Assembly: GCA_030593145.1 (NCBI GenBank)
Contig: JAUVHU010000003.1
Coordinates: 19,984 to 83,983 of the forward strand
Origin: Desulfobacteraceae bacterium
Lineage (GTDB): Bacteria > Desulfobacterota > Desulfobacteria > Desulfobacterales > ETH-SRB1
Direction of reading: 5' to 3'
DNA length: 64,000 nucleotides
Shown: in pieces, positions 1-64,000 of the stretch
Layout: each line of letters begins with the position of its first letter
Numbering within the stretch: the stretch's first letter is position 1
Translations under genes and position numbers: made by a program
The notes under the pieces: generated by a model
What the model saw: only the letters and a program-made list of their open reading frames with translations
The model's database searches: none
Told to the model about the DNA's origin: nothing

Positions 1-930
1 AAGTACATACAAAAGTTCCTGTGTACGGCCAAACGCAAAGGACGGTATTAAAAGCGACCCGCCGCGGTTAACAGTGTCGATTATTACCTGTTTTAATTGT
101 TGTTTTAAATCCTTTACCGGCCCATGAAAACGATTGCCGTAAGTGCTTTCCATAATCAGCAAATCTATTTCGCGATCTTCTTCAGGAAAAACAAGGGTCG
201 GGTCCCTGAGAATAGGTGTGCCAAACCTGCCGATATCTCCGGTATAACAAATATTGTATTGGCGGCCATTTTCTTTTGCCTTGATTAAGGAAAAAGCCGA
301 CCCTAAAATATGACCGGCATCATAGAATGTACAAGTCATATCATGCCCAACAGTTGCAGGGTGGCAATAAGGATAACCATTAAAACATTTGAGTGATTGC
401 TCTGCATCAAAAACAGTATAAATCGGCCGAACTGCATCCAGGTTCAACTTGTTAATCAACTCGTTAATTTTATCAGTGTTAAGCTTATTATGATTTGTTT
501 TTAAGATTTTTTTTATTTCTTTTCTTTTGTGATTTGATACATTTTTCATGCCTGTAGAACCATTCATGCCGGACAAAGATGAACGCACAATCTTATAATT
601 AAGATAATTTGCGTCCGATTCCTGGATATGAGCAGAATCCTGCAGGAGATATTCACACGCATCGGCTGTCGCGCGCGTGCATATAATCTGCCCGTTGAAC
701 CCGTTCTTCGTCAGCATGGGGATTCGACCGGAATGATCTATATGAGCATGAGAAAGTATAATGTTGGTGATAATCTGCGGGTCAAAAGGCAAAACCCTGT
801 TCTTTTGCTCGGTTTCTTTTCGTCTGCCCTGAAACATTCCGCAATCCAGCAGTATCCTGTCATTTTCCGTGCTTAAAAGATGCATGGAGCCGGTGACTTC
901 TCGCACAGCGCCATAAAAGGTTACATTCAC
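1..930 (-). CDS. beta-CASP/metallo-beta-lactamase fold RNA-processing exonuclease-like protein, partial (runs off left edge)
   Basis: Translated by hand from the reverse strand: GTG start at 930, VNVTFYGAVREVTGSMHLL..., motif HAHIDHSGRIP, and SLLIPSFAFGRTQELLYVL at the edge; open for 310 codons. Absent from the ORF track because it is truncated. Confidence 0.85.
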   Translation of the reverse strand, partial: MNVTFYGAVREVTGSMHLLSTENDRILLDCGMFQGRRKETEQKNRVLPFDPQIITNIILSHAHIDHSGRIPMLTKNGFNGQIICTRATADACEYLLQDSAHIQESDANYLNYKIVRSSLSGMNGSTGMKNVSNHKRKEIKKILKTNHNKLNTDKINELINKLNLDAVRPIYTVFDAEQSLKCFNGYPYCHPATVGHDMTCTFYDAGHILGSAFSLIKAKENGRQYNICYTGDIGRFGTPILRDPTLVFPEEDREIDLLIMESTYGNRFHGPVKDLKQQLKQVIIDTVNRGGSLLIPSFAFGRTQELLYVL

Positions 931-958
931 AGTAAATATTCCTTAATCCTTTAATCCC

Positions 959-1525
959 TTAGCCCACTGACCAATTAATATCATACAACCCTTTGTTTAC
1001 AGATGCAATATGACCATTGAAAAACAGATGTTCAACAGGCCAGGTTTTGTCCATATAGTCTATCATAAGATTGTTTTCATCAATTACTTTCAAAATTTTG
1101 CATCTTGACATATCTTTAAGGCCTGTTCCAACAGCCTTTAACACAGCTTCCTTCGAAGTCCAGTAACGAAAGAAAAGTGTGTTTTTATCAGTATCTGTCA
1201 GCTCCCATTCCCTTTGGTTCGCTATTTTCTTAAAGAGTGCTTCCCGGCAATCGCGTATCTCTTCAATGTCGATTCCTATCCTTGAACAAGCTGTAACTCC
1301 GCCAACATATTTTGGTTTATGAGAAACAGACCAGTAGTTTCCATCAACAGGCATGGGAACACCTTTTTCATCTTTTAAAGGGTTGCCAAGATAAATAAAA
1401 CTCTTTTTTGCGGAAAGTTCAAGTGCATTCCTTGCATATTTGCTAAGATACAATACCCTGTCTCTACCGGTAAGGGTCATATTTTCTTCAGAGACAGGGA
1501 GTATAACCGGATAAATAGTATTCAA
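959..1525 (-). CDS. 4'-phosphopantetheinyl transferase superfamily protein
   Basis: RIGIDIEEIRD...FRYWTSKEAVLKAVGTGL motif. The ORF extends to 1636 but its first ~25 aa (MLDVRCSMF) come from an interspersed repeat; a TTG at 1525 preceded by GGAG is the likelier start. Confidence 0.8.
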   Translation of the reverse strand: MNTIYPVILPVSEENMTLTGRDRVLYLSKYARNALELSAKKSFIYLGNPLKDEKGVPMPVDGNYWSVSHKPKYVGGVTACSRIGIDIEEIRDCREALFKKIANQREWELTDTDKNTLFFRYWTSKEAVLKAVGTGLKDMSRCKILKVIDENNLMIDYMDKTWPVEHLFFNGHIASVNKGLYDINWSVG

Positions 1526-1582
1526 TTGACTCCGTTTTGAGTGCCTAAAATTAAGGACACAGCCGTAGGCTGTAAACGCTAT

Positions 1583-1691
1583 GAACATTGAACATCGAAC
1601 GTCCAACATCGAATTTTGAATAAGGAATTCTGCCAATTTATAAACTGACGAAGCGGTTTTATCATTAGATATTCAAAGTTCGATATTCAAA
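1583..1691. repeat. Interspersed 'gaacatcgaacgtccaacatcg' repeat, copy A
   Basis: gaacattgaacatcgaacgtccaacatcgaattttgaataaggaattctgccaatttata; the same core recurs at about 39.7, 46.2, 56.9 and 61.2 kb. Confidence 0.8.
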
Positions 1692-1805
1692 AATTTTTCT
1701 GCCACGGAATATCTCAAAAAATACGTTCCCAGATTCTACTTGGAAACGGGTGGATATTTAAACCCATCTGCGTTCATCTGCGTGAATCTGCGGCCGAATA
1801 GTTAC

Positions 1806-3968
1806 CTATTTTTTTGAATCATTCGGTTTTTTTAAAATAATCCTGCAGTCAGCTACTGTAGCGCCCTTTCCTTCCTCATGAACCAAAAGTGGATTGATAT
1901 CCATTTCGCTTATTTCCGGATGATTTATTGCCATATCTGACAGGCTGACCATCGACCTTTCAAGAATCTCGATATCCGCCTTTGGTTTTCCTCTGAACCC
2001 CTGTAAAAGTCTGTACCCCCTGATGCTGCTGATCATTCTGCGGGATTCGTTCCTGCCGATAGGAGCAAGACGAAATGCAACATCTTGAAAGACTTCAACA
2101 AATATTCCGCCAAGACCAAACATCAGTAAAGAACCGAACACCGGTTTGCGACTCATGCCCAGTATCACCTCTTCTCCAGGCATAGCCATTTTTTGAATTA
2201 GAACACCTTTGATCTCAGCATCAGGATCGTATTTTCTGGCCTTTTCAACAATTTTTTTAAAACCTTTTTTTACATCTTCACGGTTCCCAAGCTGCAACAT
2301 AACCCCGCCGGCATCTGTTTTATGAAGAATCTGCGGAGAAACAATTTTCATGGCCACCGGAAATTTCACACTCTCCGCAATGTCTGCGGCCTCGTCTTCA
2401 CTTTTTGCAAAAATAGTCGGCAACACATTAAAACCGTAACATTTCAGCAAATCAACACCATCAAGTTCACCCAGATGGGTTTTGCCGTCCGCAAGACAGT
2501 TTGCGATAATCCCGGAAGCCCTCTCAGTGTCGTGTTCCAACACATACTGCTCTAAATGCGGCCTGCTCAACCACTTGAAATATTTGTAAAGAGCGGCAAA
2601 GGCCTTTGCCGCATTTTCAGGAAACTTGTAAACAGGATAACCATGTTCCTGAAGAAAATGTACGCCCTGGGATACATCCATGATTCCCATAAAGCAGCAT
2701 AAAATGGGCTTATGAGTGTGCCTGGCAATTTCTACAATAGCCTCTGCCGTGCCAAGAACATTAGTCATGGATTGAGGTGTAAGAATTACAATGGCTCCAT
2801 CTACCCCATCATCATTTATTACAGCTTCCAGCGCATTCTTATAACGATCTTGTGCCGCATCTCCAACAATATCCACCGGATTACGAAGGTTTGCGGTAAA
2901 AGGAAGATGGCTTGCGAGTTTATCAATTGTTTCTTCCTGAAATTCAGCAAGTCTCAGGCCCGATGACATTGTAATATCTGTTGCCAAAATTCCAGGTCCG
3001 CCGGCATTTGTAACGATAGCAACCCTGTTTCCGCGCGGCACCTTCCTTGTTAGTTTTCCAAGAGCGCTTTCACTTTTGTAAGCAAAGGCGGTTGCAAAGT
3101 CAAAAAGCTCATCAATTGAATCTACTCGAATTATCCCTGCCTGCTGGAAAACAGCATTGTATATTGCCTCGGAGCCTGACAGAGAGCCTGTATGGGATGC
3201 CGCTGCCTGAGCCCCCGCGCTTGTTCTTCCTGATTTTATCACAAGTATCGGCGTAGGCCTGTTCCCGGAAGTAATCTCTTTAACAATATCTACAAACTCA
3301 CGTCCCCTCCGGAGTTCCTCAAGATAAACCATTATAACTCTTGTATCAATATCCTCATGCAGATAACGCAACAGATCGAGCTCATCCACATCCGCCTTGT
3401 TGCCGATGGAAATAAACTTTGAAAAGCCAAAATCCCTGTCAGCCGCAAAATCGAGAACCGCTGTACACAATGCCCCACTCTGAGAAATAAAAGAAATATC
3501 ACCGCTTGACGGCATACGGACAGCAAAACTGGCATTCAGACTTACCGAGGGCAGCGGGTTAATTACGCCAAGGCAGTTTGGGCCGACCAAACGCACTCCT
3601 GCCTCCTTGCAAATGGCTGCTATTCTGTTTTCCATCTCAAGCCCTTCGCCCCCAACTTCTCGAAAGCCCGCGGAAACAATCACAATTCCCTTTACTTTTT
3701 TCTTAACAGCATCTTCAACCGCTTTCATGGCAAACTTGGGAGGAAGAATTATTATTGCGAGATCAACATCATCCGGCACATCCATAATTGACGGATATGC
3801 TCTTACGCTCAAAATCGACTTTGCATGCGGATTTACCGGATATAAGATTCCTTTATAATTACCTTTTAAAATATTGGCAAAAATATCATGCCCGACCTTT
3901 CCGGGCTTTGTAGAAGCCCCGACAACAGCTATCGATTGCGGGGAAAAAATTGCATCAAGATCATGCAT
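1806..3968 (-). CDS. Acetate--CoA ligase (ADP-forming)-type acyl-CoA synthetase, fused alpha/beta subunits
   Basis: 720 aa; N-terminal CoA-binding domain (IAVVGASTKPGKVGH), succinyl-CoA-ligase-like HTGSLSGSEAIYNAVFQQAG, C-terminal ATP-grasp (FPVAMKIVSPQILHKTDAGGV). Confidence 0.88.
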   Translation of the reverse strand: MHDLDAIFSPQSIAVVGASTKPGKVGHDIFANILKGNYKGILYPVNPHAKSILSVRAYPSIMDVPDDVDLAIIILPPKFAMKAVEDAVKKKVKGIVIVSAGFREVGGEGLEMENRIAAICKEAGVRLVGPNCLGVINPLPSVSLNASFAVRMPSSGDISFISQSGALCTAVLDFAADRDFGFSKFISIGNKADVDELDLLRYLHEDIDTRVIMVYLEELRRGREFVDIVKEITSGNRPTPILVIKSGRTSAGAQAAASHTGSLSGSEAIYNAVFQQAGIIRVDSIDELFDFATAFAYKSESALGKLTRKVPRGNRVAIVTNAGGPGILATDITMSSGLRLAEFQEETIDKLASHLPFTANLRNPVDIVGDAAQDRYKNALEAVINDDGVDGAIVILTPQSMTNVLGTAEAIVEIARHTHKPILCCFMGIMDVSQGVHFLQEHGYPVYKFPENAAKAFAALYKYFKWLSRPHLEQYVLEHDTERASGIIANCLADGKTHLGELDGVDLLKCYGFNVLPTIFAKSEDEAADIAESVKFPVAMKIVSPQILHKTDAGGVMLQLGNREDVKKGFKKIVEKARKYDPDAEIKGVLIQKMAMPGEEVILGMSRKPVFGSLLMFGLGGIFVEVFQDVAFRLAPIGRNESRRMISSIRGYRLLQGFRGKPKADIEILERSMVSLSDMAINHPEISEMDINPLLVHEEGKGATVADCRIILKKPNDSKK

Positions 3969-4899
3969 GCTGGTTCTCCTGTTTAATCTTCAAAGCTTCG
4001 TTATATACCTTATTCTTAGAAATATTGTATTGCTTTGACATCTCTTTTGCAAGCTCAGAAAGCCTTGTGCCTTTTATTTGCAGCCGTTTTTTTATTTCAT
4101 CTCTTATAGTCTTCATGGAAATGTCTTCCTTTTTTTTGCGACCGCCGACAAGAAGAGTGCATTCCCCTTTTACTTCAGGACGTTCCTTTAATCTGGAAAG
4201 GATATCAGACAAAGCGCCCCTGATATATTCCTCATGAAGTTTGGTCATTTCACGAGACAAAACTCCCTTTCTGTCTCCAACAACCATTATTATTTCCTCT
4301 AAAAATTTTAAGATACGCTTTGGAGATTCATAAAATATTATTGTTCTGCGTTCACCGGCAAGCTGCTTTAACTGTTCAAGACGTTTCGCCTTTTTTCTCG
4401 CTGGAAAACCCGCGAAAATAAAGGAATCTGTTGGCAACCCGGCAACGCTGAGGGCGGTAATGGCTGCAGACACACCTGGCACCGGAATAACCTGAATGCC
4501 GCTAGCTGCAGCCTCTTTTATCAAGTGATAGCCTGGATCGGAAAGGAGCGGTGTCCCTGCATTCGACACAAGCGCAACAGACAGTCCTGAATTAAGTTTA
4601 TCCAACAGTGCGGGTATTTTCTTTCTTTCGTTATGTTCATGACATGAAGTGAGACGACCCTTAATCTTATAAAAAGACAGAAGCTTTCTTGTGTGCCTCG
4701 TATCTTCAGCCGCAATAATATCGATCTGCCTGAGAATATTAAGAGCCCTTAATGTTATATCCTCCATATTTCCTATGGGAGTAGCAACAACATAAAGATT
4801 ACCCTTAAGGATTGTTGATTGTTGATTGTTGATTGTTGGTTGATAATTAATGAATTCCGGATTATGTATAGGCATGTTCAAAGTCTTTTCAATCGACAA
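3961..4899 (-). CDS. rsmI: 16S rRNA (cytidine(1402)-2'-O)-methyltransferase
   Basis: GNLYVVATPIGNMEDITLRAL, AEDTRHTRKLLS, VSNAGTPLLSDPGYHLI. The N-terminal ~30 aa lie over a TGTTGAT tandem repeat, so the real start is probably near GNLYVV. Confidence 0.93.
   Translation of the reverse strand: MSIEKTLNMPIHNPEFINYQPTINNQQSTILKGNLYVVATPIGNMEDITLRALNILRQIDIIAAEDTRHTRKLLSFYKIKGRLTSCHEHNERKKIPALLDKLNSGLSVALVSNAGTPLLSDPGYHLIKEAAASGIQVIPVPGVSAAITALSVAGLPTDSFIFAGFPARKKAKRLEQLKQLAGERRTIIFYESPKRILKFLEEIIMVVGDRKGVLSREMTKLHEEYIRGALSDILSRLKERPEVKGECTLLVGGRKKKEDISMKTIRDEIKKRLQIKGTRLSELAKEMSKQYNISKNKVYNEALKIKQENQHA
4807..4845. repeat. TGTTGAT-type tandem heptamer tract
   Basis: aaggattgttgattgttgattgttgattgttggttgat. 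Confidence 0.7.
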
Positions 4900-4926
4900 T
4901 CATAAATCATTAATCATCAATCCTTA

Positions 4927-5298
4927 TTATGTATAGGCAAGTTCAAAGGCATTTTTAATTATTTCTATGCTCTGGTCGCCCTGTATTGGATGAATAGCCA
5001 CCACATCAAATCTTGCCTTGACATCTCTTAGTTTTGTGGCTTTGAGATAATATAAAGCTACCATCGAAATCTTCCGCTGTTTTTTGGGGGTTACTGCCCA
5101 TTTGGGATTTCCGAAACGATATGATCTCCTTGCTTTGACCTCTATAAAAACAATTGCGCCTTTTTCTTTTGCTATTATATCGATTTCGCCGAGTTTAGTG
5201 CGGTAATTTTGCTCAAGGATCCTGTACCCGTGTTTTTTAAGATGTTCAACAGCAACTGCTTCACATATTTCACCAAATTGCTGATCCCTGCTTTTCAT
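4927..5298 (-). CDS. YraN/UPF0102 family endonuclease-like protein
   Basis: GEICEAVAVEHLKKHGYRILEQNYRTKLGEIDIIAKEKGAIVFIEVKARRSYRFG is the UPF0102 signature. Confidence 0.9.
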   Translation of the reverse strand: MKSRDQQFGEICEAVAVEHLKKHGYRILEQNYRTKLGEIDIIAKEKGAIVFIEVKARRSYRFGNPKWAVTPKKQRKISMVALYYLKATKLRDVKARFDVVAIHPIQGDQSIEIIKNAFELAYT

Positions 5299-5446
5299 TA
5301 GAATTGTCCCTTTTTCACAAGACTTTGATATTTTCGTAAAAAGTTACAAAAATTATTTTAAGGTTTATATCAATTAATCAATCAAAAATCAATATACTTG
5401 ACGCTGAAGCTTTTTTTTGTGGTACAAGAACAAAAAAAGCTGATGT

Positions 5447-5588
5447 GAGACCTTTGCAAAACGCCCCCTTTTGCCCAATTTCAGCGTCAGGCTCAGATTT
5501 TAATCCTCGAAATATTCAATATATTCCTCCGGTTAAAATCTTCGCCTTCCTTGAACTTGAGCAAAATTGAGCATTTTTCAAAAGTCTC
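5447..5588. repeat. Hairpin element, family R1, copy 1
   Basis: gagacctttgcaaaacgccccctttt ... catttttcaaaagtctc; the whole 142 bp folds as an imperfect inverted repeat; related copies at 15.1 kb and 44.1 kb. Confidence 0.8.
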
Positions 5589-5621
5589 AATGTTCAAATA
5601 ACAAGTCGAATATAATGAACC

Positions 5622-6377
5622 ATGGTTACCATTGAATCAACAGGCATTACTGATATTGGTAAAAGACGGAAGAACAATGAAGACTCTATGCTCCTTGATG
5701 ACGAACAAAGGCTCTATGTTGTTGCCGACGGCATGGGCGGACATCAAGCCGGAGAAGTAGCCAGCAAGCTTGTAGTGGAAACAATCCGGCACTATATGAA
5801 GCAATTCAAGGATGGGGGTAAAACTGAAGAATTAGACGACTCCGACGAAACTCTCTCCAGGGAAGCCAATCGGTTATTAGCCGGCATCAACATGGCCAAC
5901 AATGTTGTTTATAATGTCTCCCATATAAAAAACACTTACAGCGGGATGGGCTCCACTGTATCGGCTGTATATTTTACTAACAAAACTCTTATCTCCGCCA
6001 ATGTTGGTGACAGCCCGATTTATCTTGTTCGCAACGGAAACATAGAGCTTCTATCCACAACTCACAACCAGTTTTCCGAGATGGTAGCTCTTGACCCCGC
6101 CATGGCGATGCAGATTAGCCCCGAGTTTAAACATATACTCACCAGAGCCATAGGAACAAAAAAAAGCGTAAAAGCTGATATCTGCGAAATTCGGTATTTC
6201 AAAGAAGATATTCTGGTTATTAGTTCCGATGGATTGAGCAACAAAATCTCTCAGGAAGAAATACTTGACGTTATAAATAAAGAGCGACCCGATAAAGCCT
6301 GCCGCTCCCTTGTGGATCTGGCCAACAAACGTGGTGGAGATGACAATATTACTGTTATTACTTTAAACCTAAATTGA
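5622..6377 (+). CDS. PP2C-family serine/threonine protein phosphatase (Stp1-like)
   Basis: DIGKRRKNNEDSMLLD, VVADGMGGHQAGEVAS, SANVGDSPIYLVR, ISSDGLSNKIS, GGDDNITVITL. Confidence 0.9.
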   Translation: MVTIESTGITDIGKRRKNNEDSMLLDDEQRLYVVADGMGGHQAGEVASKLVVETIRHYMKQFKDGGKTEELDDSDETLSREANRLLAGINMANNVVYNVSHIKNTYSGMGSTVSAVYFTNKTLISANVGDSPIYLVRNGNIELLSTTHNQFSEMVALDPAMAMQISPEFKHILTRAIGTKKSVKADICEIRYFKEDILVISSDGLSNKISQEEILDVINKERPDKACRSLVDLANKRGGDDNITVITLNLN

Positions 6378-6396
6378 GCTATTTTTTACCAGACCG

Positions 6397-6960
6397 TCAA
6401 TAGTAAATTCTATCTGTTAATACTTTCCCGTTTTTCGCAAACCTAATCTTTTCAAGTTCAAGCAAAGACCGTTTCATCTCCGGTCCGCTCATGAATCCAC
6501 CAGAATGGCCGTCTGACCTGACAACCCGATGGCATGGAATAACTATTGGAAACGAATTATGCGATAACGCTGAACCAACCGCCCTCGCGCCGCCGGCAAT
6601 TCCCAGACTCTCTGCAATCCTTCCATAAGTGCTTATCCACCCGCGGGGAATATCAAAACATGCTGAGAGAACCTTTCTTTGAAACTCTGAGCACTCTTCA
6701 AGGGCAACAGCTTCCAGTTTAAAAATAATCGATTCACCCTCAAGAAATTTATTTATCTGTTCGCCAAGCACTTTAATAAAAGAACACGATCGAAAACTCA
6801 CATCAGCGAAATTACTATGGACAAGTTTTTCCAGGGGCTTTCTTTTATCTGATAAAAAAATTCGATAAACTTTTGGCCCATCTATAGTTTCCTGCCAAAC
6901 GACAGCAAATAAGCTAAAAGCCGATGGAATCAATATATAATACATTAAGCTACCATACAA
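6397..6960 (-). CDS. ogt: Methylated-DNA--[protein]-cysteine S-methyltransferase
   Basis: IPRGWISTYGRIAESLG...ARAVGSALSHNSFPIVIPCHRVVRSDGHSGGF; PCHRV active site. Confidence 0.9.
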   Translation of the reverse strand: MYGSLMYYILIPSAFSLFAVVWQETIDGPKVYRIFLSDKRKPLEKLVHSNFADVSFRSCSFIKVLGEQINKFLEGESIIFKLEAVALEECSEFQRKVLSACFDIPRGWISTYGRIAESLGIAGGARAVGSALSHNSFPIVIPCHRVVRSDGHSGGFMSGPEMKRSLLELEKIRFAKNGKVLTDRIYY

Positions 6961-7010
6961 AAAAACAGTTCTTCATTTTAAGTAAGAAAGCCACCGATCT
7001 ACGCTGATCA

Positions 7011-7187
7011 TCACTGATATAATTCTGTAACCGTCTCCAGAACATCTTCCTTGGACAAAAAACCCAGTTTGACCGCTCTGCAGACGAGAAAATCGTCTTC
7101 CTGTACCCTGCTCAATTCGCGCTCATGCGCAAAACGGGCCAGCTCCTGCAACTTTTTACGAATTGATTTTGCATACTGAAGCATCAT
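7011..7187 (-). CDS. Small uncharacterised protein (58 aa)
   Basis: Hand-translated: MMLQYAKSIRKKLQELARFAHERELSRVQEDDFLVCRAVKLGFLSKEDVLETVTELYQ*. Below the 60 aa cutoff of the ORF track; lies downstream of 7263-8201 on the same strand. Confidence 0.5.
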   Translation of the reverse strand: MMLQYAKSIRKKLQELARFAHERELSRVQEDDFLVCRAVKLGFLSKEDVLETVTELYQ

Positions 7188-7262
7188 ATTTTACAATCAT
7201 TTCAATAGGATCTGCATAAATAGATATCAACTAATGTACTGATCAAGATACCAAGTTCTTTT

Positions 7263-8201
7263 TCATTGTCTCCGCGATCTGGGACGAACCGATTTGAAAT
7301 ATTCGACCTGCTTTTTCCAGTTGAAGCCGCAAGCTGTGTGACAATCGAATGGCCCGAACAGGATGTTGTAGTGATAGGATTTACCGCATTTAGGGCAGCT
7401 CAGGTTAAAGGTCAGCACGCCTTCCTCTTCGGCCTCCCGATATCCTTCTATTCCGACAAACTGTATGCTGGCGTTCTGGTCACAGCCATCAGGGCAACGA
7501 AACATAATATAGTGGTCCGAAGCCATTGCGATATCTGGGAGCCTGTAATCAGCGCATCCGCTTAGGGTATAGGTCATAATGTTTGTCCGTGGTTCTCCGG
7601 GTTCCTCTATTTCAACGGTCTTTCGCGTCTCTTTTTTATCGTCCTTATAATAGCGAATCCTTATCAGGCGATCGTATTTTTGGACCATTTTTGCTGTCCC
7701 CTTGCCACCACGGACAATCGTATTGCTGATTTGGGCATTGGCGTAAAATGTGTCCGCATCTCTCACCCAATCTAATTCCTGTTCCCGGAGATTGACGGCC
7801 CTTTCAACTTTTTCGGAAGGCCAGCCCAGCCGAGCGGCAATCATTTTGACATGGTGGATTTCAAGGGGATCGGCTTCTTCAATAATGATTTTGTTGAGTG
7901 ACTCCCACAGAGCTTCGGCAAGATCCTCAAGAACTACGGTCTCTGCCTTTTTGTCGATTTCCTTGTGGTTAGATTGATAAAAATCGTCCCGATCCACGTA
8001 TTTTGTATCGACAAGCATCTCTTCAACGATTTCGTCGATTGCCTCTTGTCGTCTTTCCCTGTACTTATCTTCCTCTATTTTCAAAGGATACAGTATGTTG
8101 GCTACTTCACTTGCCCTCTTTGTGGCGGTTTCCCTGTTGGAGAAGATTGCGCCACCCAATCCCCATGGCTGGTCTGAAATATTCACAAAAACAGTTGTCA
8201 T
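7263..8201 (-). CDS. Uncharacterised protein with C-terminal zinc-ribbon-like cysteine pairs
   Basis: 312 aa ORF; MFRCPDGCDQN...LSCPKCGKSYHYN...FDCHTACGF. Has a promoter-like sequence and palindromic repeats upstream. Family not recognised. Confidence 0.7.
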   Translation of the reverse strand: MTTVFVNISDQPWGLGGAIFSNRETATKRASEVANILYPLKIEEDKYRERRQEAIDEIVEEMLVDTKYVDRDDFYQSNHKEIDKKAETVVLEDLAEALWESLNKIIIEEADPLEIHHVKMIAARLGWPSEKVERAVNLREQELDWVRDADTFYANAQISNTIVRGGKGTAKMVQKYDRLIRIRYYKDDKKETRKTVEIEEPGEPRTNIMTYTLSGCADYRLPDIAMASDHYIMFRCPDGCDQNASIQFVGIEGYREAEEEGVLTFNLSCPKCGKSYHYNILFGPFDCHTACGFNWKKQVEYFKSVRPRSRRQ

Positions 8202-8228
8202 CCTTTCATCCTCCCGCGTTTGATATTA

Positions 8229-8298
8229 TTTGCCAAATATAGCAACTTTAATTGTATTGTCAACCAATAAAATAAAATAAATTTACCATATATAGCAA
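8229..8298 (-). promoter_or_regulatory. Putative promoter with two operator-like repeats upstream of the 312-aa gene
   Basis: On the minus strand TTGACA (8258-8263), 16 bp spacer, TATATT (8236-8241). Two 17-bp repeats tttgccaaatatagcaa (8229-8245) and tttaccatatatagcaa (8282-8298), 15/17 identical. Confidence 0.5.
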
Positions 8299-8460
8299 AT
8301 TAATGAAAGTGTCGTGGTGATAAGAAGGGAATGGTCTTCAAAGGTCAAACGAGAAATCGTCAGGAGCAACATAATGACACCCATATGCCTCATCAGCATG
8401 GTAAGATGCCAACTAATTTACAAATGGACCGCAAGTCCACCCGCTCAGCAGCTTTTTTAC

Positions 8461-8506
8461 TTGACATCTCAATCTGATTAGAATATGTATTTGTACAAGT
8501 ACATAT
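8461..8506 (+). promoter_or_regulatory. Putative promoter and palindromic operator of the MerR-like/methyltransferase/nuclease operon
   Basis: TTGACA (8461-8466), 17 bp spacer, TATGTA (8484-8489). Inverted repeat atatgtatttgtacaagtacatat at 8483-8506 overlaps the -10. Confidence 0.55.
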
Positions 8507-8552
8507 CGTAGTTACTTTCTTTCCCATTCTCCATCACTTTAAAGGATTTATT

Positions 8553-8807
8553 ATGAACGCAGGAGACATCCTTCAACAAGCTGATGGTCTTACCCATGAC
8601 AAGCTCACATACTTTGTCAGAGCTGGTTATCTCAATCCAAAAAAAATCAAAAAAGGTTCTCTAAATTATAACAAATTTTCAGGAAAAGATTTGTTTCTTG
8701 TCAAACGTGCTTGGGAATACATCAAAACATACGACATGAAAACAAAAGCCGCCTTTAAACGGGCTGAAAATGAGTTTAAAGACCCACAGATGGCTCTATG
8801 GAGATAA
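8553..8807 (+). CDS. Small MerR-like HTH regulator (84 aa)
   Basis: LTYFVRAGYLNPKKIKKGSLNYNKFSGKDLFLVKRAWEYI resembles a MerR-type winged HTH. Confidence 0.6.
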   Translation: MNAGDILQQADGLTHDKLTYFVRAGYLNPKKIKKGSLNYNKFSGKDLFLVKRAWEYIKTYDMKTKAAFKRAENEFKDPQMALWR

Positions 8808-8903
8808 TGTCTAATATGCAAACCAGCGGCCTGATGGTTTGTTCAACAGAAATAGAAAGATTACACCAGAGAGCAAAGCCAAATGCTCTAAATAGAGGCT
8901 GGC

Positions 8904-11891
8904 ATGAACAACCTTTCTAATAATGACTTCATGGACATCCTGATGAAGTTTGACATGATGCCAGAAACAGGTAAATCGTCTGGATTGGTTTTTGTTGGAA
9001 AAGAGAAGCGAGATAACAGTGAAGTGATAGCTCTGGAATATGCTAAAAAATACGGAGCCGATGCTGTATATTTCAGGCGGTTTGATGGTGGCCGCCCCCC
9101 GATCCCACAGATTTATATATATGATTTTACTGAAAATGAAAAGGATGATGATGAAATAGGTGTTTTATATAAAAGATTATGGAATTTTGGCCAGGTCCCG
9201 CTTTTTTTTATTTTTTATAAAACTGAAGTTAAGATTTTCAACTGCCTGAAACATCCAAAACTTGATCCATCAACCGGAGATATATCATATTCAGTCTTTG
9301 AAACGATTAACTTAGCCTCAAATATAAAGAAAGAATTGGACAAAACAAAGGACTTTTCAGCAAAGCGATTTGATAATGGCACATTTTGGACCAACCCCAA
9401 ATATAAAGACAGATTTAAGTTAAAAGATACAGTATATTTAAAATTATTAAATGAATTAAAGCGGACAAGAACAGATATAATCAAAAGCAAAATTCTGAAA
9501 GATGAAATCGCTCAAAAGCTCTTTGTTATGTCGATCCTTGTTAAGTATCTTGAGGAACGGGAGGATGAAAACGGTGTTAAAGTTTTTCCATCAGGGTTCT
9601 TTAGCGATTTTTCAGATGGACATGATACTTTTTTGGGCGTTTTGAGGAAAAAGGGGGCGTGCCTTGATCTGTTCGACTATTTAGGTAGTAAAGACTGTTT
9701 TAACGGCGAGATTTTCAAATGGAAAGATGAAAAAGAGAGAGAAACTTTAAAAAACGCAGACCTTAAACCTTTTGCAGATTTTTTCGAAGGAAAACTGGAT
9801 GGCCGCCAGTATACATTCTGGAGGCTCTATTCTTTTAATGACCTGCCCATAGAATTAATCAGCAATATTTATGAGGAATTCCTGGAATCTAAAAAAGGCA
9901 TCGTTTATACGCCCCCATATTTAGTCAATTTTCTTATTGATGAGCAGATGCCTCTTACCGACTTTCATAAGACTGATTTCAAGGCTATTGATCCGGCTTG
10001 CGGGTCAGGTGTTTTTCTGGTTGCCGCATTTCGGAGAATGATACACTGGTGGAGAATTCGAAATGATTGGAAAAAACCGGATGCTAACAATCTGAAAGAA
10101 TTAAAAAAGATTCTCAAAAATAATATCTTTGGCGTTGATATGCATGAAGAAGCTGTGCGCCTGACATTTTTCAGTTTAAGCCTGGCCTTGCTGGACGAGC
10201 TGTCACCTAAAGTGATATGGGAAAATCTAAAATTTGACAACCTGCGGGAAAGCAACCTAATAAGCAAAGATTTTTTTAAATTAATAAAGGATAATTTTTT
10301 CCAATCTGATTTTGACCTTGTGATTGGGAACCCACCTTTTGAGTCTAAATTAACTACTGCTGATGCAAAACAGATTGAACAACAAAAAATAAAGGAAAGA
10401 CCAAAACTGCCTGATAACCAGATTGCTTTGCTGTTCCTTGAGCAGGCCATGAACCTGTGCAAAGAAGGGTCCCATCTCTGCTTAATCATGCCTTCCGGGC
10501 CGTTTCTTTACAACAACAATTCTGTGGAATATAGAAAATACTTTTTAAGCGCTTATCATGTGCCTCAAATAATAGATTTTACCTTTTTAAGCGCGGTTCT
10601 CTTTCAAAGTGCAAATGTTGCTGTAGCAGCCGTTTTTGCAAAAAAACAGAGTCCCACCAAAGAAGATCTGCTTCATGTAACAGTGAGAAGAACAAAGCCG
10701 GCCAAGGAAAAGCTGTATTTTGAATTGGACTACTATGATTTCCATAGGATATCCCACCAGGAGGCATTAGAAAACAGGCTTGTCTGGAAAGCAAACTTAT
10801 TAGGGGGCGGAAGGTTAAAGCACCTTATGGCAAGATTTGCGCCCCTGAGAACCTTAGGCGATTATTTAAAGGAAGCTAAAAATAAACATGGCTGGGCAAT
10901 TGCAGAAGGATTCATAGTTGGCAATAGAGAAAATATAGATGAGCTAATAAAACTTAAGGCAAGTGCAGGAATATTATCCCTGAAAGATAGAAAAAGACTA
11001 GAAAGGTTGGAAAATAAATATAAAAAAGCAGACTATCTTACAGATAAAAAGACCTTACCTCGGGATGCGCTCACCGAAGAAGGGATTGTTGAGGCTGAAA
11101 TTCACCCTTTAAGAGAAGAATATTTTGAACGGAATAGGCAAAGAAATAAGCTAATTTTTAAAGGCCCACATTTGTTAATTAAAGAAAAAGTTACGAAAAA
11201 TTCAATCCCAATAGCATTTAGAAATAATGACCTATCTTTCCAACATGACATTATAGGTATTCACGCCCCTGAAGACCAAATAGACAAATTATTACAGATT
11301 GAAAAGCGAATCAAAAATAATAAAACTTGCCTTTTCTATGTTGCAGGATATAGCGGATGTTACATGATCGGGCGGGCTACATCTATTTTAAAAGAAGATT
11401 TCGGAAGCCTGCCCTTTCCTGAAGATGAAACGGAGCTTGAACTTACTGAAATTGAACAGATTTTAGTGGATGATGTTTTGGATTATATGCTCGATTTCCG
11501 GAAAAAAGGTGAAACGTCTGTTGCTGAAAAACCTGTTAATGATCATCAGTTGCATCGATTCTCGGAAACATATTGCAGGGTTTTAAATTCAGTATATAAA
11601 GAGTTCAAACCATACAAGCCGCTAAAAACCGGCTCATTTATCTGTTTCCCGTTTTACTACAAGGATAAACCTCAAATTAAAACAGAAAATCCGGATGAAC
11701 TTGAAGCAGCTTTATATGAGCTAATCCAAAACAATACCAGCACGAATTCAAGAATTGTTAGAATGTTGAGGGTTTATGAAAACAACACTATTTATCTGAT
11801 AAAACCCAAACAGACACGCTACTGGCTACGATCTGTTGCTATTCGTGATGCAGACGATACTTTTACTGATCTGGTTGTTCAAGGATATTAA
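8904..11891 (+). CDS. Eco57I-like class I SAM-dependent N6-adenine DNA methyltransferase (restriction-modification type)
   Basis: Motif I AIDPACGSGVFLVAAF, motif IV DLVIGNPPFESK, long C-terminal region consistent with a target-recognition domain; 995 aa. Confidence 0.88.
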   Translation: MNNLSNNDFMDILMKFDMMPETGKSSGLVFVGKEKRDNSEVIALEYAKKYGADAVYFRRFDGGRPPIPQIYIYDFTENEKDDDEIGVLYKRLWNFGQVPLFFIFYKTEVKIFNCLKHPKLDPSTGDISYSVFETINLASNIKKELDKTKDFSAKRFDNGTFWTNPKYKDRFKLKDTVYLKLLNELKRTRTDIIKSKILKDEIAQKLFVMSILVKYLEEREDENGVKVFPSGFFSDFSDGHDTFLGVLRKKGACLDLFDYLGSKDCFNGEIFKWKDEKERETLKNADLKPFADFFEGKLDGRQYTFWRLYSFNDLPIELISNIYEEFLESKKGIVYTPPYLVNFLIDEQMPLTDFHKTDFKAIDPACGSGVFLVAAFRRMIHWWRIRNDWKKPDANNLKELKKILKNNIFGVDMHEEAVRLTFFSLSLALLDELSPKVIWENLKFDNLRESNLISKDFFKLIKDNFFQSDFDLVIGNPPFESKLTTADAKQIEQQKIKERPKLPDNQIALLFLEQAMNLCKEGSHLCLIMPSGPFLYNNNSVEYRKYFLSAYHVPQIIDFTFLSAVLFQSANVAVAAVFAKKQSPTKEDLLHVTVRRTKPAKEKLYFELDYYDFHRISHQEALENRLVWKANLLGGGRLKHLMARFAPLRTLGDYLKEAKNKHGWAIAEGFIVGNRENIDELIKLKASAGILSLKDRKRLERLENKYKKADYLTDKKTLPRDALTEEGIVEAEIHPLREEYFERNRQRNKLIFKGPHLLIKEKVTKNSIPIAFRNNDLSFQHDIIGIHAPEDQIDKLLQIEKRIKNNKTCLFYVAGYSGCYMIGRATSILKEDFGSLPFPEDETELELTEIEQILVDDVLDYMLDFRKKGETSVAEKPVNDHQLHRFSETYCRVLNSVYKEFKPYKPLKTGSFICFPFYYKDKPQIKTENPDELEAALYELIQNNTSTNSRIVRMLRVYENNTIYLIKPKQTRYWLRSVAIRDADDTFTDLVVQGY

Positions 11892-11894
11892 TTA

Positions 11895-12611
11895 ATGCTT
11901 GCCGATACTCATAAATCCATGGCATCAGGAAAAATAGAAGGACCGGAAATAGACGCCCATATAATTGCTGTCGTGGATTTTGTTGAGCGGATTTTGATCA
12001 CATTTTCAGATAAATATGCCGACTCGGATATAAAAAATGAAAAAGGATTAACCCAGAAACTCGTATTAATCTTAAATTCTCATGCATTACGTGAGTACTA
12101 TTCATTCTGGTTTGACAAGGAATATATGGAAATCCCCGAACGCGGCGACAGTCCACAGGTTGATATCGGAACAATAACCACCCTTGAAAAAGGCATTGTA
12201 ATCGACGCAAAAACATATACGGATGAATCCTTTTTTTCTATGGAGGCAAAAAGATTAGGCAATTTAGGAAAAAAAAGGTCAAAAGAATATCTGATCGGCC
12301 GATATGAAAACGAGAAATATATCCATTGCGGTGGTGTTGAACGGTTTAAACAGGAGAAACACGGTAGAAATTTAGAGTATGGGGCTATTATCGGTTATGT
12401 TCAGGAACATGACTTTACTTACTGGTACGACCGCATTAATTTATGGATTGATGGTTTGATCCAAAAGAACTTATATTCTCCAGTGCCCTGGCTATTAAAA
12501 GACAAGCTGAAAAAAGATTATATCAGATCAACCACCGCAAAGTTTATTTCAACAACCTCCCGAAAAAATGATTTTATTACGCTGTTTCATCTGTGGACAA
12601 GATTAAATTAA
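11895..12611 (+). CDS. Putative PD-(D/E)XK nuclease, partner of the upstream methyltransferase
   Basis: Starts 4 nt after the methyltransferase stop. QVDIGTI ... FFSMEAKRLG fits D...ExK; followed by GGVERFKQEKHGRNLEYGAIIGYVQ. Confidence 0.65.
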   Translation: MLADTHKSMASGKIEGPEIDAHIIAVVDFVERILITFSDKYADSDIKNEKGLTQKLVLILNSHALREYYSFWFDKEYMEIPERGDSPQVDIGTITTLEKGIVIDAKTYTDESFFSMEAKRLGNLGKKRSKEYLIGRYENEKYIHCGGVERFKQEKHGRNLEYGAIIGYVQEHDFTYWYDRINLWIDGLIQKNLYSPVPWLLKDKLKKDYIRSTTAKFISTTSRKNDFITLFHLWTRLN

Positions 12612-12840
12612 CGGGTAAAACGTGCCGGAAAAAATTCAGACCAATTTCTTCGACTTTTAATACAACATACCTCTGCTCCGATTTGTGTAATGGAGTCACC
12701 CATTAGATGCAACCTGGCAATGTTGCGCAAACTTGCAGGAGGGAATTCTGCTCAGGTAGCCGTTTCGGTAACATCACGATAAAATTTGTTAAGAGGCAAA
12801 TAACTTTGCCCAGCCATAAACATTGTCCATGTTTATTTGG

Positions 12841-13971
12841 TCAACGCTGGGAAAGATATCCGCCTTGAACACCTTCTGGAGAAAAAACTATCTGCCACAC
12901 CTGATTTACCCTTGCACGGAAACAACCTGCGCAGGATAAGAGATAAAATTTCCACATTCTGTAAAAACGCTCATCATATTTTTCTTTCAGAACATCCCAA
13001 TTATTATGGAAATTTTCAAACCATTGCATCAGGGTTTTATCGTAGTAAACACCAAAACTATGCCAGTCTTCAAGAACAAACAATCCATTGAAAGCATCGC
13101 ATAGCTGTTTTGCAGACGGCAGCATTGAGTTAGGAAAAATGTAACGATTAATCCATGGATCAGTGTTTGTATCTGAAGAATTCCTGCCTATTGTATGCAG
13201 CAGGAAGAGTCCATTCTTCTTAAGGCACTTTTTAACTACACGCATAAATTCAGCGTAATTTTTGTAACCAACATGTTCGATCATACCGATTGAAAGTATC
13301 CGGTCAAAGACTTCATTGAGGCTGCGATAGTCCTGGAAGCGAATTTCTATTGGCAGCCCCTGGCAGATCTCCTTCCCCAACCGTGCCTGCTCTTCTGAAA
13401 CAGTAATACCTATTACTTCAACATTATAGTGTTCAACAGCAAATTTAGCGGTCCCACCCCAGCCGCAACCGATATCAAGGACCCGCATACCAGATTTTAA
13501 GCCCAGCTTACGACAAATCAGATCCAGCTTGGCTTCCTGAGCTTCGTCAAGATTTGAAGCATTTTTCCAGTAAGCGCAACTATAAATCATGCGCTTGTCC
13601 AGCATGCAACGGTACAAATCATTACCCATATCATAGTGGTAACGTCCTATCTTGAAAGCACGGGATGGCTTTTGCAAGTTGACTATTTTAGCCTTCACGA
13701 CTTCGAATAAATATGAGAGCGGTTTAATCTTTGTATCCAGCCCGGCCCTAAAAACCTTATCAAATAATTGGTCAAGACTGTCACAATCCCACCAGCCGTC
13801 CATATAGGATTCGCCGACACCCATCGAACCCTCGGCTAAAAATCTTGCACACATCTTATCATCATGAACCTGGATATTCCAGGGACGGTCGCCATTAATT
13901 TTAACATCGGCAAGAAACAATAGCTCTTCAACTTTTTGGTGTAACTTATCCTGACTCATTGCCACCTCCAT
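12841..13971 (-). CDS. cfa: Cyclopropane-fatty-acyl-phospholipid synthase family protein
   Basis: YHYDMGNDLYRCMLDKRMIYSCAYWKNASNLDEAQEAKLDLICRKLGLKSGMRVLDIGCGWGG; IGMIEHVGYKNY. Confidence 0.93.
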   Translation of the reverse strand: MEVAMSQDKLHQKVEELLFLADVKINGDRPWNIQVHDDKMCARFLAEGSMGVGESYMDGWWDCDSLDQLFDKVFRAGLDTKIKPLSYLFEVVKAKIVNLQKPSRAFKIGRYHYDMGNDLYRCMLDKRMIYSCAYWKNASNLDEAQEAKLDLICRKLGLKSGMRVLDIGCGWGGTAKFAVEHYNVEVIGITVSEEQARLGKEICQGLPIEIRFQDYRSLNEVFDRILSIGMIEHVGYKNYAEFMRVVKKCLKKNGLFLLHTIGRNSSDTNTDPWINRYIFPNSMLPSAKQLCDAFNGLFVLEDWHSFGVYYDKTLMQWFENFHNNWDVLKEKYDERFYRMWKFYLLSCAGCFRARVNQVWQIVFSPEGVQGGYLSQR

Positions 13972-14119
13972 CTATACTCAACAGAGTCATAAATGGCGTT
14001 TTTGAATTAATCAGAATTGCAAAACAACGAAGTTGTACGAAGGATAGAGTTAAAGAATGGTTTCATCTTCGTGTTTTGTAATGAAAAAAACACAATAAAG
14101 AAACTCCAATTATGACTGT

Positions 14120-14353
14120 TCAAGGTGTAACTGGATCTACGATCTTAAAATCCCATACTTCATCCTTGTAAATATCTCGAAGTTTCATGGAAGCCTGTTC
14201 CGGCGTTTTTGTCCTCCATGTTAAAGGCAAATCATCGTCGGTCATACCTCCGACTATATATGTCCAGCCATCCTCTTTTTTTACAATGCTCAGCGAAACA
14301 ATCCCGCTATGATTTTTTCCTTTTGCGCTAACTTTAACTTTATTAATAATCAT
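14120..14353 (-). CDS. Small uncharacterised protein (77 aa)
   Basis: Intact ORF on the same strand as its neighbours; no recognised family. Confidence 0.5.
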   Translation of the reverse strand: MIINKVKVSAKGKNHSGIVSLSIVKKEDGWTYIVGGMTDDDLPLTWRTKTPEQASMKLRDIYKDEVWDFKIVDPVTP

Positions 14354-14412
14354 ATATTTCCCCTAAAAAAAGATACAGTAAATCGAGCTAATTTCAAAAC
14401 GTCCCCTTTTGC

Positions 14413-15048
14413 TCATATTGTAATGACCTTCCCGGCACCCCCTTCGATATATTTATCAGGATAAGAAGCCCTGATTTTCTGAATGAACTGGGTGCAGTGG
14501 GTCGGGCAAATCTTTTTTAGATCATCTATCAAATCGAACTCTTTAAATCCGTGCAACCCTCCAATGAGCGTGCTGACCTTTCCATGCTTTGAAGCTGCTT
14601 TAAGTATTTCCCCAACACCTGGATGGGAACATCCGGCAATCACAACAACATCCTTATTATGTTTTATGATAAGAGACTGTTCACCATTTTCCAGTTCGCC
14701 TGTGGAAAATATATTTTCATGAAGCATTAAAGGTTCTTTTACCTTTATTACATCTCTTGCTCCCTCCGGCTCAGAGCATGAATAAGGTATATAAACCATC
14801 GCTTTGTTAATTTTAAGAAAAGCGGAAAGCCCATCAATGTGATCCCAGTGATCATGTGAAATAAAAACCTCATCAACAATTAAAGGATCTATGTTGAGTT
14901 TATTCATGTTTTCAAGCAGAATGTCGCCCTTGGCGCCTGTATCAAAAAGAATTTTCCTGTCAAATACTTCTATCAGGCAGGAAAACCCCCAGTCAGCTAC
15001 AAGTCTTTCATTAAATGCTTTGTTATCATATATAATGGTTATTTTCAT
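14413..15048 (-). CDS. MBL-fold metallohydrolase (dihydropteroate-type/beta-ribofuranosylaminobenzene 5'-phosphate synthase-like)
   Basis: MKITIIYDNKAFNERLVADWGFSCLIE, FISHDHWDHIDGL, GCSHPGVGEILKAA, IGGLHGF. ORF extension to 15072 overlaps a repeat. Confidence 0.85.
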   Translation of the reverse strand: MKITIIYDNKAFNERLVADWGFSCLIEVFDRKILFDTGAKGDILLENMNKLNIDPLIVDEVFISHDHWDHIDGLSAFLKINKAMVYIPYSCSEPEGARDVIKVKEPLMLHENIFSTGELENGEQSLIIKHNKDVVVIAGCSHPGVGEILKAASKHGKVSTLIGGLHGFKEFDLIDDLKKICPTHCTQFIQKIRASYPDKYIEGGAGKVITI

Positions 15049-15060
15049 CTTATCTTCATG

Positions 15061-15223
15061 AGCCAATTCCAAAATGTCCCCTTTTGCCCAATCTCTGCGT
15101 CAGGCTCAAATTCCAATCCTCGAAATATTCAATATATTCCTCCGGTTACACGCAGTGAAGCGTCAGCGCTCATTTTTCGCCTTCCTTGCACTCGAACAAA
15201 ATTGAACATTTTTCAAAGGTCTC
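15061..15223. repeat. Hairpin element, family R1, copy 2
   Basis: aatgtccccttttgcccaatctctgcgtcaggctcaaattccaatcctcgaaatattcaatatattcctccgg ... acatttttcaaaggtctc; shares most of its length with 5447-5588. Confidence 0.8.
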
Positions 15224-15227
15224 ATCC

Positions 15228-16769
15228 TCACAGCAATGATTTTCCGGTCATTCTTTCGGGCCTGTCTATGCCCAAAATATGAAGAATGGTCGGCGCAATA
15301 TCTGCTAAAACACCTGTTTTTAAACTTACATGCTTTTGATCTTCGTCAACTAAAATAAAAGGAACCGGATTAAGTGAGTGGGCTGTATGAATATGCCCAT
15401 GTTCATCTATCATCTCTTCAGCATTTCCATGATCCGCTGTAATTAAAACAACGCCGCCCATGGTCTGAATTTCCGCAACAATTTTTTCCACACACCCGTC
15501 AACCACTTCGCATGCCCTGACCGCAGCATCAAGAACTCCTGTATGACCCACCATATCCAGGTTCGCGAAATTTAAAACTATAAAGTCATAAACATTTGAT
15601 TGAAGCCTTGAAATTACCTCCTCTGTTATTAGAAAAGCACTCATTTCCGGCTTCAGGTCATAAGTCGGAACCTCCCGTGGTGACTGGATAAGGCATCGAT
15701 CTTCAAGGGGAAAAGGCTTTTCTTCCCCTCCGTTAAAAAAGTAAGTGACATGGGCGTATTTTTCCGTCTCTGCTATTCTAAGCTGTCTTAACCCCTTTTT
15801 GCTTATTGCCTCACCAAGAATGCCATCTATATGAACAGGAGGAAACGCCAGAGGCAGCGTAAAAACTTCATCATACACAGTCATGCAGACAAATTCACAC
15901 AGTTTTGGGAAAGTATTCCTTTCAAAAAAATCAAAAACAGGATCAGTAAAAGCATGCGTTATCTCTCTTGCGCGATCAGCGCGGAAATTAAAAAAAATAA
16001 TCCCATCTCCATCTTCAACAACCGCTGTAGCTTTTTCATCCTTTCCTGTTATTACTGTTGGGAGAATAAATTCATCTGTTTCATTCCGCATATATGACTT
16101 TTTTACCGCTTCTACAGAATCCTTTTCCCGTATCCCTTCACCAAGCACATACAGACGAAAAGCCTTTTCTACACGCTCCCATCTGTTATCGCGATCCATT
16201 GCATAAAACCGCCCGCAAACAGTTGCAATAGCGCCCAGACCGATCTTGTCGATATATTCCTGTAAATCCTGCAGGTATCCAGCGCCGCTGTCAGAAAGTG
16301 TGTCGCGGCCATCTGTTATCGCGTGTATATAAACCCGGCTTAATCCTTTATTTTTAGCTAGGTCAAGCAGGGCAAACAGATGATTTATATGGCTGTGCAC
16401 ACCGCCGTCCGACAAAAGCCCAATTAGATGGAGCGCTGAATTGTTGTCCTTTACCTTGGACATTACTGAATTCAGCGCACTATTTTCAGCAAACGAACCA
16501 TCACGAATAGCCGTATTTATTCTAAGCAAATCCTGATAGACTATCCTGCCGGCGCCTATGTTTAGATGTCCCACCTCGGAATTACCCATGAACCCTTTTG
16601 GAAGTCCTACAGCTTCACCGGAACACAAAAGTCTTGTGCTGGGATATTCTTTTTTGAGCCTGTCCAGGCATGGAGTCCTGGCAAGATAAACAGCATTTCC
16701 ATCACCATCAGGACCGATTCCCCATCCATCCAGAATCATCAACATGCACGGTCTTTTATTCTTTGTCAT
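15228..16769 (-). CDS. gpmI: 2,3-bisphosphoglycerate-independent phosphoglycerate mutase
   Basis: MLMILDGWGIGPDGDGNAV, GNSEVGHLNIGAGRIVYQDL, DGGVHSHINHL, HAITDGRDT, TADHGNAEEM. Confidence 0.97.
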   Translation of the reverse strand: MTKNKRPCMLMILDGWGIGPDGDGNAVYLARTPCLDRLKKEYPSTRLLCSGEAVGLPKGFMGNSEVGHLNIGAGRIVYQDLLRINTAIRDGSFAENSALNSVMSKVKDNNSALHLIGLLSDGGVHSHINHLFALLDLAKNKGLSRVYIHAITDGRDTLSDSGAGYLQDLQEYIDKIGLGAIATVCGRFYAMDRDNRWERVEKAFRLYVLGEGIREKDSVEAVKKSYMRNETDEFILPTVITGKDEKATAVVEDGDGIIFFNFRADRAREITHAFTDPVFDFFERNTFPKLCEFVCMTVYDEVFTLPLAFPPVHIDGILGEAISKKGLRQLRIAETEKYAHVTYFFNGGEEKPFPLEDRCLIQSPREVPTYDLKPEMSAFLITEEVISRLQSNVYDFIVLNFANLDMVGHTGVLDAAVRACEVVDGCVEKIVAEIQTMGGVVLITADHGNAEEMIDEHGHIHTAHSLNPVPFILVDEDQKHVSLKTGVLADIAPTILHILGIDRPERMTGKSLL

Positions 16770-16828
16770 AGAACTTTGCTTCCAATCCTTTTATTAATCA
16801 GAACTTCACAAACTCATTTTACTACAGA

Positions 16829-17037
16829 GCAGACAGGCAATTAAATTTGAAAAGGGCTGACTGTTTGAACGCATTAGTAAGCCTTAAGAAAAAACAGCCG
16901 GTAATGAGATATTTCCGGTATGATTTATTAATTTCAACCAACAGAAGCAGTTTTGTCATGTTTTTGTATGCTGTTTTTTATTTAGGCTAACTTGTCGCGT
17001 GAGTTTCAGCCCTTTTCAAATTTAATTGCCTGTCTGC
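16829..17037. repeat. ~209-bp element with 32-bp perfect terminal inverted repeats (family R8)
   Basis: gcagacaggcaattaaatttgaaaagggctga at 16829-16860, exact reverse complement at 17006-17037. Confidence 0.88.
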
Positions 17038-17408
17038 GGAGAAGATGCATTCACCATGCTATTAGTTGTTATCCTTTTTGCATCAATCCAAAGCCCTTCA
17101 AGGTCATAAAAATCACGAACAGATTCATAAAACACATGTATAATAACATGACCATAATCTAACAAAACCCAGTGCCCTTCCTTTAGCCCCTCTACCATAT
17201 AAGGTCTTATTCCATGCTCTTTTTTAAGATCAGTCTGAATGTATTCCGCAATTGCGGTAACCTGTCGATTTGAACTGCCGCTGCAAATGATAAAAAAATC
17301 TGCTATTGAGGATAATCCCCGAACATCAAGTATAACAGGATTGATTGCTTTTTTGCCCAAGACTGCTTGAACATATAAATCAAGAGATGGATCAAGATCA
17401 TCGGTCAT
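17022..17408 (-). CDS. rsfS: Ribosome silencing factor
   Basis: ILDVRGLSSIADFFIICSGSSNRQVTAIAEYIQ, EGLKEGHWVLLDYGHVIIHVF. Confidence 0.93.
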   Translation of the reverse strand: MTDDLDPSLDLYVQAVLGKKAINPVILDVRGLSSIADFFIICSGSSNRQVTAIAEYIQTDLKKEHGIRPYMVEGLKEGHWVLLDYGHVIIHVFYESVRDFYDLEGLWIDAKRITTNSMVNASSPQTGN

Positions 17409-18082
17409 AGATAAAGTCCTTTTGTTTTAATAAATTCTTCCACTTTTTCAGGAACTAAATATTTAATAGACATACCCTGGTTGATAAGTTCGCGTATTTT
17501 TGTTGATGAAATATTTATCGGATTAACATCAAAGAAAAAAACCGGTTTTTTTTTGTCATTCACATAACATAATTGTGAATCGGAATATTTATAATTTAAT
17601 GATATCTTGTTTTGAAGATAATTTTCAAGGGATTTTCGCATTATAGATATGTCGTTTTGCTCCGCGGCAGAGCGGGTAATCACAACAAAGGAAGTAAGCA
17701 TGAAAAGATCCATATAAGATTTCCAGGTATCTATTTCGAGGAAAGCGTCAAGCCCCAGGATAAAATAGATCCGGCTGTCTTCCGGCAATATGGATTTAAA
17801 ATAAATAATAGTATCAATAGTATATGAAGGCCCTGAACGTTTCAGCTCAACATCGGAAATAATAACCGATTTCATAAAGTCCGGGGTGCTTGAAACAGCA
17901 AGACGTATCATCTCAATACGGTCTTTTGCATCAACAACACTGTGTTGCTCTTTGTGTGGAGGAATTGCGGAAGGAATAATATAGCTTTTATCCAAAGCAA
18001 ACCCTTTTTGCACCTCACAAATAGCCTTAAGGTGTCCATTGTGAATCGGATTAAAAGTGCCGCCAAACAGTCCTATACGCAT
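17405..18082 (-). CDS. nadD: Nicotinate-nucleotide adenylyltransferase
   Basis: MRIGLFGGTFNPIHNGHL, IIPSAIPPHK, FILGLDAFLEIDTWKSY, ISSTKIRELI. Confidence 0.95.
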   Translation of the reverse strand: MRIGLFGGTFNPIHNGHLKAICEVQKGFALDKSYIIPSAIPPHKEQHSVVDAKDRIEMIRLAVSSTPDFMKSVIISDVELKRSGPSYTIDTIIYFKSILPEDSRIYFILGLDAFLEIDTWKSYMDLFMLTSFVVITRSAAEQNDISIMRKSLENYLQNKISLNYKYSDSQLCYVNDKKKPVFFFDVNPINISSTKIRELINQGMSIKYLVPEKVEEFIKTKGLYL

Positions 18083-18084
18083 TA

Positions 18085-19341
18085 CTACAGCCTTATCTGC
18101 CCATCTCCAAAAACCACAAATTTGGTAGTTGTAAGCTCCTCTAATCCCATTGGTCCAAAGGCATGAAGCTTAGAAGTGCTTATGCCAATTTCGGCTCCCA
18201 AGCCAAGCTGCCCTCCATCATTAAACCGGGTTGAAGCATTAACCAGCACAACCGAAGAATCGACTTCGCGTATAAAACGCCTGGCCCTTTTATAGTCTGA
18301 TGTAACAATGACTTCAGTATGGCTGGAACCGTACTTTGCCATGTGTGCGATGGCCTGATCCATATCCTCCACTACCTTTACAGCAATAACGAGATCCAGA
18401 TATTCGGCCGGCCAGTCCTCTTCCGCCGCCTTTATTGCTTTTGGCAGGATACGGCATGTTTCAGGGCAACCCCTGATTTCAACTCCCGCTTTGACAAACC
18501 GTTTTTCCATGGTAGGCAAAAACTCCTGGGCCACTGCTTTGTGAACAAGCATTGTCTCCATGGCATTGCATACGCCTGGACGCTGAACCTTTGCATTAAA
18601 ACAGATCTCTTCAGCCATAAACATATCTGCGCTATCATCAACATATACATGGCATACGCCTTTATAATGTTTTAATACAGGTATCTTTGAATTTTCCACA
18701 ACAAAACGGATTAAACCCTCGCCGCCCCGGGGAATAATAAGATCAATAAATTCCTCCTGCTCTAAAAGTGCGTTGACAGCCGCCCTGTCCCTAACCGGTA
18801 TAACATTGACCACTGCCTCCGGAAGACCGCTTTCAACAAGAGCATGGCCTATAATTCCAGCTAATGCCTGATTAGAATGGAGCGACTCAGAACCACCACG
18901 AAGTATAACCGCATTTCCTGCTTTCAGGCAAAGGCCGGCGGCATCTACGGTAACGTTTGGCCTTGATTCATAAATTATGCCGATAACACCAAGAGGTATG
19001 CGCATACGCGCCACCTGCAAGCCGTTGGGCCTTATCCATGTTTTGCTCATAGAGCCGACAGGGTCGTCAAGCTGCGCCACTTCCCTCAGACCATCAGCCA
19101 TAGATTTTATAGTCGAATCAGATACAGTGAGCCGGTCAATCATTGCATTTGAAAGCCCCATCTCCTTTGCGCGTAAAAGATCCTTATTGTTTTCTTCTTT
19201 TATATATGAAGCTTCTTTTTCAATTTTACCGGCAAGCCCGATAAGAACTCCGTTTTTTATAACTGACGGGCATTTTGCTATCTCTATTGAAGCGGCTCGT
19301 GCGGCTTTTGCCATCTCCAGAATCGTTGATTCAACAGACAT
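18085..19341 (-). CDS. proA: Glutamate-5-semialdehyde dehydrogenase
   Basis: [51 protein letters not shown]. Confidence 0.97.
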
Positions 19342-19493
19342 TTTTCCCCCTTGAAATGTTTATTATGTTTTCTTCACCACGAAGAACACGAAGAAATTAT
19401 AAAACCATTAATTTTAAGCTTCGTGTACTTCATGGTTTAATTTTATAATCCTGGTATTAATTTAACCTTTTGAAACAAATCGATCTCAAACAA

Positions 19494-19692
19494 GCTTCAG
19501 GTATAATTAAATTTTATACTGGAAACTGTCTGAATAGATTATGGATCGTTATGAAAGAACCATAATCTATTTGATTTAAAGATAAAACATTCCATTAAAA
19601 CAAAAACCTTTATTATTAGCCCATACAGGTTCTTTCATTACGAGCCGTTATCTACGAGTTTTTTCAGTATAAAATTTAATTATACCTGAAGC
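19494..19692. repeat. 199-bp element with 28-bp perfect terminal inverted repeats (family R4)
   Basis: gcttcaggtataattaaattttatactg at 19494-19521, exact reverse complement at 19665-19692; nested inner inverted repeat tcgttatgaaagaacc / ggttctttcattacga. Confidence 0.9.
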
Positions 19693-19728
19693 GGCGCTTG
19701 CCAAAAACCGAACTTTTCATTCAGGCAT

Positions 19729-19890
19729 TATACCTCGAAAGGCCACAAATTGCGGTTTTTCGCTGGCCATGAACACCAATAGCTGCGTTGCTCAGGCTTG
19801 CTAATAGCTTGCTATTCCGCACCTTCGCGCCTTGCTCTTGATGCTCATTGCTCACCGAAAAAAACGCAATTTGCAACCTTCCGAGGTATA
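19729..19890. repeat. ~162-bp element with ~35-bp imperfect terminal inverted repeats (family R5)
   Basis: tatacctcgaaaggccacaaattgcggtttttcg ... cgaaaaaaacgcaatttgcaaccttccgaggtata. Confidence 0.85.
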
Positions 19891-19917
19891 GTTAAGTTGT
19901 TTGAAAGTCGAATTCAT

Positions 19918-21054
19918 TCAATCATAATACGTAATAGCCAAGTTGTCTCTATGTATAACTTCATCATAAGACTTATATCCAAGGCGCTTCTCAATCCTGC
20001 TTGACCTGAGCCCCATGATCTTACGTATATCGGCCGCACTGTAGTTAACAAGGCCGGTTCCCAATGTTTTATTATCATCCGTTTTAAATTCTACAGGCGC
20101 TCCGATACTGAATTCACCTTTTACACCAATAATACCGCCTGGAAGAAGACTTTTGCCTTTTTTAAGTATTGCGGCAGCTGCGCCGCTATCAATTTTAATA
20201 ACACCCCTGGGTTTTAAACTATAAGCGATCCAGCATTTACGTCCTGCAAGCTTTTTCTTTTTCGGAACAAAAAAGGTTCCATACTCTTTGCCGGAAAAAA
20301 TCTTTTTCAAAATATCAGGTTTTGCGCCACCGGCAATTACCATGGGTATTCCTGCCGCAGTAACCTTTTTGGCGGCATTTACCTTTGTAGTCATTCCCCC
20401 GGTTCCGAGGGCGCCTGGAATATCGCCCGCGAGTTTTTCAATGCTCTTTTTTATTATTGATACAACCGAAATCAGCTCTGCGTCCGGATTGCCGCGAGGA
20501 TCTTTATTATAAAGCCCGTCAATATCGGTAAGATTGATTAGAATGTCAGCATCCATCAGCATTGTAATCATGGCGGCAAGATTGTCATTATCTCCAAATC
20601 TAATCTCTTCCACCGCTACCGTATCGTTTTCGTTAATAATCGGAACAATCTGCCACGCCAACAATGTACATAGAGTATTTCGAGCATTTAAGTATCTTTT
20701 TCTGTTGCTGAGATCTTCGCTGGTCAGAAGAATCTGAGCCACCTTTTTCCCACATCCGGCAAATGCTTTTTCATACTCCATGATAAGTCCAGCCTGACCA
20801 ACAGCAGCAATTGCCTGCCTTTTAGGAATTTCATCCGGCCTCCTGGAAAGACCGACTTTCTTTATCCCTGATGCCATCGCTCCTGATGAAACAAGGATAA
20901 CCTCCATTCCCCCATCAATAAGAAAACAAATCTGCCTGCTGATCGACCTGATAATTTTTAGATTCAAGCCGTTATCTTCGGTGAGGACTCCGCTGCCAAT
21001 TTTGACAACAATGCGCCTTGCGCAATCAAAACATGATTTTCTGTTTTTATTCAT
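19918..21054 (-). CDS. proB: Glutamate 5-kinase with C-terminal PUA domain
   Basis: RRIVVKIGSGVLTEDNGLN, VSSGAMASG, GDNDNLAAMITMLMDADILINLTDIDGLY, GGMTTKVNAAK. Confidence 0.97.
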   Translation of the reverse strand: MNKNRKSCFDCARRIVVKIGSGVLTEDNGLNLKIIRSISRQICFLIDGGMEVILVSSGAMASGIKKVGLSRRPDEIPKRQAIAAVGQAGLIMEYEKAFAGCGKKVAQILLTSEDLSNRKRYLNARNTLCTLLAWQIVPIINENDTVAVEEIRFGDNDNLAAMITMLMDADILINLTDIDGLYNKDPRGNPDAELISVVSIIKKSIEKLAGDIPGALGTGGMTTKVNAAKKVTAAGIPMVIAGGAKPDILKKIFSGKEYGTFFVPKKKKLAGRKCWIAYSLKPRGVIKIDSGAAAAILKKGKSLLPGGIIGVKGEFSIGAPVEFKTDDNKTLGTGLVNYSAADIRKIMGLRSSRIEKRLGYKSYDEVIHRDNLAITYYD

Positions 21055-22048
21055 AGGTTTTATCTAATATCTCAAGTACCCGTAATACTAAATGGTTAAC
21101 CCCTTTTCCAGTAATAGCAGAAATCAATTCGATCTTCTTTCCTTTTGCAGCAGACTGGAACACATCTGCCGCTTCTTGGGCGCCTGGAATATCAAGCTTA
21201 TTTAGTACAACAATCTGAGTTTTTTTTGCAAGATTCTCGCTGTATCGTGCAAGTTCCATGTTTATAGTATTATAAACATCAAGGGGGTGGTTGGTGTCAA
21301 TAGATGATATATCAATAAGATGAATGAGGATTCGGGTTCGTTCTGTGTGTTTTAAAAATCTTATACCCAGACCGGCCCCTTTATGCGCTCCGGATATCAA
21401 GCCTGGTATATCAGCGACAACAAAGGGCTCTCCCTTGTCTGTTTGAACTACGCCGAGGTTGGGTGTAAGAGTTGTAAAGGGGTAACCGGCTATCTTAGGA
21501 CGGGCTGAAGAAATTACGCTGATAAGAGTGGATTTCCCTGCGTTGGGAAGGCCGATAATACCTACATCCGCGAGAAGTTTAAGTTCTATTTTTAGATTCA
21601 GTGTTTCGCCAGGTTCACCCGGCTGGGCAAACCGTGGGGTACGGTTTTTTGACGATTTAAAGCGTGTATTTCCCTGGCCGCCTCTGCCGCCTTTTGCTAT
21701 TATAAAAGTTTCACCAGGTTTAACAAAATCTTTTATCAGATTACCGGTTTCGGCATTAAAAACCAGGGTACCAATGGGAATTTCTATTCTAAGTTCTTCA
21801 CCGTTCTTACCAGCTTTTTTTTTGCCCTGTCCGCCAGTGCCATTTTTAGCTTTCAGAATATTCTTGTATCGAAACTGATACAGGGTACGTCTTCGTGATG
21901 CCGCAACAAAAACAACATCACCGCCTTTGCCCCCGTCTCCTCCATCCGGGCCTCCGCGGGGTATAAATTTTTCACGCCTGAAACTTACACATCCGCGACC
22001 TCCGTCCCCGGACTGAACAGTGATAATTGCTTCGTCAATGAATTTCAC
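21047..22048 (-). CDS. obgE: GTPase ObgE/CgtA
   Basis: MKFIDEAIITVQSGDGGRGCVSFRREKFIPRGGPDGGDGGKGGDV; GLPNAGKSTLI; DIPGLISGAHKGAGLG. Confidence 0.98.
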   Translation of the reverse strand: MKFIDEAIITVQSGDGGRGCVSFRREKFIPRGGPDGGDGGKGGDVVFVAASRRRTLYQFRYKNILKAKNGTGGQGKKKAGKNGEELRIEIPIGTLVFNAETGNLIKDFVKPGETFIIAKGGRGGQGNTRFKSSKNRTPRFAQPGEPGETLNLKIELKLLADVGIIGLPNAGKSTLISVISSARPKIAGYPFTTLTPNLGVVQTDKGEPFVVADIPGLISGAHKGAGLGIRFLKHTERTRILIHLIDISSIDTNHPLDVYNTINMELARYSENLAKKTQIVVLNKLDIPGAQEAADVFQSAAKGKKIELISAITGKGVNHLVLRVLEILDKTYE

Positions 22049-22299
22049 TATGCATAAACACTTACTTTCTTGCGCGAACGGCCCATTCGTTCATAAGCAA
22101 CAATTCCGTCAACAGTGGCAAACAATGTATAATCTCGACCCATTCCAACATTATCTCCTGGATGAATCTTTGTCCCAAGCTGGCGAACCAGTATATTTCC
22201 GGCTCTTACCTTTTCTCCGCCATATCGTTTAACACCACGCCTTTGCCCGTTGCTATCGCGACCATTTTTTGAGCTGCCGCCAGCTTTTTTATGTGCCAT
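22048..22299 (-). CDS. rpmA: 50S ribosomal protein L27
   Basis: [28 protein letters not shown]. Confidence 0.98.
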
Positions 22300-22342
22300 T
22301 ATTCCACTTCCTTGTAATAAAATACATTTAAAAAATTATACC

Positions 22343-22393
22343 CGATAAACTCGTAAAAAATCATGAAGTTAACTATAGATGGAACTTTTTACG
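22343..22393. repeat. Short derivative of repeat family R10 (ends joined)
   Basis: cgataaactcgtaaaaaatcatgaagttaactatagatggaactttttacgacgccatc; outer parts of the copy at 44369-44527. Confidence 0.6.
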
Positions 22394-22399
22394 ACGCCA

Positions 22400-22711
22400 T
22401 CAGATTTCAATACTGTCAATTTTAACTCCGGTAAACTGCTGGCGATGCCCCTGTTTCCGGCGGTATCCCTTCCGCTTTTTGTACTTGAAGACAATGATTT
22501 TTTTAGCTTTACCCTGCTCAACGATATGGCCTCGAACAACAATATTATCCAAAACAGGCGTGCCGATACTTACATTTTCACCATCTGAAAACATAAGAAC
22601 CCTGTCAAAAGAAACAGAAGCTCCAAGCTCTCCTGAGATTTTTTCTACTCTTAAAATCTCCCCTTCCTGGATTTTATATTGTTTTCCGCCAGAAGCAATT
22701 ATTGCGTACAT
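22400..22711 (-). CDS. rplU: 50S ribosomal protein L21
   Basis: MYAIIASGGKQYKIQEGEILRVEKI; KKIIVFKYKKRKGYRRKQGHRQQFT. Confidence 0.98.
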   Translation of the reverse strand: MYAIIASGGKQYKIQEGEILRVEKISGELGASVSFDRVLMFSDGENVSIGTPVLDNIVVRGHIVEQGKAKKIIVFKYKKRKGYRRKQGHRQQFTGVKIDSIEI

Positions 22712-22938
22712 ATTATTTAACTCTCCGTTTTTTATACAAATTTGACCTTTTTGAAGGCCTCAAGACAATTATTAAATCTACTATTCTAAAAGAGATTTAT
22801 GTTAATATATATTTGTTATTTGTCAAGCTAAATTTGTATATCCATTTTAATTTGACATAAAAGCACAAATCATATTTTATTGTGATGGTAACATAATCAC
22901 TCAACCACTCGACCAAACAAAGGAAAAAGGAGCTCTAA

Positions 22939-23748
22939 TTGAATACCTTTTCAAACCATCAGATAATATTTACAGATGATAAAACCAGTATATCTTTACG
23001 CCACAAACTTGTTGGCGAAAAACCTCTGTCAATATACGTTCAAGAAAAACTGTATTCAATTACAATGCGCACCCCAGGTGATGAATTGCCACATGTAGCC
23101 GGTTTCTGTCTTGGTGAAGGAATCATTGAAAAACCTGATGATTTTACTTCACTGTCATTTTGTAATGGAAGCAATACCAATGGGGTAATCATTACCCTGA
23201 CCGAATCAAGAATAAATAAAATATCTCATCTCCTTGACAAACAAAAAGATAACTATAAATCGGACGGCTGCCTTTCCCGCAGTGATATGGTAAACAATCT
23301 TTATCAAAGCATTCAGCCTCTTAAGGCTAAAGCCGGAATAGACATTAAAAAGGCGATTGATTGTCTTAAAAGACTTTCAGACCATCAACCATTACGCCAT
23401 CATACACATGCATCTCATGCCGCAGCACTGTATAGTTCGAATTACAGCTTATTGTCTGTAGCTGAAGATGTTGGCCGGCATAATGCGCTTGATAAAACAA
23501 TAGGGAAATTATTTCTTGATCACACTCTTAACAAAGCTTCCTTTTTAATACTTTCTTCCCGTATCAGTTATGAACTTGTCCAGAAAGCTGCAAGAGCTCA
23601 TATTCCGGTCATTCTTGCAATATCACGCCCTACATCCCTGGCAGTTGAACTTGCATCGCAACTGAATATGACACTGGCATGTCTTGCGAAAAATTCAGGA
23701 TTATACATTTTCTGCGGCGCAGAACGAGTAAAAAATCGCTCAATTTAG
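22939..23748 (+). CDS. fdhD: Formate dehydrogenase accessory sulfurtransferase FdhD
   Basis: RTPGDELPHVAGFCLGEGII, THASHAAALYS, AEDVGRHNALDKTIGK, LSSRISYELVQKAARA. Confidence 0.93.
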   Translation: MNTFSNHQIIFTDDKTSISLRHKLVGEKPLSIYVQEKLYSITMRTPGDELPHVAGFCLGEGIIEKPDDFTSLSFCNGSNTNGVIITLTESRINKISHLLDKQKDNYKSDGCLSRSDMVNNLYQSIQPLKAKAGIDIKKAIDCLKRLSDHQPLRHHTHASHAAALYSSNYSLLSVAEDVGRHNALDKTIGKLFLDHTLNKASFLILSSRISYELVQKAARAHIPVILAISRPTSLAVELASQLNMTLACLAKNSGLYIFCGAERVKNRSI

Positions 23749-23761
23749 GTTAAAATAAAAG

Positions 23762-23901
23762 AGTAACTATCAGCCACAGATCTACGCTGATTATCACTTA
23801 AATCAGTTTAACCTTGAACTTTGAACCTCTGAACCGTGAACAGTTACTTGTATCTAAACCTATCTGCGTTCATTTGTGTAAATCTGTGGCTGAATAGTTA
23901 C
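23762..23901. repeat. Inverted-repeat element of the 'atctgcgttcatctgtgtaaatctgtggc' family (R12)
   Basis: gtaactatcagccacagatctacgctga ... cctatctgcgttcatttgtgtaaatctgtggctgaatagttac; fragments at 1761-1805, 6990-7019, 30673-30704. Confidence 0.8.
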
Positions 23902-23902
23902 A

Positions 23903-23941
23903 AATAAAAAAGGGTTCAGACTGTCACAGCCTGAACCCTTT
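23903..23941 (-). terminator. Rho-independent terminator of the dsrMKJOP operon
   Basis: Minus strand: aagggttcaggctgtgacagtctgaacccttttttattt. Confidence 0.75.
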
Positions 23942-23968
23942 AAATTTTTATAAACTGTTATATGTTGT

Positions 23969-25129
23969 TTACACGCCGGAAACTTCTTCCTTAACAGTAA
24001 CGGCAATCTTGAAAAGTATAGTTAATACAAGAAATCCTGTTGCCCAGACTCCAAGAGTAATTATTATTTCAGGAAGCGTAGGCGCATATTCGACTACATG
24101 ATGAAGCGGATTCGGCACAAACCCGCCTGAGATCATTCCCATGCCTTTATCAATCCATGTTCCAATAAACAGTATTACGCATGTAAAAGCCAGAACCTTT
24201 TCGTTTTTACGGGTAACAGGATTAACAAGAAGAATAATTGATGTCACCATAAATAACATTGATGTCCACATCCATGGAACCAATGCGTTATGTCCGTGAA
24301 GTCCGAAAAAGAGGTATTTAATGTGATCCATATGACTCGGTATCCTGCTGTAAAATACTACAAAAACTTCACAGAGGAAGAAGAATACATTAATTATTAT
24401 CGCATATGTAACAATTTTTGCCAGGGATTGAATCTGTTCCCTGCCTGGATCAAAATTTGTCACCCTCCTGATGATAAGGCACAAAAGAATTAATAATGCC
24501 GGACCCGCAGCAAAGGCTGAAGCAAGAAATCTTGGAGCAAGAATAGCAGTTAACCAGAATCCCCTTCCTGGCAAACCACAGTATAAAAATGCCGTTACAG
24601 TATGGATTGCAGGCGCCCATATAATCGAAAAGATTGCCAGTACCTTTATCCAGCCCGGATAACCTATATTATTTCGTTCCGCCTCAATCACATTCCAGCC
24701 CACAACGACATTCAGCAAAAGATACACGTTTAAAACTATCATATCCCAGAAAAGAACGGAACCGGGCGTTGGATACAATATAACATTAAGAGCGCGCATC
24801 GGCTGCCCAAGATCCACGATAATAAATAACAGACACATTACTACAGCCGCTATAGCCAGAAACTCACCCAGAATGGTAATTCTGCCGAAAGCTTTATAGT
24901 CATGAAGGTAATATGGAAGAACCACCATAACACCTCCTGCCGCAACACCAACAAGGAATGTAAATTGGGCAATATAAAAACCCCATGAAACATCCCTGCT
25001 CATACCTGTAATTCCAAGGCCAAAGTCGAGCTGCCACAGATAGACAATAAAAGCAATGCCGATAATTGTCAGCAAGGACAAAATCCAACCCCAGTATGTC
25101 TTACCGCCTTTAATAGCTAATTCAAGCAT
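23969..25129 (-). CDS. dsrP: Sulfite reduction-associated membrane complex protein DsrP (NrfD-like)
   Basis: 10-TM NrfD-like protein (GFYIAQFTFLVGVAAGGVMVVLPYYLHDYKAFGRITILGEFLA) at the end of a dsrMKJOP-ordered operon. Confidence 0.93.
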   Translation of the reverse strand: MLELAIKGGKTYWGWILSLLTIIGIAFIVYLWQLDFGLGITGMSRDVSWGFYIAQFTFLVGVAAGGVMVVLPYYLHDYKAFGRITILGEFLAIAAVVMCLLFIIVDLGQPMRALNVILYPTPGSVLFWDMIVLNVYLLLNVVVGWNVIEAERNNIGYPGWIKVLAIFSIIWAPAIHTVTAFLYCGLPGRGFWLTAILAPRFLASAFAAGPALLILLCLIIRRVTNFDPGREQIQSLAKIVTYAIIINVFFFLCEVFVVFYSRIPSHMDHIKYLFFGLHGHNALVPWMWTSMLFMVTSIILLVNPVTRKNEKVLAFTCVILFIGTWIDKGMGMISGGFVPNPLHHVVEYAPTLPEIIITLGVWATGFLVLTILFKIAVTVKEEVSGV

Positions 25130-25136
25130 AATAACC

Positions 25137-25913
25137 TCATACTATGTAGTAGATGGCCGGCCCAGCGCCAAGGTACGGTTTGCGACGAATTGTATAATTA
25201 TTTTTCAATAAGTCTCTTACGTTAGAATCAGGATCGTGAAGATCCCCAACAACGATTGCTCCGTTTGATGCTTCCACGCAGGCAGGCATTTTTCCAACTG
25301 CCAGCCTTTCAGCACAGAAATTGCACTTTTCTACAACCCCTTTCATCCTTGTTGGAAATTCTTTGTTCTCCTCCTCGACAAATGGACGTGGATCTCTAAA
25401 ATTGAAACTTCTCGATCCATAGGGGCATGCAGCCATGCAGAACCTGCACCCTATGCAGCGATGAAAGTCCATTAGAACAATTCCGTCCTCCCGCTTAAAA
25501 GTTGCCCTGGTCGGACATGCTCTTACACACGCGGGTTTTTCGCAATGATTGCAAAGCACCAGAAACGGCAAATGTTTTACCCTGTCATCAAGAAACTCAT
25601 GTTCCTGGTATGTAAAAACATGTTTAAAGTCGTCAATCCAAATCCAGTCGATCTTATGTCTTTTCTCTTTAAGTTTTGGGACATTGTGGATTTTGTGACA
25701 GGCTGCAACAATCGGTTCGAAATCCTCTTCCGACTCAAACTTTCTGGTGTCTATGACCATGGCCCATCTTTTTGCTGTCAGCGCCTCCTGATTTGGGAAT
25801 ATTTCAGGTCCGTGTTCATCAGACGAAGCAAATGCGTTTAGAACAGGTTTTGCTCCTAAACCAAGGGCTGAAATACCAGCTAATTTCAAGAAGCTTCTTC
25901 TGCTGTTTTTCAT
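25137..25913 (-). CDS. dsrO: Periplasmic ferredoxin-type subunit DsrO
   Basis: MKNSRRSFLKLAGISALGLGAKP (Tat-like signal) plus multiple 4Fe-4S motifs (CNHCEKPACVRACPTRA, CIGCRFCMAACPYG). ORF start at 25985 overlaps dsrJ; the ATG at 25913 overlaps the dsrJ stop. Confidence 0.93.
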   Translation of the reverse strand: MKNSRRSFLKLAGISALGLGAKPVLNAFASSDEHGPEIFPNQEALTAKRWAMVIDTRKFESEEDFEPIVAACHKIHNVPKLKEKRHKIDWIWIDDFKHVFTYQEHEFLDDRVKHLPFLVLCNHCEKPACVRACPTRATFKREDGIVLMDFHRCIGCRFCMAACPYGSRSFNFRDPRPFVEEENKEFPTRMKGVVEKCNFCAERLAVGKMPACVEASNGAIVVGDLHDPDSNVRDLLKNNYTIRRKPYLGAGPAIYYIV

Positions 25914-26311
25914 CACTTCTTCTCCTTCGGTGGCTCTATGTGGCAATCCCAGCAATAAGGTCTTACCGATGCATAATCGTGGCATTTATCACAAAAATCA
26001 GCCTTGTTAGAATGGCATCCCATACATGAATCATCTCCAGTGGAAAGACTCATATTAAACTTCTTGCCTTTTTCATTTATATAAACTCTGTCGGCTTCTC
26101 TAACAACAGAATCTCTCCAGATATCGAGTATCTGCATGTGCTCAACCTTCATATACTCTTTCGGCTCAACACATTCTTTTGCAGCCTTTGCCTTGTCTGT
26201 CAGTTTTGGCTCAGGCACAGGAGATGCTTTTCCCATGTTATACCAAAAAGGAAATGTAATAATCACAATAAAGATGATTAAACCGGTGATTATCTTGTTT
26301 TTATCGTTCAT
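25913..26311 (-). CDS. dsrJ: Triheme cytochrome c subunit DsrJ
   Basis: Signal anchor plus three CxxCH motifs: CMGCH, CDKCH, CWDCH; syntenic with dsrKOP. Confidence 0.93.
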   Translation of the reverse strand: MNDKNKIITGLIIFIVIITFPFWYNMGKASPVPEPKLTDKAKAAKECVEPKEYMKVEHMQILDIWRDSVVREADRVYINEKGKKFNMSLSTGDDSCMGCHSNKADFCDKCHDYASVRPYCWDCHIEPPKEKK

Positions 26312-26346
26312 CAGTATTACCCTCCATTACTGAAAGCGGTACCGTA

Positions 26347-28008
26347 CTACCGGCCTGAAAAAGCAGGGCGAACATAATATTCATCAGGATCGCTCTCTTT
26401 ATCCGGTATGTCTTCTCCACGCAGGTTAACGGTTTTTTCCTTTTCTCCGGGTATGATCAGGGCATTGGTCACCAGTTCGTGAATACCTGTAACATCCACT
26501 TCGGGAACCCAGTACCCCATTAGCGGAGGAAGCACAGCCCTGTCAATTGCACATATACAGGCAAGCATGTTTACACCGTGTTTTTCATTAACATATTTTA
26601 CTGCATTCGCTCTCGGCAGGCCTCCGGCCAGCCGCAATTCCATATCTTCGCTTGCATTCAGTCCCGATCCGCTGCCACAACAAAATGTCTGCTCCTTTAT
26701 GCAGTTTCTTGGCATATCATAATAATTGTTGCATACATTTTTTATTACATACCTTGGTTCTTCGAAAAATCCCATTCCTCTCGCAGGATTGCAGGAATCG
26801 TGAAATGTAACCTTTAAATTGTCGTTACGGCTCGGATCAAGATCGAGCTTGCCGTGCTTGATAAGATCAGCAGTAAACTCAACAATATGAACCATCTTAG
26901 TGGATTTGGCATTCTCGAACTTGGTGCCTGTTATAGGATTAACCGGTTCTTCGAGAAAATCAGCGGGGCCGTTCATTGTGCCCATGTACTGATTTATAAC
27001 CCGCCACATATGACCGCATTCTCCTCCAAGAATCCATTTCACCCCCAGCCTTTTAGCTTCAGCATACATTTTTGAGTTAAGCCGTTTCATCACCTCGTTT
27101 GAAGTAAAGAGGCCAAAATTTCCGCCCTCTGATGCGTAAGTGCTCCATGTAACTTCAAGCCCATATTTTTCCTTTAAATAGTGGAAAAGTATCATATAAC
27201 CCATACAGGTATATGTGCCTGGATCGCCAAACACATCGCCGGACGGGGTGACAAACAAAATGTCGGCGCCTTTCTTGTTAAATGTGGGGTTTACCCTGAC
27301 GCCTGTACACTCCTCAATATCGTCAACAAAAAATTCCAGCATACCCACAAATGCATGAGGCTGGATTCCCATATGATTTCCTGTCATGTAACAGTTGGAA
27401 ACAGGGGTTGCTATCCAGTCAATATTAAGGCCAAGAAGATTAAGCAGCTCCCTGCCGATAATGGTAATTTCTGCGGTATCAATACCATATGGGCAAAAGA
27501 CCGAGCAACGCCGGCATTCACTACACTGAAAGAAATAGTACCACCACTCTTTCAAAACATCGAGAGTAAGTGGTCTTGCGCCTCCAAGCTTTCCGAATAT
27601 CTTTCCGAATGTTGTAAAATCATTTTTATATACGGATCTTATAAGTTCAGCCCTGAGAACCGGCATGTTCTTTGGATCGCCTGTCCCAATAAAAAAATGG
27701 CATTTATCTGCACATGCACCGCACCGCACACAGATATCCATGAAAATTTTGAAGGTTCTAAACCGGTCCAGTCGATCCCTCATTCCCTCATAAATTATCT
27801 CTTTCCAGTTTTCAGGTAGTTTCCAGTCGTCATGTTTAGGATTCCATTCCCTCGAATAGGGAAGATCAAGTGTTTTAACGCTTTGGGGTTTAGCGGCAAA
27901 ACAAAACATCCCGTCTTTAATTACCGTGGGGGTATCCATCCATCCGGTTTTGGATGGATTCAAATCTATTTTTGAAAAATCTTCATCTGATTTTAGACGT
28001 TCTGACAT
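26347..28008 (-). CDS. dsrK: Sulfite reduction-associated complex protein DsrK (HdrD-like)
   Basis: CVRCGACADKCHFFIGTGDPKNMPVLRAELIRSVYK; CSECRRCSVFCPYGIDTAEIT; CCG-type C-terminal motif (FCCGSGSGL). Confidence 0.96.
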   Translation of the reverse strand: MSERLKSDEDFSKIDLNPSKTGWMDTPTVIKDGMFCFAAKPQSVKTLDLPYSREWNPKHDDWKLPENWKEIIYEGMRDRLDRFRTFKIFMDICVRCGACADKCHFFIGTGDPKNMPVLRAELIRSVYKNDFTTFGKIFGKLGGARPLTLDVLKEWWYYFFQCSECRRCSVFCPYGIDTAEITIIGRELLNLLGLNIDWIATPVSNCYMTGNHMGIQPHAFVGMLEFFVDDIEECTGVRVNPTFNKKGADILFVTPSGDVFGDPGTYTCMGYMILFHYLKEKYGLEVTWSTYASEGGNFGLFTSNEVMKRLNSKMYAEAKRLGVKWILGGECGHMWRVINQYMGTMNGPADFLEEPVNPITGTKFENAKSTKMVHIVEFTADLIKHGKLDLDPSRNDNLKVTFHDSCNPARGMGFFEEPRYVIKNVCNNYYDMPRNCIKEQTFCCGSGSGLNASEDMELRLAGGLPRANAVKYVNEKHGVNMLACICAIDRAVLPPLMGYWVPEVDVTGIHELVTNALIIPGEKEKTVNLRGEDIPDKESDPDEYYVRPAFSGR

Positions 28009-29009
28009 TAGCTCTCCTTTTCCACTGGAAGTCCAGCTTCTATCATTTTTTCCCTGAAATCATCTTCATACTCTTGGTATGTATGAAGCTTGACAGATGG
28101 ATTCCACGGGTTGATATGTCTTTCAGCACGGTTATTGTTCGGAAGATTTCTGGTGGGACTCAAAAATACGCCTCCCATATGCATAAGCTTGCTGAAAGGG
28201 AAATATACAAAAAGAACACTTACAAGAAACAGATGGACATAAAAAAGTCCTCCTAAGCCATCCGGAATAGTTGGATGAAGTGTTACCAGACCCATTGCAA
28301 ACTCTTTAATACCCACAATATCCACCTTGGTGAAATAGCGCATGAAAATGCCGGTAATAGCTATGCTGATAATGAGAAAAAGCGGGAAAAAATCGGAAGC
28401 AAGGGAAATATATCTCACCTGTGGAATATAAATTCTTCTTAGAAACAAAAAGATTACAGCAGCAAGAAGAACTACACCGGACAGGAAAAGCCCAGGCAAC
28501 CCAAGCTGGAAGAAACTATCGACTTTTTCCAGCAACTGTAAACATACAGGCACAGGCTCAAGAAAAAATCGTAGATGCCTTATCAGCACGGTAAGAAAAG
28601 AATAGTGAAATGCCAATGCGGCAAGCCATAACCACTTTTCCCATACATAGGTAATTTTAGCTCCTTCATTCAATCTGCAGCTGGTATTCCTGAATAATGA
28701 GCGGAAAAAAAGTATTTCAAAAATCATCCGCACAATTACGCCGCCGGCAGTAGACGGGTTGTCTATCTTATTTTCTTTGATCCAGGGAAGCGATTTTTGT
28801 TGTCCGCATGTAGAGGGAATGCGAAATGGAACCGGTGAACGCACCCAATCCATTACACGATATACAAACCCCGCTATAAAGATGAATACAGCTATATAAG
28901 GTATAATGACGCCAAAAAGAACCTGAAGACCTGCCCCCTCAACACCTACATAAGCAAGTAGAATAAGAACAACAACTGCCAGGAGGGAAAACATGTAATT
29001 TACATTCAT
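28008..29009 (-). CDS. dsrM: Sulfite reduction-associated complex protein DsrM (NarI-like membrane cytochrome b)
   Basis: Polytopic membrane protein with NarI-like region, FHYSFLTVLIRHLRFFLEPVP; first gene of dsrMKJOP. Confidence 0.94.
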   Translation of the reverse strand: MNVNYMFSLLAVVVLILLAYVGVEGAGLQVLFGVIIPYIAVFIFIAGFVYRVMDWVRSPVPFRIPSTCGQQKSLPWIKENKIDNPSTAGGVIVRMIFEILFFRSLFRNTSCRLNEGAKITYVWEKWLWLAALAFHYSFLTVLIRHLRFFLEPVPVCLQLLEKVDSFFQLGLPGLFLSGVVLLAAVIFLFLRRIYIPQVRYISLASDFFPLFLIISIAITGIFMRYFTKVDIVGIKEFAMGLVTLHPTIPDGLGGLFYVHLFLVSVLFVYFPFSKLMHMGGVFLSPTRNLPNNNRAERHINPWNPSVKLHTYQEYEDDFREKMIEAGLPVEKES

Positions 29010-29123
29010 TAACGTTACCTCGCTTTAAAGCTTTACTACAAGTCCAAAAATAATTACGAGATCTTTGCAAACAAGTACCAAATTGGTCTTTAAAAATTTA
29101 ACAATCCTGCCTGCTGTATTGAT

Positions 29124-29681
29124 TTATAAACCCTGTGTATCATCCATGGTCTCGGTTACCAAACCGGCCCTTTTAAATGCACCGAATGCTCTGTTTAAAC
29201 GATCATTCGCCTTTATTGTGTAAACTTGTTCTCTGCATTTCACAAAAATATCAAAGGCAATTAAACCAACCTCATCGATCTTTAGTTCAAACACCAACAA
29301 ATCGTTAGATATTTCAATATCTTTTAGTTCTTTTCTTAAATTTTCTCTAATTGCTTTTTTCAAGAAAAAGATAAATGAAGTGGCTTGCGATGGAGATAAA
29401 ATAGACTGAACAGCCCTGATCCTGATTATTGGATCAATATAGGCTGCTATAGCCTCATGATCCATTCTGTTAAGAATCTCGTCAAAAAGAGGTTTTAAAG
29501 CCTGTGAAATGGTGGCCCCAACAGGATTAGCAAAAGGATCTTTCTGTTTCTTTAGAAATTGAGACGTATCTAAAGGATAGGTTTCAACCACCAGGTCAAA
29601 CCAACATTTGATAATTGCAGATTTTCTTTTTTCTAATAGATCTTTCAGATTCATGCTTAGGATTGTTCCAAAATTTCTCAA
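29124..29681 (-). CDS. RsbRD N-terminal domain-like protein
   Basis: MNLKDLLEKRKSAIIKCWFDLVVETYPLDTSQFLKKQKDPFANPVGATI; immediately upstream of dsrM. Confidence 0.75.
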   Translation of the reverse strand: MRNFGTILSMNLKDLLEKRKSAIIKCWFDLVVETYPLDTSQFLKKQKDPFANPVGATISQALKPLFDEILNRMDHEAIAAYIDPIIRIRAVQSILSPSQATSFIFFLKKAIRENLRKELKDIEISNDLLVFELKIDEVGLIAFDIFVKCREQVYTIKANDRLNRAFGAFKRAGLVTETMDDTQGL

Positions 29682-29797
29682 TGATAATATTAAACAAACC
29701 AGCTAATAATTTTAAAGATCACGCCACATGCTTTAAGTTTGGCCTTATAAACAACTTCTAAAATTTTGTCAAGAATAAAAGATAAAAATTGCGGAAG

Positions 29798-30463
29798 CTA
29801 TAAAAAGCTTTTTTTGATTTTTTCCCCATATTTCAGTAAGAATTTTTTATAAAGAATATCAACAGATTTAATCAATTGTTCAACTGAACCATTATTTTGC
29901 AATACAAAGTCGGCACGTCCGGCCTTCTCCTCATCAGGCATTTGAATATTTAACAGGTTCTGCGCATCACTATGAGATATATAATCGCGATCCATCAATC
30001 TTTTAATGCGTAATTCCCGTTTAGCAATTACAACTATGATCTCATCAAACAAGCTTTCCATATCAAATTCGAAAAGTAGAGGCACCTCTACCACGACAAC
30101 AAAATTACCATCCTTTTCCGCTACCGTAATCTGCGATTTCATAAGCTTAATTATTTCAGGATGCGTAAACTGCTCCAAAGCTTTCCTGAGAGTGTCATCA
30201 TGTATAATCATGCGGCGGATCATCCGACGATTTAACGTCGCGTCATCGTTTAAAACCTTCTTCCCAAAAAAATTAATTATTTTTTTATATGCGGTTGAAT
30301 CAGGAAAAACCGCTTCCCTTGCAAGAATATCGGAATTAATAACCCTTAAACCTAATGCTTGAAAGCGGTTGCAAACAATTGTTTTACCGGAACCAGCGCT
30401 CCCGGTTACAGCTACTTTCTTGATTTTTGACAGTGCCTGTTTTTGCTTGTCTTTAAAATCCAT
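29798..30463 (-). CDS. coaE: Dephospho-CoA kinase
   Basis: VAVTGSAGSGKTIVCNRFQALGLRVINSDILAREA; VVVVEVPLLFE. Confidence 0.92.
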   Translation of the reverse strand: MDFKDKQKQALSKIKKVAVTGSAGSGKTIVCNRFQALGLRVINSDILAREAVFPDSTAYKKIINFFGKKVLNDDATLNRRMIRRMIIHDDTLRKALEQFTHPEIIKLMKSQITVAEKDGNFVVVVEVPLLFEFDMESLFDEIIVVIAKRELRIKRLMDRDYISHSDAQNLLNIQMPDEEKAGRADFVLQNNGSVEQLIKSVDILYKKFLLKYGEKIKKSFL

Positions 30464-30542
30464 ATGAAAAAATCTATATTTATGTTATGTTTAAAATAAG
30501 TGATTAGTCATTAGACTTTAGCTATTAGTCAAACTATATCAA

Positions 30543-30655
30543 GATGTTATTAAATAATAATCCGCCAGAGCCTGTTGGCGGAGGTGATTAATAAATAATT
30601 ATACGAATGCATTTCATAGAAGCCAACGGCTAATTGCTAACAGCTAATCGCTTAA
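30543..30655. repeat. Repeat family R11, copy 1
   Basis: gatgttattaaataataatccgcc...ggcggaggtgattaataaataattatacgaatgcatttcatag...taatcgcttaac; inverted relative of 55577-55674. Confidence 0.65.
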
Positions 30656-30736
30656 CATAGGTTGTATTTAAGCCTATCTGCGTTCATCTGTGTAAATCCG
30701 TGGCAAAATAATTGCAAAAAACACTAACGACTTGAA

Positions 30737-32104
30737 ATGATTCAAATAAATACAAATATTCTTCCTGAAACCAAAGGCGCATATCTTGTCGGCGGTTCGA
30801 TCAGAGATCTTCTTCTCGGCCGTTCTCCGATTGATTATGACATTGCTGTTTTGGGAAATCCAGAAGAATTTGCCAAAAAAATTGCAGCAAAAATATCCGG
30901 CCATATTGTCCGGCTTGGGAAACCGGGGCAGGCAATAATCCGGATTGTCTCAGACAATAAAATTTTTGACATATCATCCGTAAATGGCGCAACTATTGAA
31001 GATGACCTTGGCAAAAGGGATTTTACAATCAATGCTATTGCTTGCTCACTATCTTCAAAAAAAATTATCGACTGCCTCGGGGGAATGGATGACATCGCCG
31101 CAAATAAAATTCGCATGGTTTCAAGAAAAGCCTTCAGAAAGGACCCAATCCGCCTGATAAGAGCCTACAGGATGGGCGCATCTCTAAATTTTGAAATCGA
31201 ACCGCACACATCGTCCGCTATTAAAAATGACGCGAATCTTATACAGGATTCGGCTGGTGAAAGGATCAGGACTGAACTTTTCAAGATTTTCAACACTTCG
31301 AAATCACATCGTTACATTTCACAAATGGCCGATACCGGCCTTCTTTTCTCTGTCTTTCCTGAACTTAACGAATTAAAAGGATGCCCTCAAAACACATATC
31401 ATTCATATGATGTCTTTGAACATACGATGAAAGCTTTTTATCATCTTGAAGCGCTGTTAAATGATTGCGGCAAAGCAATGCCGGCGATCTCTGACCCAAA
31501 CATTTTGAATGTCGGGCATCAGGCAGCCTGGTTGAAATGCGCGATACTTCTGCATGATATCGGCAAACCTCACGTAAAAACTGTTGACATCAAAGGCAGC
31601 ATTCACTTCTACGGCCATGGTCAAAAAAGCGCTGACATGGCAAAAGCAATAACTACAAGATTAAAATTTTCAAACCGCGAAAGACTCTACATTGACCATA
31701 TTATCCGCAATCATATAAGACCGCTTTTTCTCTTTACAGCTTATCAAAAAAAGACACTTACCAATAAAGGTATAATACGTTTCTTTAATAAATGCGGAGA
31801 CAATACACCTGCATTGCTGCTTCACACCATTGCAGATATTCAAGGAAAAGGGAACAAAGACAACGCAAGAGATGAAGATTTCATAAGCTTTGCAAAAAAA
31901 ATGATTCAGGATTATATATCTGCTTTTAAACCGGAAAAAAAATTGCCGCCCCTTTTAACAGGTTACGACCTTATGACTGAATTTGGTTTAACACCTTCAC
32001 CATTATTTAAAAAAATTTTAGACAATGTAGAAGAAGCAAGGCTTTGCAAAACTATCAAAAGCAGACAGGATGCCTTGATCCTTGCAAAAAAAATCATAAA
32101 ATAG
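30737..32104 (+). CDS. cca: CCA tRNA nucleotidyltransferase/poly(A) polymerase family with HD domain
   Basis: GAYLVGGSIRDLLLGRSPIDYDIAV, KRDFTINAIACSL, CAILLHDIGKP. Confidence 0.92.
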   Translation: MIQINTNILPETKGAYLVGGSIRDLLLGRSPIDYDIAVLGNPEEFAKKIAAKISGHIVRLGKPGQAIIRIVSDNKIFDISSVNGATIEDDLGKRDFTINAIACSLSSKKIIDCLGGMDDIAANKIRMVSRKAFRKDPIRLIRAYRMGASLNFEIEPHTSSAIKNDANLIQDSAGERIRTELFKIFNTSKSHRYISQMADTGLLFSVFPELNELKGCPQNTYHSYDVFEHTMKAFYHLEALLNDCGKAMPAISDPNILNVGHQAAWLKCAILLHDIGKPHVKTVDIKGSIHFYGHGQKSADMAKAITTRLKFSNRERLYIDHIIRNHIRPLFLFTAYQKKTLTNKGIIRFFNKCGDNTPALLLHTIADIQGKGNKDNARDEDFISFAKKMIQDYISAFKPEKKLPPLLTGYDLMTEFGLTPSPLFKKILDNVEEARLCKTIKSRQDALILAKKIIK

Positions 32105-32406
32105 CAGCATTGTATGCGTTCGCTATGATCAGAAGTTTTATCAACCAGTTAACACCTGACAAATTCGAATCCTTGACAAAACACTGTCATTTATATAAGT
32201 AAAACGGCTAAATGATTTAATCGTATTTTGCCTTTCAAACACATATCATACTTGACAAACTCGTAAAAAGTCGAGAAATCACTTTTTGCAAAACGTGTTA
32301 AGGACTTGATAAAATAGACAATTGCTTCAACCTAACACTTAACGCCTAACACTTGATGAATTCGACTTTTTACGAATTCATCACATTTGAAAAAAGGAGA
32401 ATTTTT

Positions 32407-33081
32407 ATGAATATTTTGTTTTTTGGGCCAAATGGCAGCGGCAAAGGAACCCAGGGTGCGATATTAAAGGACAAATATAATACTGCCCATATTGAATCAG
32501 GCGCTATTTTTCGTGAAAACATCAAAGGCGGAACAGAACTTGGCACAAAAGCCAAGGAATATATCGACAAAGGCGATCTTGTGCCGGATGAAATCACCAT
32601 ACCCATGATACTTGACCGCCTGCAAAAGGATGACTGTAAAAACGGATGGCTTCTTGACGGATTCCCAAGAAATAAAATTCAGTCTATAAAGCTGGATGAA
32701 TCTCTTAAAAAAGCGAATATGAAACTCGATATTGTCATAGAAATTATTCTTGACCGTGAAATCGCCAAAAACAGGATCATGGGCCGCAGGCTTTGCGCAA
32801 ACGACAACAATCATCCAAACAACATTTATATTGACGCGATAAAACCGGACGGAGACAAATGCAGAGTATGCGGAGGTGAATTAAGCTCAAGAGCCGACGA
32901 TCAGGATGAAGACGCCATTAATAAACGACATGGCATTTACTATGACAGCGAAACCGGTACTCTTGCGGCAGCTTACTATTTCAAAGACATTGCCGCTAAA
33001 GATACATCTATTAAATATATATTATTAGACGGCAAACCAGGCGTAAAGGATGTTACTGCGGAGCTTGTTTCAAAACTTTAA
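32407..33081 (+). CDS. adk: Adenylate kinase
   Basis: MNILFFGPNGSGKGTQGAIL, GWLLDGFPRN, CRVCGGELSSRADDQDEDAINKR. ORF extension to 32353 is repeat-derived; aaaggaga RBS precedes 32407. Confidence 0.93.
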   Translation: MNILFFGPNGSGKGTQGAILKDKYNTAHIESGAIFRENIKGGTELGTKAKEYIDKGDLVPDEITIPMILDRLQKDDCKNGWLLDGFPRNKIQSIKLDESLKKANMKLDIVIEIILDREIAKNRIMGRRLCANDNNHPNNIYIDAIKPDGDKCRVCGGELSSRADDQDEDAINKRHGIYYDSETGTLAAAYYFKDIAAKDTSIKYILLDGKPGVKDVTAELVSKL

Positions 33082-33239
33082 AAATTGACCATGATTTCTA
33101 ATAGCATGGTCTCTCAAAATATCTCATTTTTTATCTTGCAAAAGCTTTATGAATATATTAGAAGTTCTTTTTTTTGTATTACAGTAAATAAATAACCATC
33201 GGATAAACACTTCCGGTGGAACAAAAGGAGGCGAGCAAT

Positions 33240-33437
33240 TTGAAGGAAATTCAGGTCAAGGTTTTTGACAATGACCTCGAAAAGGCTATGCGCATTTTGA
33301 AAAAAAAGATTCAAAATGACGGGTTGTTTAAACGTTTAAAGTTGAAAAAGAGCTACGAAAAGCCAAGTGAACACAAACGTCGAAAACAGCGTGAAGCCTT
33401 AAGAAGGCGTAGAATTACCGCTTCCAGATATAGATAA
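33240..33437 (+). CDS. rpsU: 30S ribosomal protein S21
   Basis: LKEIQVKVFDNDLEKAMRILKKKIQNDGLFKRLKLKKSYEKPSEHKRRKQREALRRRR; TTG start at 33240 preceded by aggagg. Confidence 0.95.
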   Translation: MKEIQVKVFDNDLEKAMRILKKKIQNDGLFKRLKLKKSYEKPSEHKRRKQREALRRRRITASRYR

Positions 33438-33460
33438 GACCGAAAATTTTAAAAAACTAA

Positions 33461-33494
33461 CCCGGCACGGATAATATCTGTGCCGGGTTTTTTA
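33461..33494 (+). terminator. Rho-independent terminator after rpsU
   Basis: cccggcacggataatatctgtgccgggttttttatt. Confidence 0.85.
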
Positions 33495-33496
33495 TT

Positions 33497-34771
33497 ATGG
33501 CGCAAAGAGATTCTTATAATAAATGTATTAAGACCATGTACAGCCTGGGAAGGTTCGGTATTAAGCTTGGTTTGTCTACAATCAAAAGCATTTTACACAA
33601 CCTTGAAAATCCACAGGATACTTATAAGTGCATACATGTCGCGGGAACAAACGGAAAGGGATCAATAGCGTCATCCCTTGCTTCGATTCTGCACATATCC
33701 GGATACAAAGTCGGGCTTTATACATCCCCGCATCTCATAAGGTTTAATGAAAGGATCTGCATAAATAACAAACCTGTTTCCGATGCAAATGTTGTAGCAT
33801 CTTATGAGGCCGTAAATAAGGCAAGCTGCGGCGCTCGCAAACCAACCTTTTTCGAACTGACAACGGCCATGGCTCTTTATGAATTCAACAGGCAAAAAGT
33901 TGACTGGGCTGTTATCGAAACAGGTATGGGAGGAAGGCTTGACGCAACAAATATAATAAATCCGGCTATTTCCATAATATCCAATATATCCCTTGAACAT
34001 CAAAAGTATCTTGGTAATACCATAAGTCGCATTGCAGGAGAAAAAGGAGGGATTATAAAAAAATGTATCCCTGTAATCACTGGTGTTAAGCAAAAAAATG
34101 GGATCTCAACATTAAAAAATATAGCAAACAAACAATCTGCTCCCTTTTATCGTCTTGGAGATACCTTCAGGATTAGAAGAGGTAAAAACGGAACTTTTAC
34201 ATATTTTGGAATCGACAACATTTGGCGTAATATGCGTTCAGGACTGCTTGGCGCCCACCAGATTGATAATGCAGCTCTCGTTCTTGCAGCATGTGAAATA
34301 CTCAACAAAAATAAAGCAGAACTTTCCATACAAAGCATAAAAGACGGTCTTGCGCAAAACAATTGGCCTGGAAGACTCGAAATAGCCTCTTCCTCCCCCT
34401 TTATACTTCTCGATGGAGCACACAATTTAATTGCCACCCGCTGTCTGGCAAAATTTCTGTCCGAAAATCTAACTAAACGGAAAATAACACTCGTCACAGG
34501 CATATTGGACGACAAACCCTATGCCGCAATGCTTGCCTGTCTTCTTCCTCTTTGCAATAAAGCAATATTAACCCGGCCGAAAACCAACCGGGCGATAGAA
34601 CCTGAAAAGCTTTATTCAATTGCAAAAAAAATAATCCCGGACGTCTGCATAATACAGGATGTTGGCAAAGCCATAAAACATGCAATTAAAATCGCATCAT
34701 CCGATGACGCAATCTGCATCGCGGGTTCTCTATACCTCGTAGGTGAAGCAAAAGAGATGCTTGACTTATAA
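33497..34771 (+). CDS. folC: Bifunctional folylpolyglutamate synthase/dihydrofolate synthase
   Basis: CIHVAGTNGKGSIASSLASILHISGYKVGLYTSPHLIRFNERI; ETGMGGRLDATNI; LDGAHN. Confidence 0.94.
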   Translation: MAQRDSYNKCIKTMYSLGRFGIKLGLSTIKSILHNLENPQDTYKCIHVAGTNGKGSIASSLASILHISGYKVGLYTSPHLIRFNERICINNKPVSDANVVASYEAVNKASCGARKPTFFELTTAMALYEFNRQKVDWAVIETGMGGRLDATNIINPAISIISNISLEHQKYLGNTISRIAGEKGGIIKKCIPVITGVKQKNGISTLKNIANKQSAPFYRLGDTFRIRRGKNGTFTYFGIDNIWRNMRSGLLGAHQIDNAALVLAACEILNKNKAELSIQSIKDGLAQNNWPGRLEIASSSPFILLDGAHNLIATRCLAKFLSENLTKRKITLVTGILDDKPYAAMLACLLPLCNKAILTRPKTNRAIEPEKLYSIAKKIIPDVCIIQDVGKAIKHAIKIASSDDAICIAGSLYLVGEAKEMLDL

Positions 34772-34799
34772 GCGCCAACAAATTAATTACACACATAAT

Positions 34800-34875
34800 G
34801 CGCCCGTAGCTCAGGGGATAGAGCGTCAGCCTCCGGAGCTGAAAGCCGCTGGTTCAAATCCAGCCGGGCGTACCA
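34800..34875 (+). tRNA. tRNA-Arg, anticodon CCG, CCA encoded
   Basis: gcgcccgtagctcaggggatagagcgtcagcctccggagctgaaagccgctggttcaaatccagccgggcgtacca; cloverleaf with anticodon loop ctccgga. Confidence 0.93.
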
Positions 34876-34910
34876 AAACATTACCCTACACCGCATAGCT
34901 TTTGGCTCAT

Positions 34911-35069
34911 ACGAAACTTTTGCAAAACGCCCCCTTTTGCCTTTACCAGAGTGCTTTAGCGGATCAGACTCAGATTTCAATCCTCAACATATAGGGTAGC
35001 CTGCGGTTTTCGCAAACCCTTATGCATCAAGATCTCAGCACATTTGTTTCCCAAAAACCGCTCAACTTA
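34911..35069. repeat. Chimeric repeat: R1-like left part joined to R2-like right part
   Basis: cttttgcaaaacgcccccttttgcc (R1) then tcctcaacatatagggtagcctgcggttttcgcaaacccttatgcatcaagatctcagcacat...ccgctcaacttag (R2, compare 52500-52658). Confidence 0.6.
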
Positions 35070-35228
35070 GAAGGCAAGTATAAATAAGTTGTACAGATTG
35101 CGCCGTAATTTTGTTTGTTTTCAAGGCGCGTTAAAGCGCGCATAACGAGTTATGTAAGCCTTGACGGAACACAGAAAACAAGCAAAAGGACAAGCAAGAT
35201 GTATAAGTTATTTTTACTTGACGACTTA
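35069..35228. repeat. ~160-bp inverted-repeat element, family R3, copy 1
   Basis: caagtataaataagttgtacag ... gatgtataagttatttttacttg; core 35075-35220 is 146 bp, ~98% identical to 47858-48003. Confidence 0.88.
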
Positions 35229-35296
35229 CGTATAAATTTGCGCAAATGGATCGACGGTCTTGATTTTTATATAATATATGATTATAGTTAGCGATC

Positions 35297-37039
35297 ATGA
35301 AAGAAAATAATGAAAAAATACCAAGTCCTAAAGAACTTGAAAAGGAAATCGGCGAATTTCTGACCAAAAAATTCGGAGATAATGTCAAAGTCGTATCTCC
35401 AATAGTTATTCCACAAACCGTTGTTTCAGAAAAAGAAGCGCCCCCTTCCCCAAAAAAAGAAAAAAAACTAAGTTTTGATTTAAAGCCTGAAGATCTTATC
35501 TCCTATCTTGATCAATACATCGTAAAACAGGCTAATGCAAAAGCAATTCTATCCACAAAAATATGCACCCACTTCAACCGGATTAAACATGCTGAAGCCT
35601 CTCCTGATAAAATCGATGAAATAGTCGGCAGTATCAAGAACAATGTCCTCATGATCGGCCCAACCGGAGTCGGCAAGACATATATGATTAAATTGATAGC
35701 CAAAAAAATCGGGGTTCCATTCGTTAAGGGCGATGCCACTAAATTCAGCGAAACAGGATATGTCGGAGGAGATGTAGAGGACCTGGTACGGGACCTGGTC
35801 AGGGAGGCTGATGACGATATTGAACTTGCTCAATACGGTATTATATACATTGATGAGCTTGATAAAATTGCATCAAGCCGCAATCTGATAGGCGCAGATG
35901 TATCAAGAACCGGTGTCCAGCGCACTCTACTTAAACCGATGGAAGAAACCGATGTAGATCTGAAAATCCCTCACGACCCTATTTCAATGCTCCAGGAAAT
36001 TGAACGATTTCGTAAAACCGGCAAACGGGACAAACAAACCGTAAACACAAAAAACATACTCTTTATTATGAGCGGGGCATTTACCGGCCTGGAACAAATT
36101 ATTAACAAACGAATTTCTAAACAGGAAATAGGTTTTGGCGCGCATATTATAAGTTCCCAGGAACGGATCAACATTCTTCAACAAGTATTTCCTGAAGATC
36201 TGATAACATTCGGATTTGAATCGGAATTTGTGGGCAGACTGCCTGTAAAGGCTGTTTTTGAAATTCTTACTGAAGATGACCTTTACGAAATTCTGAAAAA
36301 TCCCAACAATCCGATCATTCTTGGGAAAAAACTCGATTTCGCGGCATATGGCATAGACATCAAGTTTGATCGTAAAGCGCTTCGAATTTTAGCAAAACGC
36401 GCCTTTAAGGAAACAACAGGCGCAAGAGGTCTGGTCAGCGCATTTGAAACAGCGCTGCTTATATTTGAGAAAAAACTGCCGTCAACCAACATCAAAAAAT
36501 TCTCTGTAACGGTTTCTGTTGTCGAAAATCCGGAAAAAACGCTTGAAACTATTTTGTCTTCATCAAACGAAAATGAATTAGATGAAATCTTTGACAAGCT
36601 ATTTTGTGACGAAAAAGAATTTATTGAAAAATATATTGAATTAAACAAGAAAAATTTAAGTGAAAAATATAATCTAACCCTGACGCCGGCACGCACAGCC
36701 ATTGTTGCCGCTTTTTACTGCAAACATATAATGGATATTGGAAAAGTCTTACAAAAAATCAAATCCTATTATGATGAAATTAAAAAGATTGAACTATATT
36801 TTTTTAAAAATAACGATATCAATATTGTTATGGAAGAAGATGCCGTTGACTTTATTATTGAACAGGTTGTCAATTCAGGCATTAAACTCGAAGACTTTTA
36901 TAAACAATTGATAGTCGATTTTGAACTCGGGCTTAAACTCATCCGTGAAAAAACCGGTAAAAACTATTTTAAAATTACCAAACAAGCACTGATGGGGCCT
37001 GAGTCTTTTATAAGTGATCTTATTAAAGATGAACTTTAA
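35297..37039 (+). CDS. ClpX-like AAA+ ATPase, divergent, with C-terminal extension
   Basis: GPTGVGKTYMIKLIAKKIGVPFVKGDATKFSETGYVGGDVEDLVRDLV, IIYIDELDKIAS, IGFGA (IGF-like loop), FVGRLPV; no N-terminal Cys4 zinc finger; ~180 aa beyond the ClpX core. Confidence 0.85.
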   Translation: MKENNEKIPSPKELEKEIGEFLTKKFGDNVKVVSPIVIPQTVVSEKEAPPSPKKEKKLSFDLKPEDLISYLDQYIVKQANAKAILSTKICTHFNRIKHAEASPDKIDEIVGSIKNNVLMIGPTGVGKTYMIKLIAKKIGVPFVKGDATKFSETGYVGGDVEDLVRDLVREADDDIELAQYGIIYIDELDKIASSRNLIGADVSRTGVQRTLLKPMEETDVDLKIPHDPISMLQEIERFRKTGKRDKQTVNTKNILFIMSGAFTGLEQIINKRISKQEIGFGAHIISSQERINILQQVFPEDLITFGFESEFVGRLPVKAVFEILTEDDLYEILKNPNNPIILGKKLDFAAYGIDIKFDRKALRILAKRAFKETTGARGLVSAFETALLIFEKKLPSTNIKKFSVTVSVVENPEKTLETILSSSNENELDEIFDKLFCDEKEFIEKYIELNKKNLSEKYNLTLTPARTAIVAAFYCKHIMDIGKVLQKIKSYYDEIKKIELYFFKNNDINIVMEEDAVDFIIEQVVNSGIKLEDFYKQLIVDFELGLKLIREKTGKNYFKITKQALMGPESFISDLIKDEL

Positions 37040-37044
37040 AACTG

Positions 37045-37192
37045 CATGGCGTCGTAAAAAGTCCCATCTACCGCGTTGCAGTGATTTTTCAGACTCTCAA
37101 CATACTATATGTATGCCTTCGATCCTGAAAAATCACTACGCCTTGTATATGAAACTTTTTACTTAGCCATCTATAGTTAGATTCGTAAAAAG
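37045..37192. repeat. Repeat family R10, copy 1
   Basis: atggcgtcgtaaaaagtcccatctaccgcgttgcagtgatttttcag...cctgaaaaatcac...ccatctatagttagattcgtaaaaag; inverted relative of 44369-44527. Confidence 0.75.
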
Positions 37193-37325
37193 AGCAACAA
37201 GCACTAAAACACGAAATAATTACATGTTTTTCGTGTTTTTGTGATAAATATTTTAATTCTGGCCCGTCCGCCTCATGCCGCTTGGCAGAAGGACGAGCTT
37301 GACCAGGAAAGGTAAAGGATTCACA

Positions 37326-38504
37326 ATGATCGGTATATCAAAACTATATTGCGGAACAGTAGAGCCCTCCGATGCGCTTCGCTATGGGCGCGATTCATCA
37401 AAACTGCCTTCACACCTGCTTCAGTTTTCCAGCGACAAACGGCCGGTAGTTGTATGGAACATCACAAGAAAATGTAATCTAAAATGCGTCCATTGCTATG
37501 CGCAGGCAAAAGACAAAACCTTTGAAAATGAACTTTCCACAAAAGAGGGTAAAAAACTGTTGGATGATCTTGCGCAATTCGGCGTCCCTGTAATCCTGTT
37601 TTCCGGAGGAGAACCTACGATTCGGAAGGATCTTCCCGAACTTGCGGCTTATGCTGTCGAAAAAGGGATGCGAGCAGTTATCTCTACAAACGGCACGCTG
37701 ATATCACAAAAAATGGCGCAGACGCTTAAAGAAATCGGGCTGTCATATGTAGGCATAAGCCTCGATGGAATGGAAGAAATCAATGATCGTTTCAGAGGTG
37801 TTAAAGGAGCATATAAATCGGCTTTAGATGGAATTAAAAACTGTAAAGAAGCGGGCATAAAGGTCGGGCTCCGTTTTACAATAAACAAATTGAATGCCGC
37901 TGAAGTTCCGGCCATATTTGAGCTTCTTGAAGATATGGATATTCCAAGAGCATGCTTTTATCACCTTGTTTATGCGGGACGCGGTTCAAAACTGGTAAAT
38001 GAGGATTTATCGCATGAGGAAACAAGGCATTATGTCGATATGATAATGGATCTTACAAAGAAGCTCCATGATAAAGGAAAACCAAAAGAAATATTGACTG
38101 TTGATAATCATGCTGACGGCCCATACGTTTATTTAAGGCTTTTAAAAGAAGATCCAGCGCGTGCCAAAGACGTTCTTGAACTTCTACAAATGAACGAGGG
38201 AAACAGTTCGGGCATAGGTATCGGGTGTATAAGCTGGGATGGCGAGGTTTATGCTGATCAGTTCTGGCGTCATCACAGTTTCGGCAATATAAAGGATCGA
38301 CCATTTTCCGAAATCTGGACCGATACATCAGAACCGCTGATGAAAAAACTAAAAGATAAGAAAAAATATGCTAAGGGCAGATGCTTAAAATGCCGCTGGC
38401 TTAATATTTGTGCCGGAAACTTCAGGGTTAGGTCTGAAGCCGTAACCGGCGATCTCTGGGCGCCTGATCCTGCATGTTATCTTACAGATGAAGAGATAGC
38501 GTAA
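37326..38504 (+). CDS. ahbC: Radical SAM/SPASM protein, AhbC (12,18-didecarboxysiroheme deacetylase)/NirJ-like
   Basis: VVVWNITRKCNLKCVHCYAQA radical SAM motif, SPASM-type cysteines (GRCLKCRWLNICAG); adjacent to hemB and ahbD. Confidence 0.85.
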   Translation: MIGISKLYCGTVEPSDALRYGRDSSKLPSHLLQFSSDKRPVVVWNITRKCNLKCVHCYAQAKDKTFENELSTKEGKKLLDDLAQFGVPVILFSGGEPTIRKDLPELAAYAVEKGMRAVISTNGTLISQKMAQTLKEIGLSYVGISLDGMEEINDRFRGVKGAYKSALDGIKNCKEAGIKVGLRFTINKLNAAEVPAIFELLEDMDIPRACFYHLVYAGRGSKLVNEDLSHEETRHYVDMIMDLTKKLHDKGKPKEILTVDNHADGPYVYLRLLKEDPARAKDVLELLQMNEGNSSGIGIGCISWDGEVYADQFWRHHSFGNIKDRPFSEIWTDTSEPLMKKLKDKKKYAKGRCLKCRWLNICAGNFRVRSEAVTGDLWAPDPACYLTDEEIA

Positions 38505-38754
38505 ACAAAAGAAGCCCGGCCCAAAGGACCAGACTTTGGTTTGCCACTGAAAGAAGCTGTTTTGCTTAAAGCTGTACAAGTTAAAAGTGCCTAAAGTTGT
38601 GGAGTCGCTTCGCTCCGCCGATTTTATATAATTGACAGAATCCCTTAACTTTAGTTCACTTCAAACTCTTACAGCGTTTCTTCAGGCAGAGCCGAAAAAC
38701 TCTGACCTGGCCCTGAGAACCAGGTTTTTCAAGGTAAAATAAAAGGAACAAGTT

Positions 38755-39732
38755 ATGTTATTTCCAGACTATAGACCAAGGCGTCTGCGTCAAAATGAGG
38801 CTTTTCGCCGCATGATACGTGAAACGGAAATTTCCGTAAATGATCTGATTCTGCCGCTTTTTGCGATTAACGGCAAAGGGATTAAAAAACCAATACCATC
38901 CATGCCGGGGCAGTATCAGTTATCAATAGACAATTTGGTTAAAACAGCCAAAAAGGCTTTTGATCTTGGCATCCCGGCTATTATGCTTTTCGGAATACCG
39001 AACAAAAAAGATCCCCTTGCGACAAGCGCTTACGCAAAAAATGGTATTGCACAAAAAGCAACAAGCGCTCTGAAAAATAAAATTCCTGATCTTGTCGTAA
39101 TAACCGACGTCTGCTTGTGCCACTATACGGACCACGGCCACTGCGGCATTGTAAAAAATAATATAATAGACAATGATGCGTCGCTCGATCTTATAGCCCT
39201 CACAGCACTTTCTCACGCAAAAGCAGGCGCTGACATGGTAGCTCCTTCTGACATGATGGACGGCCGCGTTGCTGAAATTCGCAATATACTCGATGAAAAC
39301 AGTTTTACAAATATTCCTATCATGGCATATTCAGCAAAGTATTGTTCTGCTTATTATGGGCCGTTCCGCCAGGCAGCCAGCTCAGCTCCAAAATTCGGTG
39401 ACCGCAGAACATATCAGATGGACCCCGCAAACGCTGTCGAAGCAATCAGGGAAGTTACAATGGATATTGAAGAAGGAGCGGATATTATAATGATAAAACC
39501 CGCCCTGCCCTATCTCGATATTATCTGCCGCATCCGCGACGAAATTGATCTTCCTGTCGCCGCATATAATGTCAGCGGCGAATACGCGATGATTAAGGCT
39601 GCCGACAAAATGGGATGGCTTGACGGCAAAAGAGTCATGATGGAAACCCTTACCGCAATCAAGCGGGCAGGCGCAGACATGATTTTGACCTATTTTGCCA
39701 TTGAAGCCGCAAAAGAGCTGATTAAAAAATGA
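38755..39732 (+). CDS. hemB: Delta-aminolevulinic acid dehydratase (porphobilinogen synthase)
   Basis: DVCLCHYTDHGHCG, APSDMMDGRVAEIR, YSAKYCSAYYGPFRQAASS, IMIKPALPYLDI. Confidence 0.97.
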   Translation: MLFPDYRPRRLRQNEAFRRMIRETEISVNDLILPLFAINGKGIKKPIPSMPGQYQLSIDNLVKTAKKAFDLGIPAIMLFGIPNKKDPLATSAYAKNGIAQKATSALKNKIPDLVVITDVCLCHYTDHGHCGIVKNNIIDNDASLDLIALTALSHAKAGADMVAPSDMMDGRVAEIRNILDENSFTNIPIMAYSAKYCSAYYGPFRQAASSAPKFGDRRTYQMDPANAVEAIREVTMDIEEGADIIMIKPALPYLDIICRIRDEIDLPVAAYNVSGEYAMIKAADKMGWLDGKRVMMETLTAIKRAGADMILTYFAIEAAKELIKK

Positions 39733-39907
39733 ACATCGAACATCGAACGTCCAACATCGAATGGGAAAAGATGAACTTCTGAAAAGAAACAGAAATAGTC
39801 ATTCAAGATTCTGTATTGGTTTTTTATTCAATTTTAAAATAATTTGAAGAGCGGAGCGACATCATTATTCGACGTTCGACGTTCAATGTTCGATGTTGGA
39901 CGTTCAT
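39731..39907. repeat. Interspersed 'gaacatcgaacgtccaacatcg' repeat, copy B
   Basis: gaacatcgaacatcgaacgtccaacatcgaat ... attcgacgttcgacgttcaatgttcgatgttggacgttcatc. Confidence 0.8.
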
Positions 39908-39968
39908 CTTTAAAAACAACCCCTTATGGCATAAATACAACCTGTAAACAGTTACGAAATAACTTATC

Positions 39969-41093
39969 ATGACAAAAAAATTAAATCATACATCGGCCCC
40001 GAAGCCTCATCCACATGGTGAAAACAAAGAAGCATCCCTGCGCCTTGTCGCCTGGGAAACTACGCGCAACTGCAATCTTTCCTGCAAGCACTGCCGCGCT
40101 TCCGCAACAAAAGGCCCATATAGCGGGGAACTCGACACACAGGCTTCCATACTGCTTCTGGATCAGATAGCAAAACTTGGGAAACCGATAGTTATTCTTA
40201 CCGGCGGTGAACCTCTTTTACGTCCCGATATATTTGAACTTGCAAGTTACGGCACGGATAAAGGGCTCAGAATGGTTATGGCTCCAAACGGAACACTGAT
40301 CACAAAAGCTTATGCCAGACAGATGGCGGATTCAGGAATCAAAAGAATAAGCATCAGCATTGACGGCGCAACAAAGGAAAGTCATGACAGTTTCAGGGGA
40401 GTTGACGGAGCTTTTGAAGGAGCGCTTCGCGGTATCAACATGGCAAAGGAGGCTGGAATAGAATTTCAAATTAATACCACCATTACAAAAACAAACCTTG
40501 ACCAGATCCCCTTGATACAGGAACTCGCCATAGAACTTGGCGCAGTTGCCCACCATATTTTTCTTTTAGTCCCAACCGGCCGCGGCAAATATATTGTTGA
40601 TCAGGAAATAACGTCAGAAGAATATGAACGCACTTTAAACTGGTTCTATGACCAGAGGGAAAAAACACCTTTACAATTAAAAGCCACATGCGCTCCACAT
40701 TACTACCGCATACTCAGACAAAGGGCTAAAAAAGAAGGAAAGCAGGTTACGTTCAAAACACATGGTCTGGATGCTGTTACACGGGGATGCCTTGGAGGCA
40801 CAGGATTCTGTTTTATTTCACATACAGGTATTGTGCAGCCCTGCGGGTTTCTCCAGTTAAATTGCGGTGATATTACAAAGACACCTTTTTTCGATATCTG
40901 GAATAATTCTGAAACCTTTCTATCCTTACGGGATTTTAACAAATTAAAAGGAAAATGCGGAAAGTGTGAATTCAAAAAAGTATGTGGAGGCTGCAGGGCA
41001 AGAGCTTATGAAGCAACCGGAGACTACCTCGCCGAAGAACCTCTTTGCAGTTATCAACCCGGCTCTAAGTCATCCGCCAAGAAACCTGCTTAA
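39969..41093 (+). CDS. ahbD: Radical SAM heme synthase AhbD-like protein
   Basis: LRLVAWETTRNCNLSCKHCRASA, SPASM region CGKCEFKKVCGGCRARAYEATGDYLAEEPLC. Confidence 0.88.
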   Translation: MTKKLNHTSAPKPHPHGENKEASLRLVAWETTRNCNLSCKHCRASATKGPYSGELDTQASILLLDQIAKLGKPIVILTGGEPLLRPDIFELASYGTDKGLRMVMAPNGTLITKAYARQMADSGIKRISISIDGATKESHDSFRGVDGAFEGALRGINMAKEAGIEFQINTTITKTNLDQIPLIQELAIELGAVAHHIFLLVPTGRGKYIVDQEITSEEYERTLNWFYDQREKTPLQLKATCAPHYYRILRQRAKKEGKQVTFKTHGLDAVTRGCLGGTGFCFISHTGIVQPCGFLQLNCGDITKTPFFDIWNNSETFLSLRDFNKLKGKCGKCEFKKVCGGCRARAYEATGDYLAEEPLCSYQPGSKSSAKKPA

Positions 41094-41126
41094 AAAAAGA
41101 AACCGCTGCAAAACTTTTGCAACGGT
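41092..41126 (-). terminator. Rho-independent terminator (sppA side)
   Basis: Minus strand: accgttgcaaaagttttgcagcggtttcttttttt. Confidence 0.65.
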
Positions 41127-41156
41127 CTCTGCTCATCTACTCAACTGTAATATTTT

Positions 41157-42059
41157 TCACGGCATGTAAAGATAACCGGCATATAAAGATTGATTGACCA
41201 ACTGGCTTATAAACTCTTTAACTGATGAACCTGTAAGGTATTTCAGGATGGAAAATTTCTTCTCAGGGGGATACACAGTAGAAATCTTTCCTTTTATTCC
41301 ACCCAAACGCCCCGCCCATTCTACAGCATCTTCAAGATTTCCAAGACGATCAACAAGCCCAAAATCTTTGGCCTCTTCCCCTGTAAATATTCGTCCATCA
41401 GCAAGCGTTTCCACTTTAGCCTGATCCATCCCTCTTCCTTCGGCAATATCCATAATAAATTGCCTGTGAATCCGGTTTGAAAAACCCTGGAGAATCTTTT
41501 TTTCTTCTTCTGCCATCTCTCGCACAGGAGAGCCTATATCCTTATATTTGCCACTTTTTATGACAACGGGAACCAGACCGATTTTATGAAGAAGTTCCTG
41601 GAAATTTGCATATGCCATGATAACCCCGATACTGCCTGTTATAGTACCGGGATTCGCCACAATGCCGTCTGCCCCGGCAGCAACATAATAACCACCCGAA
41701 GCGGCAACAGCGCCCATAGAAGCAATAACTTTTTTTGATTTTACTGTCTTTCTTATTTCCCTGAAAATTTCCTGCGAAGGGCCTACAGCTCCTCCTGGAG
41801 AATCGATCCGTACCACTATGGCTTTAATAGAACTATTCTCACGGAAGAGTTTCAGGTTATGAATTATATCCCTGGAACCGGTAATAGCGCCGGTCAATTC
41901 TATTATTCCGACCTTTTCTCCGCCCGATTTTATCATATCATCAAAACCGGCGCCTCTTGTGCCAAAGACAAATATCAACGATATTCCTATTACAGCCGTA
42001 ACCATAATAAATGAAAAAACAAGCATAAAAAAAAGATATGGATGACGCCTGGAGAACAT
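41157..42059 (-). CDS. sppA: Signal peptide peptidase SppA
   Basis: VGIIELTGAITGSRDIIHNLK, RIDSPGGAVGPSQEIF, ASMGAVAASGGYYVAAGADGIVANPGTITGSIGVI. Confidence 0.94.
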   Translation of the reverse strand: MFSRRHPYLFFMLVFSFIMVTAVIGISLIFVFGTRGAGFDDMIKSGGEKVGIIELTGAITGSRDIIHNLKLFRENSSIKAIVVRIDSPGGAVGPSQEIFREIRKTVKSKKVIASMGAVAASGGYYVAAGADGIVANPGTITGSIGVIMAYANFQELLHKIGLVPVVIKSGKYKDIGSPVREMAEEEKKILQGFSNRIHRQFIMDIAEGRGMDQAKVETLADGRIFTGEEAKDFGLVDRLGNLEDAVEWAGRLGGIKGKISTVYPPEKKFSILKYLTGSSVKEFISQLVNQSLYAGYLYMP

Positions 42060-42070
42060 ACAGGTTAACC

Positions 42071-43903
42071 CTATTCCTTGCTGGCGCTATCCCGCAAGTT
42101 CTCACGCAGAATTTCACCAAACGTTGAGGGCAGCGGATTTGTATTGTTTGCATAGTCGCTAAGAAGGCCTTTATCATCATCAATTTCAAGCCTCTTTATT
42201 GAAAGTCCGATCCTTCTTTCATCGCTGTTTATGTTCATAACCTTTGCGGTAATAACATCATTAACATTAAACTTTCCCACAGGTGTTTTTATTTTTTCCT
42301 TACTGATTTCAGATACATGAACAAGCCCCTCTATCCCTTCTTCCAGCTCTATAAAAACGCCGAAATCAGTAATATTTGTAATCGTTCCCGAGATTTCTTT
42401 GCCAACCTCATATCGCTCGCTTACAGTGGTCCATGGATCTGTCTGTAATTGTTTAATGCCAAGAGAAAATCTTTCATTGTTCTTTTCAATATCAAGAACT
42501 ATGGCCTGTATAACATCCCCTTTCTTATATAACTCAGATGGATGTTTTATACGCTTTGTCCAGGAAATATCTGAAATATGCACAAGGCCGTCAATGCCTT
42601 CATCTATACCGACAAAAAGACCAAAATCGGTAATATTCTTAATTTTCCCTTCTATGGTTGTACCAACAGGATATTTTTCACTGATTACATCCCACGGATT
42701 TGGAACAACCTGTTTCATGCCAAGGGAAATACGTCTATTTTCGGGCTTGATGTCAAGCACAACCGCCTCAACCATATCTCCTATGGAAACAACTTTGGAA
42801 GGATGGCGTATCTTCCGGGTCCAAGACATCTCAGAAACATGAATCAGACCCTCAATACCATCTTCCAGTTCTATAAATGCGCCATAATCTGTCAGACTAA
42901 CGACCTTGCCTGTTATATGGGAACCCAGCGGATATTTTTCTGTAGCAATCGCCCAGGGGTCCTGAGTAAGCTGTTTCATGCCGAGTGAAACCCGTTCCCT
43001 CTCAACATCAAAATTAAGAATCTTTACCGTTATATTGTCGCCAACAGAAAAAAGTTCCGAAGGATGTTTAACACGTCCCCATGAAATATCTGTAATATGG
43101 AGCAAACCGTCCACACCGCCAAGATCGACAAATACACCATACTCGGTAATATTTTTTACTATTCCTTCAACGACCTTATCCTCGTGGATATTTTCAAGAG
43201 TCGCAGATCGTTTAGATTCGCGTTCTTCCTCAAGAATTGCCCTTCTCGACAAAACAATATTGCTGCGTTTTCTATTATATTTTAAAATTTTAAAAGAAAA
43301 CGTCTTGCCTACAAGCTCGTCCAGATTGCGTATAGGACGCAAATCAGCCTGTGAACCAGGCAAAAAGGCCTGGACTCCGATATCCACAGAAAAACCACCT
43401 TTTACACGAGATAATATCTCCCCTTCAATAATTTCCTCGTTATCAAAAGTCTTTTTGATTGCTTCCCATACCTTAATCTTTGCCGCTTTTTCCTTTGAAA
43501 GAACGACACGCTCTTCTTCTTCATCCCAGTATTCGACCATTACCTCAACACTATCGCCGAGAACGGCGTTTAAATTGCCTTTCTCATCCCTGAATTCGTG
43601 AACTCGTATCTGTCCTTCTGATTTGTATCCTACATCAACCAGCACGTACTCTTTATCAACCGCAATGATCTTGCCGGTGACAACCTCCCCTTCCGCAAAG
43701 CGCTTGAAGCTTTCCTCATAGATATCCATGATATCTTCCATGCTGCCCTCATCGTCCTGAACATCTTCTGACAAAGATGTATCGGATTTCAACTCATCGC
43801 TTTGCTGCACAACTTTTTCATCCGGCTGCTCTGAATTGATCGAGCCGGATAAATCACTCTCATCATTTTTTTTGATTGAATCGTCTGTTACAAAATTTTC
43901 CAT
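42071..43903 (-). CDS. rpsA: 30S ribosomal protein S1
   Basis: Six S1 RNA-binding repeats (e.g. GVFVDLGGVDGLLHITDISWGRVKHPSELFSVGD). ATG at 43903 (MENFVTDDS) is the probable start. Confidence 0.94.
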   Translation of the reverse strand: MENFVTDDSIKKNDESDLSGSINSEQPDEKVVQQSDELKSDTSLSEDVQDDEGSMEDIMDIYEESFKRFAEGEVVTGKIIAVDKEYVLVDVGYKSEGQIRVHEFRDEKGNLNAVLGDSVEVMVEYWDEEEERVVLSKEKAAKIKVWEAIKKTFDNEEIIEGEILSRVKGGFSVDIGVQAFLPGSQADLRPIRNLDELVGKTFSFKILKYNRKRSNIVLSRRAILEEERESKRSATLENIHEDKVVEGIVKNITEYGVFVDLGGVDGLLHITDISWGRVKHPSELFSVGDNITVKILNFDVERERVSLGMKQLTQDPWAIATEKYPLGSHITGKVVSLTDYGAFIELEDGIEGLIHVSEMSWTRKIRHPSKVVSIGDMVEAVVLDIKPENRRISLGMKQVVPNPWDVISEKYPVGTTIEGKIKNITDFGLFVGIDEGIDGLVHISDISWTKRIKHPSELYKKGDVIQAIVLDIEKNNERFSLGIKQLQTDPWTTVSERYEVGKEISGTITNITDFGVFIELEEGIEGLVHVSEISKEKIKTPVGKFNVNDVITAKVMNINSDERRIGLSIKRLEIDDDKGLLSDYANNTNPLPSTFGEILRENLRDSASKE

Positions 43904-44004
43904 TAACAAAATACCCCCTAAGCCAATTTTAATACCGCAATCAATAGAAGATTGCATAAACTATTTTTATTATCAAACAACTTATTAGAAAACAACTATT
44001 ATTT

Positions 44005-44313
44005 TGAGGTGGTTTCAAAATGTTCAATTTTCTTCAAGATCAAGGGCAATTCCGCAGGATAGCGGAATTGGACAACTGCCAAGTTGCCCGAAGGGTAAGG
44101 GGCATGGATGCCCCGAGTCAACGCTCAAACATAGCGCTGACGCTTCACTTCGTGCAACCATAGGAATACATTGAGTATTTCGAGAATAGCGCTAAAGGTT
44201 AGCGCTGACGGTTGCGCCTTACGGCTTGAAAAAATGCACTTCGTGTCACTCCGTGCAAAATTTGAGCCTGACGCAGACATTGGGCAAAAGGAAACGTTTT
44301 GAAATTGGCTCAA
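44005..44313. repeat. Expanded copy of hairpin family R1 (reverse orientation)
   Basis: ggtttcaaaatgttcaatttt ... aatttgagcctgacgcagacattgggcaaaaggaaacgttttgaaattggctc; reverse complement matches both ends of 15061-15223. Confidence 0.65.
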
Positions 44314-44368
44314 CCAACTTGCTGTTGACATGTCTTTATTATTATAATTAAATTAATTAGTTTAATCG

Positions 44369-44527
44369 ATGATTTCGTAAAAAGTCACGAATTTAACTAT
44401 AGATGGGTAAGTAATCCCGCCAAGGCGGGACATATACAAAGCATAGTGATTTTTCAGGATCGAAAGCATACATATAAATCTGAAAAATCATTGCAACGCA
44501 GTAGATGGAACTTTTTACGACGCCATC
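44369..44527. repeat. Repeat family R10, copy 2
   Basis: gatgatttcgtaaaaagtcacgaatttaactatagatggg ... gtagatggaactttttacgacgccatcat; reverse complement aligns with 37045-37192. Confidence 0.8.
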
Positions 44528-44546
44528 ATTATTGGGAGAGTTCACA

Positions 44547-44975
44547 ATGTATTCAAAAATACTTATTCTCCGGTTTCCAAAAACCGAAGTTCACAAACCG
44601 TTAGTTTGCCACCTTGTTAAAGATTATAGCCTTACCTTTAACATACTTAATGCTACAATACTGCCCAGAAAAGAAGGAATTATGGCGCTTGAGTTGTCAG
44701 GCGCCAGAAAAAATTTCAGGGAAGGGGTAAAATATCTCAAAAGCCAGGGGGTGCATGTTCAAAGCGCTGCCCAGGAAATAAAACGTAACAACAATAAATG
44801 CATACATTGCGGAGCCTGCACTGCAGTTTGTCCAACAGGCGCACTTTCAATTAAACGGCCTGAAATGTATGTTGAGTTTGATCAAAAAAAATGCAGTGTA
44901 TGCGAACTTTGCGTACCTGCCTGTCCACCAAGAGCGATGGAGGTTAGCCCGACAAACAAAACCTTTTTTGAATGA
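44547..44975 (+). CDS. NIL domain/4Fe-4S ferredoxin protein
   Basis: MYSKILILRFPKTEVHKPLVCHLVKDYSLTFNILNATILPRKEGIMALELSG (NIL-like) plus CIHCGACTAVCPTGAL and CSVCELCVPACPPRAME. Confidence 0.85.
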   Translation: MYSKILILRFPKTEVHKPLVCHLVKDYSLTFNILNATILPRKEGIMALELSGARKNFREGVKYLKSQGVHVQSAAQEIKRNNNKCIHCGACTAVCPTGALSIKRPEMYVEFDQKKCSVCELCVPACPPRAMEVSPTNKTFFE

Positions 44976-46078
44976 AGAAATTAACCGCTATTGCCATAAG
45001 TGGTGGCATAGATTCACTTGTAGCCGCATATTTGTTAAAGAAACAGGGGCACAATCTTGTCGGAATTCACTTTATTACCGGATATGAAACAGACAAATCC
45101 CTTCAAAATATAACAATCGCCTTTCCTGACTCAAACAGAAAACAACTATCAACCGCAAACGAAAAACCTCCGCACAAAATTATATCTATTGCACACAAAC
45201 TTGGCATAAACATCAAAATTATTGACTGCTCTCTTGAATTTAAGAATAAAGTTGTCGATTATTTTACACAGTCATATCAGATTGGCCTGACTCCAAATCC
45301 ATGTCTTGTATGTAATCCGTTAATTAAATTCGGATCGGTTCTTGCCTTTGCCCGCAAACTTGGAGCGTCCTGCCTTGCCACAGGACATTATGTAAGAATA
45401 TCAAAGAACGACAAGGGTAGATTCCACCTTTTAAAAGGTATAGACACTAAAAAGGACCAGTCTTATTTCCTCGCATTCCTGTCTCAGAAACAGCTTGCCC
45501 GCGCGTGTTTCCCCCTCGGCAGCATGAAAAAAACAGATGTTGAAAAACTGGCGGCAGAAAAAGGGTTTAATAGAATTATAGACAGGGAAAGCCAGGATAT
45601 ATGCTTTATTAAAGATAAAACCTACGGCGAGTTTCTTGCGCTGCAATATAATTTTAAACCAGAACCGGGTTTAATAGAAGATGTTAACGGCAATATATTA
45701 GGAGAGCACAAAGGGCTGCATCTCTTTACCATAGGTCAAAGACGCGGAATAAATTGCCCAAGTTCCGAGCCATATTATGTTGTAAGAATAAACCAAAAGC
45801 AAAACCGCCTTGTGGTTGGCTGTAAAAATGATTTGATCTCATCAAAATGCAGCGTTATTAATATAAACTGGATTGCTGACACCCCGGCATCTCCCATCAC
45901 AGTTCACACGCGTGTAAGATATCGTCACAAAGCCGCTTTATCCACTCTTATTCCGGGCGACGACAATACCGCGGTTGTAAAATTCGAAACTCCTCAAGAA
46001 GCAATAACTCCCGGCCAGGGGGCTGTATTTTATCAAGGAGACGAAATCCTTGGTGGCGGCTGGATTGCAGAGGAATAG
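44972..46078 (+). CDS. mnmA: tRNA 2-thiouridylase MnmA
   Basis: AISGGIDSLVAAYLL, GLTPNPCLVCNPLIKFG, LATGHYVRI, KDQSYFLAFL, SQDICFI. Confidence 0.92.
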   Translation: MKKLTAIAISGGIDSLVAAYLLKKQGHNLVGIHFITGYETDKSLQNITIAFPDSNRKQLSTANEKPPHKIISIAHKLGINIKIIDCSLEFKNKVVDYFTQSYQIGLTPNPCLVCNPLIKFGSVLAFARKLGASCLATGHYVRISKNDKGRFHLLKGIDTKKDQSYFLAFLSQKQLARACFPLGSMKKTDVEKLAAEKGFNRIIDRESQDICFIKDKTYGEFLALQYNFKPEPGLIEDVNGNILGEHKGLHLFTIGQRRGINCPSSEPYYVVRINQKQNRLVVGCKNDLISSKCSVININWIADTPASPITVHTRVRYRHKAALSTLIPGDDNTAVVKFETPQEAITPGQGAVFYQGDEILGGGWIAEE

Positions 46079-46202
46079 ACAAAAGAACTATCACGAAAGC
46101 ACGAAAAATTGAAACCACGAAAACAGTTGGCAATTTAATAGTATAGGAATTTCCATTTTATGCTTAATGAATTCGGCATGATAGGATATGAGTGATTTTT
46201 TT

Positions 46203-46330
46203 GAACGTCGAACATCGAACGTCCAACGTCGAACATCGAATGATGAAATCGCTTCGCTCTGCCTGTTTATAAATTGGCAGAATACCTTATTCAAAATTCG
46301 ATGTTCGACGTTCGATGTTGGACGTTCATC
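46203..46330. repeat. Interspersed 'gaacatcgaacgtccaacatcg' repeat, copy C
   Basis: gaacgtcgaacatcgaacgtccaacgtcgaacatcgaatgatgaaatcgcttcgctctgcc ... ggcagaataccttattcaaaattcgatgttcgacgttcgatgttggacgttcatc. Confidence 0.85.
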
Positions 46331-46443
46331 TTTTAAGCCCGCCCGAAGGGTACTAATTTAATTTCCGGGCATTATTTCGTGTTTTCGTACTTTCGTGTTT
46401 TCGTGATTAATTTATTTTGCTTTAAAACTTTTAGTGATAATTT

Positions 46444-47772
46444 ATGTCTTTTTTCAACATCATAACTTTGGGCTGCAAGGTAAATCAATATGAATCAGAT
46501 GCCATTGCTCAATCCTTGCGGGAAGCCGGATGGGTTTCCGCGCTCAAAGGAGAAAAAACCGATCTGTTTATTATCAACACCTGCACTGTAACCCAAAAAG
46601 CTTCTATGCAATCAAGACAAGCTGTGCGGCAGGCAATACGATCTAATCCAAAAGCATGTATAATTGTAACCGGCTGTTATGCCCAGATCGAACCTGATGA
46701 AATAAAAAAGATTAAAGGTGTGCATTATATTATAGGTCATGCTGACAAGCATAAGATTCCTGAAATAATTATTTCCAGGAAAGAAAAAGATTCCCCTATT
46801 CCCGAATTCCATCCGTTGACTATCCGGCATGATGTTACCTGTGAACAAAAGTTCCAGCCAACACTTGTAACAGCCACTTCCAGAAACAGGACGAGGCCGG
46901 TTCTAAAAATTCAGGATGGATGCGATAATTTCTGCACATATTGCATTGTCCCTTATGCGCGAGGACGAAGCCGGAGCATGCCGCTGAAAATTGTATTAGA
47001 AAATATCAGCCGGCTTTCTAAATCAGGCTGCCATGAAGTTGTCCTGTCAGGCATACACCTCGGCCGTTACGGAATGGATCTTTTGCCTGAAACCAGCCTT
47101 GCAAAACTGTTAAAATGCATTCATGAGACAAGAACTATTGAGCGTGTACGCCTGAGTTCAATAGAGCCCAATGAAATTTCAGACGATATTATAAAAACAA
47201 TGGCTGAGTCAGACATATTTTGTCATCATTTTCATATCCCTTTGCAAAGCGGAGATGATCTTATCTTAAAAAGAATGCACAGGCCTTATTCACGATCTTT
47301 TTTCAGAGACATGGTGATTAGAATTCATGAAATGATACCGAATGCCGCAATCGGCGTTGATGTTCTGACAGGCTTTCCCGGCGAAACCGAAAAAGCCTTT
47401 GAAAATACATATTCATTAATAAAAAAACTACCCGTAACCTATCTGCATGTTTTCCCTTTTTCTCAGCGCAAAGGAACACCCGCAAACAGTTATCCCGACC
47501 AAATCTCTCCGGATACTATCAAAACAAGATGTCAAAAAATGCGAGAGCTTGGAAATAACAAAAAAATGGAGTTTTACAAAAAATTAATCGGGGAAAAAGC
47601 GGAAATCTTAATAGAAGGCGTACAATCAAAATCTACAAGCTATTTGAAAGGAATAACTTCAAACTATGTTCCTGTTTTTGTGCGTGGTGAAAATACTCTG
47701 AAAAATTGTATTGTTCAGGTCAAAATTAATAAATTATACGGTAAAAATGCTGTTTTGGGCCGGATCTTATAA
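46444..47772 (+). CDS. mtaB: tRNA (N6-L-threonylcarbamoyladenosine(37)-C2)-methylthiotransferase MtaB
   Basis: FNIITLGCKVNQYESDAIAQ, QDGCDNFCTYCIVPYARGRSRS, LSGIHLGRYG. Confidence 0.93.
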   Translation: MSFFNIITLGCKVNQYESDAIAQSLREAGWVSALKGEKTDLFIINTCTVTQKASMQSRQAVRQAIRSNPKACIIVTGCYAQIEPDEIKKIKGVHYIIGHADKHKIPEIIISRKEKDSPIPEFHPLTIRHDVTCEQKFQPTLVTATSRNRTRPVLKIQDGCDNFCTYCIVPYARGRSRSMPLKIVLENISRLSKSGCHEVVLSGIHLGRYGMDLLPETSLAKLLKCIHETRTIERVRLSSIEPNEISDDIIKTMAESDIFCHHFHIPLQSGDDLILKRMHRPYSRSFFRDMVIRIHEMIPNAAIGVDVLTGFPGETEKAFENTYSLIKKLPVTYLHVFPFSQRKGTPANSYPDQISPDTIKTRCQKMRELGNNKKMEFYKKLIGEKAEILIEGVQSKSTSYLKGITSNYVPVFVRGENTLKNCIVQVKINKLYGKNAVLGRIL

Positions 47773-47851
47773 TTGATGAATTCGTAAAAAAACTATATTA
47801 TGCCGCTTCGCAACACTGCAAACGAAAATAACTTTTGCGTTTTTTTCCCTT

Positions 47852-48010
47852 AGGAGGCAAGTATAAATAAGTTGTACAGATTGCGCCGTAATTTTGTTTG
47901 TTTTCAAGGCGCGTTAAGGCGCGCATAACGAGTTATGTGAGCCTTGACGGAACACAGAAAACAAGCAAAAGGACAAGCAGGATGTATAAGTTATTTTTAC
48001 TTGACGACTT
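47852..48010. repeat. ~160-bp inverted-repeat element, family R3, copy 2
   Basis: Near-identical to 35069-35228; three differences seen in the 146-bp core. Confidence 0.9.
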
Positions 48011-48106
48011 AGGTTTATGAAATAAGCTGAAGGCATTAAACTTCGGCCTGTTTGAAGAACATGCCCTGCATCTCAAATCATAATTGTAACTATTCAGGTG
48101 GATAAA

Positions 48107-49030
48107 ATGACTCAGGAAACTTACGATGTTGTTATTTTAGGAACCGGGCCTGGAGGACTTCAGGCCGCGATTCATGCTGCCCGCGCTAAAGCCTCTGTAC
48201 TGGTTTTGGGTAGGGAGCATAAATCCAGTCTTTACAGGGCACATGTAGAAAATTACTGCTGTCTAAGTAAAATTTCTGGAGAGGAGCTTCTTGAACAAGG
48301 CGTCCAGCAAGCCATGAATTCCGGAGCACATTTTATCCAGGAAGATATTATCAAGACTACACAGAAGGATGACTGGTTCATAATTTCAACTGAAAGCGGG
48401 CGTTTAATAAAACATAGAGCCCTTATTATGGCTATGGGTATAACCCGCAACCGTCTTGGAGTTCCAGGAGAGAAAAAGTTTCTGGGAAAAGGCGTCAGTT
48501 ATTGTGTGGATTGTGATGCCAATTTTTATAAGAATGCAAAAGTAGCTATTGTTGGCAATGAATCGGCAGCTGTTTCAGGCGCGTTAACCCTTCTTTTTTA
48601 TGCTGATCAAGTTCATCTTGTTTCAGATCAGCTTAAGGTTTCCGAACGACTCGATTATCAAATCAGGGAATCAGAAGTTATTATCCACTCGGGGCGCAGG
48701 GTTAAAGAAATCGTTGGGAAAGAAATTGTTGAAGGAATAATATTGGACGACGACCAGAGGCTGAACATAGATGGCGTATTCATAGAGACCGGGGCAAAAG
48801 GGGCCGTTGAACTAGCTGCTACCCTCGGTGTTGAGCTGGATGCCGACAAATTCAAATACATTGTTGCTGATAAGCAGCAGCAGACAAACATACAGGGAAT
48901 TTATGCTGCCGGAGATATCTGCGGCCCGCCTTTTCAGATGGCTAAAGCTGTCGGGGAAGGCTGCGTTGCAGGGCTTTCTGCGGCCAGGTATGCAAAGAAA
49001 TTTGATAGCCGTTCACGGCTTGAAATTTGA
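48107..49030 (+). CDS. Thioredoxin reductase-like FAD-dependent oxidoreductase
   Basis: DVVILGTGPGGLQAAIHAARAKASVLVLG, CVDCDANFYKNAKVAIVGNE, GIYAAGDICGPPFQMAKAVGEG. Confidence 0.87.
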   Translation: MTQETYDVVILGTGPGGLQAAIHAARAKASVLVLGREHKSSLYRAHVENYCCLSKISGEELLEQGVQQAMNSGAHFIQEDIIKTTQKDDWFIISTESGRLIKHRALIMAMGITRNRLGVPGEKKFLGKGVSYCVDCDANFYKNAKVAIVGNESAAVSGALTLLFYADQVHLVSDQLKVSERLDYQIRESEVIIHSGRRVKEIVGKEIVEGIILDDDQRLNIDGVFIETGAKGAVELAATLGVELDADKFKYIVADKQQQTNIQGIYAAGDICGPPFQMAKAVGEGCVAGLSAARYAKKFDSRSRLEI

Positions 49031-49077
49031 GCAGTTACAAAAATTTTTACCAACAAACTAATAGGGAGGTAATTATT

Positions 49078-49731
49078 ATGTCAGACAACCCAAGAGGCGC
49101 GATTTTACAACGCGATAAAGAAACATACGCAATAGTTCCAAGAACTCCGGTCGGGCTTGTTACTCCTGAAGATTTGGAAAATATCGCTAATGTCGCAAGA
49201 AAATACGAAATACCAATAATTAAAATTACTTCCGGTCAGCGTTTTGCCCTGGTGGGAATAAAGAAAGATGATGTTGATAATGTCTGGAAAGACCTGAATA
49301 TGGATGTGGGTAAAGCCAGCGAGCTTTGCCTGCATTATGTTCAAGCGTGTCCGGGAACAGCTGTGTGCAAATTTGGAGCCCAAGACTCTTTGGGGCTCGG
49401 CATGGAAATTGAAAAACTTTTTTCAGGAATCGATCTTCCCGCCAAAGTCAAAATTGGAGTATCAGGCTGTCACTTCACATGCGGAGAGAGCTTTGTCCGT
49501 GACATCGGTATTCTTGGTTTGAAAAAAGGCTGGACATTAATAGTGGGAGGAAATTCCGGACATCGCGCACGTATCGGAGACATTCTATCTGAAAACCTGT
49601 CAAAAGACGAAACAATTGATCTGACTAAAAAGGTATTAGAATATTATAAAAACAACGCTAAAAAACGGGAACGGATGGCCAGATTTGTCAATAGAATCGG
49701 ATTTGAAGCTATTAAAGAAGCTATACTTTAA
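49078..49731 (+). CDS. Small (low-spin/assimilatory-type) siroheme-4Fe-4S sulfite/nitrite reductase-like protein
   Basis: 217 aa; cysteine motifs CPGTAVC ... CHFTCGES. Confidence 0.82.
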   Translation: MSDNPRGAILQRDKETYAIVPRTPVGLVTPEDLENIANVARKYEIPIIKITSGQRFALVGIKKDDVDNVWKDLNMDVGKASELCLHYVQACPGTAVCKFGAQDSLGLGMEIEKLFSGIDLPAKVKIGVSGCHFTCGESFVRDIGILGLKKGWTLIVGGNSGHRARIGDILSENLSKDETIDLTKKVLEYYKNNAKKRERMARFVNRIGFEAIKEAIL

Positions 49732-50377
49732 CTAGACTGCTCACAGTGTGTTCAACAAGGCTGTTGTCCACGAAAATCTTAATTTTTGAATTGTCGTCAC
49801 CAAGTCTTAAAAAAAAGGATTCTGTTCTTTTTGTAGATATCGGTTTGGCCGCCCATGCAGCAAGGCCGCGAAGAATTGAATCAGAAGATTCCATATATGG
49901 GCAAAGCAAATCAGCATTCTTTTTTACAAGATGAGGCCTGGAATGAGCAAGTCTTCCAATGCCCCATAAAACACCCCTTTGCAGAGCTTCATGCTCAATA
50001 TAGTTTCCCTCAGGATTTATGTAAGACAGCAGTATATGGGCATACTCTTGCGCAAGCCTGTTATTACGGGCCATGATTTCGCCCATTGCTTCAGGTGATC
50101 CCCAGCCTATTCCGCCGGATTCATCATTGAGATTCCACATTAAACGGCGCATTATCACGCGCGCAGATTCCATATCATGTTCGGCAAGATTTGAAACAAC
50201 TGCGCCCATAGCGGTAACAGCCCGCCATTTTATAATTTCATCACTGCTATAAAAAAAGGAAAAAAGAGGGTTTACCACCTGCCTGGCCGGTAGTTGACAG
50301 ATCTCCTTAAGCCCCTTTTCAAAATTTTTACATCTTAGAAGTTTAAGTACTTTCTTTTTAAGCTGTCGCCACCCCAT
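49721..50377 (-). CDS. HEAT-like repeat protein (DVU0298-type)
   Basis: KWRAVTAMGAVVSNLA...RLMWNLNDESGGIGWGSPEAMGEIMARN; overlaps the convergent 49731 gene end by 11 nt. Confidence 0.7.
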   Translation of the reverse strand: MGWRQLKKKVLKLLRCKNFEKGLKEICQLPARQVVNPLFSFFYSSDEIIKWRAVTAMGAVVSNLAEHDMESARVIMRRLMWNLNDESGGIGWGSPEAMGEIMARNNRLAQEYAHILLSYINPEGNYIEHEALQRGVLWGIGRLAHSRPHLVKKNADLLCPYMESSDSILRGLAAWAAKPISTKRTESFFLRLGDDNSKIKIFVDNSLVEHTVSSLVKV

Positions 50378-50380
50378 TAT

Positions 50381-50566
50381 TTATTCCCAGAATATACAAT
50401 CCTCAGGACAGTATTTTATGGCCTCTTCAACACAAGATTCAGGATAATCTGAAAGCTCGGCAACTTTTATATAACCTGCATCATTCAAACTGAAAACCAG
50501 AGGACAGACTTCGACACATCCTTCGCATAGACTACATTGACCAATATCAACAACAGGTATTTTCAT
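50381..50566 (-). CDS. Small 4Fe-4S ferredoxin
   Basis: CSLCEGCVEVCPLVF...CVEEAIKYCPEDCIFWE. Confidence 0.88.
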   Translation of the reverse strand: MKIPVVDIGQCSLCEGCVEVCPLVFSLNDAGYIKVAELSDYPESCVEEAIKYCPEDCIFWE

Positions 50567-50602
50567 AACAAGCTCTCAGACAAACCACCAACCAGGGAGA
50601 TT

Positions 50603-50977
50603 TTATCCCTTCCACAGTCCATGGATATTGCAGTATGCCCGGACTAAAATCTCGTCGGCTTCCACGCTAAAGAATGCTTCGGGCGCCTGCCCAGGATTAA
50701 GGAACTGCCTGTATGCTTTGCCGTCGGCAATAATTTCGATCCATTCGATAAAATGTTTTTCTTCCATTGGATGCGCTACATCACCAACCTTGACTTTTAC
50801 GCCCCAGGGGATTTTGTCAGATACAGGGACATGTTTCTCTTTTGTCGCGTCAACGGTATTTTCTTTAATAAGACTCATCGGTTTGCCACAGCATACAAGC
50901 TCACCTTTTCCACCGTGGAGTACTTCGACGATGTTTCCGCAGACCTCACATTTATAAATTTCAAGTTTTTCTGCCAT
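50603..50977 (-). CDS. dfx: Desulfoferrodoxin (superoxide reductase)
   Basis: [58 protein letters not shown]. Confidence 0.94.
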
Positions 50978-51000
50978 GATGACCTCCATTCGGGAAAATC

Positions 51001-51573
51001 CTAATAATTTTCTCCCAGCAGCTCAAAATAATCTCTAGGATGGTCGCAGGCCGGACAAACATTCGGTGCCTCTGTACCTTCGTGAAGATAGCCGCAGTTG
51101 CGGCAACGCCATACAACCTTTTCATCTCTTTTAAAGACCCTGCCGGCTTCAATATTCGCTGCAAGATCATTATATCTTTTTTCATGCTGTTTTTCTGCAA
51201 CAGCAATTGCCTCAAATATTTTAGCAATGTCATCAAAGCCTTCTTCGCGGGCTGTTTTTGCAAAATCAGGATACATTGTAGTGTGCTCATAATTTTCGCC
51301 ACTCGCGGATGCTTTAAGGTTTTCAAGGGTAGTGGCGATTACACCGGCAGGAAATGCCCCTGTGATCTCAACCTCTCCACCTTCAAGAAGTTTAAAAAGT
51401 CTTTTGGCATGTTCCTTCTCCTGATTTGCAGTCTCTTCAAAAATCGCAGATATCTGGACGTAACCCTCCTTTTTTGCCTTGCTTGCAAAATATGTATAGC
51501 GATTGCGAGCCTGCGATTCTCCCGCAAAAGCTGTAAGAATATTTATTTCTGTTCTGGTTCCTTTCAGCTTCAT
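51001..51573 (-). CDS. rbr: Rubrerythrin
   Basis: N-terminal diiron domain ([24 protein letters not shown]) and C-terminal rubredoxin-like [30 protein letters not shown]. Confidence 0.96.
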
Positions 51574-51613
51574 AAATATATCCCTCCCTTTTTATAGTTT
51601 ACTTTTTTAACTT

Positions 51614-51774
51614 GGAGCCTGTCCGAGAATTGTGTTCGTAACGAAAAAGTGTGAAAGCGAGACCAAATTTTCGCAAATTTGAGGAGAATAGCAGGTCTAT
51701 TTGACGAAAATTTGCGGGAATTTAGGCCGTTTCTCATGCTTTTGCAGTAGGACCAGAATTCTCGGACAGGCTCC
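51614..51774. repeat. 161-bp element with 18-bp perfect terminal inverted repeats (family R6)
   Basis: ggagcctgtccgagaatt at 51614-51631; aattctcggacaggctcc at 51757-51774. Confidence 0.9.
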
Positions 51775-51792
51775 TGGTATTTTACCAAGATC

Positions 51793-52482
51793 TCAACCAG
51801 CTAGCCTTTCCTTTACAATCTCAATATAGATCGAATCAGTATAATCGGAAATAATCTTCTTAAAAGCCGTTAGGCTTTTTTCGTTCTCACCCATTACCGC
51901 ATAAATTCGACCCAAATTGAAAAAAGCCTCATCTTTCATAATGGAATCAGATCCTGAAGCAATCATTTCAAAATACTTTACAGCTGAATTGTAATCTTTA
52001 TTCCCTTCATGAGAATAACCAAGGCTGCTCAGAATAATATTTTTATATGAGCAATTATTCTTAAAGTCATGAAGCGCTTTATTATATAAGGCAATAGCTC
52101 TGTCAAACTCACCTGAATTATAACAGATATTAGCATAAACAATTTTTGCGAGTTTTCCGGCATCCTTTTTTGAATATTTATCCAGAATTGTCTGAAAATC
52201 CTTTTCTACTGCAAGATAAGCTTTGTCCTGCCCGTCATTTTTCATAATAATTGTATATTTTTGCATTCCCTGTTCCAGCATGTCAAAAGCCCTGGTTTCA
52301 GCCTTATTTGAAAAATAACTAAAGCCTGAAACAGCAATTATAAGTACAATTAATGCGCTCAGCCCGTATGATAGCTGGGTTTTATGTTTAATAAACAGCG
52401 CAAGCAGCCTGGATGTGAGTGTTAAAAACTCATCAGGTTTATTAAGAAGTTCTTTTCGCGTAATCTTTTTTTTCTTTGCCAT
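51793..52482 (-). CDS. TPR-containing membrane-anchored protein (YfgM/Anc-type)
   Basis: Single TM helix (LSYGLSALIVLIIAVSGFSYF) followed by TPR-like repeats. Confidence 0.7.
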   Translation of the reverse strand: MAKKKKITRKELLNKPDEFLTLTSRLLALFIKHKTQLSYGLSALIVLIIAVSGFSYFSNKAETRAFDMLEQGMQKYTIIMKNDGQDKAYLAVEKDFQTILDKYSKKDAGKLAKIVYANICYNSGEFDRAIALYNKALHDFKNNCSYKNIILSSLGYSHEGNKDYNSAVKYFEMIASGSDSIMKDEAFFNLGRIYAVMGENEKSLTAFKKIISDYTDSIYIEIVKERLAG

Positions 52483-52499
52483 TATTTTGTTCCTTATTG

Positions 52500-52658
52500 C
52501 CTAAGTTAAGCGATTTTTTGCGAAGATATGTGCTGAGATCTTGATGCATAAGGATTTGCAAAAACCGCAGGCATACCCGTGGATATGTCGAGGATTTTTG
52601 CGAAGCCTTTATGCGCAAGAGATCGGCGCAGATCGAGTAAAAAACCGCTCAATTTAGG
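52500..52658. repeat. ~159-bp imperfect hairpin element (family R2)
   Basis: cctaagttaagcgattttttgcgaagatatgtgctgagatcttgatgcataagg ... gcgcaagagatcggcgcagatcgagtaaaaaaccgctcaatttagg; ends are inverted repeats. Confidence 0.8.
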
Positions 52659-52664
52659 TATTAA

Positions 52665-53129
52665 TTACCAGATTAGAGAATTGTGAATCCATCCTCTGTC
52701 TCCATCAGCATGCTGGATGTAAATCCAGTTGCCTTTAGATTTTATTACCTTAAACGATATTCCATCTTCAACCGTGAATAATATATCATACTTTGTGCCT
52801 GGGCCGGATCGAATATTGCATTTAATCTCATTTGTAATAACAGATGAAATTTTACCGACCAGAGATTTATGAATCCATCCTTTATCACCTTCAAAGTCGC
52901 GGAAATGATACCATGGACCGGATTTTTCCAAAACAACAATAGGATGGTATTTCCCCACCTTCCATATGATATCGTACTTTGTTCCCGGCCCGGAACGGAT
53001 GTTTGCCAAAGAAGCCTTTATTGTAAGACGCTCTGCCAGAGCATCAGTGCTGCAAATAATGAGTAGAATTGCAATAACAGGACATAGTATATTTGAATGT
53101 TTTTCAGATAAGCTCCTAATTAAGTCCAA
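52665..53129 (-). CDS. Secreted protein with two bacterial SH3 domains
   Basis: LTIKASLANIRSGPGTKYDIIWKVGKYHPIVVLEKSGPWYHFRDFEGDKGWIHKSLV, repeated as IKCNIRSGPGTKYDILFTVEDG...GDRGWIHNSLI. Confidence 0.85.
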   Translation of the reverse strand: MDLIRSLSEKHSNILCPVIAILLIICSTDALAERLTIKASLANIRSGPGTKYDIIWKVGKYHPIVVLEKSGPWYHFRDFEGDKGWIHKSLVGKISSVITNEIKCNIRSGPGTKYDILFTVEDGISFKVIKSKGNWIYIQHADGDRGWIHNSLIW

Positions 53130-55308
53130 TCAGCCTTCCTCCCTGATAAACGGAAAAAGCTACAACCCATGCAAGGGATGTGGTGTAAGCAATACTGAAA
53201 AACATCCACTTAAGGGAACCTGTCTCCCGTTTGATTGCTGCTATTGTTGCAAAACATGGCAGATATAAAAGAACAAAGAGCATCATTGAAAGCGCTGAAA
53301 GTGGAGTCATGCCGGATGATATAATGGCTTTTTGAAATGCGTCAGACTCCTCTTCTTCAACAGCATAAAGAATTCCCATTGTACTGACAACTATTTCCTT
53401 GGCAACAAAACCGGTAAGAAGGGCAACTCCGCCACGCCAGTCTATACCAAGAGGAGCGAATAGCGGGGCAAGTTTTTTCCCGATATGGCCCATAAATGAT
53501 TTTTCCATTTTTTCTGCGTCTTGAGCCAGTTTAATTTTCCTTATAGCAGTATCACGCTCTTCCTCAATAGATTGCATGCAGGATCTATCATCAACTTTGG
53601 CATCAACTTTGATTTTTGTTTCATACAATACATTAACTCCGACAATTTCCGCGGCATAATCAACAGAATACTGTATGTTTCTGGGAAATGCTGAAAGAAA
53701 CCATATAACAACAGAACCGATGAGTATAACACCACCCATTTTTTTTAAGAACATCTTGCCGCGGTCCCACATATGAATCAACACGCTTTTTAACATAGGG
53801 GCTCTGTATGGGGGCAATTCCATTACAAATGGAGCATCAGCCCCTCTTAAAAGAGTGGAACGAAACAAACGGCCGGAGACAACTGCAGCGATAACACCGA
53901 AGAGATAGATAGCAAAAATTACGGTTCCGGCTTTAGCGCTAAAAAATGTACCTGTAAGAATTATATAAACAGGCAGTTTGGCAGAGCAAGACATAAAGGG
54001 AGTTATGAGTATGGTAAGTATGCGGTCCTTTTTACTTTCAAGGGTGCGGGTAGTCATTATAGCAGGAACATTGCAGCCAAAACCCATAAGCATTGGAATA
54101 AATGATTTACCATGGAGTCCGATAAGATGCATTATTTTATCCATAAGAAAGGCCGCTCTTGACATATATCCTGTATCTTCAAACAGCGCTATACAGAAAA
54201 ACAGAATCAATATGTTCGGCAGAAAAATTATTACACTCCCTACTCCTGCAATTATTCCGTTTATAACAAGATCTTTTAAAAGACTTTCCGAAAGAAAGCT
54301 TTCCAGTAATGCTGAAATCCCGTCAACACCGATGCCTATCCATTCCATGGGGTATGCACCTAATGAAAAAGTCAACTGGAACATTGCCCATATAAAAAAT
54401 ATAAAAATCGGAAATCCGATAAACCTGTGCGTCAGTACAAGATCAATATTTCGGGATATATCTATACGATTTTTTGTGGAAGTTGTAAGAACCTCCTTTA
54501 TTATTCCGGCAATAAATCCATACCGTTCATCTGTCATCACTATTTCAGGTTCTTCATCAAAACGATCTACAAGTTTCTTTCTAAGAGCTTGTGCTTCCTG
54601 AATAATATCCTGACTGTTATTTCCTGTTTTCTGGACAATATGTTCTTTTAGAATCCTGTCATCTTCAAGCAGTTTAATTACCATCCATCTGGTATTATAA
54701 GGAAATTTGACTGCTATCTTTTTTTCGATAAAGCTTTGCAGTTTTGCGATTGAATTTTCAATATCCTTGCTGTATTTGACTTTGCGCTTCTGAGGAATTT
54801 CGGATTTTGATTCTGCCAATTCAATAGCTTTTTGCAGCAGTATATCAATGTCTTTATTTTTGTTACCAACCGTAAAGACAACCGGCAGATCAAGGAGCTC
54901 AGACAGTTTGTCAGCATCAATCTTCAATCCGCGGGCACGGGCAACATCAGCCATATTAAGAGCGAATATGACTTTGCAGTCAATTTCTCTTAGCTGGGTC
55001 GCGAGATAAAGGCTGCGTTCAAGGTTGGAAGCATCAATTATAACGATTACAACATCAGGGCATTCTTCAAGAACATAATTCCGTGCAATAATCTCTTCTA
55101 CAGAAAATGGAGTTAAACTGTATGTCCCAGGCAAATCGATTATTTTAAGATTATAACCGTATTTACTGACAGTGCCTTCTTTTTTTTCCACTGTTACCCC
55201 GGGCCAGTTTCCAACTTTCTGCCTGGTTCCGGTAATACAGTTAAATATTGTTGTTTTACCTGAATTCGGATTGCCTGCAAGAGCTATGGTAATACTCTTG
55301 TGATTCAT
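53116..55308 (-). CDS. feoB: Ferrous iron transport protein B
   Basis: LAGNPNSGKTTIFNCITGTRQKVGNWPGVTVEKKEG; FGCNVPAIMTTRTLESKKDRILTILITPFMSCSAKLPVY. Confidence 0.97.
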   Translation of the reverse strand: MNHKSITIALAGNPNSGKTTIFNCITGTRQKVGNWPGVTVEKKEGTVSKYGYNLKIIDLPGTYSLTPFSVEEIIARNYVLEECPDVVIVIIDASNLERSLYLATQLREIDCKVIFALNMADVARARGLKIDADKLSELLDLPVVFTVGNKNKDIDILLQKAIELAESKSEIPQKRKVKYSKDIENSIAKLQSFIEKKIAVKFPYNTRWMVIKLLEDDRILKEHIVQKTGNNSQDIIQEAQALRKKLVDRFDEEPEIVMTDERYGFIAGIIKEVLTTSTKNRIDISRNIDLVLTHRFIGFPIFIFFIWAMFQLTFSLGAYPMEWIGIGVDGISALLESFLSESLLKDLVINGIIAGVGSVIIFLPNILILFFCIALFEDTGYMSRAAFLMDKIMHLIGLHGKSFIPMLMGFGCNVPAIMTTRTLESKKDRILTILITPFMSCSAKLPVYIILTGTFFSAKAGTVIFAIYLFGVIAAVVSGRLFRSTLLRGADAPFVMELPPYRAPMLKSVLIHMWDRGKMFLKKMGGVILIGSVVIWFLSAFPRNIQYSVDYAAEIVGVNVLYETKIKVDAKVDDRSCMQSIEEERDTAIRKIKLAQDAEKMEKSFMGHIGKKLAPLFAPLGIDWRGGVALLTGFVAKEIVVSTMGILYAVEEEESDAFQKAIISSGMTPLSALSMMLFVLLYLPCFATIAAIKRETGSLKWMFFSIAYTTSLAWVVAFSVYQGGRLIGLN

Positions 55309-55553
55309 TATCTTAAATCCTGTTTTACATTATCAACAGTTATCTGCGCTGCTTCTTCAACCCGAAGAGACATATGGTAACCCTTGAAAATCAATTCAAG
55401 AGGATCTTTCAAAGGAGCATATTTTTCCACATATACTTTAGTGCCTTTAATTAAACCCATTTCAAGAATCCTTCTTCGCAAGATGTTGCTTCCCCCGACA
55501 TGAATTATATTGCCGGATTGTCCTTGTTTCATTTCACTAAGCAGCATAAACAA
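55308..55553 (-). CDS. feoA: Ferrous iron transport protein A
   Basis: LSEMKQGQSGNIIHVGGSNILRRRILEMGLIKGTKVYVEKYAPLKDPLELIFKGYHMSLRVEEAAQI. Confidence 0.93.
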   Translation of the reverse strand: MFMLLSEMKQGQSGNIIHVGGSNILRRRILEMGLIKGTKVYVEKYAPLKDPLELIFKGYHMSLRVEEAAQITVDNVKQDLR

Positions 55554-55576
55554 ATCTCCGATATTAATTTAACTTA

Positions 55577-55674
55577 CGTTAAGCAATTAGCCGTTAGCTC
55601 TTAGCTCTTATGAAATACGCATTTGTACAATTATTTATTAATCACCCATCGGGTGCAATATTATTATTTAACAT
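55577..55674. repeat. Repeat family R11, copy 2
   Basis: cgttaagcaattagccgttagctcttagctcttatgaaatacgcatttgtacaattatttattaatcaccc...ggtgcaatattattatttaacatc; reverse complement of 30543-30655 by eye. Confidence 0.6.
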
Positions 55675-55744
55675 CTTAACACCTAACACTTGATGAATTC
55701 GACTTTTTACGAATTCATCACTATTTAATGTTGGGTTTATTTTT

Positions 55745-56434
55745 TTAAACAGGGACCGGCTCGACAAGTATTTTCTTTGCCAGTCCACGTCCCAGAGCGT
55801 AACGCTTGCAATCTATCGCGACAACTAACTGCCCAGCACCCATGTTGGTTACAACATCTATCTTATCTCCAGGCCTCAAGCCCATGCTCATCAAACGCAT
55901 ATGCGCGCCTGAGCCGCCGGTAAAACCTTTTATTACGAGCTGTTCTCCCTGTTTTGCCATAACAAGAGGCATAATCTGTGTGCGATCTTTAAGACATTTT
56001 GAACAAATGCCGTAGATTTCCATACTGTGCTGGAGTATATGAAAACCAAAATCATCTGCTATCTGCATCTGAAGATTCTCAAGCCGTTCATTATGAAACT
56101 CAATAATATTATTGCATTTGGTGCATATCATATGATCATGGTGCTGACAAAGGTGCCTGTGCTCATAACGTACCCGACCATTATCAAATCTGTTTAACTG
56201 TGCAAAACCAAAACGGCACATAAGTTTCAGGGTTTCTCTGACAAAATCAGGCTCAAATTTATACCCGTGTTTACTTAGAAGCTCAGTTAGTTCGCTTGCT
56301 GTAACGTGACGTTCGGTATGCAGGAATACTTCAAGAATCTTAAACCTGTCTTCGAAATTATCAATATGCTCCTGCTTAAAGAGCTTCTTGAACTGTTCCT
56401 TTTCATAATTATGGATCGGTTTCATATTTATCAA
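55745..56434 (-). CDS. Fur-family transcriptional regulator fused to a C-terminal FeoA domain
   Basis: N-terminal Fur (LKLMCRFGFAQLNRFDNGRVRYEHRHLCQHHDHMICTKCNNIIEFHN...GICSKC) then FeoA-like VIKGFTGGSGAHMRLMSMGLRPGDKIDVVTNMGAGQLVVAIDCKRYALGRGLAKKILV. Confidence 0.88.
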   Translation of the reverse strand: MINMKPIHNYEKEQFKKLFKQEHIDNFEDRFKILEVFLHTERHVTASELTELLSKHGYKFEPDFVRETLKLMCRFGFAQLNRFDNGRVRYEHRHLCQHHDHMICTKCNNIIEFHNERLENLQMQIADDFGFHILQHSMEIYGICSKCLKDRTQIMPLVMAKQGEQLVIKGFTGGSGAHMRLMSMGLRPGDKIDVVTNMGAGQLVVAIDCKRYALGRGLAKKILVEPVPV

Positions 56435-56444
56435 ATCTCTTATT

Positions 56445-56591
56445 TAGTGTCCATCCACAAGTGGTAGATTTTGGTTCCTGGCAAGGCTCGAGCGTTTTTG
56501 CAACCGCAGGCATAGTGTAACTATTCCGAGGATTGCAAAAAAGCGAGAACGCCGCCAGGGGCCGAAAGATGCCATTTGTGGATGGACACTA
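56445..56591. repeat. 147-bp element with 16-bp perfect terminal inverted repeats (family R7)
   Basis: tagtgtccatccacaa at 56445-56460; ttgtggatggacacta at 56576-56591. Confidence 0.88.
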
Positions 56592-56834
56592 TTTAGTTAG
56601 CCCGGGAATAGTATAAGTAGTGCATGAACCGGTTGAACATGTTCTGGTTTTCACACCTGCGTCTTTATTCCCGGCAGAGCTGCATGGCATTGCATAGTTG
56701 GTTGTACTTATAATACGTTCAAATTCCGCGGAATGACATTTAGGACATTTTAATTCTGCTTCATCATCTTTGTTCATTACAAGCAGCTCAAAATACTCCT
56801 GGCATTTTAAACATTTAAATTCATATATAGGCAT
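56589..56834 (-). CDS. FmdB-family zinc-ribbon protein
   Basis: MPIYEFKCLKCQEYFELLVMNKDDEAELKCPKCHSAEFERIISTTNYAM. Confidence 0.88.
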   Translation of the reverse strand: MPIYEFKCLKCQEYFELLVMNKDDEAELKCPKCHSAEFERIISTTNYAMPCSSAGNKDAGVKTRTCSTGSCTTYTIPGLTK

Positions 56835-56888
56835 GGTCAAACTCCTTTTATATTGATGAACTTACCGCCCTTCGGGCGGGCTTAAAAG

Positions 56889-57018
56889 ATGAACGTCCAA
56901 CATCGAACGTCCAACATCGAATTTTGAATAAGGAATTCTGCCAATTTATAAATCGGCAGAGCAAAGCGATTTCATCATTCGATGTTCAACGTTCGATGTT
57001 CGATGTTGGACGTTCAAA
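56889..57018. repeat. Interspersed 'gaacatcgaacgtccaacatcg' repeat, copy D
   Basis: gaacgtccaacatcgaacgtccaacatcgaattttgaataaggaattctgcc ... ggcagagcaaagcgatttcatcattcgatgttcaacgttcgatgttcgatgttggacgttc. Confidence 0.85.
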
Positions 57019-57068
57019 AAAATCCACCTATATCCTATGATACCGAATTAGGCATAAAATGGAAATTC

Positions 57069-57659
57069 CTACACTATATATTTATCAAGGGCTTCCCTGA
57101 CAATTTGAGCATTTTCAAACGATGTGCCTTTGCTGTTATCGATAACAATTTCCGCTTTCTGGTTTTCCTCGTACGGAATATCAACACCAATTACTTTGCC
57201 AAGGTCTTTAAACTGGGTTCCTTTTTCCTTTCGTTCCAACGCGCGAACATACATTTGCGCTGCGACCTTTCCCCCTTTGCGTTTTGATTCTCTTTCAATA
57301 CAGGTTGAAAGGGGGCACTTTACCATTACTTCAACAAATCGTCTGATTTTTTTTCTCGCTCTTTCCCTGTATAAAAGTTTGTGAGCTGTTGCGTCTATAA
57401 TTACATTCATTTTGTTTTGAACACGTTCAAAGGCAAAATCGGCCAGCTTCTCATAAACAAAATCACGTTCTTTAACAGTATATTGCGGATTTGCAACATA
57501 CTGTTTTCGAATATCATCCAACTCAACTCTTTCGCACTTGATTCTGTTTTTACTCAGCATCTGATAAACTAATTTTGAGATCTCGCTTTTACCGGAACCT
57601 GGCAGACCTGTAAACCAGACAGCCCATCCGTTATTCGAGGTATCGGTTGATTTCATCAA
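57069..57659 (-). CDS. Adenylyl-sulfate kinase-like protein
   Basis: WAVWFTGLPGSGKSEISKLVYQML...RVELDDIRKQY; IIDATAHKLLYRERARKKI. Confidence 0.82.
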   Translation of the reverse strand: MMKSTDTSNNGWAVWFTGLPGSGKSEISKLVYQMLSKNRIKCERVELDDIRKQYVANPQYTVKERDFVYEKLADFAFERVQNKMNVIIDATAHKLLYRERARKKIRRFVEVMVKCPLSTCIERESKRKGGKVAAQMYVRALERKEKGTQFKDLGKVIGVDIPYEENQKAEIVIDNSKGTSFENAQIVREALDKYIV

Positions 57660-58713
57660 TATTTATCCTGTCTGTTGAAAGCACGTTTCTGATAAAGTTA
57701 AAAAGTTTTCTTCGTACTTCTTCCGAATGATCTGGATACCATTCAGGAGAAGCGATTACCAACCCTCGAAACGCGTAAAATGGCTGGATAACCTTAAATA
57801 TATCGTGATCATTTGTTTTGTCGAGATAGGTTTCCATATATATATCATGCAGTTTTTTGTATGGGCCATCCAATTTGCCGTATTTTAAAATGGAATAAAG
57901 GAGATAGTTTATACTCAATGTTGCGACATCATCGGCTGCTTCCCCGTATTCTCCACGGCTGCGATCAAAGGTGGAAAAATCGGTTCCTTCCCGAAATTTT
58001 ATATTCCATGGATGAAAATCGCCATGTTCCCGGCAAAGGCGAGAGGTGTACTGCTTGAGCTTCCAGCGCCACTCAACACAGAACTTTTCGATTTCACAAA
58101 AAGTATCGTCACTGCAAAATTCATAATGTCGTGGATAGCCGTCAACAATTCCCATTATACATTCGCCATGACCTACAAGATCTCTTATTTTTCTGGTATA
58201 AAGGTCCGGTTCATCTTTTTTTTCCTTGTGCACATCCGCCAGATATTCGCCAAGAGCCTTTGCCCTCTCAAGATCTCTATTTGCAAGCGGCTCCTCACTT
58301 AAGCGTGCCAGATCTAAATAGTAATCGGTCCCTTCCACCTTTTCGGTCAGCAAAAAATAGGTAGCAGCATCACGAACAGAACAGGCACTGCCATGCTCCG
58401 TAAAGTAACCTATGTCAAGAGGTTTTGCGTGTTTGGAAAGCTTCCGACCGGCATAATACTGAAACATTAATACATGTACCCTGTCCCACATATACTGGTG
58501 GCCGTACTTGTCATTGCGCATGGTAGAAAAGACAACCGACCTGTCAACGCCGTCTTTGCGAAATGTAATTAAAAATGTATCTCCATAGCCCAGCTTTTTT
58601 ATTGTATCGTCAAATCCACCCAGCTTATCGCTTCCTATCAGCTCCACAGGCCCGCCAAAACGTTCTTCCAGGTATTCCTTAAGAACATCGATTTTTACAG
58701 GTATGTTTTCCAT
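57631..58713 (-). CDS. APH-like phosphotransferase family protein
   Basis: LCREHGDFHPWNIKFREGTDFSTFDRSRGEYGEAADDVATL, a kinase-like HGDxHxxN motif. Confidence 0.78.
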   Translation of the reverse strand: MENIPVKIDVLKEYLEERFGGPVELIGSDKLGGFDDTIKKLGYGDTFLITFRKDGVDRSVVFSTMRNDKYGHQYMWDRVHVLMFQYYAGRKLSKHAKPLDIGYFTEHGSACSVRDAATYFLLTEKVEGTDYYLDLARLSEEPLANRDLERAKALGEYLADVHKEKKDEPDLYTRKIRDLVGHGECIMGIVDGYPRHYEFCSDDTFCEIEKFCVEWRWKLKQYTSRLCREHGDFHPWNIKFREGTDFSTFDRSRGEYGEAADDVATLSINYLLYSILKYGKLDGPYKKLHDIYMETYLDKTNDHDIFKVIQPFYAFRGLVIASPEWYPDHSEEVRRKLFNFIRNVLSTDRINIDEINRYLE

Positions 58714-58814
58714 TGATTCAATTCCTATTGAGTTAGTTGCTTAAATTAAAAAACAATCACGTCTCTTTTCAGGGCGTACGCCGCAAAACACGAAATATTG
58801 AAAGCAGGAAACAA

Positions 58815-60980
58815 TCAATAATCCACAACAGATAACCTTACAACAAACCTTGCGCCCTGTCCATCAGTGTTTTCAAGTGTTATGGCGCCTCCATGTTTCT
58901 GAACAATTTCATGACAGATATATAATCCAAGGCCTGTGCCATTGCCAACCTCTTTTGTGGTAAAAAAAGGCTTGAAAACATCCTGTCTTATAGATTCAGG
59001 AACACCGTTTCCGGTATCTCTGCACTCAAAAAAAACCTGGTTCGTATCATTATCATAACCGGTTGTAAGATATATGCTCCCCTGTCTGTCGTCAATCGCC
59101 TGGAAGGCATTATTTATTATATTCAGAGCAACCTGGCCAAGATTGGCAAAATTCCCCTGGATATCAGGCAGATTCTCTGCATAGTTTTTAATTATATTAA
59201 GATCGCTGTGCTTGTACTGATTATATAAAATTCTTAATGCGTCTTCTATAATCAGGTTAAGGTTTACCTCCTCCGAATAGGTTTGAGTCTGTCTGGAAAG
59301 CCCAAGAAGACTGGCAACGATAGCCCTTGCTCTTCCAAGTTCCTTATCTGCGAATTTGAGATCATCAATCAAATCTTCATCTAAAGGAGTATTTTTATCC
59401 CACTCTGCAAGATCCTCTATGGTGGATTGTATCAAGCTTGTAACGCTTGCAAGAGGATTATTCAGTTCATGGGCTGTGCCTGCTACCAATTGTCCAATTG
59501 CGGCAAGACTCTCCGAACGTATCAACTGTTCCTGTGTCCGTTCTTTTTCAGATAGAGCTTCTTTAAGAGCATGGGTTCTTTTTTCCACCTTTTTTTCAAG
59601 GTTTTTATTCAGGTCATCTATAAGCCTGTAGGATCTTGCATTTTCAATAGCCAGTGAACTCTGGCTCGAAAGTGTTTCGAGAAGGTCCAGATCTTCACGT
59701 GAAAAAAGGTCTCCGGAAAGCTTTTCCCCTATAATAAGAAATCCGTTTGGCGTTCCCTTGAAGATCATGGGAAGAGCAATTTCCGCACATAGTGTATTCA
59801 TATCAGAAAGTACTGCCTGCGCCTCAGAATCACCTCTTTTTTCTATAAGGCGTTTCTTAATTATCGGTTGGCGGTATTTTATCATATGTTTAACAATGGG
59901 GGTATTATCATCCATAAATATCGAATGTACCCGCTTGTAATATTTCCCTTTAACAGCATAATTATTAAAACCTGAAACAGAGGGGTTATATACAAATAGA
60001 GCGCAGCTATCAACAAGCATTATATTAACAACAGTATCCATTAGCTGTTTTGCGATTTCATCAAAATTAAGAACCGATGTTATCATCCGGCTTACATGCT
60101 TGATTGTTTTTTGATAATCGTATTTTCCCTTAGAAAAGATACGGTCTATCAGAGCCTGTATTTTTGTTTTTAACGGTCCGAGAGCAAAAGCGATCAAGAG
60201 AAAAAAGAGAATATGAAAGTAGATTGAATCTGAAAAATCAAAATCCTTAAATATCTTGTTTGCCAGAATAATTATCAGCGCGTACATACAGGTGATAAAA
60301 GCTGTAAGGAGAGAATAGATCAGGCTTTTTTTGAAAAGTATTCCCATATCGAGAAGATCGTGCTTAAAAATACCAACCGCAAAAATTACAAGGGGGATAA
60401 AGCTGAAGTTGCCTGGCGGATATACTGGGTAACCCAGAATCGGGAGAATATTAAGCCCGTTCATAAGCCCCATGATTCCGAATCCCATAAAAACGTATTT
60501 CAGCCTGTTTTTCCGGATACTTCTTTTTTCATTAATGATCGCATTATAAATTAATGTCAAAACATAGAGTATAACGCAAAAACTTCCTATTCCAAAGGCA
60601 GGATAAAGTATCCCTCCCTTTGCAAAAAAACCGAATGAATGCTGTTGCATGGATTCGATATAAAAAGGGGTTGGAATAAAGCACATCAGGATAAATGAGA
60701 AAGCATAGGATGCCCGAACAAGCCATTTTCGGCCGGGAATATCAAGATAAGCATGGAAAAAATGGATATATATGGGAAAAATATATATTATAATTGAATG
60801 ATCTATGCGGCTGATCATTAAAGCTGTTTCAGATGATTTCACATTAAAGGCAAAAAGAATATCGATGTAAAGAAAGGAACCGAATATACAGACTAATATA
60901 AAAAGAAAGTTAACCTTTGTTTTGCGGCCCCGCAAAATAGTCAGGACGGCAAGCCCGGGAAAGCAGCACAATGTCAACAA
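58815..60980 (-). CDS. Membrane sensor histidine kinase with GAF domain
   Basis: N-terminal multi-TM region, GAF-like region, HisKA VAGTAHELNNPLASVTSLIQ, HATPase GNGVPESIRQDVFKPFFTTKEVGNGTGLGLYICHEIVQKHGG. Confidence 0.92.
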   Translation of the reverse strand: MLTLCCFPGLAVLTILRGRKTKVNFLFILVCIFGSFLYIDILFAFNVKSSETALMISRIDHSIIIYIFPIYIHFFHAYLDIPGRKWLVRASYAFSFILMCFIPTPFYIESMQQHSFGFFAKGGILYPAFGIGSFCVILYVLTLIYNAIINEKRSIRKNRLKYVFMGFGIMGLMNGLNILPILGYPVYPPGNFSFIPLVIFAVGIFKHDLLDMGILFKKSLIYSLLTAFITCMYALIIILANKIFKDFDFSDSIYFHILFFLLIAFALGPLKTKIQALIDRIFSKGKYDYQKTIKHVSRMITSVLNFDEIAKQLMDTVVNIMLVDSCALFVYNPSVSGFNNYAVKGKYYKRVHSIFMDDNTPIVKHMIKYRQPIIKKRLIEKRGDSEAQAVLSDMNTLCAEIALPMIFKGTPNGFLIIGEKLSGDLFSREDLDLLETLSSQSSLAIENARSYRLIDDLNKNLEKKVEKRTHALKEALSEKERTQEQLIRSESLAAIGQLVAGTAHELNNPLASVTSLIQSTIEDLAEWDKNTPLDEDLIDDLKFADKELGRARAIVASLLGLSRQTQTYSEEVNLNLIIEDALRILYNQYKHSDLNIIKNYAENLPDIQGNFANLGQVALNIINNAFQAIDDRQGSIYLTTGYDNDTNQVFFECRDTGNGVPESIRQDVFKPFFTTKEVGNGTGLGLYICHEIVQKHGGAITLENTDGQGARFVVRLSVVDY

Positions 60981-61193
60981 TGGTGGAATGCTATAAAGAT
61001 TTATGGTTCTTCTCCTGATACAAAAAAGTTACAAGTTTATTCCTTCGGTTAATTTGCGAAGCAATATAATAGGCTTCTGATTAGTTGATGCAAAGCGTTC
61101 GAGCACTTTTCTTTCTAATAATTTAACAGTATAGAAATTTCTTATTTTATGCCTAATAAATTCGGCATCATAGGATATAAGTGGATTTTTTTG

Positions 61194-61303
61194 AACGTCC
61201 AACATCGAACATCGAATGATGAAATCGCTTTGCTCTGCCGATTTGTAAATTGGCAGAATACCTTATTCAAAATTCGATGTTGGATGTTCGATGTTGGACG
61301 TTC
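61194..61303. repeat. Interspersed 'gaacatcgaacgtccaacatcg' repeat, copy E
   Basis: gaacgtccaacatcgaacatcgaatgatgaaatcgctttgctctgcc ... ggcagaataccttattcaaaattcgatgttggatgttcgatgttggacgttc; full hairpin. Confidence 0.88.
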
Positions 61304-61393
61304 ATAGCTTTTTATCTTGATAGTATAGAAATCTCCATTTTGTTGATTATCAAATCAATAGGTTATGGAAAACCCGCCCGATAGGGCGCTAAT

Positions 61394-63097
61394 TTAATGA
61401 GCGCTTTGAAGCAGTTCACGCGCATGATCCAGTGTCGTTTTTGTAATTTTTACACCACCTAACATTCTGGCCAATTCTTTTATGCGTTCTTCTTTAGTTA
61501 GCGGTTTTATATCGGTTTTAGTCCTGCCGCGTGAAACAGTTTTCGATATTCCAAAATGATGATTGCCGAATTTTGCAATCTGCGCCAGATGAGTTATGCA
61601 TATAACCTGGTGATAACCGGCAAGCGCGGACAGCTTCTTTCCGACAACTTCAGCTACTTTACCGCCAATCCCTGCGTCAACCTCGTCAAAAATAAGGGTT
61701 TCAACCGATTCGGTTTTAGCAAGAATTGCCTTTAGAGCAAGCACCACCCTTGAAAGTTCACCTCCGGAAACAATGCCGGATAGCGGTTTTAGAGCTTCTC
61801 CTACATTCGGAGCTATCATAAATACAGCGCTATCTATTCCTGTTTCATTTATTACATTTCCATCAATTGTAAGATAAGGATCGGCATTGCCGGCTGCCGG
61901 CATTGTTTGAAGAGATATTTGAAATTTTGACTGGGACATCTCAAGTGTGGCCAGCTCCTTTTCCACCTTGTTCGCAAGGATTTCCGCTGTCTCTTTTCTT
62001 TTCAAAGAAAGGTTTGTTGACGCTTTGACTATCCTGTTATGCAGATCAAAGATCATTGTTTCGGTTTCATTTATCTTCTCAGAAATATTTTCAATGCCTG
62101 AAATATCATGATCAATTGATTCAAGGCAGGTTAATACAGCCTCAAGAGATTTTCCGTATTTGCGCTTTAGCTTATTTAGCGTATCAAGGCGTTCTTCAAC
62201 CTCTTCGAGCCTTTTTTCATCAATCTGTATGTTGTCCATATAAGTTCTAAGTTCTTCGGCAATGTCCTCAATATTAAAAGTTGCTTCAGAGATCCTTTTT
62301 GCTTTAGAAGAAAGTTCCGTATCAATCCGGCATGCCTTTTCAAGACTTTTCTTTACTTCAACAAGCCTTTCAACAATCGCGCCCTGAGCGCTGTAAAGTT
62401 CATCAACTGAAGCGCGAACTGACTGGTAAAGCTCTTCTCCGTTTTTAAGACGCAATCTTTCCTGTTCAAGTCCTGTATCTTCATCAGGGCTGATTGAAGC
62501 TTCCAAAATCTCCTTTTTCTGAAACTCAAGCAGTTTAATGTGTTCGCTCTGTTTATCTTTTTGAGCGTTAAGCTCGCTTAATTCCCGGATCAAAGGAACT
62601 ATTTCGTGATAATACCTGTAAACCTCATCACGCAAAGGCATTAAGCCCCCAAACTGATCAAGTATCATCAGATGTTTATCTTCCTTTAAAAGCCCCTGAT
62701 GCGCGTGTTGGCCGGATATGCTGACCATGTTTACGGTTATTGAATTCAGCATCTGCATTGTGGCAAGATGCCCGTTGATGTAACTCATGTGTCTGCCCTT
62801 ACGGGAGATAATCCTTCTTATTAATAGCCCTTCTGATGTATCAAAGCCATATTCCTTCAAAACTTTGGCAATCCTGCTTTTTTTTGAAATTTGGAATAAA
62901 GCTTCAAGCTCGGCAGTATCGGAACCGGTGCGGATAAGTTTGGATGTTGCTTTGCTGCCAAGCAGGAGATTAACCGCATTTATTATGATAGATTTGCCGG
63001 CTCCTGTTTCTCCGCTTAATATTGTCAGTCCGGCTGAAAAACATATACGCAGGTTGTCGATTATCGCAAAATTTTTAATGGAAAGTTCTCGAAGCAT
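61394..63097 (-). CDS. recN: DNA repair protein RecN
   Basis: MLRELSIKNFAIIDNLRICFSAGLTILSGETGAGKSIIINAVNLLLG; SGGELSRVVLALKAIL; IFDEVDAGIGGKVAEVVGKKL. Confidence 0.97.
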   Translation of the reverse strand: MLRELSIKNFAIIDNLRICFSAGLTILSGETGAGKSIIINAVNLLLGSKATSKLIRTGSDTAELEALFQISKKSRIAKVLKEYGFDTSEGLLIRRIISRKGRHMSYINGHLATMQMLNSITVNMVSISGQHAHQGLLKEDKHLMILDQFGGLMPLRDEVYRYYHEIVPLIRELSELNAQKDKQSEHIKLLEFQKKEILEASISPDEDTGLEQERLRLKNGEELYQSVRASVDELYSAQGAIVERLVEVKKSLEKACRIDTELSSKAKRISEATFNIEDIAEELRTYMDNIQIDEKRLEEVEERLDTLNKLKRKYGKSLEAVLTCLESIDHDISGIENISEKINETETMIFDLHNRIVKASTNLSLKRKETAEILANKVEKELATLEMSQSKFQISLQTMPAAGNADPYLTIDGNVINETGIDSAVFMIAPNVGEALKPLSGIVSGGELSRVVLALKAILAKTESVETLIFDEVDAGIGGKVAEVVGKKLSALAGYHQVICITHLAQIAKFGNHHFGISKTVSRGRTKTDIKPLTKEERIKELARMLGGVKITKTTLDHARELLQSAH

Positions 63098-63367
63098 AAA
63101 AAAAATATCGCATAACTTTCTTTGTTTGTAAAGTTACTTGTATTGGTTTTAACCGCTTGATGTTTTAAAGAAAATCCTTTACACAAGAAACAATGACGGT
63201 ATATAAGGTCAAGGATCAGGTGTCAGTATTCAGGGGCCGGCAAGAGATGTATATCTAAGCAAAGCATATCTTGTTTGTTGAAATATTATAAAAAACTGCT
63301 CAATTCAGTTTGCTGATTCCCCGATCCCTGATCCCCGACAACTTATCTAAAATTCAGAGGAAATACA

Positions 63368-64000
63368 ATGCACAAATTATTAACCGACAAGCCCGGCCAA
63401 AAAATGTTGCTCCTTGGAAATGAGGCAATTGCACGTGGCGCAATCGAGGCAGGGGTTGCTATTGCAACTACATATCCGGGTACGCCGTCTTCCGAAATTT
63501 CATTGAATCTTTTCCAGATGTCCAGGGAAAGCGATCTCTATTTTGAATACTCTACCAATGAAAAAGTGGCCCTTGAAATAGCGGCTGCCGCCGCGAATTC
63601 CGGGGTTCGTAGCATGTGCGTATTGAAGCATGTGGGAATGAATGTTGCTGCAGATGCCCTGATGACCCTTGCTTATGTTGGAGTGAAAGGAGGCCTGGTC
63701 ATCATAACGGCAGACGACCCTTTCATGTTTTCCAGCCAGAATGAACAGGACAACCGTTATTATGCCTCTCTTTCAGGCCTTCCCATGCTTGAACCATCTT
63801 CGATTGAAGAAGCAAAAGATATGATAGGCTATGCATTTGATCTTTCTGAAGAGCTGCAGGAGCCGGTTATATTCAGAACCACAACCAGGATCAACCATTC
63901 CAACGCTGTTGTTGCTTTGGGAAAGATAAGAAAACGCATAACTACAGGTGATTTCCAAAAGGACCCGTTCAACTATGTGACAGTACCGGCTGTTTCCAGA
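63368..64000 (+). CDS. iorA: Indolepyruvate ferredoxin oxidoreductase alpha subunit, partial (runs off right edge)
   Basis: Hand-translated: MHKLLTDKPGQKMLLLGNEAIARGAIEAGVAIATTYPGTPSSEISLNLFQMSRESDLYFEYSTNEKVALEIAAAAANSGVRSMCVLKHVGMNVAADALMTLAYVGVKGGLVIITADDP. Not in ORF track because truncated. Confidence 0.9.
   Translation, partial: MHKLLTDKPGQKMLLLGNEAIARGAIEAGVAIATTYPGTPSSEISLNLFQMSRESDLYFEYSTNEKVALEIAAAAANSGVRSMCVLKHVGMNVAADALMTLAYVGVKGGLVIITADDPFMFSSQNEQDNRYYASLSGLPMLEPSSIEEAKDMIGYAFDLSEELQEPVIFRTTTRINHSNAVVALGKIRKRITTGDFQKDPFNYVTVPAVSR

What the first reader, a model, noticed from the sequence alone, without database searches (positions are those of the whole stretch)
8461..12611. Compact MerR-like regulator + Eco57I-like methyltransferase + separate PD-(D/E)XK-like nuclease: candidate uncharacterised restriction/defence module
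Seen directly: three consecutive + strand genes. They are an 84-aa MerR-like HTH, a 995-aa protein with DPACGSGVFL and NPPF motifs, and a 238-aa protein starting 4 nt after the methyltransferase stop. The last carries VDIG...FFSMEAKRLG and GGVERFKQEKHGRNLEYGAIIGYVQ. Established: NPPF with DPACGSG marks N6-adenine methyltransferases, and Eco57I-like enzymes usually carry the nuclease on the same chain. Inference: here the nuclease is a separate, translationally coupled subunit, and a small MerR-like protein takes the controller role usually held by an Xre-type C protein. It sits as a 4-kb insertion between ogt/zinc-ribbon genes and cfa.
Basis: partly seen in the sequence, partly recalled or inferred. 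Interest (0 to 1): 0.75.

Follow-up and report, generated by a model that had tools for sequence, protein, structure and literature searches.

The report
Two-part restriction system, separate DNA cutter
This is a mobile bacterial restriction-modification cassette in which one large protein both reads and methylates DNA while a small, previously unnamed nuclease encoded by the next gene most likely cuts unmethylated DNA where that protein points it, an arrangement that known enzymes of this class normally pack into a single protein.

Summary
The three ORFs are real. The 238-aa protein belongs to a family that no library I searched (Pfam, NCBIfam, PADLOC, PHROGs, PDB sequences) names. It has an invariant E49/D90/E117-x-K119 pattern in 73 relatives and a confident AlphaFold model with PD-(D/E)XK topology. 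In 91 of 92 relatives with enough DNA the Eco57I-like methyltransferase lies directly upstream; the exception is an allele split by transposase-like DNA. Searching from the methyltransferase instead gave 9 of 10 adjacent nucleases, plus one truncated copy.

The methyltransferase's N-terminal domain, where Type IIG enzymes carry their nuclease, has no conserved D...ExK. Its target-recognition domain (residues ~640-845) is exchanged between otherwise similar enzymes, while the nuclease stays conserved (67% versus 71% identity). That argues for a nuclease aimed by the methyltransferase: a split, Type IIG-like R + M~S system.

Cutting, methylation and complex formation are unproven.

The parts
8461..8466 (+). 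TTGACA, candidate -35 element of the module's promoter; shared homology with relatives begins just upstream (8453)
   Evidence: sequence; conserved in L013 and L016; homology border 8453. Promoter function is inference.
8483..8506 (.). 24-bp near-perfect palindrome ATATGTATTTGT/ACAAGTACATAT over the expected -10/+1 region; candidate operator for the 84-aa regulator
   Evidence: 92% complementary arms; ATATGTATTTGTACAAGT invariant in three loci. Binding by the regulator is inference.
8553..8807 (+). 84-aa MerR-superfamily HTH protein without an effector domain; candidate autoregulator
   Evidence: no direct Pfam hit; 36% identity, 1e-10, to a protein that passes the Pfam MerR_1 cut-off; weak hit to TnrA; homologues annotated MerR family.
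8904..11891 (+). 995-aa gamma-class N6-adenine methyltransferase with fused specificity domain (M~S)
   Evidence: Eco57I/N6_Mtase; PADLOC REase_MTase_IIG 1.9e-42; AF2 pLDDT 86; fold matches CamA, BrxX, BpuSI, DrdV, M.BseCI.
8985..9245 (+). N-terminal domain (residues 28-114), at the place of the Type IIG nuclease domain; alpha-beta-beta-alpha-beta-beta, no conserved catalytic D...ExK; read as a degenerate nuclease (inference)
10821..11438 (+). exchangeable target-recognition domain, methyltransferase residues about 640-845
   Evidence: sliding identity in close pairs, partial correlation and clusters
11895..12611 (+). 238-aa PD-(D/E)XK-type nuclease subunit of an unnamed family, start 3 nt after the methyltransferase stop
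   Evidence: no family or PDB sequence match
12162..12164 (+). D90, invariant in 73 of 73 relatives, in strand 88-95
12243..12251 (+). E117-x-K119, invariant in 73 of 73 relatives, in strand 112-121

Best explanation
A two-protein restriction-modification system of Type IIG-like logic, split over two genes. The 995-aa protein reads a DNA target through its C-terminal recognition domain and methylates an adenine with its gamma-class catalytic domain. Its N-terminal domain has lost the nuclease residues. The 238-aa PD-(D/E)XK protein, made from the same mRNA, docks on the DNA-bound methyltransferase and cuts DNA at unmodified sites, so one exchangeable recognition domain sets both activities. 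An upstream DNA-binding protein (MerR-like here) represses its own promoter through the palindrome and so times the operon. Shown by computation: genes, co-occurrence, active-site residues, topology, domain exchange. Inferred: cleavage, methylation, docking, autoregulation.
For: Adjacency in 87 of 92 loci with intact coupled ORFs; four more are frame-disrupted but adjacent, and one is split by transposase-like DNA. Starting from the methyltransferase in 395 Desulfobacterota and 385 alphaproteobacterial genomes: 10 hits, 9 with a profile-supported nuclease next door and one truncated homologue. E49, D90, E117, K119 invariant in 73 sequences. AF2 pLDDT 88.7 with alpha-beta-beta-beta-alpha-beta order; best PDB fold match is the PD-(D/E)XK nuclease NucC, weak. 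No D...ExK in the methyltransferase N-terminus. Recognition-domain exchange with a nearly constant nuclease: L063/L067 (rest mostly 82-100%, domain 24-46%, nuclease 82%), L054/L055 (nuclease 87%), and 17 exchanged versus 45 unexchanged close pairs, 67% versus 71% nuclease identity.
Against: No complex model could be run, so docking is inferred from evolution only. Foldseek matches of the nuclease are not significant (best E 0.012, TM 0.33). Pfam, PADLOC and the PDB give no sequence support for the nuclease. A small residual correlation between recognition domain and nuclease remains (partial r 0.16, Mantel p 0.0025). The reading of the N-terminal domain as a dead nuclease rests on topology and absent residues. 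There is no direct evidence of methylation, cleavage or phage resistance.
Confidence: 0.6

Rival explanations
1. Orthodox Type II pair: the 238-aa protein is an independent, sequence-specific restriction endonuclease that happens to be linked to its methyltransferase.
For: 238 aa with one PD-(D/E)XK core is a usual size for a Type IIP enzyme (background knowledge); separate genes; a slight residual correlation with the recognition domain.
Against: Nuclease conservation follows the methyltransferase backbone (r 0.92-0.95) far better than its recognition domain (0.81). Pairs with exchanged recognition domains keep up to 82-87% identical nucleases. The variable part of the nuclease (about residues 181-225) differs in a pair with the same recognition domain (L074/L082) and is nearly constant in an exchanged pair (L054/L055).
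Confidence: 0.2
2. The 995-aa protein is a complete Type IIG enzyme with its own nuclease, and the small protein is an accessory nuclease, for example one acting on modified DNA or an anti-phage effector.
For: PADLOC Type IIG models score 1.9e-42 here and cover a distant relative almost end to end; the N-terminal domain has a nuclease-like order of elements.
Against: No conserved acid-acid-lysine set in the N-terminal domain in 60 sequences; the small nuclease is almost never missing.
Confidence: 0.12
3. The pair is a BREX- or Pgl-like defence in which the methyltransferase marks self and the small protein blocks phage without ordinary restriction cleavage.
For: Fold similarity to BrxX/PglX.
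Against: No other BREX gene is adjacent in the window or in the annotated relatives read; the profile hits to PglX models are far below their cut-offs.
Confidence: 0.05

Closest known systems
Type IIG restriction enzymes (Eco57I, BpuSI, MmeI, DrdV)
   Same: gamma-class adenine methyltransferase with C-terminal recognition domain; fold matches BpuSI and DrdV; one recognition domain sets both activities (inferred here, stated for IIG in PMC4081073)
   Different: Type IIG enzymes carry the cleavage domain at the N-terminus of the same chain (PMC3874165, PMC4081073); here the intact nuclease is a separate 238-aa protein and the N-terminal domain lacks catalytic residues
Type I restriction systems (HsdR/M/S)
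   Same: gamma-class methyltransferase that would recruit a separate R subunit
   Different: R is 238 aa with no helicase/translocase, and recognition is fused to M
Type IIH (AhdI) and orthodox Type II pairs with gamma-class methyltransferases
   Same: separate R and M genes
   Different: there R recognises its own target; here the nuclease does not track recognition-domain changes
BcgI-type (Type IIB) enzymes
   Same: a Type IIG relative split into two proteins
   Different: BcgI splits off the specificity subunit and keeps R fused to M; here R is split off and S stays fused
CamA (C. difficile) orphan methyltransferase and BrxX/PglX
   Same: closest solved folds of the methyltransferase core
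   Different: CamA is a solitary methyltransferase of about 577 aa; BrxX works with other BREX proteins

Membership tests
Type IIG R-M enzyme | gamma-class N6-adenine methyltransferase with DPACGSG and NPPF motifs | tested here: met
   alignment A5, fold
Type IIG R-M enzyme | active R domain at the N-terminus of the same chain | tested here: not met
   no conserved D...ExK in residues 24-122 of 60 sequences; activity not assayed
Type IIG R-M enzyme | one recognition module governs both cleavage and methylation | tested here: inconclusive
   recognition-domain exchange with constant nuclease supports it indirectly
Type IIG R-M enzyme | cleavage needs or is stimulated by AdoMet | not testable with these tools
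   needs biochemistry
Orthodox Type II R-M (Type IIP/IIH) | R recognises the target independently of M | tested here: inconclusive
   evolutionary evidence is against it; not assayed
Type I R-M | R subunit with translocase motor; separate S subunit | tested here: not met
   R is 238 aa with no helicase match; no S gene in the operon
BREX | PglX/BrxX with BrxC, PglZ and partner genes | tested here: not met
   PglX models far below cut-off; neighbours are ogt, zinc-ribbon gene, cfa
PD-(D/E)XK nuclease superfamily (238-aa protein) | conserved E...D...(D/E)xK | tested here: met
   E49, D90, E117, K119 in 73 of 73
PD-(D/E)XK nuclease superfamily (238-aa protein) | core alpha-beta-beta-beta-alpha-beta fold | tested here: met
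   AF2 topology at pLDDT 88.7; structure search only weakly finds NucC
MerR family (84-aa protein) | MerR-type winged HTH | tested here: met
   through an intermediate that passes the MerR_1 cut-off; no direct Pfam match
MerR family (84-aa protein) | acts on the spacer of its promoter, usually with an effector domain | tested here: inconclusive
   no effector domain; the palindrome overlaps -10/+1 instead of lying inside the spacer

The most novel reading that the evidence does not exclude
A widespread, natural R + M~S class of restriction system: a Type IIG-like enzyme whose fused nuclease has decayed and has been replaced by a separate nuclease subunit recruited in trans, with recognition domains that can be exchanged in one step. 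It would be a living intermediate between single-chain Type IIG enzymes and classical separate R and M pairs.
Probability: 0.5. Interest if true: 0.72.

Novelty: new variant of a known kind. Interest (0 to 1): 0.6.

Why it matters
Reviews describe the Type IIG nuclease as fused to the methyltransferase (PMC3874165, PMC4081073), and a model for how separate restriction and modification enzymes arose from such fusions (PMC6158711) needs intermediates. This family is a candidate. It contains dozens of loci in Desulfobacterota, Bacteroidota, Verrucomicrobiota, Alphaproteobacteria and others, some on plasmids including Ti plasmids, with a nuclease family that none of the profile libraries searched recognises. 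PADLOC's models label such methyltransferases as complete Type IIG enzymes, so the real nuclease gene would be overlooked. If cleavage follows the exchanged recognition domain, it offers a modular enzyme in which cutter, reader and methylator can be studied separately.

Tried and rejected
(1) Family look-ups for the 238-aa protein and its relatives: nothing credible in Pfam, PADLOC, NCBIfam, PHROGs or PDB sequences. (2) Structure comparison with viral proteins: no significant match. (3) BREX and Type I as homes: rejected; partner genes, motor and S subunit absent. (4) The regulator as a defining gene: rejected; it is replaced by unrelated families. (5) A complete Type IIG enzyme plus an unrelated gene: disfavoured because the N-terminal domain has no catalytic set and adjacency is near universal. 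(6) L093 as an orphan nuclease: rejected; transposase-like DNA interrupts its start (my reading of the sequence). (7) Ten literature searches found no description of this arrangement; the library lacks most subscription papers, and REBASE could not be queried. (8) Phage records: no match; viral contigs: one locus, L093.
Full report
OBSERVATION. Three nucleotides lie between the methyltransferase stop and the next ATG. The 995-aa protein matches Pfam Eco57I (6.6e-24) and N6_Mtase (6e-19) and PADLOC Type IIG models (1.9e-42). The 238-aa protein matches nothing credible in Pfam, PADLOC, NCBIfam, PHROGs or PDB sequences, alone or, for Pfam, PADLOC and the PDB, as a family.

A REAL, WIDESPREAD PAIR. 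A scan of genome contigs found 107 relatives and returned 80 loci, in Desulfobacterota, Bacteroidota, Verrucomicrobiota, Planctomycetota, Alpha- and Gammaproteobacteria, Acidobacteria and others. Plasmid records added more, including a Ti plasmid and rhizobial plasmids. With the nuclease as bait, 87 of 92 loci with at least 600 nt upstream have an intact methyltransferase ORF abutting or overlapping it, often by only a few nucleotides. In four others the methyltransferase coding sequence is adjacent but frame-disrupted. The last, L093, has transposase-like DNA at the start of the nuclease (the transposase identity is my reading). Some loci are near-identical (L050, L056-L060), so these are not 92 independent events. 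To avoid bias from the bait I searched from the methyltransferase profile: 395 Desulfobacterota and 385 alphaproteobacterial genomes gave 10 hits at E<=1e-60, the window's own genome and the seed genome G396 among them. Nine have a profile-supported nuclease gene next to them; the tenth (L103) has a truncated homologue, recognised by eye against L104. Six of the ten (L103-L105, L114-L116), and L107 found with the nuclease profile, belong to a distant branch in which intact methyltransferases are mostly 1033-1076 aa and intact nucleases keep IECK, AIEAK, YECK or CECK.

NUCLEASE. In 73 aligned relatives E49, F73, E76, D90, E117, K119, L121, G146, R150, K152, H156 and W177 are invariant. The AlphaFold model (mean pLDDT 88.7) places E49 at the start of helix 49-66, D90 in strand 88-95 and E117-x-K119 in strand 112-121, followed by a short helix, strand 162-169 and helix 174-191: the alpha-beta-beta-beta-alpha-beta order of PD-(D/E)XK nucleases. 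The best PDB fold match is NucC, itself a PD-(D/E)XK enzyme, but it is weak (E 0.012, TM 0.33). I call this a PD-(D/E)XK-type nuclease on active-site invariance and topology, not on the fold search.

METHYLTRANSFERASE. AlphaFold (pLDDT 86.2) and Foldseek place it with CamA, BrxX/PglX, BpuSI, M.BseCI and DrdV. Type IIG enzymes have a cleavage domain at the N-terminus of the same chain (PMC3874165, PMC4081073). Here residues 28-114 form an alpha-beta-beta-alpha-beta-beta unit in that place, but no acidic pair plus lysine is conserved: position 53 is mostly D, R, H or Q, 58 is E or R, and the strand where ExK would lie reads (V/I)(A/P)Q followed by hydrophobic and aromatic residues. I read it as a decayed nuclease domain; that is inference.

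RECOGNITION DOMAIN EXCHANGE. Methyltransferase residues about 640-845 change abruptly between otherwise near-identical enzymes. L063 and L067 share mostly 82-100% identity before residue 620 and 90-100% after 860, but 24-46% in between. L021/L029, L054/L055, L063/L092 and L023/L025 show the same kind of drop, and L047/L055 show the reverse (recognition domain 84%, rest 70%, nuclease 58%), which indicates horizontal exchange. At 60% identity there are 34 recognition-domain clusters but 8 catalytic-domain clusters. The nuclease follows the backbone (r 0.92-0.95) better than the recognition domain (0.81; partial r 0.16, Mantel p 0.0025). Among close pairs, 17 with exchanged domains have 67% nuclease identity against 71% in 45 without. 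The variable stretch of the nuclease (about 181-225) does not track the exchange either: it is 55-58% in L074/L082, which share a recognition domain, and 86-97% in L054/L055, which do not. An independent sequence-specific endonuclease should have to change with its methyltransferase; a nuclease aimed by the methyltransferase would not. Pairs are phylogenetically non-independent, so this is strong support, not proof.

REGULATION AND MOBILITY. The 84-aa protein is MerR-superfamily by transitive homology (36% identity, 1e-10, to a protein above the MerR_1 cut-off). A 24-bp palindrome lies at 8483-8506 behind TTGACA at 8461 and is largely conserved in L013 and L016; autorepression is inference. 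Elsewhere the slot holds an RHH-like protein (36 of 83 loci), an Xre/HTH_3 protein (4), a MerR-like protein (2, plus L013, not counted because its methyltransferase is frame-disrupted), or nothing detected (41). In the distant branch S24-type repressors stand upstream in several loci (by eye). So the core is the M~S + R pair with exchangeable controllers. L013 shares the window from 8453 to 12835 at 88-91% DNA identity but sits at a different site, and the module is poorer in G+C (36.8% versus 40-42%) with reversed GC skew. In G370, of the same family, the PP2C gene abuts cfa directly, with no ogt, zinc-ribbon gene or RM unit.

MECHANISM AND NOVELTY. Most likely (0.6): a split Type IIG-like system in which M~S finds and methylates its site and the separate R subunit cuts at unmodified sites. 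Rivals and refuting results are in their sections. Ten literature searches found no description, but the library is partial and REBASE could not be queried. Novelty is therefore 'new variant of a known kind': every part is a known kind, while the partition R + M~S and the unnamed nuclease family appear new. The evolutionary model of PMC6158711 derives separate R and M enzymes from fused ones by duplication and loss; this family is a candidate living intermediate and makes that testable.

Noticed in passing
window 6378-12840: Relative to G370 (same family), where PP2C abuts cfa, the whole stretch with ogt, a 312-aa zinc-ribbon protein of unknown function and the RM unit is extra; the ogt and zinc-ribbon genes may be cargo of the same or an earlier insertion.
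   Followed up: partly
L013:4470-4549 and window 7128-7207: An 80-bp stretch from the ogt/zinc-ribbon intergenic region recurs (87.5%) just upstream of the RM unit in L013 although the rest of the flanks differ; possibly a trace of the transfer.
   Followed up: no
L104:7632-8282, L107:6563-7183, L114:1261-1962: In the distant branch, HTH + S24-type (CI/LexA-like) repressors of 206-233 aa lie upstream of the methyltransferase, which may tie the operon to DNA damage.
   Followed up: no
L003, L005, L010, L012: Plasmid copies of the pair lie beside AbiH, SIR2, TIR and ATPase genes on Ti and other plasmids, suggesting defence islands on mobile DNA.
   Followed up: no
L093:1-700: Viral-collection contig in which transposase-like DNA interrupts the start of the nuclease gene, the only locus without an adjacent methyltransferase.
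   Followed up: partly
L013:5117-7994, L049: Some alleles carry frame-disrupted methyltransferases beside an intact nuclease ORF; if real and not assembly errors, the nuclease is not toxic without a working methyltransferase, which would fit a guided nuclease.
   Followed up: no
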